48,216 nt of DNA from an uncultured Bacilli bacterium (GTDB lineage Bacteria; Bacillota_I; Bacilli_A; RF39; UBA660): positions 1-48,216 of the forward strand of contig CANQFD010000001.1 of NCBI GenBank assembly GCA_947598325.1, written 5' to 3'. A program made the translations under genes and the position numbers. The notes below the pieces were generated by a model. That model made no database searches. It was not told where the DNA came from and saw nothing but the letters and a program-made list of their open reading frames with translations. Below, in pieces: positions 1 to 48,216 of the stretch; position 1 is the first letter of the stretch, and each line of letters opens with the position of its first letter.

Positions 1-165
1 TTTTGTCCTAAGGGTTATAACAAAAGTACAGGCAACCCTATATTTTTTTATAACTCTAAAAGGGCAAAGGGAGTAACTTTACCGTTTTTAAGTTATGGAG
101 GAAGTAGTTTAATTATAACAATGATATCTATAGGAATTATTCTAAATATAAGTAGATATGAATAA
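1..165 (+). CDS. ftsW: SEDS family protein (FtsW/SpoVE/RodA), C-terminal fragment
   Basis: The frame open from base 1 ends at a TAA at 163-165. Its last 28 residues carry the SEDS signature [10 protein letters not shown] followed by a hydrophobic helix and NISRYE, as at the C-terminus of FtsW/SpoVE, the glycosyltransferases that polymerise lipid II at the septum. The gene enters from outside the window. The first 22 or so residues are Lys- and Asn-rich and do not resemble the expected helix that normally precedes this motif, so the upstream part may be frameshifted or degraded. The murG-ftsQ-ftsA-ftsZ genes downstream support FtsW over RodA. Confidence 0.75.
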
Positions 166-221
166 TTTAATTCACATAATTGACAACTATACATATATTT
201 ATAATAAAATCATAACTTTTG

Positions 222-250
222 TTGACATTATAATGGTTTTATGTTATAAA
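222..250 (+). promoter_or_regulatory. sigma-A-type promoter of the coiled-coil protein gene
   Basis: TTGACA (222-227) and TATAAA (245-250) are separated by 17 bases, 27 bases before the start codon. A second TTGACA at 180-185 has only a poorly spaced AT-rich -10 and is less convincing. Confidence 0.7.
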
Positions 251-276
251 ATAATTATTAAAAAAGGAGGTTAATT

Positions 277-1461
277 ATGAATGTAATAATAATAAAATTT
301 ATTGTAGGGCTTCTAGCTTCTAGTTTAGTAACTAGTATGGGAACTTTAACAGTGGATAATATTAAACCAAGTAGTGAATTAAATTACGCTGCAAAAGAAG
401 TTTACAAAGAGTCTACTGTAATTAAAGCTGAGAAAGAAGTTAAAGAGGCTAAAGAAGATGTTTTAGAAGCAGAAAAACAAGTAGAAAAAGCTGAAGAAGC
501 ACAAAGGGAAGCAGAAAAAGAAGTTAAAAAAGCAAATAAAACAGTTGCAAAGGCAATTGAAGCTAAGAAAGAAGCAGAAAAAGAATTAGCATCAGCAACT
601 ACTGCTGAAGCAAAAGAAGCTGCTAAGGCAAAACTTAAAGCAGCTGAAAAACAAGTAGAAAAGGCTAAAGAAACTAAAAAAGAGGCTAGTAAGAAAGTAA
701 GTCAAGCAACTAAAGAAGTTAAGAAGGCTGAAGAAACTAAGAAAGAAGCGGAAGCTAAAGTTGAGCAAAAAATAGAAAAAGTTGAAGAAGTTAAGAAAGA
801 AGTTCAACAAGAAACTAAAAAAACTGAACAAACAAAACAACCTGAAACTAAAAAAGAGACAAATAGACAGCTTACAGATGAACAAATAAAAACTATGTTA
901 GAAAAAGCTAAAAAAGGTGAAGAACGTCAAAGACAAGAATATGAAGCTGCCGTTCAAGCACAAAAAGAAGCAGCTGCAGCTAAAAAAGCAGAAAGAGAAG
1001 CAAGAGAGGCAGCTGAAAGAGAAGCTGCAGAAAGAGAAGCTGCAGAAAGAGCTGCAAGAGAATCTACAGAAAGTTTAAAAAATAGAGGTGTAGTTACACA
1101 AGATACACAATTTAATTCACAAGAATTGACAGTAGCTCAAAAAAGAGTAGATGCATCAGTTATCCAAAATACTACTGAAAATCCTCAAACAATTACTTGT
1201 AATGGTGGATATTGCGGTGCGAATTATTCAGGATATATATGGTTTGCAAAATTTGTAAGTGATTATGCTATATTTACAGAACCAGGTAGTGGTAGACTAG
1301 TAAATGAAGTTCTTATCGGAAGAAGAGGAAGCGTAACTTCTTGGACTCAATATGCTCCTACAAATGCATATGGACATACTTTTGTTAGATGGGAAACTAG
1401 TGTTGAAAAACTTGAAGCTGGTTATCCTGAAGTAGTAGTATATAGAGCTGTTTATCAATAA
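277..1461 (+). CDS. secreted or anchored Ala/Glu/Lys-rich coiled-coil protein with unknown C-terminal domain
   Basis: A 394-residue protein preceded by a strong AAAAGGAGG site. Residues 3-22 are hydrophobic and could be a signal peptide or N-terminal anchor. Residues about 45-265 are an almost uninterrupted heptad-like Ala/Glu/Lys coiled coil, with a Gln/Thr-rich break near 180-200 and a tandem AAERE repeat near 245-260. From about 300 a compact Trp/Tyr/Gly-rich domain of about 95 residues begins, with a possible disulfide or metal pair (Cys308, Cys313). I do not recognise that domain. The architecture resembles surface stalk proteins that present a C-terminal head outside the membrane. No LPxTG motif is present. 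It has its own promoter and terminator, so it is a single-gene unit inside the interrupted division cluster. Confidence 0.85.
   Translation: MNVIIIKFIVGLLASSLVTSMGTLTVDNIKPSSELNYAAKEVYKESTVIKAEKEVKEAKEDVLEAEKQVEKAEEAQREAEKEVKKANKTVAKAIEAKKEAEKELASATTAEAKEAAKAKLKAAEKQVEKAKETKKEASKKVSQATKEVKKAEETKKEAEAKVEQKIEKVEEVKKEVQQETKKTEQTKQPETKKETNRQLTDEQIKTMLEKAKKGEERQRQEYEAAVQAQKEAAAAKKAEREAREAAEREAAEREAAERAARESTESLKNRGVVTQDTQFNSQELTVAQKRVDASVIQNTTENPQTITCNGGYCGANYSGYIWFAKFVSDYAIFTEPGSGRLVNEVLIGRRGSVTSWTQYAPTNAYGHTFVRWETSVEKLEAGYPEVVVYRAVYQ
1009..1056 (+). repeat. 15-bp in-frame tandem repeat encoding AAERE
   Basis: About three copies of a 15-base unit close to GCTGCAGAAAGAGAA lie head to tail inside the coiled-coil region. 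The copies differ by one or two bases, which suggests local expansion of the helix by slippage. Confidence 0.65.
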
Positions 1462-1495
1462 AAAATGTTAAAGATAAAATAAATTATTAAAGATT

Positions 1496-1527
1496 AATCC
1501 TTTCTATATTGAAAGGATTTTTATTTT
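1496..1527 (+). terminator. intrinsic terminator
   Basis: A 9-bp perfect stem AATCCTTTC / GAAAGGATT (1496-1504, 1511-1519) with a 6-base loop is followed by a T-rich tract. It ends the coiled-coil protein transcript. Confidence 0.85.
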
Positions 1528-1552
1528 AGGTAATATCTTATTAAGTTAATTA

Positions 1553-1580
1553 TTGACAATTTTAAAACAATAAGTATAAT
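1553..1580 (+). promoter_or_regulatory. sigma-A-type promoter
   Basis: TTGACA (1553-1558), 16-base spacer, TATAAT (1575-1580), upstream of the 120-residue protein gene. Confidence 0.75.
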
Positions 1581-1632
1581 ATTGTCACATAAAAATTTAT
1601 ATAATTATTTTGTATAAGGAGAGAAATTTAAA

Positions 1633-1995
1633 ATGGAAAATATAAATGAAAATGAAGAAAAATTATCAAAAGAAGAATTGATTCAATTAAAAGTATTACA
1701 AGGAATGTTAACTGAATTAAAAATTCCAAAATTTAATTTTTCAATTAATGATATTTCAAATTATGTAGGATCAATTAATCTCATTAAAGAAGATGGAAAA
1801 TTTCAAATTTCTAGAACTAATCAAAGTAATTTGGTAGTTGTTCTTGGTGAATATAAAAATTGTGTTTCAGCTTGTGCTTCAATGATAAGACGTTTAGTTA
1901 TATTAAACAATTTAAATGAAGTTATAGCCATTTTTAATAATAGAGTATCAGAACAACTTGAAGATGAGAAAAAACTAAATTTAACTAACAATTAA
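1633..1995 (+). CDS. hypothetical protein, 120 aa
   Basis: A small protein with an AAGGAGAG ribosome binding site, its own consensus promoter and a terminator. There is no signal peptide or membrane segment. It is acidic at both ends, with two Cys close together in the middle (CVSACA). Predicted alternation of helix and strand suggests a small globular cytoplasmic protein. I do not recognise a family. It lies among accessory genes between the ftsW fragment and murG. Confidence 0.7.
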   Translation: MENINENEEKLSKEELIQLKVLQGMLTELKIPKFNFSINDISNYVGSINLIKEDGKFQISRTNQSNLVVVLGEYKNCVSACASMIRRLVILNNLNEVIAIFNNRVSEQLEDEKKLNLTNN

Positions 1996-2030
1996 AAACT
2001 ATGTAATAAATTTACATAGTTTTATATTTT
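1995..2030. terminator. bidirectional intrinsic terminator
   Basis: A 12-bp perfect stem (1995-2006 with 2012-2023, AAAACTATGTAA and its complement) has a 5-base loop and T-rich sequence on both sides. It lies between convergent genes and overlaps both stop codons. Confidence 0.85.
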
Positions 2031-2375
2031 ATATGGACATTTTATTAATTTAAGATTTTTATTTTCATTATGAGCAATTTGACATTCTCCAGGACAAAAT
2101 ATGGCAGTTTTCTTTAAATAACAATCATAATCACATTCAAACATTTCTGGAATACAATCATTATCTTTATTTTCTTTCCAAGCGTACGCCATAACTTTTT
2201 CTACAGCCCTAATGAAACTGTCAGTACTAACTGCACTTTTTGGAGAAATTAGACCTGAATTATCAGTTATTTGACAATTTTTTAAATATTCATCTATTAT
2301 AACACATGCTTCTTTTATACCATTAGGCATATAATCTAAAGTTTTCATTATTTTATTAAAATTCTCTTTTTTCAC
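2022..2375 (-). CDS. Cys-rich hypothetical protein, 117 aa
   Basis: Starts with GTG behind a strong AGGAGG site (six-base spacing) on the minus strand. It has eight cysteines at 24, 34, 74, 81, 85, 94, 98 and 113. The C-terminal group has two C-x3-C pairs (CDYDC and CPGEC), followed by His102 and CPYK. The spacing suggests a metal or iron-sulfur site, but no known family is recognised. There is no signal peptide, so it is probably cytoplasmic. It is divergent from the AbiEii-like gene and convergent with the 120-aa gene. Confidence 0.7.
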   Translation of the reverse strand: MKKENFNKIMKTLDYMPNGIKEACVIIDEYLKNCQITDNSGLISPKSAVSTDSFIRAVEKVMAYAWKENKDNDCIPEMFECDYDCYLKKTAIFCPGECQIAHNENKNLKLIKCPYKI

Positions 2376-2474
2376 AATTTCCTCCTATTACTATTATTAT
2401 ATCATATTCACATATAAATTTATTGCTAAATTAAAAAAATAATATAATTAATAATTAGTATAATTACAAAAAAT

Positions 2475-2503
2475 TTGCAAATAATTTTTTTTTGATTTAT
2501 AAT
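2475..2503 (+). promoter_or_regulatory. sigma-A-type promoter of the AbiEii-like gene
   Basis: TTGCAA (2475-2480), 17-base spacer, TATAAT (2498-2503). The TATAAT box lies inside a possible longer reading frame, which argues that translation starts downstream at 2531. Confidence 0.7.
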
Positions 2504-2530
2504 AGTGTGCAAAAAAAAGAGGGGATTTAT

Positions 2531-3418
2531 ATGGTTCAACTAAAAAATTCTGATCAATTAAAGGCATTCTTGAAAAAAGAATCAAAAAGACTTGGAATAA
2601 GTATTGCAAATACATACAATACTTATTTTGCAAGAATCTTCTTGCAAAAATTAAGTGAAGTAGATCGTAATAATAACATTATTATCAAGGGGAGTTTTGC
2701 TCAACTTGTACATTTAAAAAATATGGTAAGACCTATAACTGATATAGATATTGCAAGTGTTAAACCTCATCATGATCCATTACTATTAATAATTAAAGCA
2801 ATGAGTGATACAAAAGGTCAAATAAAATATGATTTAAGAAGAAAACCGTATAAAACTTCTACAGGAATATATAAAATTCCTATTAATGCAAAATATGGTA
2901 GTATTAATCAGGCAATTAATATGGATTATAGGGAAAATTATCCATTTATATTTAAAAAAGAAATAAAAACAGTTCCTAAAATATTTGAGAATGATACTGA
3001 ATACTTTGTTGCACTACCTTCAATTGAAGAGATATTAGCAGAAAAATTATATGTATTAATAAAAAAGAATACAATTTTTGATTTTAGTACTAGATTAAAA
3101 GATTTTTATGACATATATCATCTTCATGGAGGAGAATACGATTTAGATTTCTTTTCATATTGTTTTGAACAAATGCTCCGTGAAAGTAAATATGTTAATA
3201 TAAATAATGTTTCTACTGAATTTCTTTCAAGGGAATTTATAAAAGAAATGGAAGAAGAGTGGGAACATAATAAAAGAAAATATGAATTTTTAGATGATGG
3301 GATAGATTTTGAAGGAGCTGTATATTATACAAGGGGAGTTTTAAGTGAACAATTGCAAAAAATAAGACAAGGCAAAAATAAAACATATATCTTAGCTATG
3401 AAGGATAAAACTAAATAA
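2531..3418 (+). CDS. AbiEii/AbiGii-family nucleotidyltransferase (type IV toxin-like)
   Basis: A 295-residue protein. The start is the ATG after AGAGGGGA; a TTG 39 bases upstream in frame overlaps the promoter -10 and is rejected. It has the nucleotidyltransferase core of AbiEii toxins: IIKGSFAQL (51-59; usually KGG) and the metal-binding pair DID (71-73). Further on are SIEEILAEKL (164-173) and KDFYDIY (190-196), the conserved C-terminal signature. AbiEii enzymes transfer nucleotides to targets such as tRNA and act in phage abortive infection. The usual partner AbiEi, a winged-helix antitoxin encoded immediately upstream, is absent: upstream is the divergent Cys-rich gene. It may be an orphan toxin, a domesticated enzyme, or paired with a non-homologous antitoxin. 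Confidence 0.85.
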   Translation: MVQLKNSDQLKAFLKKESKRLGISIANTYNTYFARIFLQKLSEVDRNNNIIIKGSFAQLVHLKNMVRPITDIDIASVKPHHDPLLLIIKAMSDTKGQIKYDLRRKPYKTSTGIYKIPINAKYGSINQAINMDYRENYPFIFKKEIKTVPKIFENDTEYFVALPSIEEILAEKLYVLIKKNTIFDFSTRLKDFYDIYHLHGGEYDLDFFSYCFEQMLRESKYVNINNVSTEFLSREFIKEMEEEWEHNKRKYEFLDDGIDFEGAVYYTRGVLSEQLQKIRQGKNKTYILAMKDKTK

Positions 3419-3491
3419 AGGTTTTATTCTTTTAGTTTGTAAATACTTCCTTTGTATGTTATTATTTAATTAAGATTTAACGGAGGTTATT

Positions 3492-4697
3492 ATGAGTAAA
3501 ACTTTAATAATAGGTGCTGGTGCATCCGGACTCGCCTGCGCTATATGTGCTGCTAGAAATGGAAATAAGGTAATATTATTAGAAAGAAATTCTTCGTCAT
3601 GTAAGAAAATATTAGTAACGGGTAATGGAAGATGTAATTATTTTAATATTGATCAAGATATACATCATTATCATAGCAGTAGTAATGTTATAGGTAAAAT
3701 AATAAATAAATCTAATTTAGATGAAATTCTTTTATTTTTTGATAGCATAGGAATAGTACCTAGAATAAAAAATGGATATTATTACCCATATTCTAATCAA
3801 GCAGTAAGTATGAAAGAAGCGCTTTTAACAGAGGCTAAATTATTAAATATAAGTATAATTACAAATTATTTAGTAAAGAAAATAGAAAAAATAAATGAGG
3901 AATTTATTATCAATGACGATATAAAATGTGATAATTTAATATTATCAACTGGTGGAAATGCATATCCAAAGACTGGATCTGATGGTATGGGGTATGATTT
4001 TGCTAGTAAGTTTGGTCATACAATTATAAAACCTCTTCCTGCACTTGTACAACTAAAATCAAATGAGAAATGTTTAAAAAAATTATGTGGTATCAGATGT
4101 GATGCTAAAATATCACTTTATGAGGGTAATAAATTACTAAAAGAAGAAACTGGAGAATTACAACTTACAGATTATGGCATAAGTGGTATATGTGTATTTA
4201 ATTTAAGTTATTTGGTTTCAAGAAATTTAGAAAACAATAAAAAAGTTCATGTTATTATAAACTTTCTTCCATTTTTGAATAAAAAAGATGATTTTATAAA
4301 ATATATGGATAATAGAAATAAGAAAATAAAATCAAGGACAGTAAAAGAATTATTTGATGGTATACTAAATTATAAGCTTGTTAATGCTTTATTAAAAAAA
4401 GCAAATATTAATGTAAATAAGTATTATAATGATTTAGATAATGATGAAAAAGAAGAACTAGCAAAAAATATTATAGAATTTAAATTAGAAATTACAGGAA
4501 CAAATTCTTTTGATAAATCTCAAGTTACAACAGGAGGAGTATCTTTAGATGAAATAAATTTAAATACTATGGAATCTTTAAAGGTAAAAAAATTATATTT
4601 AACAGGAGAATTATTAGATGTAGATGCTGATTGTGGCGGCTATAATTTAACGTTTGCATTTATTTCAGGTATAAAAGCAGGAAAGGCAATAAAATGA
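3492..4697 (+). CDS. BaiN/HI0933-family FAD-dependent oxidoreductase
   Basis: A 401-residue flavoprotein with a CGGAGG site. The N-terminal dinucleotide-binding motif IGAGASGLACA (7-17) is followed by Glu31 at the end of strand 2 and the family signature KILVTGNGRCN (39-49). The C-terminus has TTGGVSLDEI, LYLTGELLDVDADCGGYN and an Ala/Gly-rich helix, as in the HI0933/YhiN/BaiN group. Members reduce or oxidise poorly defined organic substrates; BaiN acts on bile acids in gut clostridia, but that substrate cannot be assumed here. The stop overlaps the next gene by 4 bases (ATGA), so the two flavoproteins are translationally coupled. Confidence 0.9.
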   Translation: MSKTLIIGAGASGLACAICAARNGNKVILLERNSSSCKKILVTGNGRCNYFNIDQDIHHYHSSSNVIGKIINKSNLDEILLFFDSIGIVPRIKNGYYYPYSNQAVSMKEALLTEAKLLNISIITNYLVKKIEKINEEFIINDDIKCDNLILSTGGNAYPKTGSDGMGYDFASKFGHTIIKPLPALVQLKSNEKCLKKLCGIRCDAKISLYEGNKLLKEETGELQLTDYGISGICVFNLSYLVSRNLENNKKVHVIINFLPFLNKKDDFIKYMDNRNKKIKSRTVKELFDGILNYKLVNALLKKANINVNKYYNDLDNDEKEELAKNIIEFKLEITGTNSFDKSQVTTGGVSLDEINLNTMESLKVKKLYLTGELLDVDADCGGYNLTFAFISGIKAGKAIK

Positions 4698-6271
4698 TAA
4701 GGGTAAGACAAATAAAAGTTTCTATTTATGATAATAACATTAAAGAAATAAAGAAAAAAACAGCTAAAAAACTAAAAATTGATGAAAATAAGATAAACGA
4801 TATAAAGATAATTAAAGAATCAATAGATGCAAGGGATAAAAATAATATATATTATATATATGAAGTAGAAATATCTATTCCAAATGAAAAAACAGTAATG
4901 AAGTTAAAAGATGTTTATAAAGCTAATGATAATGATTATAATCCTGAAATAACTGGGAAAGAAAAACTTAATAATAGACCTATTATAGTAGGTTCAGGTC
5001 CTGCTGGATTATTTTGTGGTTATATGTTATCTAAATATGGATATAAACCTATAATAATTGAAAGAGGAGAAAAAATAGAAGATAGAGAAAAAACTGTTGA
5101 AGAATTTCTAAATTCTGGTAAGTTAAATATAAATTCTAATGTACAATTTGGTGAAGGTGGCGCAGGAACATTTTCTGATGGGAAACTAAATACTCTTATA
5201 AAAGATAAAAATGGAATAATGAAGAAAGTATTTGATATATTTGTAGAAAATGGTGCTCCAAGTGAAATATTATATAAAAATAAGCCACATATAGGTACAG
5301 ATATGTTAAAAAAAGTAATTATTAATATTAGAAATAATATATTAAAAATGGGAGGAGAAATTAGATATAATTCTTGTTTAACAGATTTAATAATAAAAGA
5401 TGGTATATTAAAATCGATTGAAATAAATAATAGTGAATTACTTGATACAGATTTACTAGTTTTAGCAATAGGACATAGCGCAAGAGATACATTTAAGATG
5501 CTTAATATAAGAAATTTAAATATGGATTCAAAACCATTCGCAGTTGGAATAAGAATACAACATAAACAAGATATGATAAATAAATCCCAATATGGAGAAA
5601 AAAATAGTAAGTACTTAGATCCAGCAGATTACAAACTTACATATTTATCAAAAAATAATAAAGGAGTATATTCATTTTGCATGTGTCCAGGAGGATATGT
5701 TATCAATGCATCGAGTGAAGAAAAACATTTAGCTATAAATGGTATGAGTTATCATTCAAGAAATAGTGAAAATTCAAATAGTGCTATTGTTGTGCAAGTA
5801 ACTAAAAAAGATTTTGGAGATGGGTTATTTGATGGTGTTAAATTCCAAAGAAACTTAGAAAGTAAAGCATATGAAATGGGGAATGGAAATATACCAGTTC
5901 AATTATTAAAGGATTTTAAGGAAAATAGAGTATCAACTGGTTTTCAAAATATAAAACCAGTGTTTAAGGGAAAATATACATTATCAAATATAAATGATAT
6001 ATTTCCAAAATATATATGTGAAGATCTAAAAGAAGCGATAGATGCATTTGGACGTAAAATAAAAGGATTTAATAGTGATGATTCAATTTTATCAGCAGTA
6101 GAAAGTAGAACTTCTTCTCCAGTTAAGATAATAAGAAACGAAAATTTAGAGTCAAATATAAAAGGAATATATCCTTGCGGAGAAGGGGCAGGATATGCTG
6201 GTGGTATTACAACTTCTGCGATTGATGGAATAAAAGTTTTTGAAAAAATTATACAAAAATATATTAATTGA
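4694..6271 (+). CDS. COG2509-type FAD-dependent dehydrogenase
   Basis: A 525-residue protein. The first 90 or so residues form a small alpha/beta domain typical of this family. The FAD-binding motif IVGSGPAGLFCGY comes next, with Glu at the end of the second strand (IIIERGE), then QFGEGGAGTFSDGKL and, near the end, YPCGEGAGYAGGITTSAIDG, which closes the FAD site. It belongs to the uncharacterised FAD-dependent dehydrogenases widespread in Firmicutes. It starts inside the stop of the BaiN-like gene, suggesting joint expression and perhaps linked redox chemistry. Substrate unknown. Confidence 0.88.
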   Translation: MIRVRQIKVSIYDNNIKEIKKKTAKKLKIDENKINDIKIIKESIDARDKNNIYYIYEVEISIPNEKTVMKLKDVYKANDNDYNPEITGKEKLNNRPIIVGSGPAGLFCGYMLSKYGYKPIIIERGEKIEDREKTVEEFLNSGKLNINSNVQFGEGGAGTFSDGKLNTLIKDKNGIMKKVFDIFVENGAPSEILYKNKPHIGTDMLKKVIINIRNNILKMGGEIRYNSCLTDLIIKDGILKSIEINNSELLDTDLLVLAIGHSARDTFKMLNIRNLNMDSKPFAVGIRIQHKQDMINKSQYGEKNSKYLDPADYKLTYLSKNNKGVYSFCMCPGGYVINASSEEKHLAINGMSYHSRNSENSNSAIVVQVTKKDFGDGLFDGVKFQRNLESKAYEMGNGNIPVQLLKDFKENRVSTGFQNIKPVFKGKYTLSNINDIFPKYICEDLKEAIDAFGRKIKGFNSDDSILSAVESRTSSPVKIIRNENLESNIKGIYPCGEGAGYAGGITTSAIDGIKVFEKIIQKYIN

Positions 6272-6290
6272 TAAAGTAAATAAATTTTGA

Positions 6291-6319
6291 TTGACATAAA
6301 TATATATAAATGATAATAT
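6291..6319 (+). promoter_or_regulatory. sigma-A-type promoter
   Basis: TTGACA (6291-6296) with TAATAT (6314-6319) after 17 bases, upstream of the zinc-ribbon membrane protein gene. Confidence 0.65.
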
Positions 6320-6347
6320 AAATTTATAAATGAATAGGAGTGATAAT

Positions 6348-6809
6348 ATGTCAAAGTTTTGCCCAAAATGTGGTGAAGAAATGGAAAAAGATGCCAATTT
6401 TTGTTCTAATTGCGGAAATGATTCTACTAAAGAATCTAAATCAAAAACAAATGCAGCAGTTTCAACAATGATTCAAAAAAGAGATATAGTATTAGCAATT
6501 GTTTTATCTATAGTAACATGCGGAATATATACTCTTTATTGGTTTGTTGTAATGACTGACGATGCAAATAAAATATCAGAAGATGATAGTACATCAGGAG
6601 GAGTTTCATTACTTTTAACAATAATAACATGTGGAATATATGGATTTTATTGGAATTATAAAATGGGTAAAAAAATCTATGATGCAGGACAAAATTATAA
6701 TAAAAATATACCAGATAATTCAATATTATACCTTATATTATCATTATTTGGATTTAGTATAATTAGTTATTGTCTAATTCAATCTGATTTAAATAAATTT
6801 TCAGAATAA
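6348..6809 (+). CDS. zinc-ribbon DUF4234 membrane protein
   Basis: A 153-residue protein starting at the ATG eight bases after AGGAG; an in-frame ATG at 6330 precedes that site and is rejected. The N-terminal zinc ribbon has two CxxC pairs (FCPKCGEE and FCSNCGND). After a polar linker come two DUF4234 repeats, each with the signature TCGIY and a following Trp/Tyr (ITCGIYGFYW in the second), then a last hydrophobic helix. It is probably an inner membrane protein with the ribbon in the cytoplasm. Function unknown. Its stop overlaps the next start by one base. Confidence 0.85.
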   Translation: MSKFCPKCGEEMEKDANFCSNCGNDSTKESKSKTNAAVSTMIQKRDIVLAIVLSIVTCGIYTLYWFVVMTDDANKISEDDSTSGGVSLLLTIITCGIYGFYWNYKMGKKIYDAGQNYNKNIPDNSILYLILSLFGFSIISYCLIQSDLNKFSE

Positions 6810-7207
6810 TGAAAAGTAGAATAAAAAAAGTAATATCCTTTAATTTTATAATAATAGTAATATTTTTTGGATATTACTTTTTAAATACAAGATATGATTT
6901 TAAAATAAAATGTCCGTTTTATACATTAACTAATTTATATTGTCCAGGTTGTGGTATTACTAGATGTTTATTTGCATTAATAAAACTAGATTTTAAAAGT
7001 GCATTTAGTTATAATCCATTAATATTTATAATGATTCCATTCTTTTTGATTTATTACTTATACTTAGTTTATATATATATTTTTGATAAAAAAAATAATA
7101 TAATTAATAAAATACCTAAATGTGCTTCTTATATTTTACTTACTATAGCTATTTTGTTTGCAATACTAAGAAATACAGAAATGTTTAGATTTTTAGGACC
7201 TATGTAA
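6809..7207 (+). CDS. DUF2752 membrane protein
   Basis: A 132-residue protein with about three transmembrane helices. The DUF2752 signature CPFYTLTNLYCPGCGITR is followed by a helix and SYNPL, as in the family. The Cys residues, CPGCG in particular, may bind a metal. It is coupled to the upstream DUF4234 gene by a TAATG overlap. The family is uncharacterised and often sits beside zinc-ribbon membrane proteins. Confidence 0.88.
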   Translation: MKSRIKKVISFNFIIIVIFFGYYFLNTRYDFKIKCPFYTLTNLYCPGCGITRCLFALIKLDFKSAFSYNPLIFIMIPFFLIYYLYLVYIYIFDKKNNIINKIPKCASYILLTIAILFAILRNTEMFRFLGPM

Positions 7208-7233
7208 ACTATTATAAAACCATATATAATCTG

Positions 7234-7262
7234 TGGACAATAAATAAAAATTATGATAACAT
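7234..7262 (+). promoter_or_regulatory. possible weak promoter
   Basis: TGGACA (7234-7239) and TAACAT (7257-7262) at 17-base spacing, before the DUF4870-like gene. Both boxes deviate from consensus. Confidence 0.4.
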
Positions 7263-7301
7263 TAATTATGAAAATAAGATATATAAAGGAGAAGTAAAAA
7301 T

Positions 7302-7751
7302 ATGGCAGATAAAGAATCAAAGGATACTACTAAAAAAACAGAGAAAAAAAGTACAGATGAAAAAGAGGTTAAAAATATAAAAAATAAAAAGAAAGAAGAT
7401 AATCAAACACAGACAATTACTGGTCTTGGTGAAAATGTAGAAGCTATATTAGTATATTTAATTCCTATACTTGGTTTTATATTTTCATTAATGAAAGATA
7501 GAAAAGTTTCAAAAAATGCAAAATTTTGTTACAATCAAGCAGGAACAATTTGGCTTGTTAATATTATACTAAATGTTATTAGTAGTTTTATTGGAACATT
7601 TATGTCACCAATAAGATGGGTAAGTTATCCGCTTACAGTTGTTTTATTCATCTTTTCTTTAATTGCACTTATAAAAGCATATAATGGTGAAAGATATGAA
7701 ATACCTATTATAAGTGACATTTCAAAAAGTATATGGGGAGAATTAGATTAA
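7302..7751 (+). CDS. DUF4870-like small membrane protein with Lys-rich N-terminus
   Basis: A 149-residue protein behind AAAGGAGAAG. Residues 1-40 are a charged, disordered Lys/Glu/Asp tail. After GENVEAILVYLIPILGF comes a first membrane helix, then the loop KNAKFCYNQA (family equivalents read roughly AKFHA.QA), and two further helices with an IALIKAYNGERYEIP end. This matches the DUF4870/Tic20-like pattern of small three- to four-helix proteins. Function unknown. It ends the accessory block and is followed by a strong terminator. Confidence 0.75.
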   Translation: MADKESKDTTKKTEKKSTDEKEVKNIKNKKKEDNQTQTITGLGENVEAILVYLIPILGFIFSLMKDRKVSKNAKFCYNQAGTIWLVNIILNVISSFIGTFMSPIRWVSYPLTVVLFIFSLIALIKAYNGERYEIPIISDISKSIWGELD

Positions 7752-7773
7752 ACTATATAATTTATTAAAATTG

Positions 7774-7801
7774 AAGTTACTACAATTGTAGTAACTTTTT
7801 T
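7774..7801 (+). terminator. intrinsic terminator
   Basis: Perfect palindrome AAGTTACTACAA/TTGTAGTAACTT (7774-7797) with the central AATT as loop, running into a T6 tract. It closes the accessory block upstream of murG. Confidence 0.9.
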
Positions 7802-7944
7802 GTATATTTAGAATATCTAACTTAAAATGTAATCTTTTATAACTTATAGAAGTAATATCATTAAGATTTAGATATAAAAAATTGTTCATAAAATGTTAAC
7901 TTAGAAATCTAATGTGTTTCTTTGTATTAAATTATAAATTATTA

Positions 7945-7953
7945 TGATATAAT
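7945..7953 (+). promoter_or_regulatory. extended -10 promoter of murG
   Basis: TGATATAAT (extended -10, TGnTATAAT) lies 16 bases before the murG ATG, with no good -35. A second TATAAT is at 7954-7959. The preceding 140 bases after the terminator are AT-rich and hold nothing else I can recognise. Confidence 0.55.
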
Positions 7954-7968
7954 TATAATGGTGATAAT

Positions 7969-9045
7969 ATGAGAGTAGTTATATCAGCGGGTGGAACAGG
8001 TGGACATATAAATCCTGCACTTGCTATTATAGATAAAATAAAAAAGGAAAATCCAAGTAGTGAATTTTTATATATTGGTACAACAGATAGAATGGAAAAA
8101 GACATTATACCTAAAAAAAATATACCATATATAGGAATAAAAATAAGTGGGTTAAAAAGAAAATTTACTTTTGAAAATATAAAATCAATAAAAAATTTTT
8201 TAAAATCTATAAAAGTATGTAAAAAAGAAATAAAAAAGTTTAATCCAGATATCGTTATTGGTACTGGAGGTTATGTAACAGCACCCGTAATATATGCTGC
8301 AAAAAAGTGTGGGTATAAGACTCTTATTCATGAACAAAATAGTATACTTGGTTTATCAAATAAGATATTATTAAAATATACAGATACTTTATGTACATCA
8401 TTTGAAAATGTGAAACTAGATAAGGTAAATTATGTTTATACAGGAAATCCATGTATGGAGGATTCAATAAATAAAAAACCTTTTAATAAAGCAGATTTTG
8501 GTTTAACAAAACATAAAAAATTAGTTTTAATTGTTATGGGTTCTTTAGGGTCATCAACGGTAAATAAGGTATTAAAGAAATCTATTGAGAAATTTTCAAG
8601 CAAAGAATATGAGGTTTTAATAGTAACAGGCAAAAATTATTATGATGAATATAAAAAACTTAATAAATTTAAAAATGTATTTATATATCCATATATTGAT
8701 GATCTTGTAAGATTAATAAAAATTTCGGATTTAGTAGTAACAAGAGCAGGGGCTACTACTCTTTGTGAATTAGTTGCAACTAATTCACCATCAATTTTAG
8801 TACCAAGTCCATATGTTACTGAAAATCATCAATATAAAAATGCAATGAGTTTAGTTAATAATGAAGCAGCAGAATTATTAGAAGAAAAAGATTTAGATGA
8901 AAATATACTTGTAGAAAAAATAGATAATCTTATTAATAATACTGAAAGATTATTATTATTTAAAAATAATCTAAAAAAGATGATGAAGATAGATAGTACA
9001 AGTTTAATATATAATGAAATACTTAAATTAACAAATAACAAATAA
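7969..9045 (+). CDS. murG: UDP-GlcNAc:lipid I N-acetylglucosaminyltransferase MurG
   Basis: A 358-residue enzyme adding GlcNAc to lipid I to form lipid II at the cytoplasmic face of the membrane. Visible motifs are the N-terminal glycine loop GGTGGHINPA (8-17), IGTGGYVTAP, the HEQNSILGLSN loop, MGSLGSSTVN opening the C-terminal Rossmann half, and TRAGATTLCELVA with PSPYVTENHQ, the UDP-GlcNAc site. Length is normal for the family. The ribosome binding site is a weak GGTGAT. It heads the murG-ftsQ-ftsA-ftsZ run. Confidence 0.97.
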   Translation: MRVVISAGGTGGHINPALAIIDKIKKENPSSEFLYIGTTDRMEKDIIPKKNIPYIGIKISGLKRKFTFENIKSIKNFLKSIKVCKKEIKKFNPDIVIGTGGYVTAPVIYAAKKCGYKTLIHEQNSILGLSNKILLKYTDTLCTSFENVKLDKVNYVYTGNPCMEDSINKKPFNKADFGLTKHKKLVLIVMGSLGSSTVNKVLKKSIEKFSSKEYEVLIVTGKNYYDEYKKLNKFKNVFIYPYIDDLVRLIKISDLVVTRAGATTLCELVATNSPSILVPSPYVTENHQYKNAMSLVNNEAAELLEEKDLDENILVEKIDNLINNTERLLLFKNNLKKMMKIDSTSLIYNEILKLTNNK

Positions 9046-9065
9046 TTTTATTGGGAGTGATAGAG

Positions 9066-9740
9066 TTGGCTAAAAAAGTAAAAAGAAAAAAGATAAGAAT
9101 AAAAAGAGTTTTAATATCTATAGTACTTTTAATAGGATTATTTTATATTATAATAATGCTTTCTAAAATGCCAGTTAAAGGTTATTTTATAAGTGGAAAT
9201 ACTTACTATTCAGATCAAGAAATATTAGAAAAAACAAATCTTGATAAATATCCATCTTTTTTACTTACAACAAATTCAAAAGTTAATTCAAAAATAAAAA
9301 ATGATAAACTTATTGATAATATAGAGATTAAAAAAACATTACTTGGTAGATTTAATATTATAGTGAATGAAAAAAAGATATTATTTTATGATTCTAATAG
9401 AAAAAAATCAATAACTGAAAGTGGAGAAGAAGTTGATTATTATGATCCAAATTCACCGGTTTTGACTGATGCATCATTAAAGAAAAAAATTTATAAAAAA
9501 TTAATTGAAAAAATGAAGAAGATTGATTCTAATATTTTATATAGTATATCAGAAATAAAATATGCACCAAATGATATAGATGAAGAGAGATTTTTAGCAT
9601 CAATGAATGATGGTAATTATATATATTTAACACTTAGTAAATTTTCAAAAATAAATGATTATATAAAAATATCTAGATCAATAGGCGATAAAAATGGAAT
9701 TCTCTATTTAGATTATGGAAATTATTTTGTTCCAAGATGA
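9066..9740 (+). CDS. divIB: cell division protein FtsQ/DivIB
   Basis: A 224-residue bitopic membrane protein. I choose the TTG at 9066, eight bases after GGGAG; another TTG at 9051 sits before that site. A basic cytoplasmic tail (KKVKRKKIRIKR) precedes one transmembrane helix (about 14-34), then a POTRA-like domain with VKGYFISGNTYYSDQEI and a FtsQ-type domain to the end. In the divisome it joins DivIC and FtsL to recruit and regulate septal synthases. Sequence conservation is low, as usual, but position between murG and ftsA and the domain order support the call. Confidence 0.88.
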   Translation: MAKKVKRKKIRIKRVLISIVLLIGLFYIIIMLSKMPVKGYFISGNTYYSDQEILEKTNLDKYPSFLLTTNSKVNSKIKNDKLIDNIEIKKTLLGRFNIIVNEKKILFYDSNRKKSITESGEEVDYYDPNSPVLTDASLKKKIYKKLIEKMKKIDSNILYSISEIKYAPNDIDEERFLASMNDGNYIYLTLSKFSKINDYIKISRSIGDKNGILYLDYGNYFVPR

Positions 9741-9790
9741 TGATATTATCATTTTATTCAAAAAGTCTTTTTTTTTTAAATAAAATATAG

Positions 9791-9796
9791 TATAAT
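9791..9796 (+). promoter_or_regulatory. possible -10 box of ftsA-ftsZ
   Basis: TATAAT lies 25 bases before the ftsA start, with only a T-rich run where a -35 should be. An internal promoter for ftsA-ftsZ is plausible but unproven. Confidence 0.35.
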
Positions 9797-9821
9797 GTTA
9801 TTATTATAGAGGAGGGATATG

Positions 9822-11078
9822 ATGAAAAAGATATTTTCATCAGTAGATATAGGTTCTAATTCTATTAAAATAATTGTATGTGAACTTTTTATGGAAAAAC
9901 TTAATGTCTTATCCTCTATTAATTATCCATCAGAAGGTATAAAAGATGGTATGGTAGTTGATGAAGGATTAGTAGAAAATACTATTGTTTCAGCTTTAAA
10001 TGAGATTAATACATCTCTTGGTGTAGATATTGATAAAGTTATCATAAATGTTCCTTTATATAATGCTGAGTATATGATATCACAAGGAGCTACAACAATA
10101 ACAAATAAAGATAGAGTAGTAACTGGGAATGATATGGTTAATGCTCTTCAAGGTTCAATATACAATAAGATAGACAAATCAAGAGAACTTGTAACTATAT
10201 TACCTATAAAGTATAATCTTGATACCGTAAATCAAGATATATCTAAACCAAGGGGACTTATGGGGAAAAAATTATCTGTCACCTCTATGATTGCAACTGT
10301 ACCTAAAAAGAATATATACAAAATAATAAGAATATTTCAAAAACTCAATATAGATGTTGTTGATATATTATTTGGAATTATAGGGGACTATTATGAATTT
10401 AAAAATGATAATTGTGATAAAGGAGTAACAGGTGTAATTAATATAGGTTCATCTAAAACTGAACTTGCTGTTTTTAATAAAGGAATAATCGCTTCATCAG
10501 ATGTTATTCAAGTGGGTGCTAGTTCAATTGATAATGAAATATCATATGTATACAATATAAAGAAAGTTCAAAGTAAAAAAATAAAAGAAACATTTTCTGT
10601 AGCATACAAAGATTTTGCAAGTACAACAGATGTTTATGAAATAGTAAATAAATCTGGTATTAAAACAAAAATAAATCAATATGAAGTAAGTGAACTTGTA
10701 ATGGATAGACTAAAAGAAATCTTAGAAAATGCTAAAAAACAGATAAACCACTTAACAAAAAAAGAATTTAGTTATATAATAATTACTGGGGGAATTACTG
10801 ATATTCCAGGATTTGATCTTTTATGTAAAGATATATTTGGTGATATTGCAATTATAAGTAGTATAAAAACTATTGGAGTTAGAAGTAATAGTTATTCATC
10901 ATCACTGGGAATGATAAAATATTTTATAAGTAAGCTTAGTATTAGAGGTAAAGAATATACTATGTTTAATGAAGAAAAACAAATAGAGCTTGTAGAGTCA
11001 AGAAGAAGTAGTAATATGGATAATATTTCCGTATTTGGAAGATTATTTGATTATTTATTTGAAAATAGGGAGGATTAA
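9822..11078 (+). CDS. ftsA: cell division protein FtsA
   Basis: A 418-residue actin-like protein that anchors FtsZ to the membrane. I prefer the second of two adjacent ATGs (9819 and 9822), because it lies 5 bases after [19 protein letters not shown] is the phosphate-1 loop; the SHS2/1C domain follows ([11 protein letters not shown] and onwards); [15 protein letters not shown] is phosphate-2; [10 protein letters not shown] is the adenosine motif. The last residues ([15 protein letters not shown]) form an amphipathic helix matching the membrane-targeting tail. The stop is 2 bases before ftsZ. Confidence 0.95.
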
Positions 11079-11080
11079 TT

Positions 11081-12151
11081 ATGGCAATCGAAACTGATCA
11101 ATTAGCAAAAATTAAAGTAATAGGTGTTGGTGGTGGCGGAAATAACGCAGTAAATAGAATGATAGAGTATGGAATACAAGGTGTAGAATTTATAGTTGCG
11201 AATACTGATCTTCAAGTGTTAAATAGTTCAAAAGCGAAAATAAAATTGCAATTAGGAAGTACTGGACTTGGTGCAGGTGCTGATCCAAATGTTGGAAGAG
11301 AAGCTGCTGTTGAATCAAAAGAAGCAATAACAGAAGTACTTAAAGGTGCTGATATGGTGTTTGTTACTTGTGGTATGGGTGGAGGAACCGGAACAGGTGC
11401 AGCTCCAATAGTAGCGGAAATAGCTCAAGATTTAGGAGCACTTACTGTTGGTATTGTTACAAAGCCATTCTCTTTTGAAGGAAGAACTCGTACAGAACAT
11501 GCTGAAAAAGGGCTTGCAGCTTTAAAAGAACATGTTGATACATTAATAATTATTCCAAATGATAGATTAAGAGATATTATTGATAAGACAACACCAATGC
11601 TTGACGCATTTAAGGAAGTAGATAATGTACTTAGATTAGGTGTACAATCTATATCTGATTTAATCGCAGTAACAGGTCTTGTTAACCTTGATTTTGCCGA
11701 TGTAAAAACAGTAATGGAAAATAAAGGTGATGCTTTAATTGGTATAGGTGTTGCATCTGGTCAAAATAGAGCAATAGAAGCTGCTAAACAATCTGTTAAT
11801 AGTCCACTTTTAGAAACTGATATAAGAGGTGCTACAGATGCAATTATTAATATAACTGGTGGAACTAATTTAAGTTTGTATGAGGTAGAAGATGCAGTTC
11901 AAGTTATAAGAGAAGCTGCTGGAACTGATATTAATACAATATTTGGTGCTGTAATTAATGATTCTTTAGATGATGATATAGTAGTAACTGTAATAGCTAC
12001 TGGATTTGACAAAGTTGGTGATCCAATAATAGAGACACCTACTATGACAACACAAGTTATTGATATGATAGATGATGATAATTCAGATGATGATGATTCA
12101 GATGATTTATATGATATACCAGAATTTTTGAAAAACCGAAGAAGTTGGTAA
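11081..12151 (+). CDS. ftsZ: cell division GTPase FtsZ
   Basis: A 356-residue tubulin homologue forming the Z-ring. Seen are [12 protein letters not shown] near the N-terminus, the GTP signature [10 protein letters not shown], and the T7 synergy loop [11 protein letters not shown] that completes the catalytic site of the neighbouring subunit. The linker is short and strongly acidic (Asp/Ser repeats). The C-terminal peptide [12 protein letters not shown] matches the conserved tail that binds FtsA. It is preceded by GGGAGG inside the end of ftsA and followed by a terminator. Confidence 0.98.
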
Positions 12152-12194
12152 AATAAACGTGTAAAATAAGTGTAGAATTTTATTAGAATATTAT

Positions 12195-12230
12195 AAAAGA
12201 TATATGATAAATTTATTGTATATCTTTTTT
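12195..12230 (+). terminator. intrinsic terminator after ftsZ
   Basis: A 10-bp stem AAAAGATATA / TATATCTTTT (12195-12204, 12219-12228) has a 14-base AT loop and continues into T residues. Confidence 0.75.
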
Positions 12231-12244
12231 ATTGTTATTAAAAA

Positions 12245-12253
12245 TGATATAAT
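12245..12253 (+). promoter_or_regulatory. extended -10 promoter of the rlmN operon
   Basis: TGATATAAT, the same extended -10 as at murG and tgt, lies 20 bases before the rlmN ATG. The -35 region is occupied by the T tract of the ftsZ terminator. Confidence 0.55.
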
Positions 12254-12273
12254 AAATAGGTAGGAAGTGACCT

Positions 12274-13299
12274 ATGAAAAATATTTATTCAATGAAAAAA
12301 GATGATTTGGAAGAATACTTTATCAATAATAATGAAAAGAAGTATAAAGCTATTCAAATTTATGAGTGGTTATATAGAAAAAAATTTTGTTCTTTCGATG
12401 ATATGACAAATATAAGTAAAAATTTAAGAGAAAAATTGAAGGAAGATTTCACAATTCAAAAATTAAAGATATTAAAGATAGAAGAAGATTCTTTAGTTAA
12501 AAAATATTTATTTGAACTTCAAGATGGGAATATGGTTGAATCAGTTGTTATGTATCATGACTATGGTATTAGTATTTGTATTTCTTCACAAATAGGTTGT
12601 AATATGGGATGTGCTTTTTGTGAAAGTGGTAGACTTAAGAAAGTAAGAAATTTAACACCTGATGAAATGGTTCTACAAATTATGATGGTAGAAGAAAATA
12701 TAAAACAAAGAATAAGTCATGTTGTAATTATGGGAATTGGTGAACCGTTTGACAATTATGATAATTTTATGGACTTTATAAGAATAATAAATGATCCATA
12801 TGGATTGGCTATTGGATCAAGACATATAACAGTATCAACATCTGGCATAGTTCCTAAAATATATGAATTTATGAATGAAAACATAGGTGTAAATTTAGCT
12901 ATATCACTTCATGCTCCAACAGATGAAATAAGAAATAAAATAATGAAAGTAAATAAAGTTTATTCAATTGGTGAAATAATTAAAGCAGTTAAAGAGTATA
13001 TTCTTAAGACGAATAGAAGGGTAACGTTTGAATATATATTATTAGATAATATTAATGATAGTGAAAAGTGTGCAAAAGATTTAGCAAAACTAATAAAGGG
13101 AATAAATGCTTATGTGAATTTAATTCCATATAATGAAACAAATAACATCGGGTATAAAAGATCAAGTAAAAATAAAATAATGGAATTTTATAATATTCTA
13201 AAACAAAATAATATAAATGTAACAATAAGAAAAGAATTTGGTTCTAGAGTATCCGCAGCATGTGGACAATTACGAAGCAAATTCGAAGGAGGTAAATAA
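12274..13299 (+). CDS. rlmN: 23S rRNA/tRNA adenine C2-methyltransferase RlmN
   Basis: A 341-residue radical SAM enzyme that methylates A2503 of 23S rRNA (and A37 of some tRNAs). The cluster motif C-x3-C-x2-C is at Cys109, 113 and 116 (GCNMGCAFCESG). GIGEPFDNYDN is the SAM-binding GEP region, and SAACGQL near the C-terminus carries the Cys that becomes transiently methylated. The ESG after the third Cys, instead of the common ATG/ASG, is a variation. It is the first gene of a run in which each next gene overlaps by 1-4 bases through rsgA. Confidence 0.95.
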   Translation: MKNIYSMKKDDLEEYFINNNEKKYKAIQIYEWLYRKKFCSFDDMTNISKNLREKLKEDFTIQKLKILKIEEDSLVKKYLFELQDGNMVESVVMYHDYGISICISSQIGCNMGCAFCESGRLKKVRNLTPDEMVLQIMMVEENIKQRISHVVIMGIGEPFDNYDNFMDFIRIINDPYGLAIGSRHITVSTSGIVPKIYEFMNENIGVNLAISLHAPTDEIRNKIMKVNKVYSIGEIIKAVKEYILKTNRRVTFEYILLDNINDSEKCAKDLAKLIKGINAYVNLIPYNETNNIGYKRSSKNKIMEFYNILKQNNINVTIRKEFGSRVSAACGQLRSKFEGGK

Positions 13300-14039
13300 T
13301 GGAAACGTTTTTTTTGACCGATACAGGTAAGGTAAGAGATCATAATGAAGATAGTGTAACAATATTAAAAAACTCATTTAATGAATATTTAATTGCAGTT
13401 GCAGATGGAATGGGAGGACATAAAGCTGGTGAAGTAGCATCATCAATGGCTATTGAACATATTTCTAACAAATTTAAAGAATTAGAAAGAATGGGAGATA
13501 AAAACGATGCGATTAATTGGATAAGAACTGAAATTGATGAAATAAATAAATCTATATTTGAATATACAGCTAATCATGAAGAAAGTAAAGGAATGGGAAC
13601 AACACTAGTTCTTGCACTTTTTACAAAAGATTATTTATTGTTTGGAAATATAGGAGATAGTTCTGGATATGTATTTAAAAATGAAAAATTATATAGAGTT
13701 ACTAAATCCCACACTTTAGTAAATTTACTTGTAGAATCAGGTAAATTAACAGAAGAAGAAGCATTAAATCACCCAAAGAAAAATATTTTAATGAGAGCAC
13801 TTGGTGCAAATAATCCTGCAGAGGTTGATATATTTGATGTAGATACAGATATAGACGGTATATTAATATCAAGTGATGGTCTTACTTCAATGCTTAATGA
13901 TACTCAAATAGAAAGAGTTCTATTATCTGATAATACTTTAGAAGAAAAAGTAATAAAATTAATTAGAAAGTGTAATGTAAGAGGCGGAACTGATAATATT
14001 TCTATAGCTTGTTTAATGACAAAGGAAGGGGTTAAGTAA
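13299..14039 (+). CDS. prpC: PP2C-type Ser/Thr protein phosphatase
   Basis: A 246-residue PPM phosphatase. Motifs in order: TDTGKVRDHNEDS, VADGMGGHKAGE with two metal-binding positions, GMGTTL, NIGDSS, SSDGLT and GGTDNIS with the last metal Asp. It reverses phosphorylation by the downstream kinase; relatives are PrpC, Stp1 and IreP. It overlaps rlmN and prkC by one base each (TAATG). A cytoplasmic enzyme with no transmembrane segment. Confidence 0.95.
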   Translation: METFFLTDTGKVRDHNEDSVTILKNSFNEYLIAVADGMGGHKAGEVASSMAIEHISNKFKELERMGDKNDAINWIRTEIDEINKSIFEYTANHEESKGMGTTLVLALFTKDYLLFGNIGDSSGYVFKNEKLYRVTKSHTLVNLLVESGKLTEEEALNHPKKNILMRALGANNPAEVDIFDVDTDIDGILISSDGLTSMLNDTQIERVLLSDNTLEEKVIKLIRKCNVRGGTDNISIACLMTKEGVK

Positions 14040-15802
14040 TGTTTACTAAAGGTCAAAAAATTAATGATAGATATGAAATTGTTAGACTAATTGGTGAAGG
14101 CGGGATGGCTAATGTTTATTTAGCATATGATACCATTTTAGAGAGAAAAGTAGCTGTTAAAGTATTACGAGGAGATCTTGCTGATGATGAAAAATTTGTA
14201 AGAAGATTTCAAAGAGAAGCTTTATCAGCCTCTTCACTTTCACATCCAAATATTGTTGAAATGTATGACGTTGGAGAAGATAACGGAAACTTTTACATTG
14301 TAATGGAATACATTGATGGCAAAACATTAAAGCAATTAATAAAAAAAAGAGGACATTTAACAGTTTCTGAAGCAATTGATATTATGTGTCAATTAACTGA
14401 TGGACTTGCACATGCACATGATTCATATATTATACATAGAGATATAAAACCTCAAAATATAATGATACTTGAAGATGGACTTGTTAAAATAACAGACTTT
14501 GGTGTTGCAATGGCAATAAATGCATCAGATTTAACTCAAACAAATTCTGTTATGGGATCGGTACATTATCTTCCTCCAGAACAAGCTGCTGGTAAAGGAT
14601 CAACAATTAAAAGTGATATCTATTCCCTTGGTATAGTGTTATATGAGATGCTCGCAGGGACTATGCCATTTAGAGGAGAAACAGCAGTTGAAATAGCATT
14701 AAAACATATTAAGGATCCTATGCCTAGTATAAGAAAAGTAAATCCAAAGGTTCCACAAACTATAGAGAATATTATTCTAAAATCAACTGCTAAAAATCCA
14801 AAAAATAGATATAATAATGTTAGAGAATTATATCAAGATTTAAAAACAGCACAAGATCCATCAAGACAATCAGAAGAAAGAATTGTTTTTGAATATCCAG
14901 AGGATGATCTAGATGAGACAAAAGTATTAAATAATTTAAAAGATGAAATTAAAGAAAAAGAAGATGAAAAAGAACCTGATATAAAAGCAGTTTCTGAAGA
15001 TGAATTTAATAAAAATAAAAAAAATAAAGTTACAAAAGTTTTACTTATTTCATGTATATCTTTGATTGCTATATCTTTAATTGTAGTTTTAATTATACCA
15101 AGTATATTTCAAACAAAAGATGTAAAAGTTCCTGATGTTACTGGTTTAACAGTTAAAAAAGCAGCTGAAAAATTAGAAAAAGAAGGTTTTGTTGTATCAT
15201 CTGATATAAAATCAGATTATACTGATGAGATAAAAAAAGGAAGAGTATCAAGAACAGATCCAGCTGCTAGAAAAGTTGTAAAAAAAGGTTCAAAAGTAAT
15301 TATATATAAATCAAAGGGAAGTGAAAAAGTTATAGTTGAAGATTATACTGGAAAGAATTATTTAAAAATACAAGCAACTTTAGAAGTAAAGGGAATATCC
15401 GTTATAATTGACTATAAATCAGTAGATGATAAATCCAAATATAAAGGGAAAGAGGAATTAATAATCGGTCAATCTTCTGAAGAAGGAACAACATTGATAA
15501 AAGGCGATACAATAACACTTTATTTACCAAAAATGAGTAAAGATTATCCAGATTTTGTATCAGAATCTTGGAAAGTAAGTGAAGTTAGAGATTTTTGCAG
15601 CGAATATGGATTAAAATTAGAAATAGAAGAAGTAGAAGATAATACTAAAGAAGAAGGTACTATAATATATCAAAGTAGACCCGCAGGAAGTGAAATAGCA
15701 GATAAGGCTTCTATAAAAATTAAAGTAACAAAAAAATCACCAGAAAATAATGAAACTTCTACAGATGATATGATTCCATATGAAGAAGAGGAAAATCAAT
15801 GA
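14039..15802 (+). CDS. prkC: PASTA-domain Ser/Thr protein kinase (PrkC/PknB/IreK)
   Basis: A 587-residue membrane kinase. The cytoplasmic kinase domain spans about 1-275: glycine loop IGEGGMANVY, Lys41 (VAVKVL), HRDIKPQN (133-140), DFG (153-155) and YLPPEQ in the activation segment. An acidic juxtamembrane stretch leads to one transmembrane helix (about 332-356), then three PASTA repeats (roughly 362-428, 430-500, 505-575), the usual sensors of muropeptides or lipid II. The last 15 residues are acidic and polar. Its stop overlaps rsgA by 4 bases. IreB, a known substrate in enterococci, is encoded 8 kb downstream. Confidence 0.96.
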   Translation: MFTKGQKINDRYEIVRLIGEGGMANVYLAYDTILERKVAVKVLRGDLADDEKFVRRFQREALSASSLSHPNIVEMYDVGEDNGNFYIVMEYIDGKTLKQLIKKRGHLTVSEAIDIMCQLTDGLAHAHDSYIIHRDIKPQNIMILEDGLVKITDFGVAMAINASDLTQTNSVMGSVHYLPPEQAAGKGSTIKSDIYSLGIVLYEMLAGTMPFRGETAVEIALKHIKDPMPSIRKVNPKVPQTIENIILKSTAKNPKNRYNNVRELYQDLKTAQDPSRQSEERIVFEYPEDDLDETKVLNNLKDEIKEKEDEKEPDIKAVSEDEFNKNKKNKVTKVLLISCISLIAISLIVVLIIPSIFQTKDVKVPDVTGLTVKKAAEKLEKEGFVVSSDIKSDYTDEIKKGRVSRTDPAARKVVKKGSKVIIYKSKGSEKVIVEDYTGKNYLKIQATLEVKGISVIIDYKSVDDKSKYKGKEELIIGQSSEEGTTLIKGDTITLYLPKMSKDYPDFVSESWKVSEVRDFCSEYGLKLEIEEVEDNTKEEGTIIYQSRPAGSEIADKASIKIKVTKKSPENNETSTDDMIPYEEEENQ

Positions 15803-16629
15803 TAGGTAAGGTAGTCAAAGTTTTAAGTAATTATTATACAGTTAAAGTTGATAATGAATATATAGTATGTGTGCCAAGAGGAATATTTAGAAAACAAAAA
15901 ATAAGTCCTCTTGTTGGAGATAATGTTATTATTAATAAAGAAAATAAGACAATTGAAGAGATACTTGATAGAAAAAATTATCTTATAAGACCTCCAGTTT
16001 GTAATATAGACATAGCTTTAATTGTAACAAGTGTTAGAGAACCAAATTTTTCATCTAATTTGCTTGATAAAATGATAAATATAATTGAATATAATAATAT
16101 TAAACCAATAATTATAATAACAAAATATGATTTATTAACTAATACAAAAGAAATAGATGAAATAATTGATTATTATAAAGAAATAGGGTATGATGTTTTC
16201 ATTAATAGTGAAATAGATAAAATTAAAGAAATATTTAATAATAAACTTGCAATATTAACAGGTCAAACAGGAGTTGGGAAATCAACACTTATTAATAAAT
16301 TAGGAGATAATTTAAATCTTAAAACAGGTGAAATATCAAAAGCATTAGGGAGAGGTAAACACACTACAAGACATATAGAATTATATAATTTATGTAATGG
16401 ACTTATTTGTGATACACCAGGATTTTCTTCTCTTGAATTTATAAATATGACTAAAGAAGATATAAGAGATAATTTTATAGAATTCAATAAATATAAAGAT
16501 AAGTGTAAATATAGAGATTGTATGCATATAAATGAAGATATATGTGAAGTAAAAAATAAAGTAAAAGAAAATAAAATTTTAAAAAGTAGATATGATAACT
16601 ATGTTAAATTCATAAAAGAAGGTAAGTGA
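15799..16629 (+). CDS. rsgA: small ribosomal subunit assembly GTPase RsgA
   Basis: A 276-residue circularly permuted GTPase that helps 30S maturation. After an N-terminal OB-fold, the G motifs come in the order G4 (ITKYDL, a variant of NKxD), G1 (TGQTGVGKSTLIN), G2 (GRGKHTTRH) and G3 (DTPGFSS). A C-terminal zinc site follows (CKYRDCMHINEDICEV). It sits in the prpC-prkC-rsgA-rpe order found in many Firmicutes, coupled by ATGA to prkC. Confidence 0.95.
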   Translation: MIGKVVKVLSNYYTVKVDNEYIVCVPRGIFRKQKISPLVGDNVIINKENKTIEEILDRKNYLIRPPVCNIDIALIVTSVREPNFSSNLLDKMINIIEYNNIKPIIIITKYDLLTNTKEIDEIIDYYKEIGYDVFINSEIDKIKEIFNNKLAILTGQTGVGKSTLINKLGDNLNLKTGEISKALGRGKHTTRHIELYNLCNGLICDTPGFSSLEFINMTKEDIRDNFIEFNKYKDKCKYRDCMHINEDICEVKNKVKENKILKSRYDNYVKFIKEGK

Positions 16630-16634
16630 TAAAT

Positions 16635-17264
16635 ATGGAAGTATCAGTATCAATACTAAAAGAAAAAGATAATTATAAAGATGCTATAAAAAAAGTAAAT
16701 AACTCTAATTGTGATTATCTTCATTTAGATATAATGGATGGTTCATTTACAGAAACTTTTTCATTTAAAATAGAAGATTTTAATAATATTTTATCTTTAA
16801 CTAATAAAAAAATAGATGTTCATTTAATGAGTACTAATTTAGATAAACTTATTGATGAATATTCAAGTATTAACCCAGACTTCATTACATTTCATATAGA
16901 AGCAAAAAATACTATTAAGTATATAAATAAAATAAAAGGTAAAAAAATAAAAGTAGGATTAGCAATTAATCCAGATACTGATATAAAGGAAATATATCCA
17001 TATTTAGAACTTATTGATTTAATACTTGTTATGAGTGTTAAACCAGGTAAAGGTGGACAAACGTTTATGACTAGTACTATTTATAAAATAAAAGAATTAA
17101 AAGAACTTCAAAAAAAATATAAATTTTTAATAGAAGTAGATGGTGGCATAAATAATAATACTATTAATTATGTTAAAGATTATGTAGATATTGTAGTATC
17201 AGGTAGTTTTATAACTGATTCAACAAATTATAATAATATGATAAATTTATTAAAAGGAGAATAA
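16635..17264 (+). CDS. rpe: ribulose-phosphate 3-epimerase
   Basis: A 209-residue TIM barrel interconverting ribulose- and xylulose-5-phosphate in the pentose phosphate pathway. I prefer the ATG at 16635 over a GTG at 16626, which would be too close to the AAGG site. Metal ligands are visible: His and Asp in YLHLDIMDGS, His in DVHLMST, and Asp in EVDGGINNNT; SVKPGKGGQTFM is the phosphate loop region. It is somewhat short but complete. Confidence 0.92.
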   Translation: MEVSVSILKEKDNYKDAIKKVNNSNCDYLHLDIMDGSFTETFSFKIEDFNNILSLTNKKIDVHLMSTNLDKLIDEYSSINPDFITFHIEAKNTIKYINKIKGKKIKVGLAINPDTDIKEIYPYLELIDLILVMSVKPGKGGQTFMTSTIYKIKELKELQKKYKFLIEVDGGINNNTINYVKDYVDIVVSGSFITDSTNYNNMINLLKGE

Positions 17265-17266
17265 TT

Positions 17267-18148
17267 ATGGAAAAATCAAAAGTATATTTTACAAAACAAA
17301 TAACTGAAGAAAAAGTTGTTGAGATGTATAAGGTATTAGGAAAAGAATTAAAAGGTAGGGTTGCGGTTAAAGTTCACTCTGGAGAAGCAGGTAATCAAAA
17401 TTATTTACATCCAGAATTTATGAGAAAAATAATTGAATATGTTAATGGAACTGTTGTTGAATGTAATACTGCTTATGAAGGCGCAAGAAATACAACTGAA
17501 AAACATAAAGAATTAATGAAAGATCATGGATGGACTAAATATTTTGATGTAGATATTTTAGATAGTGAGGGACCAGATAAAGTATTAAATGTAAAAAATG
17601 GAAAAGTAATTAATAAAAACTATGTTGGTAAAAATATAGATAATTATGATTCAATGCTTGTTTTATCTCATTTTAAAGGTCATCCAATGGGTGGATATGG
17701 TGGTGCTTTAAAACAACTATCAATAGGATGTGCTTCTAGTCATGGAAAAAGTTATATTCATTGTATAGGAAATGAAAATGGAACTTATGAGGAAATGTTC
17801 AAAGTAGATCAAAATAAGTTTCTAGAAGCAATGGCAGATGCAGCATCTTCTGTTGTAGATTATTTTAATGGAAATATTATATATATTAATATCATGTGTA
17901 ATATGAGTGTTGATTGTGATTGCTGTAGTGTAGCTGAAGATCCATGTATGAATGATATTGGTATATTATCATCAATAGACCCAATCGCACTTGACAAAGC
18001 TTGTATTGATCTTGTTTATAATTCAAATGATAAAGGAAAAGATCATTTAATAGAAAGAATTGAATCTAAAAATGGAATTCATACGATAGATGCTGCATAT
18101 GATTTGGGATTTGGTAATAAAAATTATGAATTAATTACTATTGATTAA
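17267..18148 (+). CDS. DUF362 domain protein
   Basis: A 293-residue protein 2 bases after rpe, with AAAGGAG. DUF362 hallmarks are seen: VAVKVHSGE near the N-terminus, LSHFKGHPMGGYGGALKQLSIG in the middle, and the CDCC segment (VDCDCCSVAEDPCMNDIGIL) followed by SIDPIALDKACIDL. Many relatives carry an added ferredoxin domain; this one does not. The conserved Cys cluster suggests metal or iron-sulfur binding. Biochemical function is unknown. It is cotranscribed with the rlmN-to-rpe run, with no terminator between. Confidence 0.88.
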   Translation: MEKSKVYFTKQITEEKVVEMYKVLGKELKGRVAVKVHSGEAGNQNYLHPEFMRKIIEYVNGTVVECNTAYEGARNTTEKHKELMKDHGWTKYFDVDILDSEGPDKVLNVKNGKVINKNYVGKNIDNYDSMLVLSHFKGHPMGGYGGALKQLSIGCASSHGKSYIHCIGNENGTYEEMFKVDQNKFLEAMADAASSVVDYFNGNIIYINIMCNMSVDCDCCSVAEDPCMNDIGILSSIDPIALDKACIDLVYNSNDKGKDHLIERIESKNGIHTIDAAYDLGFGNKNYELITID

Positions 18149-18178
18149 TAATATATATTTTAGGTTGTAGGTGGTAAA

Positions 18179-18685
18179 ATGAAAATTAAATTTAATAAAT
18201 TTAACTTTCAATATATGTTATTTACTTTTTTTCTCATATCAATATTTTGTTTTTTTCTTGAAATATTGTATTCTTTAATATTTAAATCAAAATTTGTTAT
18301 CCCTGGGGTTTTATATGGTCCATGGTGTCCAATTTATGGAATAACTTTTGTATTTCTTTTATTACTAATAGATAAAAGAGAAAAAAAACAACATAATTTG
18401 TTTAAAATATATTTAACATCAGTTTTAATGGAATATTTAGCTTCATTAATTTCAGATAAAATATTTGGTAAAATTATATGGGATTATAGTAATTATTTTT
18501 TTAATATAAACGGTAGAGTATGTCTTCATATGTCAATATTGTTTACTTTACTTGCTTATTTAGCTTTTTATTATATTGAGCCACTTATAAAAAAGTTATA
18601 TAATTTCCTTGGAAAGAAAGTATATATTATAAATATAGAACTTCTTTGTTTATTTATATTTGATTTATATTTAAAATTATTTTAA
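18179..18685 (+). CDS. CmpB-type membrane protein (putative ABC transporter permease, PF06541)
   Basis: A 168-residue protein with about four to five transmembrane helices and an AGGTGG site. The family signature VLYGPWCPIYG is present between the first two helices, and the second half has WDYSNYFFNINGRVCLHMS, the conserved loop. Despite the database name there is no good evidence that this family transports anything. It sits between DUF362 and DUF2974 genes. Confidence 0.85.
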   Translation: MKIKFNKFNFQYMLFTFFLISIFCFFLEILYSLIFKSKFVIPGVLYGPWCPIYGITFVFLLLLIDKREKKQHNLFKIYLTSVLMEYLASLISDKIFGKIIWDYSNYFFNINGRVCLHMSILFTLLAYLAFYYIEPLIKKLYNFLGKKVYIINIELLCLFIFDLYLKLF

Positions 18686-18702
18686 GAAGGGCAGTGATAT
18701 AA

Positions 18703-19773
18703 ATGTCAAATATAATGGATTATATAAAAAAATATAAAGATAAAACTTTTGATGAAGAAGAATTTAATGAACTTGATAATTTAGTTTTTTGTCAAATATT
18801 ATATTTAGACTTTTTGAATATTATATCTAGTAAAAGAAAACCAATTACTTTAAATAGCGCTATTAAATCCTTTTTAAATAAAAATTCATATAAAGATATA
18901 AGTAAATATGGCATAATAAAAATAGGAGGCTATAAAGTTATTAAACAAATAGAAGATACAAAAAGATATAAAGACGTATTAGTTTATAATTATATTTATA
19001 AAGGTGATAATAATAAACAATTTGGAGCATTAACATTTAAAGTAAAGAAAAATTTAATATATGTTGCATTTGAAGGAACAGATCATCTTCTTAGTGGATG
19101 GAAAGAAAATTTTCAAATGTCATATGAACATTTGGTGCCTGCTCAAGAATGTGCAATTAATTATTTAAATAAATATATAAAACTATTTGATACAAATATA
19201 ATAGTTGGAGGTCATTCAAAAGGAGGTAATCTTGCACTTATATCTAGTATGTATTGTAATAGATTTGTAAGATGTAAAATAAAGAAAATATATAGCAATG
19301 ATGGACAAGGATTAAGAAAAGAACAAATAGAATCTAAAAACTATTTGAAAATAAAAGATAGATATATTCATTTTGTACCTAATTATAGCTATATAGGAAT
19401 ATTACTTAGAAATGATAAATATGAGGTTATTAAATCATCAAGAAAAGATATTTTATCACATGATATTTTTAATTGGCAGGTACAAGGAACTAAACTTATT
19501 AGAGCAAATTTAAGTACAATTAGTAAAAATCTTGAAAAGAGTGTAATATTATGGCTTAATAATCATGATAAAGATGAGAGAGAAAAAATGATAACAAATG
19601 TATTTGATGCATTAGAAAAAAGTGGAATATACACAACCAATGATTTATTGGATATAAAAAATTCAATAAAAATTATTAAGAATTTAAATAGTATTGATGA
19701 GGAAACAAAAAAATTAATATTAAATTTTTTACATTTTAATTTAAATTATATAATAAAAAATTCAAAACTTTAA
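18703..19773 (+). CDS. DUF2974 (Mbeg1-like) alpha/beta-hydrolase fold protein
   Basis: A 356-residue protein. IYVAFEGTDHLLSGWKENF resembles the lipase-like GT-x-D oxyanion region, and VGGHSKGGNLA is a nucleophile elbow (G-x-S-x-G) with Ser as nucleophile. Both features match the DUF2974 family. The C-terminal third is helical and charged. There is no signal peptide, so it probably acts in the cytoplasm. Substrate unknown. It is the last gene before a strong terminator. Confidence 0.85.
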   Translation: MSNIMDYIKKYKDKTFDEEEFNELDNLVFCQILYLDFLNIISSKRKPITLNSAIKSFLNKNSYKDISKYGIIKIGGYKVIKQIEDTKRYKDVLVYNYIYKGDNNKQFGALTFKVKKNLIYVAFEGTDHLLSGWKENFQMSYEHLVPAQECAINYLNKYIKLFDTNIIVGGHSKGGNLALISSMYCNRFVRCKIKKIYSNDGQGLRKEQIESKNYLKIKDRYIHFVPNYSYIGILLRNDKYEVIKSSRKDILSHDIFNWQVQGTKLIRANLSTISKNLEKSVILWLNNHDKDEREKMITNVFDALEKSGIYTTNDLLDIKNSIKIIKNLNSIDEETKKLILNFLHFNLNYIIKNSKL

Positions 19774-19849
19774 AAATATAATAAGATTATATAATTAATT
19801 TTAAAAAAATATTAAAAACATATCTTATAACGTATAAAGTATTTTTAGT

Positions 19850-19878
19850 AAATCTATTATTTTATAATAGATTTTTTT
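19850..19878 (+). terminator. intrinsic terminator
   Basis: An 11-bp perfect stem AAATCTATTAT / ATAATAGATTT (19850-19860, 19864-19874) with loop TTT and a T7 tract. It ends the rlmN-to-DUF2974 transcript. Confidence 0.9.
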
Positions 19879-19910
19879 AATTTAGATATAATAATATTAG
19901 GAGGATAAAA

Positions 19911-21311
19911 ATGGAAAAAAATTCAAAAGATTTAAAAGAAGAATTATTTATTAATAAACTTTCTGGTTGGTTAGACATAAATGAAGAAGAGAAAAATGAA
20001 ATATTTAATTTTTCTAATGAATATATAAATTTTATTAATGAATCAAAAACAGAAAGAGAAGCTGTTTTATATTTGAAAAATATGCTTGATAATAATGGAT
20101 TTAAGAATATAAATGAAGTTGATTATATAAAAGAAGGTGACAAAGTATATTATATAAATAGAAATAAAAGTTTATATGCTGCGGTTATAGGAAGTAATAA
20201 ACTTGAAAATGGATTAAATTTAATAGGAGCTCATTTAGATTCACCAAGATTAGATTTAAAACCAAATCCTATATATGAGGATAATGGATTTTCTTATTTT
20301 AACACTCATTATTATGGAGGAATAAAAAAGTATCAGTGGACAGCTATTCCACTTTCAATACATGGTGTAATAGCAAAGTCAAATGGGGAGATAATTAATT
20401 TATCAATAGGTGAAAAGGAAAATGAACCTATATTTACAATTACTGATTTGCTTCCTCATTTGGCATATGATCAAATGGAAAAAAAGATGAATAATGCTAT
20501 TTTAGGAGAGGATTTGAATATACTTACGGGGAGTATTCCTTATGATAAGGAAACAAAATCTGTAAAACTAAATATATTAAATATATTAAATAAAAAATAT
20601 GATATTAAAGAAATTGATTTTACTAGTTCAGAAATTGAATTAGTACCAGCCTTTAAGGCAAGAAGTTTAGGAATAGATGAAAGTATGGTAGCTGCTTATG
20701 GACAAGATGACAAAGTACTTGCTTTTACATCTACAAAGGCAATTTTAAATATAGAAAAACCAAATAAAACTTGTGTATGTATATTAGCAGATAAAGAAGA
20801 AATAGGAAGTATGGGAAATACAGGAATGTCATCTAGTACATTTGATTATTTTATATCAGAACTTCTAAATAAAAAAAGTGAAAACAAAGAAGATTTACTT
20901 TACAAAGTATATAATAATTCAAAAATGTTATCTGCAGATGTAGATGCAGGATTTGATCCTATATATAAATCAGTATCTGATGATAATAATTCTTCGTTTA
21001 TTGGAAGAGGAGTAGTTTTAAATAAATATACAGGTTCAAGAGGTAAATCAGGGGCTAGTGACGCTAATGCTGAATATATGGCATATATAAGAAGTATTTT
21101 AGAAAAAAATAATATTAGATATCAAGTATCAGAGCTTGGTAAAGTAGATTCTGGTGGAGGGGGAACTATTGCATATATATTGGCAAATAAAGGTATAGAT
21201 GTGGTAGATGCAGGTATTGGTGTTTTATCTATGCATGCTCCATATGAAGTTACTAGTAAATTTGATATATATTCTGTATACAAATTTTATTATAAGTTTT
21301 ATGAGTGCTAA
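19911..21311 (+). CDS. apeB: M18-family aminopeptidase
   Basis: A 466-residue zinc aminopeptidase with an AGGAGG site. Motifs: IGAHLDSPRLDLKPNP (first metal His and Asp), HYYGGIKKYQW, AYGQDDKVLA, ADKEEIGSMGNTGM (catalytic Glu and metal Glu), SADVDAGFDP, and the late SMHAPYEV with the last metal His. It removes N-terminal, often acidic, residues from peptides in the cytoplasm and forms large homo-oligomers. A monocistronic unit between terminators. Confidence 0.93.
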   Translation: MEKNSKDLKEELFINKLSGWLDINEEEKNEIFNFSNEYINFINESKTEREAVLYLKNMLDNNGFKNINEVDYIKEGDKVYYINRNKSLYAAVIGSNKLENGLNLIGAHLDSPRLDLKPNPIYEDNGFSYFNTHYYGGIKKYQWTAIPLSIHGVIAKSNGEIINLSIGEKENEPIFTITDLLPHLAYDQMEKKMNNAILGEDLNILTGSIPYDKETKSVKLNILNILNKKYDIKEIDFTSSEIELVPAFKARSLGIDESMVAAYGQDDKVLAFTSTKAILNIEKPNKTCVCILADKEEIGSMGNTGMSSSTFDYFISELLNKKSENKEDLLYKVYNNSKMLSADVDAGFDPIYKSVSDDNNSSFIGRGVVLNKYTGSRGKSGASDANAEYMAYIRSILEKNNIRYQVSELGKVDSGGGGTIAYILANKGIDVVDAGIGVLSMHAPYEVTSKFDIYSVYKFYYKFYEC

Positions 21312-21325
21312 ATTGGCACTTTTTT
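21304..21325 (+). terminator. short intrinsic terminator after apeB
   Basis: Stem AGTGC / GCACT (21304-21308, 21316-21320) with a 7-base loop and a T6 tract. The 5' arm overlaps the last codons of apeB. The stem is only 5 bp. Confidence 0.65.
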
Positions 21326-21380
21326 AATTATTAGAAATATTAAAATATAGTTAAAAAATTAGATTTTTAACAAAAAAGTA

Positions 21381-21409
21381 TTTACAAAACATTAAATATA
21401 ATATATACT
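21381..21409 (+). promoter_or_regulatory. promoter of the infC operon
   Basis: TTTACA (21381-21386), 17-base spacer, TATACT (21404-21409). Transcription would start near 21416, leaving a leader of about 150 bases. Confidence 0.6.
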
Positions 21410-21415
21410 TAATGA

Positions 21416-21545
21416 GTAGTTTTTAAAAAACGAAGAAGGAAAGTAGATGTATATCTCACCTGACTACTAATGGTAGTAGGTCAAAGGCCATTTAATATTT
21501 ATATATTTTATGTCTTTGATTTTGGGTGGATACATTGTATTCATT
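21416..21545 (+). ncRNA. structured leader of infC-rpmI-rplT (candidate L20-type attenuator)
   Basis: The leader contains CTACT (21464-21468), which can pair with AGTAG upstream (21442-21446) or with TAGTAG downstream (21474-21479). The second option forms the hairpin TGACTACTA-ATGG-TAGTAGGTCA (21461-21483, one bulged G). Its 3' end shares bases with TCAAAG (21481-21486), which can pair with CTTTGA (21514-21519) just before a T4 run, forming a terminator-like stem with a long AT loop. Mutually exclusive helices before this operon fit the autoregulatory L20 leaders of Firmicutes, but family membership needs a covariance search. Confidence 0.55.
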
Positions 21546-21567
21546 TTTTTATTGGAGGTGCTTTACT

Positions 21568-22101
21568 ATAGCAAAAGAAAAAGAAATGCTTATTAATGAG
21601 CAAATAAGAGCTAAAGAAGTTTTAGTAATTGGTCCATCAGGGGAACAATTAGGAATGAAAAAAAGAGAGGATGCTTTAACACTCGCATCAGTCGCAGGAT
21701 TTGATCTTGTACTTATGAATGGAAATTCTGATAAACCTGTATGTAAAATTATGGATTATAATAAGTACAAATATGAAAGACAAAAAAAGCAAAAAGAAGC
21801 TTCAAAAAGACAAAGAGAGAATAATACTGAATTAAAAGAATTTAGATTATCTGTAAATATTGATATTCATGATTTTAATACAAGAGTTAAACAAGTTGTA
21901 AAATATTTAGAAAAAGGTCATAAAATCAAAGTTACTATAAGATTTAGAGGAAGAGAAATGGCTCATACTGAACTTGGAAAGGATGTACTTCTTAGATTTT
22001 ACGATGCGGTTAAAGACTATAGTGCTATAGAAAAGAATCCTACAATGGAAAATAGAAGTATGTATATGATGCTTTCACCATTAAAGAAGGAAGGTAAATA
22101 G
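21568..22101 (+). CDS. infC: translation initiation factor IF-3 with AUA start codon
   Basis: A 177-residue protein. GGAGGTG (21554-21560) is 7 bases before an ATA codon followed by AKEKEMLINEQIRAKEV, the normal IF-3 N-terminus. The only in-frame ATG nearby (MLINEQ) is too far from that site and would trim the protein. The GTG at 21526 lies upstream of it. IF-3 genes use rare starts (AUU, AUA) so that IF-3, which rejects non-AUG starts, represses its own synthesis. The N-domain, a Lys/Arg/Glu-rich linker and the C-domain (VTIRFRGREMAHTELG) are all present. Confidence 0.95.
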   Translation: MAKEKEMLINEQIRAKEVLVIGPSGEQLGMKKREDALTLASVAGFDLVLMNGNSDKPVCKIMDYNKYKYERQKKQKEASKRQRENNTELKEFRLSVNIDIHDFNTRVKQVVKYLEKGHKIKVTIRFRGREMAHTELGKDVLLRFYDAVKDYSAIEKNPTMENRSMYMMLSPLKKEGK

Positions 22102-22102
22102 T

Positions 22103-22309
22103 ATGAAAAAGATAAAACAAAAAACTCATAAAGGAACAAAAAAATCTATTTCACTTAGAAATAGCGGTTCTGCAAAATTTAAAAAGCCAGGTGCTAATCA
22201 TAAAACTGTTGGTTACAGCGCAGCAAGAATGAGAAGATTAAGAAAGGGTTCAAGTCTATCAAGTGCCGATTCAAAAAGATTAAAAAGATTGATAGATAGA
22301 ATGAAATAG
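22103..22309 (+). CDS. rpmI: ribosomal protein bL35
   Basis: A 68-residue basic protein beginning MKKIKQKTHKGTKKSI, then GSAKFKKPGANHKT and a C-terminal RMRRLRKGSSLSSAD, as in bL35 of the 50S subunit. It is preceded by AAGGAAGGT at the end of infC, one base after that stop, in the canonical infC-rpmI-rplT order. Confidence 0.95.
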   Translation: MKKIKQKTHKGTKKSISLRNSGSAKFKKPGANHKTVGYSAARMRRLRKGSSLSSADSKRLKRLIDRMK

Positions 22310-22325
22310 TAAGGGGGAATAGAAA

Positions 22326-22892
22326 ATGGCAAGAGTAAAAACAGGTACAATTACAAAAGCAAGAAGAAAGAAAATATTAAAAAAAGCAAAGGGATACTTT
22401 GGAAGTAAACATAGATTATTTAAAACTGCTAAAGAACAAGTTATGCATTCAGGTAAATATGCATATAGAGATAGAAGACAAAATAAAAGAAACTTTAGAA
22501 AATTATGGATAACACGTATAAATGCAGCATGTAGAGAAAATGAAATTAGTTATTCTAAATTTATAAATGGACTTAATAAAGCAGGCGTAGTAATTAATAG
22601 AAAAATGCTTTCAGAACTTGCAATAAATGATTCAAAGGCATTTAGCGATATAGTAAAGATTGCAAAAGATGCATTGAATGGTAAGGTAAGTAAAAAAGAA
22701 GAAGTTAAAACTGTAAAAAAAGAAAAAGAAACTAAAAAAGTTGAAACTAAAAAGGAAGTAAAAGAAGTTAAAAAAGAAACTACTGATTTATCAAAAATGA
22801 CAGTAGCTGAATTAAAAGCACTTGCAAAAAAGAAGAATATAACTGGTGCAAGTACTATGAAAAAAGCAGAATTAATTGAGGCTTTAAAATAA
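22326..22892 (+). CDS. rplT: ribosomal protein bL20 with C-terminal SAP/Rho-N-like extension
   Basis: A 188-residue protein; typical bL20 is about 115-120 residues. Residues 1-119 are a normal bL20 ([52 protein letters not shown]). Residues 120-153 are a Lys/Glu/Val/Thr linker. Residues 154-188 read [18 protein letters not shown] and [12 protein letters not shown], the helix-turn-helix pattern of SAP/Rho-N nucleic acid-binding motifs. The frame is continuous and the terminator starts in its last codons, so the extension is real. bL20 helps assemble the 50S subunit and in relatives represses its own operon. Confidence 0.93.
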
Positions 22893-22904
22893 AGCTTCTT
22901 TTTT
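22878..22904 (+). terminator. intrinsic terminator after rplT
   Basis: A 9-bp stem GAGGCTTTA / TAAAGCTTC (22878-22886, 22890-22898, one G-U) followed by T6. The 5' arm lies in the last codons of rplT. Confidence 0.85.
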
Positions 22905-22905
22905 C

Positions 22906-22934
22906 TTGCATTTTATTAACAAATATTATAAAAT
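22906..22934 (+). promoter_or_regulatory. promoter of the helical unknown
   Basis: TTGCAT (22906-22911), 17 bases, TAAAAT (22929-22934), directly after the rplT terminator. Confidence 0.55.
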
Positions 22935-22957
22935 ACTAAGCATAGGTGGTGCTCAAT

Positions 22958-24157
22958 ATGGAAGTAATAACCGAAAATAATTATTTAAAAGAAGTAAAGT
23001 TATATAAAAAAAATGAAATTGCAATGTATGATATGTTTGCATTATACGAATATTTAATTACAATTGGAAAAATAAATACGTTAACTGGTATAACTTTAGT
23101 TGAAAAATTTATTAAAGATTTAGAAGATCCTGATATAAATATTTCATATAAGTATTCTGAAAATATAGTGAAAGTTGCTTTAGATTTTGAACAATCACTT
23201 AATGAAATAGGAAAAAAATATGATAAAGTAAATGATGTTAAAAAATATGCAATTTCTAAACAAAGAGAAGCATTTTTTAATACTTATAAATCTTTTCAAA
23301 AAACAAGTATAACTACAAATTTTAATTTAATTAAAACATTTATATCAAAATGCAAAAGTCAAATTAGTATGTTTTTAGTATCTGATATTCCTATGAATAA
23401 AAAAATAGAAATATTTGAAGAAACTGTAAATCAATTATTAATAGAGTATAATAATATAGAAATATTTACAGATATTTTTTTAGATGAAAATAGCGAAAAA
23501 TTGAAAGAATTACTTGATAACTATAATGAAGAAAAACTAGAAAAATTACTTAAAAAACTAATGAAAAAAGAAAAATATCAATATATATATGCGCTTCAAG
23601 ATAAATATTTTGATTTTAATAATGTAATATATAAAATAAAAATGCAAGACGTAATTTTTAACGTATCAACTGTAGTGGCACTATATAGTAAGACAAAAAA
23701 TTTAGATTTATTTACTAAATTATATCAAAGTAGAAATTATTTAAAATTAGACGAAAAACTTAGAAATAATAATGATTGTGTAATGTTAAATTTACTAAAA
23801 ATAGAAGAAATATCAAAATATATTAGTATGTCTAATTTTATAGTGAATAGTGATAATATAACTGTATTAGCTAATAAAGTATTAAATAGTTGTTCTAAAA
23901 CTGAAGAAAAAAATAAATATATAAATGAATGGAAAAATATCATATTAAGAAAATCAAAAGATAAAGATGATTTTAGTCAAAAATTAGATTATATAAAAGA
24001 ATTTGAATATATAATTAATAAATCAATAGATGATTTAAATAATGCAAGAAAAGAGTTTACAAGTACAGTTACGGCAATAAGAGATAAAACATATTCACTT
24101 ACTGTTGGAGATTTGAATTTAAAAACAAATAAATACTTATTAACAAATAAAAATTAA
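22958..24157 (+). CDS. hypothetical helical protein, 399 aa
   Basis: Starts at the ATG after AGGTGGTG; a GTG within that site is rejected. It is rich in Lys, Asn, Glu and Ile, with predicted helices throughout and no signal peptide or transmembrane segment. A central charged segment (EKLEKLLKKLMKKEK) looks like a short coiled coil. No catalytic motif or family is recognised. It has its own promoter and a strong terminator, so it is monocistronic. It may be lineage-specific. Confidence 0.75.
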   Translation: MEVITENNYLKEVKLYKKNEIAMYDMFALYEYLITIGKINTLTGITLVEKFIKDLEDPDINISYKYSENIVKVALDFEQSLNEIGKKYDKVNDVKKYAISKQREAFFNTYKSFQKTSITTNFNLIKTFISKCKSQISMFLVSDIPMNKKIEIFEETVNQLLIEYNNIEIFTDIFLDENSEKLKELLDNYNEEKLEKLLKKLMKKEKYQYIYALQDKYFDFNNVIYKIKMQDVIFNVSTVVALYSKTKNLDLFTKLYQSRNYLKLDEKLRNNNDCVMLNLLKIEEISKYISMSNFIVNSDNITVLANKVLNSCSKTEEKNKYINEWKNIILRKSKDKDDFSQKLDYIKEFEYIINKSIDDLNNARKEFTSTVTAIRDKTYSLTVGDLNLKTNKYLLTNKN

Positions 24158-24164
24158 TATTTGG

Positions 24165-24200
24165 ACCTTTACTATATATGAGTGAAGGTTTCTTTTTTTT
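24165..24200 (+). terminator. intrinsic terminator
   Basis: A 9-bp stem ACCTTTACT / AGTGAAGGT (24165-24173, 24181-24189, one G-U), 7-base loop, then a T-rich tract to 24200. Confidence 0.88.
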
Positions 24201-24208
24201 CTCAAATA

Positions 24209-24217
24209 TGTTATACT
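24209..24217 (+). promoter_or_regulatory. extended -10 promoter of ireB
   Basis: TGTTATACT (TGn-TATACT) lies 31 bases before the ireB ATG, with the terminator T tract in place of a -35. Confidence 0.5.
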
Positions 24218-24248
24218 ATCTTTGGTTATTAAAAAAGAGGTGAATTTT

Positions 24249-24497
24249 ATGGATTCTAATACAACATGTTTGTTTGACGTTTCTGATATAGATAATGTTT
24301 TGGTTGAAAGAATAATAAACGATGTTTATAATTCTTTAGAGGAAAAAGGTTATAATGCAATTAATCAACTTGTTGGATACTTAATAAGTGGGGATCCTGG
24401 GTATATATCTACATATAATGAATCAAGAAAAAAAATATCTAAATTAGAAAGAACTCAAATAGTAGAAGTTTTACTTAGAAACTATATGGGCAAATGA
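24249..24497 (+). CDS. ireB: IreB family regulatory phosphoprotein (UPF0297)
   Basis: An 82-residue protein starting after GAGGTG. It has the family core EEKGYNAINQLVGYLISGDP, then GYISTYNESR and LERTQIVEVLLRNY. In Enterococcus, IreB is phosphorylated on N-terminal threonines by the PASTA kinase IreK and affects cephalosporin resistance. Here the N-terminus is MDSNTTCLFDVSD, with Thr5 and Thr6; Thr6 aligns with the Thr of the T-x-x-F motif. It overlaps ruvX by 4 bases (ATGA), the classical ireB-ruvX-DUF1292 order. Confidence 0.95.
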   Translation: MDSNTTCLFDVSDIDNVLVERIINDVYNSLEEKGYNAINQLVGYLISGDPGYISTYNESRKKISKLERTQIVEVLLRNYMGK

Positions 24498-24922
24498 GAT
24501 ATTTAGGTTTAGATTTAGGAACTAAAACACTTGGGATTTCTCTTAGTGACAATTCTCTATTAATTGCGTCAACATATAAAACAATTAATTTTAACAATTA
24601 TGAAGAATTACTTAATGAACTTAGCAAAATTATAGATGAGTTTAATATTACAAAGATAATATTAGGACTTCCAAAAAATATGAATAATACATATGGTGAT
24701 GCTGCTAAAAGAAGTATAGATTTTAAAGAAATTTTAGAAAAAAATTTTAATATAGAAGTTATACTTCAAGATGAGAGATTAACAACAGTAGAGGCACACA
24801 ATATTATGATTAAAGGTGGATTATCAAGAAAAAAAAGGAAAAAGTACGTAGATTCCCTATCTGCTAATATTATACTTCAAAATTATTTGGATAGTGAAAG
24901 GAAAATTAATCATGAAAAATAA
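24494..24922 (+). CDS. ruvX: Holliday junction resolvase-like RuvX (YqgF)
   Basis: A 142-residue RNase H-fold protein: MRYLGLDLGTKTLGISLSD with the first acidic residue, GLPKNMNNTYG, QDERLTTVEA with Glu, and YVDSLSANIIL with the last Asp. The family has been assigned Holliday junction resolution and 16S rRNA 5' end processing. Its end overlaps the DUF1292 gene by 11 bases. Confidence 0.94.
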   Translation: MRYLGLDLGTKTLGISLSDNSLLIASTYKTINFNNYEELLNELSKIIDEFNITKIILGLPKNMNNTYGDAAKRSIDFKEILEKNFNIEVILQDERLTTVEAHNIMIKGGLSRKKRKKYVDSLSANIILQNYLDSERKINHEK

Positions 24923-25187
24923 AGAAATTGGTGAAAATAAGTTTACTTATATAGATGAAAATGGAAATAAAATAGACTGTGATATATTATTTACGTTTGA
25001 TTTAAAGAAAACTGGTAAAAATTATATTATTTTTACTGATAATACTAAGGATGAAAATGGTAGTATAAGAACATATGCTAGAACGTATGAACCAGATACT
25101 GAAATATGTGATTTAGGTGTGATAGAAACAGATGAAGAATGGAAGATGATAGAGGGAATATTATCATCTCTTGTGAAAAATGAATAA
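24912..25187 (+). CDS. DUF1292 protein (YrzB-like)
   Basis: A 91-residue acidic protein; the start is the ATG 9 bases after AAAGGA, inside the end of ruvX. It has the DUF1292 pattern: FTYIDENGNKIDCDILFTFD, IIFTDNT, RTYEPDTE and a terminal DEEWKMIEGIL helix. It is usually found third in the ireB-ruvX-yrzB operon; function unknown. A hairpin terminator overlaps its stop codon. Confidence 0.9.
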   Translation: MKNKEIGENKFTYIDENGNKIDCDILFTFDLKKTGKNYIIFTDNTKDENGSIRTYARTYEPDTEICDLGVIETDEEWKMIEGILSSLVKNE

Positions 25188-25206
25188 TGAGTGTAAACTC
25201 ATTTTT
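25186..25206 (+). terminator. intra-cluster terminator after the DUF1292 gene
   Basis: Stem AATGAGT / ACTCATT (25186-25192, 25197-25203), loop GTAA, then T residues to 25206. It sits where mltG occurs in B. subtilis and only 18 bases before trmR, so partial readthrough or a separate trmR promoter is implied. Confidence 0.75.
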
Positions 25207-25223
25207 AAAGGAGTAATAGTAGT

Positions 25224-25823
25224 ATGTATGATGATGTATTAAAAGAAATGGAAAAATATGCTGAAGAGAATAATATTCCAATAATGAAAAAAAGAGGAAT
25301 AAAATTCTTATGTGAATTTATAAAGAAAAATGAAATTAAAACAATTCTTGAAATTGGGACTGCAATTGGTTATTCTGCAATTAAAATGGCATTAGTAAAT
25401 AAAGATATTAATATAGTATCTATTGAAAGGGATCAAAAAAAATATATTGAAGCATTAAAGAACATTAAAAAATGTAAGTTAGAAAAAAGAATAACCTTAG
25501 TTTTAGGAGATGCCCTTAAAATTGATTTAGATGGCAAATTTGATATGATATTTATAGATGCTGCAAAGGCACAGTATATTAATTTTTTTAATATGTATCA
25601 GAAAAATCTTGTTGATGATGGAATAATAGTAAGTGATAATATGGAATTTCATGGCCTTGTAAATGAAGTAGATGAGATTGAAAATAAAAATTTAAGACAA
25701 CTAGTAACAAAGTTAGTAAAATATAGAAAATTTTTAGAAGATAATGAAGAATATCAGACTAAGTTTTATAAGGTGGGAGATGGAATAGCAATAACATATA
25801 AAAAGGATGCATACGATGATTAA
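25224..25823 (+). CDS. trmR: tRNA 5-hydroxyuridine methyltransferase TrmR (O-methyltransferase)
   Basis: A 199-residue SAM-dependent enzyme. EIGTAIGYSAIKMA is motif I, SIERDQKKYIEAL motif II, LVLGDAL and DMIFIDAAKAQYINFF the metal/SAM region, and GIIVSDNMEFHG the later core, as in YrrM/TrmR. It methylates 5-hydroxyuridine at tRNA wobble position 34 to 5-methoxyuridine. The two U32 genes directly downstream make the hydroxyl group, which strengthens the call over a generic catechol-type methyltransferase. Confidence 0.88.
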   Translation: MYDDVLKEMEKYAEENNIPIMKKRGIKFLCEFIKKNEIKTILEIGTAIGYSAIKMALVNKDINIVSIERDQKKYIEALKNIKKCKLEKRITLVLGDALKIDLDGKFDMIFIDAAKAQYINFFNMYQKNLVDDGIIVSDNMEFHGLVNEVDEIENKNLRQLVTKLVKYRKFLEDNEEYQTKFYKVGDGIAITYKKDAYDD

Positions 25824-26721
25824 GATAATTGTACCATTTCCAAAATATGAGAATGTAAAATTTTATCTAGAACATAATATAGATGGATTTATAATTGGAA
25901 TTAAAAAATATAGTGAAAATTTTAATAATTTAATTAGCATAAAAAAATTAAAATTATATTGTGATGACGCAATATCTATGAATAAGGAAGTCTATATATC
26001 TCTAAATAAAACTTATTATAATTCTGATATAACAAATTTAAAAAAAATATTATCTTTAATAAATAGTATTAACGTAACTGGAGTAATATTTAATGATTTA
26101 TCTATATTAAATATTGTTTCTGAAAATAAATTTAATATAAATTTGATATATGATGGATCTCATTTATCAACTAATTCAAAAACTATCAACTTTTTAGAAA
26201 AAAGAGGTGTTGATGGAGTATTTCTTAGTAATGAAATAACTATGAAAGAAAAACTAGAAATAGCAAATAAAATAAATATAAAAACATATATATGTTTATT
26301 TGGATATACAAATATGGCAACATCCTCAAGAAAACTAATATCTAATTATTTAAATTATTGTAAAATAGATAAAAAACCAACTAATCTTTATTATATTAAA
26401 GATAAGCAAAATGATAATTTTTATCCTATTATTGAAGGGGATAATACTAACTTTTTTTCAGATAAAATATTAAATGGTATTAAAGAGTTTGCAAATTTAA
26501 TAGAAAATAAAAATATTAATTATGTATATTTAAATGATTATTTAATAGATGATAGTTCTTTTTATAATATAATAGAGGCCTTTGTTGCTTTAAGAAATTA
26601 TCCAAATGATAAAGAATTTGCTGATAAATTAGAAAAAGTTATTAATAGTAATTGTTTCAATGAAACTAATGATGGATTTTTAAATAAAAAAACTATATTT
26701 AAGGTGAAAGATTATGAATAA
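25816..26721 (+). CDS. trhP1: U32 family protein TrhP1-like (YrrN)
   Basis: A 301-residue protein, overlapping trmR by 8 bases. The ATG at 25816 has AAGG at a usable distance; an ATG at 25807 is too close to it. It has a TIM-barrel-like pattern without the Cys cluster of full-length U32 proteins, as in B. subtilis YrrN, which works with YrrO to hydroxylate U34 of tRNA. Divergent but placed exactly as expected between trmR and the second U32 gene, which it overlaps by 8 bases. Confidence 0.82.
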   Translation: MIKIIVPFPKYENVKFYLEHNIDGFIIGIKKYSENFNNLISIKKLKLYCDDAISMNKEVYISLNKTYYNSDITNLKKILSLINSINVTGVIFNDLSILNIVSENKFNINLIYDGSHLSTNSKTINFLEKRGVDGVFLSNEITMKEKLEIANKINIKTYICLFGYTNMATSSRKLISNYLNYCKIDKKPTNLYYIKDKQNDNFYPIIEGDNTNFFSDKILNGIKEFANLIENKNINYVYLNDYLIDDSSFYNIIEAFVALRNYPNDKEFADKLEKVINSNCFNETNDGFLNKKTIFKVKDYE

Positions 26722-27919
26722 GATAGAATTACTTGCACCAGCTGGTGATTTAGAAAAGTTAAAATGGGCTATTATGTATGGCGCTGATGCAGTTTATTTA
26801 GGATATAAGAATTATAGTTTAAGAGCAAATGCTAAAAATTTTACTATAGAAGAAATAAAAGAAGGAGTAGAATTTGCTCATAAACATAATGCAAAGGTAT
26901 ATGTAACTGTAAATATTGTATTTCATGAAGACGATTTAAATGATCTTATAGAATATTTAAAAAACCTTTCAAATATAAAAGTTGATGCTATAATTGTTTC
27001 TGATTTATTTATAATTGATTTAATAAAAGAAAATAATATAAAACTACCTATTCATATAAGTACACAAGCTTGTACACTAAATAAAGAAACAGTAAAATTT
27101 TATAAAAAAGAAGGGGTAGAGAGAGTAGTACTTGCTAGAGAATGTTCTAAATCAGATATAAAAAATATAATATCTGAATGTAACATGGATGTTGAAGTAT
27201 TCATACATGGTGCAATGTGTACATGCTATAGTGGTAGATGTATGCTTTCTAATTACTTAACAAATAGAGATTCAAATAGAGGCGGATGTGCACAAATATG
27301 TAGATGGACTTTTGATTTGTATGATAGATATAAAAAGAAAGTATCTAGCGATGTTGATTTTTCAATTGCTCCTAAAGATTTATCTTTATTAAAGTATATC
27401 CCAGATTTAATAGATATTGGAGTAACATCTCTTAAAATAGAAGGAAGAATGAAATCAGTATATTATATTGCAACACTAGTTAGCGTTTATAGAAGAGTTA
27501 TTGATAATTATTATAAGAATAAAGAAAAATATAAATATAATAAAAATGATGAAATAGAACTTTATAGATGTGCTAATAGGGAAACATTGCCTCAATATTT
27601 TGATAAATTTCCAGGAATAAATGAGCAATATTTTATAGGAAGAAACGAAGATACTAATCAAGACTTTTTAGGTATTGTACTTGATTATGATGATAAAAAT
27701 AAGGAAATTATTATTGAACAAAGAAATTATTTTAAAAATGGGGATATAGTAAATGTATTTGGGCCAAAAAAGGAATCATTTAATATAACTGTGACATATA
27801 TTAAAAATAGTGATGGTGAATATGTAGATGCTGCAAGACATCCAAGAGAAATTATTAGGATACCTTGTGATAAAAAGGTTTCTAAAAATGATTTATTACG
27901 TGTTAATTTTTTAGGTTGA
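26714..27919 (+). CDS. trhP2: U32 family tRNA U34 hydroxylase TrhP2-like (YrrO)
   Basis: A 401-residue protein opening with ELLAPAGDLEKLKWAIMYGADAVYLG, the U32 signature. The Cys group is at 169, 171, 176, 192 and 196 (GAMCTCYSGRCML, GGCAQICRW), four of which are expected to hold an iron-sulfur cluster. The C-terminal domain is beta-rich. Homologues (B. subtilis YrrO/TrhP2, E. coli TrhP/YegQ) use prephenate to form 5-hydroxyuridine at U34. Older annotation as a peptidase or collagenase is unlikely to be right. Confidence 0.92.
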   Translation: MNKIELLAPAGDLEKLKWAIMYGADAVYLGYKNYSLRANAKNFTIEEIKEGVEFAHKHNAKVYVTVNIVFHEDDLNDLIEYLKNLSNIKVDAIIVSDLFIIDLIKENNIKLPIHISTQACTLNKETVKFYKKEGVERVVLARECSKSDIKNIISECNMDVEVFIHGAMCTCYSGRCMLSNYLTNRDSNRGGCAQICRWTFDLYDRYKKKVSSDVDFSIAPKDLSLLKYIPDLIDIGVTSLKIEGRMKSVYYIATLVSVYRRVIDNYYKNKEKYKYNKNDEIELYRCANRETLPQYFDKFPGINEQYFIGRNEDTNQDFLGIVLDYDDKNKEIIIEQRNYFKNGDIVNVFGPKKESFNITVTYIKNSDGEYVDAARHPREIIRIPCDKKVSKNDLLRVNFLG

Positions 27920-27944
27920 CAAACAACTTAAAATGTAGTATTAT
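27916..27944 (+). promoter_or_regulatory. sigma-A-type promoter of greA
   Basis: TTGACA (27916-27921) overlaps the trhP2 stop codon; TATTAT (27939-27944) follows after 17 bases. Confidence 0.8.
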
Positions 27945-27981
27945 TTGTTCATGAAAAATAATGACAAAAGAGGTGAGGAAA

Positions 27982-28455
27982 GTGGCAACCGTAAAACAAG
28001 AATGTTATATAACAAAAAATGGATTGGAAGATTTAAAAAAGGAACTTGAAAATTTAACAAAAAATGAAAGACCTAATATAATAAATGCAATAAAAGAAGC
28101 AAGGGCCTTAGGAGATCTATCAGAAAATGCTGAATATCATGCCGCAAAAGAACAACAAGGTCAAATAGAATCAAGAATAAAAGAATTAGAATTTTTAATA
28201 GATAATGCAATTGTAATAGAAGAAGGAGCTTCAAATGAGGTTAGAGTAGGATCAACAGTTGAAATAAAATATATAGAAGATGATGAAGTAGAAGAGTATA
28301 AGATTGTTGGAAGTACTGAAGCAGACCCATTTGAAAATAAAATATCAAATGAATCTCCAATTGCAAAAGTAATAATGGGTAAGTCAATTGGTGATATAGT
28401 AGATGTTGAAAGCCCAAATGGTAATTATAAAATAGAAATAATTTCAATAAAATAA
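27982..28455 (+). CDS. greA: transcription elongation factor GreA
   Basis: A 157-residue protein using GTG at 27982 behind AGGTGAGG; an in-frame ATG at 27961 would add 7 residues not seen in GreA. The N-terminus MATVKQECYITKNGLEDLKKEL, the coiled-coil tip with ALGDLSENAEYHAAKEQQ and acidic residues, and the C-terminal FKBP-like domain (ESPIAKVIMGKSIGD) are typical. It rescues backtracked RNA polymerase. It has its own promoter and terminator. Confidence 0.96.
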   Translation: MATVKQECYITKNGLEDLKKELENLTKNERPNIINAIKEARALGDLSENAEYHAAKEQQGQIESRIKELEFLIDNAIVIEEGASNEVRVGSTVEIKYIEDDEVEEYKIVGSTEADPFENKISNESPIAKVIMGKSIGDIVDVESPNGNYKIEIISIK

Positions 28456-28474
28456 CTCATTTATGAGTTTTTTT
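28454..28474 (+). terminator. intrinsic terminator after greA
   Basis: Stem AACTCA / TGAGTT (28454-28459, 28464-28469) with a T7 tract; the 5' arm starts in the stop codon. Confidence 0.82.
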
Positions 28475-28511
28475 AATATTAAGAAAGTGATTTCTAAAAT
28501 AGAATAACATA

Positions 28512-28540
28512 TTGACGAACATATGTATTTGCTATATAAT
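28512..28540 (+). promoter_or_regulatory. sigma-A-type promoter of ruvAB
   Basis: TTGACG (28512-28517), 17-base spacer, TATAAT (28535-28540). The roughly 100-base leader carries a 7-bp hairpin ATTATCA-ATATAG-TGATAAT (28544-28563) of unknown role. Confidence 0.75.
28516..28529 (+). promoter_or_regulatory. candidate LexA (SOS) operator
   Basis: CGAACATATGTATT matches 12 of 14 positions of the B. subtilis LexA consensus CGAACRNRYGTTYC. It overlaps the -35 and spacer of the ruvAB promoter, where a repressor would block polymerase. ruvAB is a known SOS target in Bacillus. Confidence 0.6.
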
Positions 28541-28643
28541 AATATTATCAATATAGTGATAATGGATAAATATTAAAACATGATATTTAGTAAAATTTGC
28601 TTTAAATTTTATTTTAGAAAAATTATATTAGGAGTGATTAAAT

Positions 28644-29195
28644 ATGTTTGAATTTATTAAAGGAGTAATTTGCGATATAGATTCTGGATATATTACTATA
28701 TTCTTGAATAATATAGGATATAAAATTTATGTATCAAATCCTTATTCTTTTAATATGGATGAGGAATATAAGATATATTTATATCAACATATAACGGAAG
28801 ATGAAAATACTTTATTTGGATTTAAGAGTAAGGAAGAAAGAAATTTTTTTCTAAAACTTATAAGTGTGAAGGGCTTAGGTCCAAAAATGGCACTTTCTAT
28901 TCTAGCATCTGGATCACTAGAGGGAATAATTGATGCGATTGAAAGAGAAAATATTTTATATTTAAAAAAGTTTCCTAAAATTGGAGATAAAATAGCAAGA
29001 CAGATTATACTTGATTTGAAGGGCAATTTAGTAAGTAAAAATGATGAAAAATCAAATATAGATAATGATTTAGTTGATGCTCTTAAATCACTTGGTTATA
29101 GATCATCAGACATTAATAGAGTTATTAAAAATATATCAAATGATTTATCTATTGAGGATAAAGTAAAGGAAGCATTAAAATTGTTATTAAAATAG
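28644..29195 (+). CDS. ruvA: Holliday junction DNA helicase subunit RuvA
   Basis: A 183-residue protein, slightly short of the usual 190-205. The N-terminal OB-fold (FIKGVICDIDSGYITIFLNNIGYKI) ends with DENTLFGFKSKEERNFF. Two helix-hairpin-helix motifs follow: VKGLGPKMAL and FPKIGDKIARQIILDLKG. A shortened linker leads to the small C-terminal domain that contacts RuvB (VDALKSLGYRSSDINRVI). It binds four-way junctions and guides RuvB. It lies 9 bases upstream of ruvB. Confidence 0.95.
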   Translation: MFEFIKGVICDIDSGYITIFLNNIGYKIYVSNPYSFNMDEEYKIYLYQHITEDENTLFGFKSKEERNFFLKLISVKGLGPKMALSILASGSLEGIIDAIERENILYLKKFPKIGDKIARQIILDLKGNLVSKNDEKSNIDNDLVDALKSLGYRSSDINRVIKNISNDLSIEDKVKEALKLLLK

Positions 29196-29204
29196 GAGGA
29201 AGTA

Positions 29205-30215
29205 ATGGATAGAATCATAGATGAAGAAAAGAAAATCGAAGATAATTATGAGCTTTCACTTAGACCTAAATGTTTAAAAGAATACATAGGACAAAATGAT
29301 GTTAAAGATAATATGAAAGTTTTCATAGAAGCAGCAAAGTTAAGAGATGAGGTATTAGATCATACACTTTTATATGGACCACCAGGTCTTGGAAAAACAA
29401 CTCTTGCTTATATAATTGCTAATGAATTATCTAGTAATATTAAAACAACTAGTGGTCCTGCAATTGAAAAGACAGGTGATTTAGCTGCAGTTTTATCATC
29501 ACTTGAACCAGGAGATGTACTTTTTATAGATGAAATTCATAGAATGCCAAAAATTGTTGAAGAAGTATTGTATTCAGCAATGGAGGATTTTTCTATAGAT
29601 ATTATAATTGGAAATGAAGGTTCATCTAGAAGTATTAAAATTGATTTGCCACCTTTTACATTAGTTGGTGCAACGACTAGAGTGGGAGATCTATCATCGC
29701 CACTTAGAGATAGGTTTGGAATTGTTTCTAAATTAGAATATTATAGTATAGAAGATCTTAAAATAATTATTAAAAGGACTGCAGAAGTTTTTGAAATAGA
29801 AATAGAAGATGAAGCTGCTATTGAGCTTGCAAAAAGATCAAGAGGTACGCCTAGAATAGCAAATCGCTTATTTAAAAGGGTTCGCGATTTTGCTTTAGTT
29901 AATGGAAATGGTAATATAGATTTAAGTATAACAAAAGAATCACTTGATAGATTAAAAGTAGATTCAAGCGGGCTTGATGATACAGATCATAATTTGCTAA
30001 AAGCAATAATATATAAATTTAATGGTGGTCCTGTTGGAGTGGATGCCCTTGCTGCATCTATTGGAGAAGAGGTTAGTACAATAGAAGATGTATATGAGCC
30101 ATATTTACTTCAAAACGGTTTTCTTAAACGAACTAATAGAGGTAGAATAGTTACTGATAAGGCATATGCTCATTTAGGTATTGCACACCAAGAAGGATTA
30201 TTTGACCAAATGTAA
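29205..30215 (+). CDS. ruvB: Holliday junction branch migration ATPase RuvB
   Basis: A 336-residue AAA+ motor. It opens with the typical [13 protein letters not shown]. Walker A is [11 protein letters not shown], Walker B FIDEIHRM, sensor 1 GATTR, the arginine finger region SPLRDRFG, sensor 2 [10 protein letters not shown], and the C-terminal winged helix reads [15 protein letters not shown] with [15 protein letters not shown]. Paired with ruvA in one operon behind the LexA-like site. Confidence 0.97.
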
Positions 30216-30254
30216 GATTATTATAAATAATTAATAAGAAAAGAAGGTGTAGTT

Positions 30255-31277
30255 ATGAAGACAGATGATTTTGATTATAATTTACCAGAGGAGTTAATAG
30301 CGCAAACACCTCTAAAAAACAGAGATCATTCAAAGTTATTAATATTGGATAAAAAAACTGGAAATATTATTCATGAAACGTTTAATAATATTATAAATTA
30401 TCTAAATGAAGGTGATGTACTTGTTCTTAATAATACTAAAGTATTACCTGCAAGATTAATCGGTATTAAAGAAAAAACGAATGCTACTATTGAAGTATTA
30501 ATGCTAAAAGAATTAGTTAATGATGAATGGGAATGCCTATGTAAACCAGCAAAAAGGGTAAAAATAGGAACAGTAATAAATTTTGAAGGATTATTAAAAC
30601 TAGAATGTATATATGTTGGTGATGAAGGTGTTAGAAGGTTTAAATTTATTTATGATGGAATACTTCTTGAAATACTTGATAAATTAGGAGAAATGCCTCT
30701 TCCTCCATATATACATGAAAAATTAGAAGATAAAAGCAGGTACCAAACTGTATATGCTAAAAATGAGGGCAGTGCTGCTGCTCCAACTGCTGGGCTTCAT
30801 TTTACTAAAGAGCTTTTAAATAAAATTAAAAGTAAAGGAATAATTATAGAGGAAATAACTCTTCATGTTGGTCTTGGAACTTTTAGACCAGTTTCGGTAG
30901 AAGATGTTACTAAACATAATATGCATAGTGAATATTATGAAATGAGTGAAAATACTGCTAAAGTATTAAATAAAGCAAAAGAAGAAGGAAGAAAAATTAT
31001 ATCAGTAGGAACAACTACTACAAGAACACTTGAAACTATAATAAATTTATATGATGAATTTAAAGCTTGCTCTGGCTGGACAAATATATTTATATACCCT
31101 GGTTATAAATTTAAAGCAATTGATTCATTAATAACTAATTTTCATTTACCAAAATCAACACTTGTAATGCTCGTTAGTGCATTCGCAGGTAAAGATAACA
31201 TAATGAATGCTTATGAAGAAGCAGTCAAAAATAAATATAGATTTTTTTCGTTTGGAGATGCAATGTTCATAAAATAA
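30255..31277 (+). CDS. queA: S-adenosylmethionine:tRNA ribosyltransferase-isomerase QueA
   Basis: A 340-residue enzyme that adds the epoxycyclopentane precursor to preQ1 in tRNA. Motifs: [60 protein letters not shown] and [20 protein letters not shown]. Length is normal. The ruvAB-queA-tgt order is as in B. subtilis, but a minus-strand gene separates queA from tgt here. Confidence 0.96.
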
Positions 31278-31317
31278 AAATTAGAATTACTTTGTCTAAA
31301 TTAATTCTAATTTTTTT
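31276..31317. terminator. bidirectional intrinsic terminator
   Basis: An 11-bp stem AATTAGAATTA / TAATTCTAATT (31279-31289, 31302-31312), extendable by A/T pairs, flanked by T-runs on both strands. It lies between convergent queA and the 147-aa gene and overlaps the latter's last codons. Confidence 0.85.
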
Positions 31318-31739
31318 GTGAAATCAAATTTATCACTATCACAATATTTATTAATATATAATTTTTCTAATTTTGGTAAATCTTCATCATAAAAACTAAA
31401 TTCACTTAATACTTCTTTTTTTATTTGATCTATTTTACAGTTTGATTCATATATTCTATAAATTTTTAATTCAGGATCTATTGAATTTACTAGTATATAT
31501 AATATTTCATCTATACTATAATTTTTCTTAATTATATTATCTGTTAGTTCCTTTAATAATCTATAATAATATGTACCATTATTATCATTTATATAACGTT
31601 TTTTTAGTTCTTCAATATATGCATTTATATTATTATTAATTTGATCTAAATTATCAAATGATTCAAAGTTCCTACAAAAAGAACAAAACCTTCTTTTGAT
31701 TTGCATTCTTGTTTTTGAATCCATAACAAATTTCTTCAT
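31296..31739 (-). CDS. hypothetical protein, 147 aa
   Basis: A minus-strand gene with a strong AAGGAGG site. The protein is helical and charged, with an N-terminal RRFCSFCRNFE (C-x2-C) and two later single Cys. There is no membrane segment. The Cys pair hints at half of a metal site. No family recognised. It is inserted between queA and tgt, has its own promoter (31767-31794) and terminator, and is probably a lineage-specific addition to a conserved block. Confidence 0.7.
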   Translation of the reverse strand: MKKFVMDSKTRMQIKRRFCSFCRNFESFDNLDQINNNINAYIEELKKRYINDNNGTYYYRLLKELTDNIIKKNYSIDEILYILVNSIDPELKIYRIYESNCKIDQIKKEVLSEFSFYDEDLPKLEKLYINKYCDSDKFDFTKKLELI

Positions 31740-31766
31740 ACTAAACCTCCTTATATATAGTTAATT

Positions 31767-31794
31767 ATTATAATAATAAATTTATAGTTGTAAA
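31767..31794 (-). promoter_or_regulatory. promoter of the 147-aa gene
   Basis: On the minus strand, TTTACA (31794-31789), 16-base spacer, TATAAT (31772-31767), 28 bases upstream of the start. Confidence 0.6.
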
Positions 31795-31846
31795 TATAAA
31801 AATTAAATTTATTAAAAAAATATAATATCTGTATTGTAATAAGTTA

Positions 31847-31855
31847 TGATATAAT
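31847..31855 (+). promoter_or_regulatory. extended -10 promoter of tgt
   Basis: TGATATAAT (TGn-TATAAT) lies 24 bases before the tgt ATG; no well-spaced -35. Confidence 0.55.
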
Positions 31856-31866
31856 CTTATATATGA

Positions 31867-33009
<1,143 letters not shown>

Positions 33010-33019
<10 letters not shown>

Positions 33020-33366
33020 ACTTTTTTGAAGTTTATTCCAATAACACTTCCAAATACAATAATTATCATACATATTAAATAATAAATTATCTGCATAATA
33101 TTTATTTTATAACCAAATATTATGGATATAAGAAAAAATAAAATAATAGTTATAATAGAAATTTTAAGTCCTTCAATAAAACCTCTTTTATTTGAACGTC
33201 TTCCTATATAAATACCAGAAGAAATAAACGTTACTATAAATATAATATATTTTAATATTGTATTTACGTTAGATGATATTATATTAAAATAATATAAAAT
33301 AGTTGATATTAGATTTAATATTAAAAGCATTGAAATCATAAATATCATTGTTTTTAAATATTTCAT
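33010..33366 (-). CDS. TIGR04086-family (YrzE-like) membrane protein
   Basis: A 118-residue protein with four predicted transmembrane helices and a central SGIYIGRRSNKRGFIEGL loop, typical of TIGR04086. In Bacillus and relatives the family lies between yajC and spoVB/secDF downstream of tgt, so the place fits even though the gene is inverted here and no yajC is present. Function unknown. Confidence 0.78.
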
Positions 33367-33442
33367 TTCATCACATCCTACTTAAATTTATTCTAATGTA
33401 TAAAACAATATGAATTAAAACATAATAAAAATAGGTGATATA

Positions 33443-34075
33443 ATGCTTTTTACAATAATATTTAGAACAATTTTCTTTTATATAGTAGTAGTAATTTCAT
33501 ATAAAATAATGGGTAAAAGAGAAGTCGGAGAACTTGGAGTATTTGATTTAATAATTTCAATGCTTATATCGCAGTTAATTGCGATTAGTATAGAAAATTA
33601 TAAAGAACCTATTTGGTTTGTTATAGTTCCTGCTTTTATTTTAGTTTTATTTCAAATAATATTTGCGAAATTGTCATTAAAAAACAATAAATTTAGAGAT
33701 GTATTAGATGGAAAAGAAAGTGTAATAATAGCAAATGGTAAATTAAATTTTAACGAAATGACTAAACAAAAATATAATCTTAATGATTTACTTCTTCAAT
33801 TACGTGATAAGTCAATAAGAAGTATAGAAGAAGTAGATTTTGCTATTTTGGAAACTAATGGTAAATTATCAATATTTAAAAAACAAGATCAAGATAATGA
33901 TATATTTCCTCTGCCATTAGTATTGGATGGTGTAATTGAAGAAAAAAATCTAGTTTATATAAATAAAAATAGAAAATGGTTAAAATCAGTATTATCAAAT
34001 AAAAAAATAAAATTAGAAGATATATTTTATGCATTTTATAAAGATGGAGAAGTTTATATAATAAATAAAAACTAA
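33443..34075 (+). CDS. DUF421 membrane protein (YrbG-like)
   Basis: A 210-residue protein with three N-terminal transmembrane helices containing the family signature YKIMGKREVGELGVFDLIIS, then a cytoplasmic alpha/beta domain (KESVIIANGKLNFNEMTKQ, LLLQLRDKSIRSIEEVDFAILE, and GKLSIFKK). Matches DUF421; B. subtilis has yrbG at the same place. Relatives have been linked to spore and envelope resistance, but the role here is unknown. Confidence 0.88.
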   Translation: MLFTIIFRTIFFYIVVVISYKIMGKREVGELGVFDLIISMLISQLIAISIENYKEPIWFVIVPAFILVLFQIIFAKLSLKNNKFRDVLDGKESVIIANGKLNFNEMTKQKYNLNDLLLQLRDKSIRSIEEVDFAILETNGKLSIFKKQDQDNDIFPLPLVLDGVIEEKNLVYINKNRKWLKSVLSNKKIKLEDIFYAFYKDGEVYIINKN

Positions 34076-34092
34076 TTCAAATGAATTAGTTT
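34069..34092. terminator. bidirectional hairpin between convergent genes
   Basis: An 11-bp stem AAACTAATTCA / TGAATTAGTTT (34069-34079, 34082-34092) contains both stop codons. T-runs are better on the minus strand than on the plus strand. Confidence 0.7.
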
Positions 34093-34465
34093 ATAATGCC
34101 ATTTTCATAAAACCAGGAATATCAGTTACATATGATATATGTCTATTATAATTTAGCATATCTGGCATTTTTGCATATAATTTATAAATGGCATCAGGAA
34201 GATCTAAACCTTCAATAAATGTATAATATTCTTCTATACCAAAATTCCCAAAATTATCTTTAATTTCGATAACTTCTTTATGAAATATTTTTAATAAAAT
34301 ATATAAATTTATGCAAAATATCTTTAAATTTTCTGATTCAAAATTACATTTTGAATCAGGTAAACTTAAACCTAAATTAATATTACTATTATCTTTTTTT
34401 AAATTATTAATACTGTCTATAAGTTTGCATAATAGTCCTATTTTTCTTTCTTTTATTTCATTCAT
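34091..34465 (-). CDS. hypothetical protein, 124 aa
   Basis: A minus-strand gene with a GGGGG-type ribosome binding site. The protein is mixed helical, with no clear signal peptide; an internal hydrophobic stretch (IFCINLYILLKIFHK) could be a buried helix. Acidic and aromatic residues follow (FGIEEYYTFIEGLDLPDAIYKLY). No family recognised. It has a near-consensus promoter and its own terminator. Confidence 0.68.
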   Translation of the reverse strand: MNEIKERKIGLLCKLIDSINNLKKDNSNINLGLSLPDSKCNFESENLKIFCINLYILLKIFHKEVIEIKDNFGNFGIEEYYTFIEGLDLPDAIYKLYAKMPDMLNYNRHISYVTDIPGFMKMAL

Positions 34466-34492
34466 ATTAATTTAACCCCCAAACGGTTTAAG

Positions 34493-34521
34493 ATAATAAC
34501 ATAAAAATTAATTGTTGTCAA
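34493..34521 (-). promoter_or_regulatory. sigma-A-type promoter of the 124-aa gene
   Basis: On the minus strand, TTGACA (34521-34516), 17-base spacer, TATTAT (34498-34493). Confidence 0.72.
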
Positions 34522-34609
34522 ATATTTCTATTAAAAAAAATTTTATATATAATAAAACGATATTAGTATAATTAAATTTTTGATTAATATTATATACTAG
34601 GGTGATTTA

Positions 34610-35179
34610 ATGGATTATCAAAATCAAGTTAATTTAAGTTATTATTTAGCTAGATTTAATGAAATATTAATTAATATGGAAAGGGAAATGTTAATTACTG
34701 AAACTACTGATAATATAACAATTGATTTTATAAGATGCATGATACCTCATCATCAGGCAGCTATTTACATGTGTGAAAATTTATTAATGTATACACACTA
34801 TGAACCACTTATTAATATATCAAATAATATAATGACAATACAAAAAAATCAGATTAAAATCATGTATAGTATAATGAAAGAGTCACAATATTATATAAGT
34901 TCGCAAAGAGAGATTAAAAGTTATTTTAAAAAATACTTTAAAATAGTAAATACAATGATAAATAATATGAAAAATAGTCAAAAAACATATAATATAAATA
35001 TAGATTTTATATATGAAATGATACCTCATCATGAAGGTGCGATTAAAATGTGTGAAAATGTATTAAAATACTATATAGATCCAAGATTAAGACAATTAGC
35101 AAATACTATATTAGTATATCAGCAAAATAGTATAGCAATGCTTAAACAGGTATTAAATAATATTAAAAGATTAACTTAA
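34610..35179 (+). CDS. DUF305-like protein with two MIPHH motifs
   Basis: A 189-residue all-helical protein. DUF305 usually has one FMxxMIPHHxxAixM signature per ferritin-like bundle; here there are two, FIRCMIPHHQAAIYMCE near residue 42 and FIYEMIPHHEGAIKMCENVL near residue 134. This suggests internal duplication or a long two-signature form. His, Met and Cys around the motifs make metal binding (copper or another soft metal) plausible. It lacks the signal peptide common in this family. A ZIP metal transporter gene follows after a terminator. Confidence 0.8.
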   Translation: MDYQNQVNLSYYLARFNEILINMEREMLITETTDNITIDFIRCMIPHHQAAIYMCENLLMYTHYEPLINISNNIMTIQKNQIKIMYSIMKESQYYISSQREIKSYFKKYFKIVNTMINNMKNSQKTYNINIDFIYEMIPHHEGAIKMCENVLKYYIDPRLRQLANTILVYQQNSIAMLKQVLNNIKRLT

Positions 35180-35193
35180 TATGTTAAGTTTTT
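35173..35193 (+). terminator. intrinsic terminator after the DUF305-like gene
   Basis: Stem AACTTAA / TTAAGTT (35173-35179, 35184-35190), loop TATG, then T5. It begins in the last codons. Confidence 0.75.
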
Positions 35194-35250
35194 ATAAGTC
35201 AATAGGCATAAACTATAATTAATATTCATTTGATTAAATAGGTGATAATA

Positions 35251-36000
35251 ATGAATATAGGTTATAGTTTTTTAATTACATCATTAGCAGGTCTATCAAC
35301 TATGTTAGGTATGATTATATTACTTTTTTCAAAAAAAGATTCAAATAAGATAATAGTTTCATCTCTTAGTTTTGCAGCAGGTGTAATGATATGTGTTTCT
35401 CTTCTAGATTTAGTACCAGAATCTATATTACTTTTAACAAAAAAATATAAAAATTTTGTTAGTATACTATTTTTTTCTATATTTTTAAGTATTGGTGTCT
35501 TAACATCAATGTTTATAGATAAAAAAATGCCTGATAATAATAAACATAATAGCAAATTATTTAGAGTAGGCATAATATCTATGCTTGCAATTATACTTCA
35601 TAATATACCAGAAGGTATAGCAACGTTTATGGCATCTAGTGTTGATATGAAGTTAGGTTTATCATTAGCAATAGCAATAGCCATGCATAATATTCCAGAA
35701 GGAATAAGTATTTCAGTTCCTATATATTATTCTACAAAAAGCAAATCAAAATCATTTTTATATACTTTTATAAGCGCAATATCAGAGCCATTTGGAGCAT
35801 TAATTGCATTTGTTTTTCTTCAAAATTTTATAACTGATTCATTTATGGGCTTACTTTTTGCTTTTATCGCAGGTATTATGACACATATATCTTTGTATGA
35901 ATTATTACCTGAGGCAAAAAGTTATAATATGAAAGGTATTGCTTCTATATTTTTTATTATTGGTATTATATTTATGTCTATAAATCATTTATGTTTTTAA
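35251..36000 (+). CDS. ZIP family metal transporter (ZupT-like)
   Basis: A 249-residue membrane protein of about eight helices. Start is the ATG 5 bases after AGGTGA; a GTG inside that site is rejected. Two HNIPEG motifs, in helix 4 (LHNIPEGIATF) and helix 5 (MHNIPEGISISVP), form the binuclear metal site of ZIP transporters of the ZupT/GufA type. Likely imports zinc or other divalent metals. Selectivity cannot be read from the sequence. Confidence 0.93.
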   Translation: MNIGYSFLITSLAGLSTMLGMIILLFSKKDSNKIIVSSLSFAAGVMICVSLLDLVPESILLLTKKYKNFVSILFFSIFLSIGVLTSMFIDKKMPDNNKHNSKLFRVGIISMLAIILHNIPEGIATFMASSVDMKLGLSLAIAIAMHNIPEGISISVPIYYSTKSKSKSFLYTFISAISEPFGALIAFVFLQNFITDSFMGLLFAFIAGIMTHISLYELLPEAKSYNMKGIASIFFIIGIIFMSINHLCF

Positions 36001-36022
36001 GGTCGAAATAGGAGGAATATAA

Positions 36023-36754
36023 ATGCAGGATGATAAATTCAAAAGAATTTTATTTATATATTCAATAATAATTATATTAACTGCTATAATTTCATTAATT
36101 GTTGTAATTTTATTTGTAGATTCAAAACAAAAAGGATGCTTAAAAAATAAAGATATATCTAATATACATATATTAAAAAACAATAATGTAAATAAAAAAA
36201 TTAAATTTGAAGGTAAAATATCGAAGATATTATATAAAGAAAATATAACAAAAATATATATTAATAAAAACAATATTAAAATGGTGATAAATTATGAGGG
36301 TAAGAAAAAATTTAATACTTTAGATGTTATTATAGTGGATGGAATTATTAAAAAAACATCTAAAAAAGATAAAAAAATATATATAAATTCAAATAAAATA
36401 TATAAAATTAATACAAAAGAGCATAAGTATAATATAAATGAAAAAATTAATAAAAATCATATTATTATAACGATTAAACAGGTAATTTTTTTACCTAAAG
36501 AAACGATGATTTTTTTAAGAGTTGAAAATAATTCAAATATAGATTTTAAATTATATTCACATTCATCAAAGATTTATCAATTAAATAATGAATATAATAC
36601 TATATATTCTATTAATGAGATAGATATACCGTCCATAATTTCAAAGAATAATAACTATGATGGTGTTATTGTATTTTCAAATATTTCAATACTACCTTTT
36701 AAATTGTTAATAAAAAGTAACAGTAATGATTTTATTTTTGATATTAATATCTAA
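36023..36754 (+). CDS. hypothetical membrane-anchored protein, 243 aa
   Basis: Has AGGAGG and a start 22 bases after the ZIP gene, so probably cotranscribed with it. A short cytoplasmic tail (MQDDKFKR) is followed by one transmembrane helix (about 9-34). The rest is exposed and beta-rich, with a possible OB-like first half (KKIKFEGKISKILYKENITKI). The second half (IIITIKQVIFLPKETMIFL onward) resembles immunoglobulin-like DUF4352 domains in pattern only. No lipobox is present. Function unknown. Confidence 0.7.
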   Translation: MQDDKFKRILFIYSIIIILTAIISLIVVILFVDSKQKGCLKNKDISNIHILKNNNVNKKIKFEGKISKILYKENITKIYINKNNIKMVINYEGKKKFNTLDVIIVDGIIKKTSKKDKKIYINSNKIYKINTKEHKYNINEKINKNHIIITIKQVIFLPKETMIFLRVENNSNIDFKLYSHSSKIYQLNNEYNTIYSINEIDIPSIISKNNNYDGVIVFSNISILPFKLLIKSNSNDFIFDINI

Positions 36755-36806
36755 ATTATTTAAAAAAGTTATATAGTTTATGAAACATTATTTTTAGAAA
36801 TAAAAT

Positions 36807-36830
36807 AAAAAGACTATAATAGTCTTTTTT
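36807..36830. terminator. bidirectional intrinsic terminator
   Basis: A 9-bp stem AAAAAGACT / AGTCTTTTT (36807-36815, 36821-36829) with A/T runs on both sides, between convergent genes. Confidence 0.85.
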
Positions 36831-38121
36831 ATTCATATAAAACTTTTTTAACTTTTATAAAATTAAATACAGTAACATATATCATATTTACTATTATAGC
36901 TATTATAAGTGGATACATACCTATTTTTAAATATGATAGTAATATAATTAAACCTAGTTTAATTATTATACCAACAAGAGTACTTATCATAGCTTCTTTA
37001 GCTTTATTTAAAGCTTGAAGTATAGTTACAAGGGGGACCTGAATATAGTAAAATAAAAAGAATGGTGCTATTACTCTAATATAATTTATTCCTTCATTAG
37101 TATTATATATGAATTTCATAAAAACATCTGGATATATCATTATAAATATAGTAAATATAAGTCCAATTAAAAATGAAAAAGAAATAGCTTGTTTTACTTT
37201 TTTTCTTACATAATCTATTTTATTGTTAGAGTATGCATTACTAATTACAGGTAATACTGCTTGACTTATTGCCATACAAAAGAATGATGGTAACATTAAA
37301 AGAGGCATTACATATCCTGTTATAATTCCATATTCATATGTTATATAATTACTTTTATAATTATTAATAAGCATGAATGTAGTTAAAAGTATTGGTTCAA
37401 AAAAATATCCAATAGTACCTATTACTCTTGATCCTGTTGTTGGAAGCGAAATATTAAGTATATCTTTTATATATTCAAAGTTTGGTTTTAGCATATTTTT
37501 ATCAATTGTAATTTTTTTAGGTAAGAAAAGATAAAGAATAGTTATAGAAACTAATTCACTAACTATATTTGTTAGTACTAAAAATGTAACTGTAACTACT
37601 GTACCTAAAGGAATTAGAAGTGGTAGACAAACTATATTTAATATTATTCTAACAATTTGTTCTACTGCATTTGAAACTACATGCGGAATCATTTTTTCTT
37701 TTCCAAAAAAATATCCTCTAATTATTCCTGATATACTTATAAAAGGAAGTGTAAATCCAATTGCTATTATAGGATAGTATAATTTATCATTATGTAAAAA
37801 TTTACATATTATAGGGGATAAAAATATAAGAGAAAACATAAGTACAAAAGTAATAAATAATGAAATAAAAATTGTATTTAATACAACTTTTTTATTTTCT
37901 TTTTTATCCTCAGAAACTATTTTACTAATTGCAACTGGAAAACCAGCACCTGCAAGTGTAATAAATAAATTAAATGTAGGCATTAAAAGCATATAAACTC
38001 CTATTACTTTTGTACCAATAATTCTTGTTGTAATTATTTTGATAAACATGCCCAGTACTTTAGTTAAAAGCCCTCCAATAAGTAAAATAATTGTACTTTT
38101 TATAAATTTATTTTTTACCAT
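36829..38121 (-). CDS. MOP-superfamily flippase, SpoVB/polysaccharide biosynthesis type
   Basis: A 430-residue protein with 12 or more transmembrane helices, starting after AAGGTG. The N-terminus (STIILLIGGLLTKVLGMFIKI, then RIIGTKVIGVYMLLMP and AGAGFPVAISKIVSE) matches the SpoVB/YkvU branch. These proteins flip lipid-linked sugars; SpoVB serves spore cortex formation in Bacillus, and relatives act in vegetative peptidoglycan synthesis. Its location in the tgt-secDF interval matches B. subtilis spoVB, but it is inverted. The name does not prove sporulation. Confidence 0.88.
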   Translation of the reverse strand: MVKNKFIKSTIILLIGGLLTKVLGMFIKIITTRIIGTKVIGVYMLLMPTFNLFITLAGAGFPVAISKIVSEDKKENKKVVLNTIFISLFITFVLMFSLIFLSPIICKFLHNDKLYYPIIAIGFTLPFISISGIIRGYFFGKEKMIPHVVSNAVEQIVRIILNIVCLPLLIPLGTVVTVTFLVLTNIVSELVSITILYLFLPKKITIDKNMLKPNFEYIKDILNISLPTTGSRVIGTIGYFFEPILLTTFMLINNYKSNYITYEYGIITGYVMPLLMLPSFFCMAISQAVLPVISNAYSNNKIDYVRKKVKQAISFSFLIGLIFTIFIMIYPDVFMKFIYNTNEGINYIRVIAPFFLFYYIQVPLVTILQALNKAKEAMISTLVGIIIKLGLIILLSYLKIGMYPLIIAIIVNMIYVTVFNFIKVKKVLYE

Positions 38122-38234
38122 ATTAACACCTTATCTAGTTTATATAATAAATATATGAATTTATACTTTAAAAAATATTAATTTTTTTGTATAATAGTGT
38201 TATGAAGCAATCAAGATAAGTAAAGGTGAACAAT

Positions 38235-38444
38235 ATGGATATTGAATTTGAATCAATAAATGATTTGTATAATAGGGTATTACCTGCATTAAGAACAAAA
38301 AAAAGAGAGTTTCAAAAAAAAGGCGTGTTTATTTTAGAAAAAGAATTATTTAATTATTTAATCAATACAAAATGGTCTAAAATAAACAATTTATCATTAA
38401 ATCAAATTGTTAATGATATATTAAATTATAATGGAAATATGTAG
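38235..38444 (+). CDS. comN: ComN-like post-transcriptional regulator
   Basis: A 69-residue protein starting at the ATG after AAGGTG (a GTG inside that site is rejected). It matches the short helical ComN/YrzD family: LYNRVLPALRTKKREFQ, then ILEKELFNYLINTKW and LSLNQIVNDIL. In B. subtilis ComN controls comER-related competence mRNA and binds DivIVA; yrzD lies upstream of secDF exactly as here. It is 15 bases from secDF. Confidence 0.8.
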   Translation: MDIEFESINDLYNRVLPALRTKKREFQKKGVFILEKELFNYLINTKWSKINNLSLNQIVNDILNYNGNM

Positions 38445-38459
38445 TAGGAGGATGAGAGT

Positions 38460-41063
38460 ATGAATTTATTAGTTGTTATTATATTAGCTTATCTATTATT
38501 TTGTTTTGTTGTTTCTAAAATATTTAAAAAAGGAGATATAAAAAGTATTTTTGCATATATTCCTATATATAATATAGTTATGCTATCAAAATTATGTAAT
38601 TTTAAATGGTATTATATATTTGGTCTTATAATATTCCCAATAAATATATGGTTTTATATATATTTAAATATAAGATTAGGAAAGGCTTTTAATAAAAGTA
38701 ATGCGTTTATTGTTTTAATGATATTATTTCCAATTATATTTTATATAATTTTAGCATTTGATAAAAGTGAATATAGCATTTCAAATATACCAGAAAGTAA
38801 AAAATATAAATTTATTAGTGTATTTGTTTGTATATTATCAATTACTGTAGCATCAGTTTGTTTAATACCTTATATATTCAATAATATTACAAAAGGTCTT
38901 GATTTAGCTGGAGGATTTGAAATATTATACCAAATTAGTAGCTCAGAAGAAGGTAAAAAAGTATCAAGTGAGGAAGTAGAAAATACATATCGTACTATGC
39001 TTCGTAGAATTGATAAATTAGGTGTATCAGAACCAGAGCTTTTAATTGAAGGACAAGATAAAATAAGAGTAAAATTAGCGGGTGTTACTAATCCAGATGA
39101 AGCTAGAGATTATATAACAGTAGCTGGCGAATTATCATTTAGGGATAGTAGTGATAATAAACTTATGGATAAATCTGTTTTAGCAGATAGTGGTGCTAAA
39201 ATATCACAGGATGAAAACGGTAATCCAGCAATATTATTAAATATTAAAGATAAAGATAAATTTTATGAAGTAACTAGTGCTATTAGTCAAACTGAAGATA
39301 AATTAATAGTTATTTGGCTTGACTTTGATAAATCAGAAGGCGATAGTTATGCATCAACTAAGGATAGTTGTGGAGACTTTGAAAATGTAAATGATACAAA
39401 ATGTTTATCTGCTGCAACAGTTAAAGAAGGATTTAGCAGTAATGTAATTATTCAAGGTAATTTTACTGATGAACAAGTAAAGACTTTAGTTGATCTAATT
39501 AATTCAGGTTCAACAAATGTTAAATTTAAGGAAATATCATCAAAAACAGTTGGATCAGAATTTGGATTTGATTCTTTAGAAAAGACTCAAATAGCAGGTA
39601 TAATAGGAATATTATTAATTATTATATTTATGATTTTTGTATATAGATTTTCAGGATTGATAGCGTCTATGTCAATACTTCTATATACATTTGCTGTATT
39701 CTTAATATTCTATTTAATTGAAGGTGTTTTAACTCTTCCTGGTATTGCTGCTTTGGTTCTTGGTATTGGTATGGCTGTTGATGCATGCGTAATAACATCT
39801 GAAAGAATAAAAGAAGAATTAAGAAAAGGAAGAACATTAAAAACAGCTGTTATTAATGGTAATAAAAATTCATTTAGTTCAATATTTGATTCAAATATAA
39901 CAACACTTATAGTTGCAATTATATTATTTGCATTTGGAGAAAGTTCAGTAAAGGGTTTTGCAACTATGCTTATTATAAATATAATCATGACAATGCTTAT
40001 AATTATATTTATTAATAGATCAATAATGAAAGCATTTGTTAATACTAAAATTTTTGATGATAAGGCAAAATTATTCGTAAATTATGATAAAAATAAAAAA
40101 GAAAAAGAATTTAAATTCAATTTTGTAAAATATTTTAAAAGATTTGTATCAGTTCCATTAATTATCTTTGTTTTCGGTATAGTAATTATGATTACTAGTG
40201 GATTTAATTTTGGTATTGATTTTACTGGAGGATCAGATATATCAATAGTGACAGATCAAAATGTAAACTTAACTGATATTAAAAAAGATATTAAAAAATT
40301 AAATCTTAAACTATCTGATATAAATAAAGCAGATGATAATACTATATATGTAAAAGTAGATGAGGTACTAGATGAAAATAAAGTTAGAAGTACATCTAAA
40401 TATTTTGAAGAAAAATATAATTCAAAAACTGAAATATCTGTAGTATCTAATGTAGTTAAAAAAGATTTAATTAAGAATGCAATTATTTCATTATTATTTG
40501 CATTTGTGGGAATAATTATGTATATTTCATTTAGATATAAATTTAGTTATGCCTTAAGTGCTGTACTTGCTCTTTTACATGACGTGTTTATAATAATTTG
40601 TTTATTTGCAATATTCAAAATTGAAATAAGTTCTATATTTGTTGCAGCAATACTAACTATTGTTGGATATTCAATTAATAATACAATAGTTATATTTGAT
40701 AGAATTAGAGAAAATGTAAAAAAATATAGTAAAAATATAAGACCATCTAAGGATGAACTATCTGTTATAGTAGATAAAAGTGTAAAAGAAACTTTATATA
40801 GATCTATTAATACTACTACAACTACAATGCTTCCAATTATTATGCTTATATTTATTGGTGCAAAAGAAATATATACATTTGATATAGCTATTTTAATAGG
40901 ATTAATTGCGGGTGCATATTCATCAATATTTATATCATCTCAATTATGGCTTAAAATAGAATATAAATTATCAAATAAAAATAGTAAAAATAAAAATACT
41001 ACTAAAAAGAAAGTTCCAAAAAAGAAACCAGAAGAACTAAATGTTAAAGGAATCAATTCATAA
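38460..41063 (+). CDS. secDF: SecDF protein translocase subunit with extra N-terminal DUF5684-like domain
   Basis: An 867-residue protein; SecDF fusions are usually about 740-760. Residues 1-105 form a separate helical membrane module (FAYIPIYNIVMLSKL, WYYIFGLIIFPINIW, and ILAFDKSEY) that resembles DUF5684. SecD follows: a first helix at about 119-142, KGLDLAGGFEILYQ, a periplasmic-type domain, and GIGMAVDACVITSERI with Asp441. SecF follows: GIDFTGGSDI and GYSINNTIVIFDRIREN. At 741 Asn stands where E. coli SecF has Asp213, a residue linked to proton use. A Lys-rich tail ends it. It drives late steps of secretion using the proton gradient. Confidence 0.93.
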   Translation: MNLLVVIILAYLLFCFVVSKIFKKGDIKSIFAYIPIYNIVMLSKLCNFKWYYIFGLIIFPINIWFYIYLNIRLGKAFNKSNAFIVLMILFPIIFYIILAFDKSEYSISNIPESKKYKFISVFVCILSITVASVCLIPYIFNNITKGLDLAGGFEILYQISSSEEGKKVSSEEVENTYRTMLRRIDKLGVSEPELLIEGQDKIRVKLAGVTNPDEARDYITVAGELSFRDSSDNKLMDKSVLADSGAKISQDENGNPAILLNIKDKDKFYEVTSAISQTEDKLIVIWLDFDKSEGDSYASTKDSCGDFENVNDTKCLSAATVKEGFSSNVIIQGNFTDEQVKTLVDLINSGSTNVKFKEISSKTVGSEFGFDSLEKTQIAGIIGILLIIIFMIFVYRFSGLIASMSILLYTFAVFLIFYLIEGVLTLPGIAALVLGIGMAVDACVITSERIKEELRKGRTLKTAVINGNKNSFSSIFDSNITTLIVAIILFAFGESSVKGFATMLIINIIMTMLIIIFINRSIMKAFVNTKIFDDKAKLFVNYDKNKKEKEFKFNFVKYFKRFVSVPLIIFVFGIVIMITSGFNFGIDFTGGSDISIVTDQNVNLTDIKKDIKKLNLKLSDINKADDNTIYVKVDEVLDENKVRSTSKYFEEKYNSKTEISVVSNVVKKDLIKNAIISLLFAFVGIIMYISFRYKFSYALSAVLALLHDVFIIICLFAIFKIEISSIFVAAILTIVGYSINNTIVIFDRIRENVKKYSKNIRPSKDELSVIVDKSVKETLYRSINTTTTTMLPIIMLIFIGAKEIYTFDIAILIGLIAGAYSSIFISSQLWLKIEYKLSNKNSKNKNTTKKKVPKKKPEELNVKGINS

Positions 41064-41079
41064 AGAGGGATTTATAAAA

Positions 41080-43227
41080 ATGAATAATAAGGAAATTAAT
41101 ACATTAGAAGAATTATTAAAAACGGTTAAGACATATATAACCGATGAAAGTGAAATAGATACAATTAAAAAAGCATATGATTATGCTTCTAATATACATA
41201 AGAATCAAAAAAGATTATCAGGTGAAGATTATATTCTTCACCCTCTTAATGTCGCATATATATTGACTAGTTTATATGCAGATAGTGATACTCTTTCAAC
41301 TGCATTACTTCATGATGTAATACATAAAGGAAATGCAAAAATAGAGGATGTAAGGAATATATTTGGAGATGAAATAGCAAATTTATTAGAAGGTATAACT
41401 ACAATAAATCGTTTAAATATATCAGTTGAAAGTGAAAATCTAATTAATTACCATAAAAAAATATTAGTTGGTCTTACTGAGGATGTTAGAATAATAATTA
41501 TTAAAATTGCAGAACGTGTTCATAATATGAGAACTCTATGGGCAATACCAGAAGAAAAAAGAAGTGAAAAAGCAAAAGAAACACTTGAAATACTTGCTCC
41601 TATTGCACATAGATTAGGACTTTCTTATTTGAAAGCAGAGCTAGAAGAATTATCACTTAAATATTATAAACCAGAGGCATTTAATTCTGTAGAGGAGTTA
41701 CTTGATAATACAAAAGATGAGAGAGAAAAGTCAGTAGAGGAAATGAAAAAAAGAGTATCTGATATACTTCTTGAAAATTCTATATCTTTTGAAATAAAAG
41801 GTAGAGTTAAAAGTATATATTCAATATATAAAAAGTTACAAAAAGGTAAGAAATTTAGTGATATATATGATATATATGCACTTAGAGTAATAGTAGATAC
41901 CATTCCGCTTTGTTATCAAGTGCTAGGACTTATTCATTCTAAATATAAACCACTTCCAAAGAGATTTAAGGATTATATATCAAATCCTAAAACTAACATG
42001 TATCAATCTCTTCATACAACTGTTTTTGGATTTGATGGTAAACCTTATGAAATTCAAATTAGAACACCTGAAATGGATAAGCAAGCAGAAAGAGGAATTG
42101 CATCACATTGGTCTTATAAGGAACAAGGTAAGAAAATTCAAGTATCTATGGAGCAAAAACTTCAAGCATTTAGAAATATAATAGAATTAAATGAAGAAAA
42201 ATTATCAGATGAAGATTTTGTTAAGTCTGTTAAAGATGATGTTTTAGGTGATAATATATATGTATATACACCATTAGGAGATGTATTTGAACTTCCAGAA
42301 GGATCAACCCCAATTGATTTTGCATATAGAGTTCATACTAAAATAGGAGAAACGATGGTAGGTGCTATTGTAAATGATAATATCGTTCCTTTAAATACAA
42401 AACTAAAAACAGGGGATATTATAAAAATAAATACAAATAAAAATTCTTCCCCTTCTAAAGAGTGGATACAAATAGCAAGAACAAATAGTGCAAGGAATAA
42501 AATAAGGGCATATTTTTCTAAAATAGATAAAGAAGAAGCAATAGAAAAAGGTAAAGAAGCAATTGCTAAAGAAATTAGAAGAAAAAAACTTTCAATGGAT
42601 ATTATAAATAATAATATAGATATAATATTAAAAGAATTAAAATTAGATAGTGAAAATGATATATATCTTAATATTGGTACAGGAAAATTCTCATCAAATT
42701 CTGTAATAAATATAATACTTAGAGAACATGAAAATAGAGAAGAATTGGCAGTTAATAAATTAAATAAGAATATATATATTTCAAATAACACAAATAATGA
42801 TATATTAGTTGATGGTATAGATAATATAAAGGTATCTTTAGCTAATTGTTGTAAACCTGTTAAAGGGGATGAAATAATTGGATATATATCAAGAGGAAAT
42901 GGAATAATTGTACATATAAAAGATTGCAGAAATGTTAAAAATATGAATAATAGATTAATAAATGTTTCTTGGAATGACAATATAGATAGTAAATTTCAAA
43001 CTAGAATTAAAGTTTATGCTGATAAAAAAGAAAACTTACTTCTTGATATAATTACAAAAATATCTAATTTAGATATTAATATACTAAATGTTAATACAAT
43101 TTATGAAATAGATAGTGTAGTATATGATTTGGTTATAAATGTTAATGATCTAGATAATCTAAATAAATGTTTAGTTGTGTTAAAACAAATACCTAATATA
43201 ATTACAGTAAAAAGATATTATGCATAG
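41080..43227 (+). CDS. rel: RelA/SpoT-family (p)ppGpp synthetase Rel with degenerate hydrolase motif
   Basis: A 715-residue long RSH protein. Start is the ATG 9 bases after GAGGGA; an ATG at 41041 lies inside secDF. The hydrolase domain keeps His54 and His78-Asp79, but the HDxxED motif reads HDVIHK (78-83) and the later metal Asp is Glu145 (KIAERVHNM). The synthetase domain looks intact: GRVKSIYSIYKK, DIYALRV, the RFKD charge motif of bifunctional enzymes, MYQSLHTT, and YEIQIRTPEMDKQAE. TGS, zinc finger-type (NCCKPVKGDE, HIKDC) and ACT domains complete it. Predicted to make (p)ppGpp and to be weak or inactive as hydrolase. Confidence 0.94.
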   Translation: MNNKEINTLEELLKTVKTYITDESEIDTIKKAYDYASNIHKNQKRLSGEDYILHPLNVAYILTSLYADSDTLSTALLHDVIHKGNAKIEDVRNIFGDEIANLLEGITTINRLNISVESENLINYHKKILVGLTEDVRIIIIKIAERVHNMRTLWAIPEEKRSEKAKETLEILAPIAHRLGLSYLKAELEELSLKYYKPEAFNSVEELLDNTKDEREKSVEEMKKRVSDILLENSISFEIKGRVKSIYSIYKKLQKGKKFSDIYDIYALRVIVDTIPLCYQVLGLIHSKYKPLPKRFKDYISNPKTNMYQSLHTTVFGFDGKPYEIQIRTPEMDKQAERGIASHWSYKEQGKKIQVSMEQKLQAFRNIIELNEEKLSDEDFVKSVKDDVLGDNIYVYTPLGDVFELPEGSTPIDFAYRVHTKIGETMVGAIVNDNIVPLNTKLKTGDIIKINTNKNSSPSKEWIQIARTNSARNKIRAYFSKIDKEEAIEKGKEAIAKEIRRKKLSMDIINNNIDIILKELKLDSENDIYLNIGTGKFSSNSVINIILREHENREELAVNKLNKNIYISNNTNNDILVDGIDNIKVSLANCCKPVKGDEIIGYISRGNGIIVHIKDCRNVKNMNNRLINVSWNDNIDSKFQTRIKVYADKKENLLLDIITKISNLDINILNVNTIYEIDSVVYDLVINVNDLDNLNKCLVVLKQIPNIITVKRYYA

Positions 43228-43248
43228 AAAATCTTAAATAAAAAAACT

Positions 43249-43284
43249 AAAAGATAAGAAGTAAATTCTTGTCTTTTAATTTTT
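43249..43284 (+). terminator. intrinsic terminator after rel
   Basis: A 12-bp stem AAAAGATAAGAA / TTCTTGTCTTTT (43249-43260, 43266-43277, one U-G), loop GTAAA, then AA and T5. Confidence 0.82.
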
Positions 43285-43297
43285 ATAGTGATAGAAT
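43269..43297 (+). promoter_or_regulatory. candidate promoter of dtd
   Basis: TTGTCT (43269-43274), inside the rel terminator stem, and TAGAAT (43292-43297) at 17 bases, with a TG one base before the -10. Confidence 0.45.
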
Positions 43298-43316
43298 ATA
43301 CGTAGAGGAATGATTT

Positions 43317-43763
43317 ATGAAAGTAGTAATTCAAAGAACAACTAAATCAAGTGTTATAATAAATAAAAAAAGAGAAGAAAAAATAAATAATGGTTTAATG
43401 CTACTAGTTGGTATGACATATAATGATAATGAAGATGATATTGATTATATAGTTAAAAAAGTTCTTAATTTAAGAATATTTAGTGATAAAAATAATAAAA
43501 TGAATTTATCTATAAAAGATATAAAAGGAGATATACTTATAGTTTCTCAATTTACTTTATATGCGAGTGTAATAAAGGGGAATAGACCCTCATTTAATAA
43601 TGTTCTTAAATATGATGATGCCTTAGTTTTATATAATAAATTAGTAAATGCTTTTAAAGAGTCCAATTTAAATATAAAAACCGGTGAATTTGGGGCAAAT
43701 ATGGAACTTAATATAATAAATGATGGGCCAGTAACTATACTAATTGATTCAAAAGAAAGGTGA
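43317..43763 (+). CDS. dtd: D-aminoacyl-tRNA deacylase
   Basis: A 148-residue protein that removes D-amino acids and misplaced glycine from tRNA. The signatures SQFTLYASVIKGNRPSF and NDGPVTI (the cross-subunit Gly-cisPro equivalent is the GP) are present, as is the N-terminal MKVVIQRTTKSSV. rel-dtd order is conserved in Bacillus. The GAGGAATGA site precedes it. Confidence 0.95.
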   Translation: MKVVIQRTTKSSVIINKKREEKINNGLMLLVGMTYNDNEDDIDYIVKKVLNLRIFSDKNNKMNLSIKDIKGDILIVSQFTLYASVIKGNRPSFNNVLKYDDALVLYNKLVNAFKESNLNIKTGEFGANMELNIINDGPVTILIDSKER

Positions 43764-43767
43764 AAAT

Positions 43768-44820
43768 ATGAAGAAAATAAATTATAGAATGGTAAATCTT
43801 TTAGTATTATTAACAATAGTATATATACTTTGTTCACTTAAATATATATGGGGAGAAGTGTTTATAAAAGTACTTGCTATATTAAAACCATTTATATTTG
43901 CATTTGCTATTGCATATGCATTATATCCTTTATTAAAGTGGCTACAATCAAAAAAAATACCAAAAATAGTATCTGTATTTATAATAGTAATTTTAATAGT
44001 ATTATTTATTAGTTTTATAATTATTTCATTAGTACCAATATTTACAGATCAATTAGTTTCTCTATTTAACAATATTATGACGTTTATAAATGATTTTGGA
44101 GCTAGATATGATGTAAATATTGATCCTATTAAAACTAATCTTTCTGATATTTTTAATACAATTTCATCTAATATAAGTAAATATATATCTGATGGTGCTA
44201 TCAATATAGTTAACGCATCAATAAGTTTTTTTAGTAATTTAATAATAGTTATTGTTGCTGCTATATACTTTTTAGTAGATATGGATAATATAAGGGATAG
44301 TGTAAAGGAATTTTTTAAGAGAAAAAATAAAAAAACATTTAAATTAGTTGAACTTGTAGATTACGAAACATCTCAATATTTTAAAGGACTTAGCTTAACA
44401 CTTTTAATTCAATTCTTTGAATATACTATAATATATTATTTAATTGGTCATCCTAATTTTTTATTACTTGGAATATTATCATCTATATCAACTCTTATAC
44501 CTTATTTTGGAGGACTCGTAGTAAATATAATAGCACTTGTAATTGCATCTGTTATAAGTCCAAAATTATTTATATTAACACTTGTAATTGCTATTGTTCT
44601 TCCTAATATTGATGGATATTTAATAAGTCCAAAAATATACGGTAAAACTAATAATATCTCTCCACTTTTAACAATATTTGCAGTATTTGCGGGTGGAGTT
44701 TTAGGAGGATTTTTAGGAATTTTAATTGCACTTCCTCTAACTATAATCCTTAGAACAATATATAAATTTTATAAAAAAGATATTAATAAAAAGATAGTCA
44801 ATATAAAAGATAAAATATAG
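43768..44820 (+). CDS. AI-2E family membrane permease
   Basis: A 350-residue protein starting 4 bases after dtd at the ATG behind AAAGGTGA. It has seven to eight transmembrane helices, a central soluble segment, and the family's late glycine-rich motifs (LIPYFGGLVVN, LPNIDGYLISPKIYGK, FAGGVLGGFLGILIALPL). The family includes TqsA (AI-2 export) and Na+/H+ antiporter-like members; substrate unknown. Confidence 0.9.
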   Translation: MKKINYRMVNLLVLLTIVYILCSLKYIWGEVFIKVLAILKPFIFAFAIAYALYPLLKWLQSKKIPKIVSVFIIVILIVLFISFIIISLVPIFTDQLVSLFNNIMTFINDFGARYDVNIDPIKTNLSDIFNTISSNISKYISDGAINIVNASISFFSNLIIVIVAAIYFLVDMDNIRDSVKEFFKRKNKKTFKLVELVDYETSQYFKGLSLTLLIQFFEYTIIYYLIGHPNFLLLGILSSISTLIPYFGGLVVNIIALVIASVISPKLFILTLVIAIVLPNIDGYLISPKIYGKTNNISPLLTIFAVFAGGVLGGFLGILIALPLTIILRTIYKFYKKDINKKIVNIKDKI

Positions 44821-44829
44821 GAGGTATAT

Positions 44830-45333
44830 ATGGCTAACGCACTAACTATTTTAAGAATAATAGGAATAATACCACTTTGTTATTTGGTTTTATTTAGTTC
44901 AAATAATATAGGTTGTTTTGTATTATTTTCACTTCTTGGTATAACAGATTTTTTAGATGGGTATATAGCAAGAAAGTATAATAAAATATCAAATTTTGGA
45001 AGAATTGCAGATGGAATAGCTGATAAACTTTTAATGTTATCTATAACAATTGTTTTACTAATAAAAAATGTAATTCCATATTGGACTCTTATTATTTTTA
45101 TAAGGGAAATAATTGCAATAATTTATGCTGGGTTAAATATAAAATTAAGTAATAAGATTATTAAACCAAATATATTTGGTAAAACTAAAACAACACTTCA
45201 TATTATTTCAATTGCAATTGTATTATTCTTTGGAAAATGGAATATTTTTTCTAGTATTATATTATTGATAGCTATACTTTTATTTATTCCTGAAATTATA
45301 TTAGTTTATAAAAAAACAAGATTATCTAAATAA
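44830..45333 (+). CDS. pgsA: CDP-alcohol phosphatidyltransferase, probable PgsA
   Basis: A 167-residue membrane enzyme. The full catalytic signature D-x2-D-G-x2-A-R-x8-G-x3-D-x3-D is visible, starting at DFLDGYIARKY and ending RIADGIADK. NALTILRI at the N-terminus and KTKTTLH in the fourth region match PgsA, which makes phosphatidylglycerol phosphate from CDP-diacylglycerol. GAGG overlaps the end of the previous gene. Other CDP-alcohol substrates are possible. Confidence 0.9.
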   Translation: MANALTILRIIGIIPLCYLVLFSSNNIGCFVLFSLLGITDFLDGYIARKYNKISNFGRIADGIADKLLMLSITIVLLIKNVIPYWTLIIFIREIIAIIYAGLNIKLSNKIIKPNIFGKTKTTLHIISIAIVLFFGKWNIFSSIILLIAILLFIPEIILVYKKTRLSK

Positions 45334-45362
45334 TTGACTCATTTTAATATTTTTGCTATTAT
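45334..45362 (+). promoter_or_regulatory. sigma-A-type promoter
   Basis: TTGACT (45334-45339) directly after the pgsA stop, 17-base spacer, TATTAT (45357-45362), 24 bases before the next start. Confidence 0.72.
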
Positions 45363-45386
45363 ATGACTTATATTGGGGGAAAATTT

Positions 45387-46157
45387 ATGGGAAATTTTAG
45401 TTATGCGAATGAATTTTATAAAAGAGGAATATGTAATTTAAATAATATTAATCAGTTTAAGAAATTTGTTAAAGAAGCAGAAAGTATTGAATTATATTTT
45501 ATCGAAAGGGTACCATTATTAGATGAATTAAGGGAAGCTATTCTTATATCATATAAATTGAATAAAGGTTTTAGAACATTTAAAAATAGAATTAATCATA
45601 TAAGAGGAATTGTTTATGCTAAACATTATATTGATGAATCTGATATAGAACTATTTATAGATAATATAGAGTCATCTGATAAAACAGAATATGAAAAAAG
45701 AACTGTTTTTTCACAAATAAACTATGAAGATGATTTATATGATGGTGTTATACTTGATATTATGAGAAAGAAAGATATTAGCAAAAAAGAACTTGAAATT
45801 GACTTTTACAATTTTCCTGATATTCAAAAAAAGATTATGGATGAGAAAGAAATGGCAACTTGCACTATAAATGAAGATGACTATAAAGATGACTTTGATT
45901 TTAAGAATGATTTTTTTGAAGATAAGTTTAAATTAGACTTAATTGACCCAGTAGATAAATTAGCTATTATGAATGAAGGCTTTTCTGATTATGTTAAGCT
46001 TATGTTAAATGATAAAAAAATTACAGATAAAAATGAAAGATTATATATAAGAAAAGGAATGTATGATTGGTATAATTATATGTACAATAAATTAAATGAT
46101 GTTTTAGAAGAATATACTAATGAAGATGCAAATCAATTATTATTTAAGATAATATAA
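45387..46157 (+). CDS. hypothetical acidic protein, 256 aa
   Basis: Start is the ATG 6 bases after GGGGGA; an ATG at 45363 overlaps the promoter and is rejected. The protein is helical and acidic, with a strongly Asp/Phe-rich middle (INEDDYKDDFDFKNDFFED) and no signal peptide or membrane segment. A basic segment near residues 58-80 (RTFKNRINHIRGIVYAKHY) could be nucleic acid-binding. No family recognised. It sits alone between pgsA and hisS with its own promoter. Confidence 0.72.
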   Translation: MGNFSYANEFYKRGICNLNNINQFKKFVKEAESIELYFIERVPLLDELREAILISYKLNKGFRTFKNRINHIRGIVYAKHYIDESDIELFIDNIESSDKTEYEKRTVFSQINYEDDLYDGVILDIMRKKDISKKELEIDFYNFPDIQKKIMDEKEMATCTINEDDYKDDFDFKNDFFEDKFKLDLIDPVDKLAIMNEGFSDYVKLMLNDKKITDKNERLYIRKGMYDWYNYMYNKLNDVLEEYTNEDANQLLFKII

Positions 46158-46162
46158 GAAAG

Positions 46163-46187
46163 TAATTATTAATATAATTATTTTTTT
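46163..46187 (+). terminator. weak AT-only hairpin terminator
   Basis: Stem TAATTAT / ATAATTA (46163-46169, 46174-46180), loop TAAT, then T7. It contains no G-C pair, so efficiency is doubtful. Confidence 0.4.
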
Positions 46188-46188
46188 A

Positions 46189-46197
46189 TGGTATAAT
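46189..46197 (+). promoter_or_regulatory. extended -10 promoter of hisS
   Basis: TGGTATAAT (TGn-TATAAT) lies 21 bases before the hisS ATG. No T-box leader precedes hisS. Confidence 0.5.
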
Positions 46198-46218
46198 TAT
46201 CTTATTAGGTGGTGAATT

Positions 46219-47469
46219 ATGATAAAAAAAATTAAAGGCACATATGATGTATATGGAAATCTTTCTAAAAAACATGATTACATAAAAAAATTATTTCAAG
46301 CAGTATGTGAAAATTACAATTATTCATATATAGAAACTCCATTTATTGAAAGAAGTGAACTTTTTCATAGAGGTGTTGGAGAGGCAACTGATATAGTTAC
46401 AAAAGAAACATATGATTTTATTGATAGAGGCGGTAGAAATAATACTATTAGACCAGAGGGAACAGCGGGTATTGCAAGATCAATAATAGAAAATAAATTA
46501 TATACTACACTTCCACTTAAATTATGGTACTTAGGATCAATGTATAGATATGAAAGACCACAAAAAGGAAGATATAGGGAACTTAGACAACTAGGGGTTG
46601 AGAGTTATGGATCAAATGAACCAATAATGGATGCTGAAGTAATTTCTATGGGAGTTAATTTTTTTAAAGAATTAGGTATTAAAAATATAAAAGTAATAAT
46701 CAATTCTATTGGTGGTGTAGAAACTAGAAAAAAATATAGAGAAGCTTTAATTAGTCATTTTAAAAAAGATATAGATAATTTTTGTCAAGATTGCAAAGAT
46801 AGAATAAATAAAAATCCACTTAGAATACTTGATTGTAAGATTGATATGGATAATGAACTTATTAAATCTGCACCAAGTATATTAAGTTATTTAAATGATG
46901 AAGAAAAAAATCACTTTGAAAAGGTAAAAGATTATTTAAAAGTACTTGATATTGATTACGAAGTAGATTCATCACTTGTTAGAGGACTTGACTATTATAC
47001 TAATACCGTATTTGAATTTAAAACAGAAATTAATGATTTTGGATCTATTGGTGGAGGAGGAAGATATAATAATTTATTATCTTCACTTGACGGACCTGAT
47101 ATACCTGCGGTTGGATTTGCACTAGGATTAGATAGGATAGTAGATACTCTTGATGCTTTGGGTATTAATCTTAATTTAGATGACGCAATAGATGTATATC
47201 TTCTAACTATTACTGATAAAGAAGATGATTATGCATTAGATTTAGCTCAAAAACTTAGAATGTGTGGTTTTAAAGTAGATTTAGATTTAAGCAAAAAGAA
47301 TATGAAGGCTAAGTTTAAAGAATCAGATAGATATAAAAGTAAATTTACAATAATTATTGGAGAAGAAGAAATAAAAACTGATACACTAACTATTAAGGAT
47401 AATCTAACAAAAGAAGAAAAAAAGGTAGACTATGATGGTTTAATAGACTTTTTAGATACTAATATATAG
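46219..47469 (+). CDS. hisS: histidyl-tRNA synthetase
   Basis: A 416-residue class II enzyme. KIKGTYDVYG opens it; motif 1 ends with YIETPFIE; motif 2 is YRYERPQKGRYRELRQ; the histidine loops are RGLDYYTNTVFEF and GGGGRYNNLL; motif 3 is VGFALGLDRI. The C-terminal anticodon domain (MCGFKVDLDLSKKNMKAKF) is complete. GGTGG precedes it. Bacillus has hisS in the same region downstream of dtd. Confidence 0.97.
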   Translation: MIKKIKGTYDVYGNLSKKHDYIKKLFQAVCENYNYSYIETPFIERSELFHRGVGEATDIVTKETYDFIDRGGRNNTIRPEGTAGIARSIIENKLYTTLPLKLWYLGSMYRYERPQKGRYRELRQLGVESYGSNEPIMDAEVISMGVNFFKELGIKNIKVIINSIGGVETRKKYREALISHFKKDIDNFCQDCKDRINKNPLRILDCKIDMDNELIKSAPSILSYLNDEEKNHFEKVKDYLKVLDIDYEVDSSLVRGLDYYTNTVFEFKTEINDFGSIGGGGRYNNLLSSLDGPDIPAVGFALGLDRIVDTLDALGINLNLDDAIDVYLLTITDKEDDYALDLAQKLRMCGFKVDLDLSKKNMKAKFKESDRYKSKFTIIIGEEEIKTDTLTIKDNLTKEEKKVDYDGLIDFLDTNI

Positions 47470-47481
47470 ATGTGTGATAAT

Positions 47482-48102
47482 ATGAATAGAGTAGAAATAA
47501 TAGAAAATTATATAGAATTTTTACTTCCTAATCCTAAATGTGAATTAAATTATAATAAGGATTATGAACTTTTAATAGCGGTTATGCTTAGTGCTCAAAC
47601 TACAGATAAAAGAGTAAATAAAGTAACAAAAGTATTATTTAATAAATATAAAACATTAGAAGAGGTAAAAAATGCAAATATTGATGATTTAAAAAATATT
47701 GTTAAAGAACTTGGTTCTTATAACAAAAAATCAAATTATGTAAAACAAATAGCTACTATTATATGCAATAAATATGATGGTATTATGCCAAGAAAAAGAA
47801 AAGAATTAGAAAGTATGCCTGGAGTAGGTAGAAAAACAGTGAATGTTGTATTTTCTGAACTTGAAATAGAACCTAATATTGCAGTTGATACACATGTAGA
47901 AAGAGTAAGTAAAAGATTAGGACTTGCTAAAGAAAAAGATAATGTTTTAGAAATAGAAATGAAACTTAGAAAGAAATTTAAAAAGGAAACTTGGAATAAA
48001 AGACATAAGCAACTAGTATTATTTGGAAGATACTATTGTAAAGCAATAAAACCAGAGTGTGATAATTGTAAATTAAAAAATATTTGCAAATTAAAAAAAT
48101 AA
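47482..48102 (+). CDS. nth: endonuclease III
   Basis: A 206-residue DNA glycosylase/AP lyase for oxidised pyrimidines. I prefer the ATG at 47482 to the ATG at 47470, which directly follows hisS, because alignment to Nth starts there; neither has a strong ribosome binding site. LLIAVMLSAQTTDKRVN, the helix-hairpin-helix MPGVGRKTVNVV with catalytic Lys, and AVDTHVERVSKRLGLA with catalytic Asp are present. Four Cys (C-x6-C-x2-C-x5-C) hold the [4Fe-4S] cluster at the end. Confidence 0.95.
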   Translation: MNRVEIIENYIEFLLPNPKCELNYNKDYELLIAVMLSAQTTDKRVNKVTKVLFNKYKTLEEVKNANIDDLKNIVKELGSYNKKSNYVKQIATIICNKYDGIMPRKRKELESMPGVGRKTVNVVFSELEIEPNIAVDTHVERVSKRLGLAKEKDNVLEIEMKLRKKFKKETWNKRHKQLVLFGRYYCKAIKPECDNCKLKNICKLKK

Positions 48103-48182
48103 TACAATATATTTAAATTATATTAGTGATTGAAATATTGCTAGTAAAAATATACATATATTTCTTAGAAAGAAGTGAGATA

Positions 48183-48216
48183 ATGAAAAAGAATAATAAT
48201 TGTGATTTTAATATTA
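48183..48216 (+). CDS. start of an unidentified gene, cut by the window end
   Basis: An ATG with AGAAGTGAG upstream begins a frame (MKKNNNCDFNI) that runs off the end. It is too short to identify, and the 80 bases before it hold only a weak TTGAAA/TACATA promoter-like pair. Confidence 0.4.
   Translation, partial: MKKNNNCDFNI

Follow-up and report, generated by a model that had tools for sequence, protein, structure and literature searches.

Does the SecDF protein of an uncultured Bacilli bacterium carry an extra membrane domain in front of SecD and, if so, what does this domain do at the Sec translocon? The question was raised by a stretch of 48,216 nt from contig CANQFD010000001.1 (assembly GCA_947598325.1), hereafter the window, where an initial annotation had seen a DUF5684-like module at the N-terminus of SecDF. 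We found that a complete DUF5684 module and an otherwise ordinary SecDF form one polypeptide, joined by a short polar linker (Table 1). The fusion is real, clean and of a single origin, and the resulting SecDF variant is new.

Table 1. Features of the secDF region, in window coordinates.
Feature	Coordinates	Strand	Basis
Gene for a ComN-like post-transcriptional regulator (PF13797), 15 bases 5' of secDF	38235..38444	+	
Shine-Dalgarno sequence AGGAGG, 8 bases 5' of the secDF ATG	38446..38451	+	Sequence; similar sites in 18/18 complete fused genes
secDF, 867 aa, with N-terminal DUF5684 module	38460..41063	+	ORF; secD and SecF models over cut-off; SecDF relatives in the PDB
DUF5684 module, residues 1-105	38460..38774	+	PF18936 at residues 32-105 (38553-38774); helix 1 at residues 3-24; AlphaFold2
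Short polar linker into SecD helix 1, residues 106-113	38775..38798	+	Sequence and predicted secondary structure
First transmembrane helix of SecD, ~residues 114-137	38799..38870	+	Sequence; helix in the model from residue 114
SecDF core, from GLDLAGG (residue 146) to the C-terminal end; contains Asp441	38895..41063	+	Sequence; alignment with solved SecDF
relA/spoT gene, overlapping the 3' end of secDF	41041..43227	+	

PF18936 (DUF5684) was the sole Pfam domain above cut-off in the N-terminal stretch. Searched with the module alone, it aligned over profile positions 3-78 of 81 with 49 bits (cut-off 27.4, E 9.6e-13), and in a search of the whole genome (G000) the module scored 48.9 bits, with a single further DUF5684 found, on G000:C5. 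The separate helices with IPIYN and ILAF-type motifs that had been described for residues 1-105 were located, in a hydrophobic module with IPIYN at residues 34-38 and ILAF at residues 97-100. When five fused copies were aligned with 22 of 30 stand-alone DUF5684 proteins (L013, L015, L020, L024, L027, L028, L030 and L001 were omitted), the landmarks KxFKK, IPIYN, PxN, LxKxFxK and ILAF-Y followed one another in the same order and nearly without gaps; together with the profile score, this bears out the assignment to DUF5684. Fused and stand-alone copies thus have the same set of motifs, namely a basic KxFKK after helix 1, IPIYN, P(I/V)N, LxKxFxK and PxIFxxILAFxKxxY. In stand-alone proteins, however, the N-terminus is rich in Tyr, and zinc ribbons or tails are present in some, whereas the fused copy begins directly at helix 1, has its second PxN shifted by about one residue and runs on into SecD. 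All 18 complete fused N-termini matched some stand-alone DUF5684 in BLASTP against a small stand-alone database, with best E values per query from 2.9e-19 to 1.9e-7; hmmscan at E ≤ 0.01 detected PF18936 in 12 of these N-termini and missed it in six. Modules from a second genus (g39) were more diverged than those of the window genus, and nine of its ten (L082-L090, the exception being L081 from G158) contained a hydrophobic insert of ~25 residues, which follows the KWY region and precedes the LxxKF motif. In the literature searched, we found no paper naming DUF5684.

Behind the module, the protein scored over cut-off with the models for secD (TIGR01129, 342.5 bits versus 244.4) and SecF (TIGR00966, 328.8 bits versus 160). 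The best of the full-length SecDF equivalog models, NF009581, reached 730 bits, below its cut-off of 1058, and matched residues 114-850, indicating that the SecDF body is complete and that the module lies outside the model; the shortfall in score suggests that the window SecDF has diverged from the lineage behind that model. As the initial annotation had it, the first helix of SecD is intact after the module; GLDLAGG comes next. The closest solved relatives, SecDF of Thermus thermophilus (3AQP) and the I-form structures 5XAN/5XAP, have the fused SecD-SecF body in common with it, at ~25% identity over the body. Unlike them, the window protein adds ~113 residues of DUF5684 and linker before the SecD helix, and their match begins only at its residue 142-143. 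Asp441, invariant across a 34-row alignment, aligned with the Asp of the GxAVD motif in solved SecDF (VD of chain 5xan_A). In PMC9508474, the conserved transmembrane Asp of SecDF is assigned to proton coupling; Asp441 corresponds to it by the 5xan_A alignment.

AlphaFold2 modelling of residues 1-114 with 17 relatives (mean pLDDT 87.5, pTM 0.74) predicted one full helix at residues 3-24, followed by helices 29-33/35-45, 51-58/63-76 and 81-89/91-100, with breaks at or near conserved prolines. The model of full-length SecDF was only fair (pLDDT 72.5, pTM 0.58) and does not show how the module sits against SecDF. No solved sequence relative of the module was found in the PDB. An Oxa1/YidC-like reading was considered and dropped, because searches among PDB and viral models returned no fold relatives. 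Since the first helix of SecD begins in the cytoplasm, the C-terminus of the module should be inside. Four stand-alone proteins fit an N-out/C-in orientation: L001, in which a signal-peptide-like start and a domain come ahead of helix 1, and L007, L008 and L019, in which zinc ribbons follow the module. Charge counts were ambiguous, with basic loops at both 21-34 and 74-82, and residues 81-100 resemble a full span. We infer that the N-terminus of the module is outside and its C-terminus cytoplasmic, an orientation in which it could be joined to SecDF without upsetting the topology of the latter.

To follow the distribution of the fusion, we read 19 loci from the two genera, of which 18 were complete and one (L091) was a contig-edge fragment starting inside SecD. 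The module was present in all 18, so that the fusion is indeed common to relatives, a point on which the initial annotation had asked for a check. It occurred in eight of eight genomes of the window genus (frames of 862-880 aa) and in ten of 12 genomes of g39 (882-921 aa), the other two giving the edge fragment and no match. Within the family, SecD was over cut-off in 74 of 145 genomes. The N-termini of 73 of these SecDFs, examined with a simple hydropathy window (L179 from G015 was excluded, as the pattern gave no frame), comprised three with the module (G000, G105 and G038), six with one extra helix (G022, G081, G123, G052, G018 and G140) and 64 with the SecD helix only. Many of the SecD-negative genomes were more than 90% complete; about half of the family seems to have lost SecDF or to have a version too diverged to be recognised.

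Wider searches used a profile of the 18 N-termini, which would miss distant independent fusions, on samples of the order, class and phylum that overlap one another. In the order (385 genomes, 117 genera), the fusion was found in 11 genomes of the two genera and, among the rows listed, in no other genus. At class level (395 genomes, 193 genera, E ≤ 1e-8) it appeared only in G000 and G038, and at phylum level (392 genomes, 155 genera, E ≤ 1e-10) only in G000. A scan of named contigs yielded 18 loci (L101-L118), all metagenome-assembled, with titles naming Bacilli, Erysipelotrichaceae, Bacillales, Clostridiales or Clostridia and indicating gut or rumen samples, for instance from deer, sheep, goat, cattle and buffalo; 17 of them overlap genomes already counted and so add no independent evidence to the 18 fused genes. 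One query for DUF5684 on viral contigs returned none, and a literature search for SecD or SecDF fusions with extra N-terminal helices gave nothing relevant among the records listed.

In trees of the SecDF core, built without the N-terminus from 45, 51 and 49 rows (the last set with eight of the 18 fused proteins), the fused SecDFs formed one clade with 100/100 support, and FastTree with 88 rows placed them in one split with support 1.0. L091, also left out of the module counts, and the truncated L049 were excluded from the trees, and L114, a partial sequence identical to L113 over 993 bases, from the alignments. Because the fused proteins form one clade, the fusion most simply arose once, with no loss in any complete member seen.

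Seven SecDFs from a different clade carry one extra N-terminal helix and a basic stretch before SecD helix 1 (L032, L048, L130, L147, L150, L156 and L180, from G022, G081, G289, G123, G052, G018 and G140, respectively); in the wider-sampled trees, the plain SecDF L159 nests among them. Homology of this helix to helix 1 of the module was not supported by an HMM built from helix 1 of the 18 fused proteins, a comparison of low power in which the scores of L032 (-9.0) and L048 (-4.8) were reached by 95 and 74 of 200 shuffles, respectively. Likewise, a sister relation between the two clades, seen at 96/90 with 51 rows that included five one-helix SecDFs, was gone with wider sampling: FastTree with 88 rows did not recover it, and in IQ-TREE with 49 rows of our own choice the plain SecDF L182 adjoined the DUF5684 clade (87/96). 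With the sister relation gone, the DUF5684 module and the single helix look like independent additions.

Is the module, then, more than a passenger? We estimated dN/dS for the 14 pairs that differed least at synonymous sites, many of them near saturation, and obtained values of 0.17-0.81 for the module and 0.10-0.42 for the core, below 1 in each pair. For the five least saturated pairs (L115/L116, L115/L117, L116/L117, L109/L110 and L103/L106), the ranges were 0.17-0.38 and 0.10-0.24, respectively. The module is therefore constrained by purifying selection, which is weaker than that on the SecDF core. The best surviving alternative, unlikely but to be taken seriously, is passive accretion, with the module as an extra membrane anchor or an aid to SecD folding or stability that has no translocation role of its own. 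Its faster evolution relative to the core agrees with this, as do the confinement of the fusion to two genera, the weaker PF18936 match and the insert in the second genus, and the addition of a single helix at the same place in an unrelated lineage. A mere passenger is harder to reconcile with dN/dS values that all fall below 1, with nine module residues (M1, Y11, L12, F16, K24, P35, F77, P91 and L98) invariant in all 18 complete members and with a frame that is unbroken in every one of them.

The remaining DUF5684 genes that we read in the family code for separate proteins, which are often extended by zinc-ribbon, low-complexity or secreted parts. In G000, the single further copy (G000:C5:7198-7446, L001) lies C-terminally in a 269-aa protein that also has a helical-looking domain and what looks like a signal peptide. 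Apart from the fusion, DUF5684 helices had been described as standing alone or next to signal peptidase-like proteins; the separate proteins agree with the first part of this statement, but the second was not supported in the family. Among the matches listed for the 145 genomes, compared by eye, Peptidase_S26 lay within 2 kb of DUF5684 only in G037 (G037:C39, ~1.5 kb apart with two ORFs between), and the S26 frames, of 159-223 aa, were never long enough for S26 plus DUF5684. G000 (89% complete) gave no Peptidase_S26 match, versus 134 of 145 genomes with one in the family sample, perhaps through incompleteness of the assembly. A 130-aa protein from a Haloarcula plasmid (AUG49543.1; L125 2411-2803) is annotated as 'signal peptidase I', although DUF5684 is its only Pfam match; the label is thus a naming artefact, which accounts for some of the link between DUF5684 and signal peptidase. 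Fusions of DUF5684 with LepB may occur in Bacteroidota.

These stand-alone genes bear on a second, less likely alternative, in which the fusion recruits SecDF to non-Sec partners of DUF5684, such as envelope assembly proteins. Secreted or zinc-ribbon parts and varied gene contexts would suit such partners, and no Sec gene was recognised beside the stand-alone copies save the one S26 case; on the other hand, no partner is known and we saw no conserved neighbour among the stand-alone genes read.

In the window, secDF is preceded by a spoVB-like flippase gene and the ComN-like gene and followed by relA and dtd. Five fused loci were read, with neighbours identified by eye from their resemblance to the window genes: relA- and dtd-like genes followed secDF in all five, the flippase preceded it in four, and a 72-aa ComN-like ORF lay between flippase and secDF in two. 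Further upstream in the window (36023-36754), between a ZIP transporter gene and the spoVB-like gene, lies a gene whose 243-aa product has a hydrophobic segment at its N-terminus and matched nothing in Pfam at E ≤ 0.01. At locus L116, tgt directly precedes secDF; in E. coli, this position is held by yajC.

YajC has one helix, as against several in the module, in which no PF02699 (YajC) match was found, so that the two have no sequence relation; their likeness is one of role, by analogy, as a small accessory membrane part of SecDF, and of the tgt position in L116. According to PMC5095914 and PMC9508474, E. coli SecDF works with YajC and YidC around SecYEG, and SecDF-YajC is described as part of the holo-translocon (PMC5095914). 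PF02699 was over cut-off in none of 42 family genomes, fused and unfused, versus seven of 14 controls. A pairing of YajC loss with the fusion was rejected, YajC being absent from both kinds of genome alike; since unfused relatives also lack it, its loss alone does not call for the module. That YajC persists as a diverged separate gene, leaving the module unrelated to its role, is very improbable: sub-threshold PF02699 matches do occur in six of the 42 genomes, but in frames of 182-582 aa, which are longer than YajC. Finally, a mis-called start, such that SecDF would begin within or behind the module and the latter would be untranslated or belong to a gene of its own, can practically be dismissed, as no point in its support was found, no in-frame ATG, GTG or TTG occurs in the window gene from codon 88 up to SecD helix 1, leaving no usable start near residue 110, where the initial annotation had considered one, and all 18 complete fused genes of both genera have a frame open across the module and a Shine-Dalgarno-like sequence ahead of the module's own start, a strong one in the window gene.

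From the fusion by itself, it is reasonable to infer that the DUF5684 module works with the Sec translocon, as first proposed. Because it was inherited once, retained and constrained there, the module probably acts at SecDF, at the N-terminus of the proton-driven motor of the translocon. Our preferred reading, held tentatively and at somewhat less than an even chance, is that the module is an obligate accessory membrane subunit of SecDF in cis, oriented N-out/C-in at the SecD side of the translocon and perhaps YajC-like. As such, it would belong to the assembly of SecDF, SecYEG and YidC, on the SecD side, where it might help to keep SecDF at the translocon or to position it there, or to take up chains as they emerge, and it would accompany SecDF much as the separate subunit YajC does elsewhere. 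The YajC-like role is a guess by analogy, which fits the lack of YajC, though unfused relatives share that lack. Counting against an accessory subunit are the faster evolution of the module relative to the core and the failure of PF18936 to detect it in six of 18 members. A broader scheme strikes us as improbable: that in this family, in which YajC is not recognisable, the SecD N-terminus has repeatedly been a landing site for membrane helices, the DUF5684 module in one case and a single helix in the other, each replacing YajC, and that stand-alone DUF5684 proteins elsewhere in bacteria and archaea are overlooked Sec accessory factors.

As the fusion shows, whole membrane domains can be accommodated at the N-terminus of SecD. 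As SecDF is a protein of known function, its fusion to DUF5684 also provides a concrete lead to the function of this family, one that is testable in standard secretion assays.
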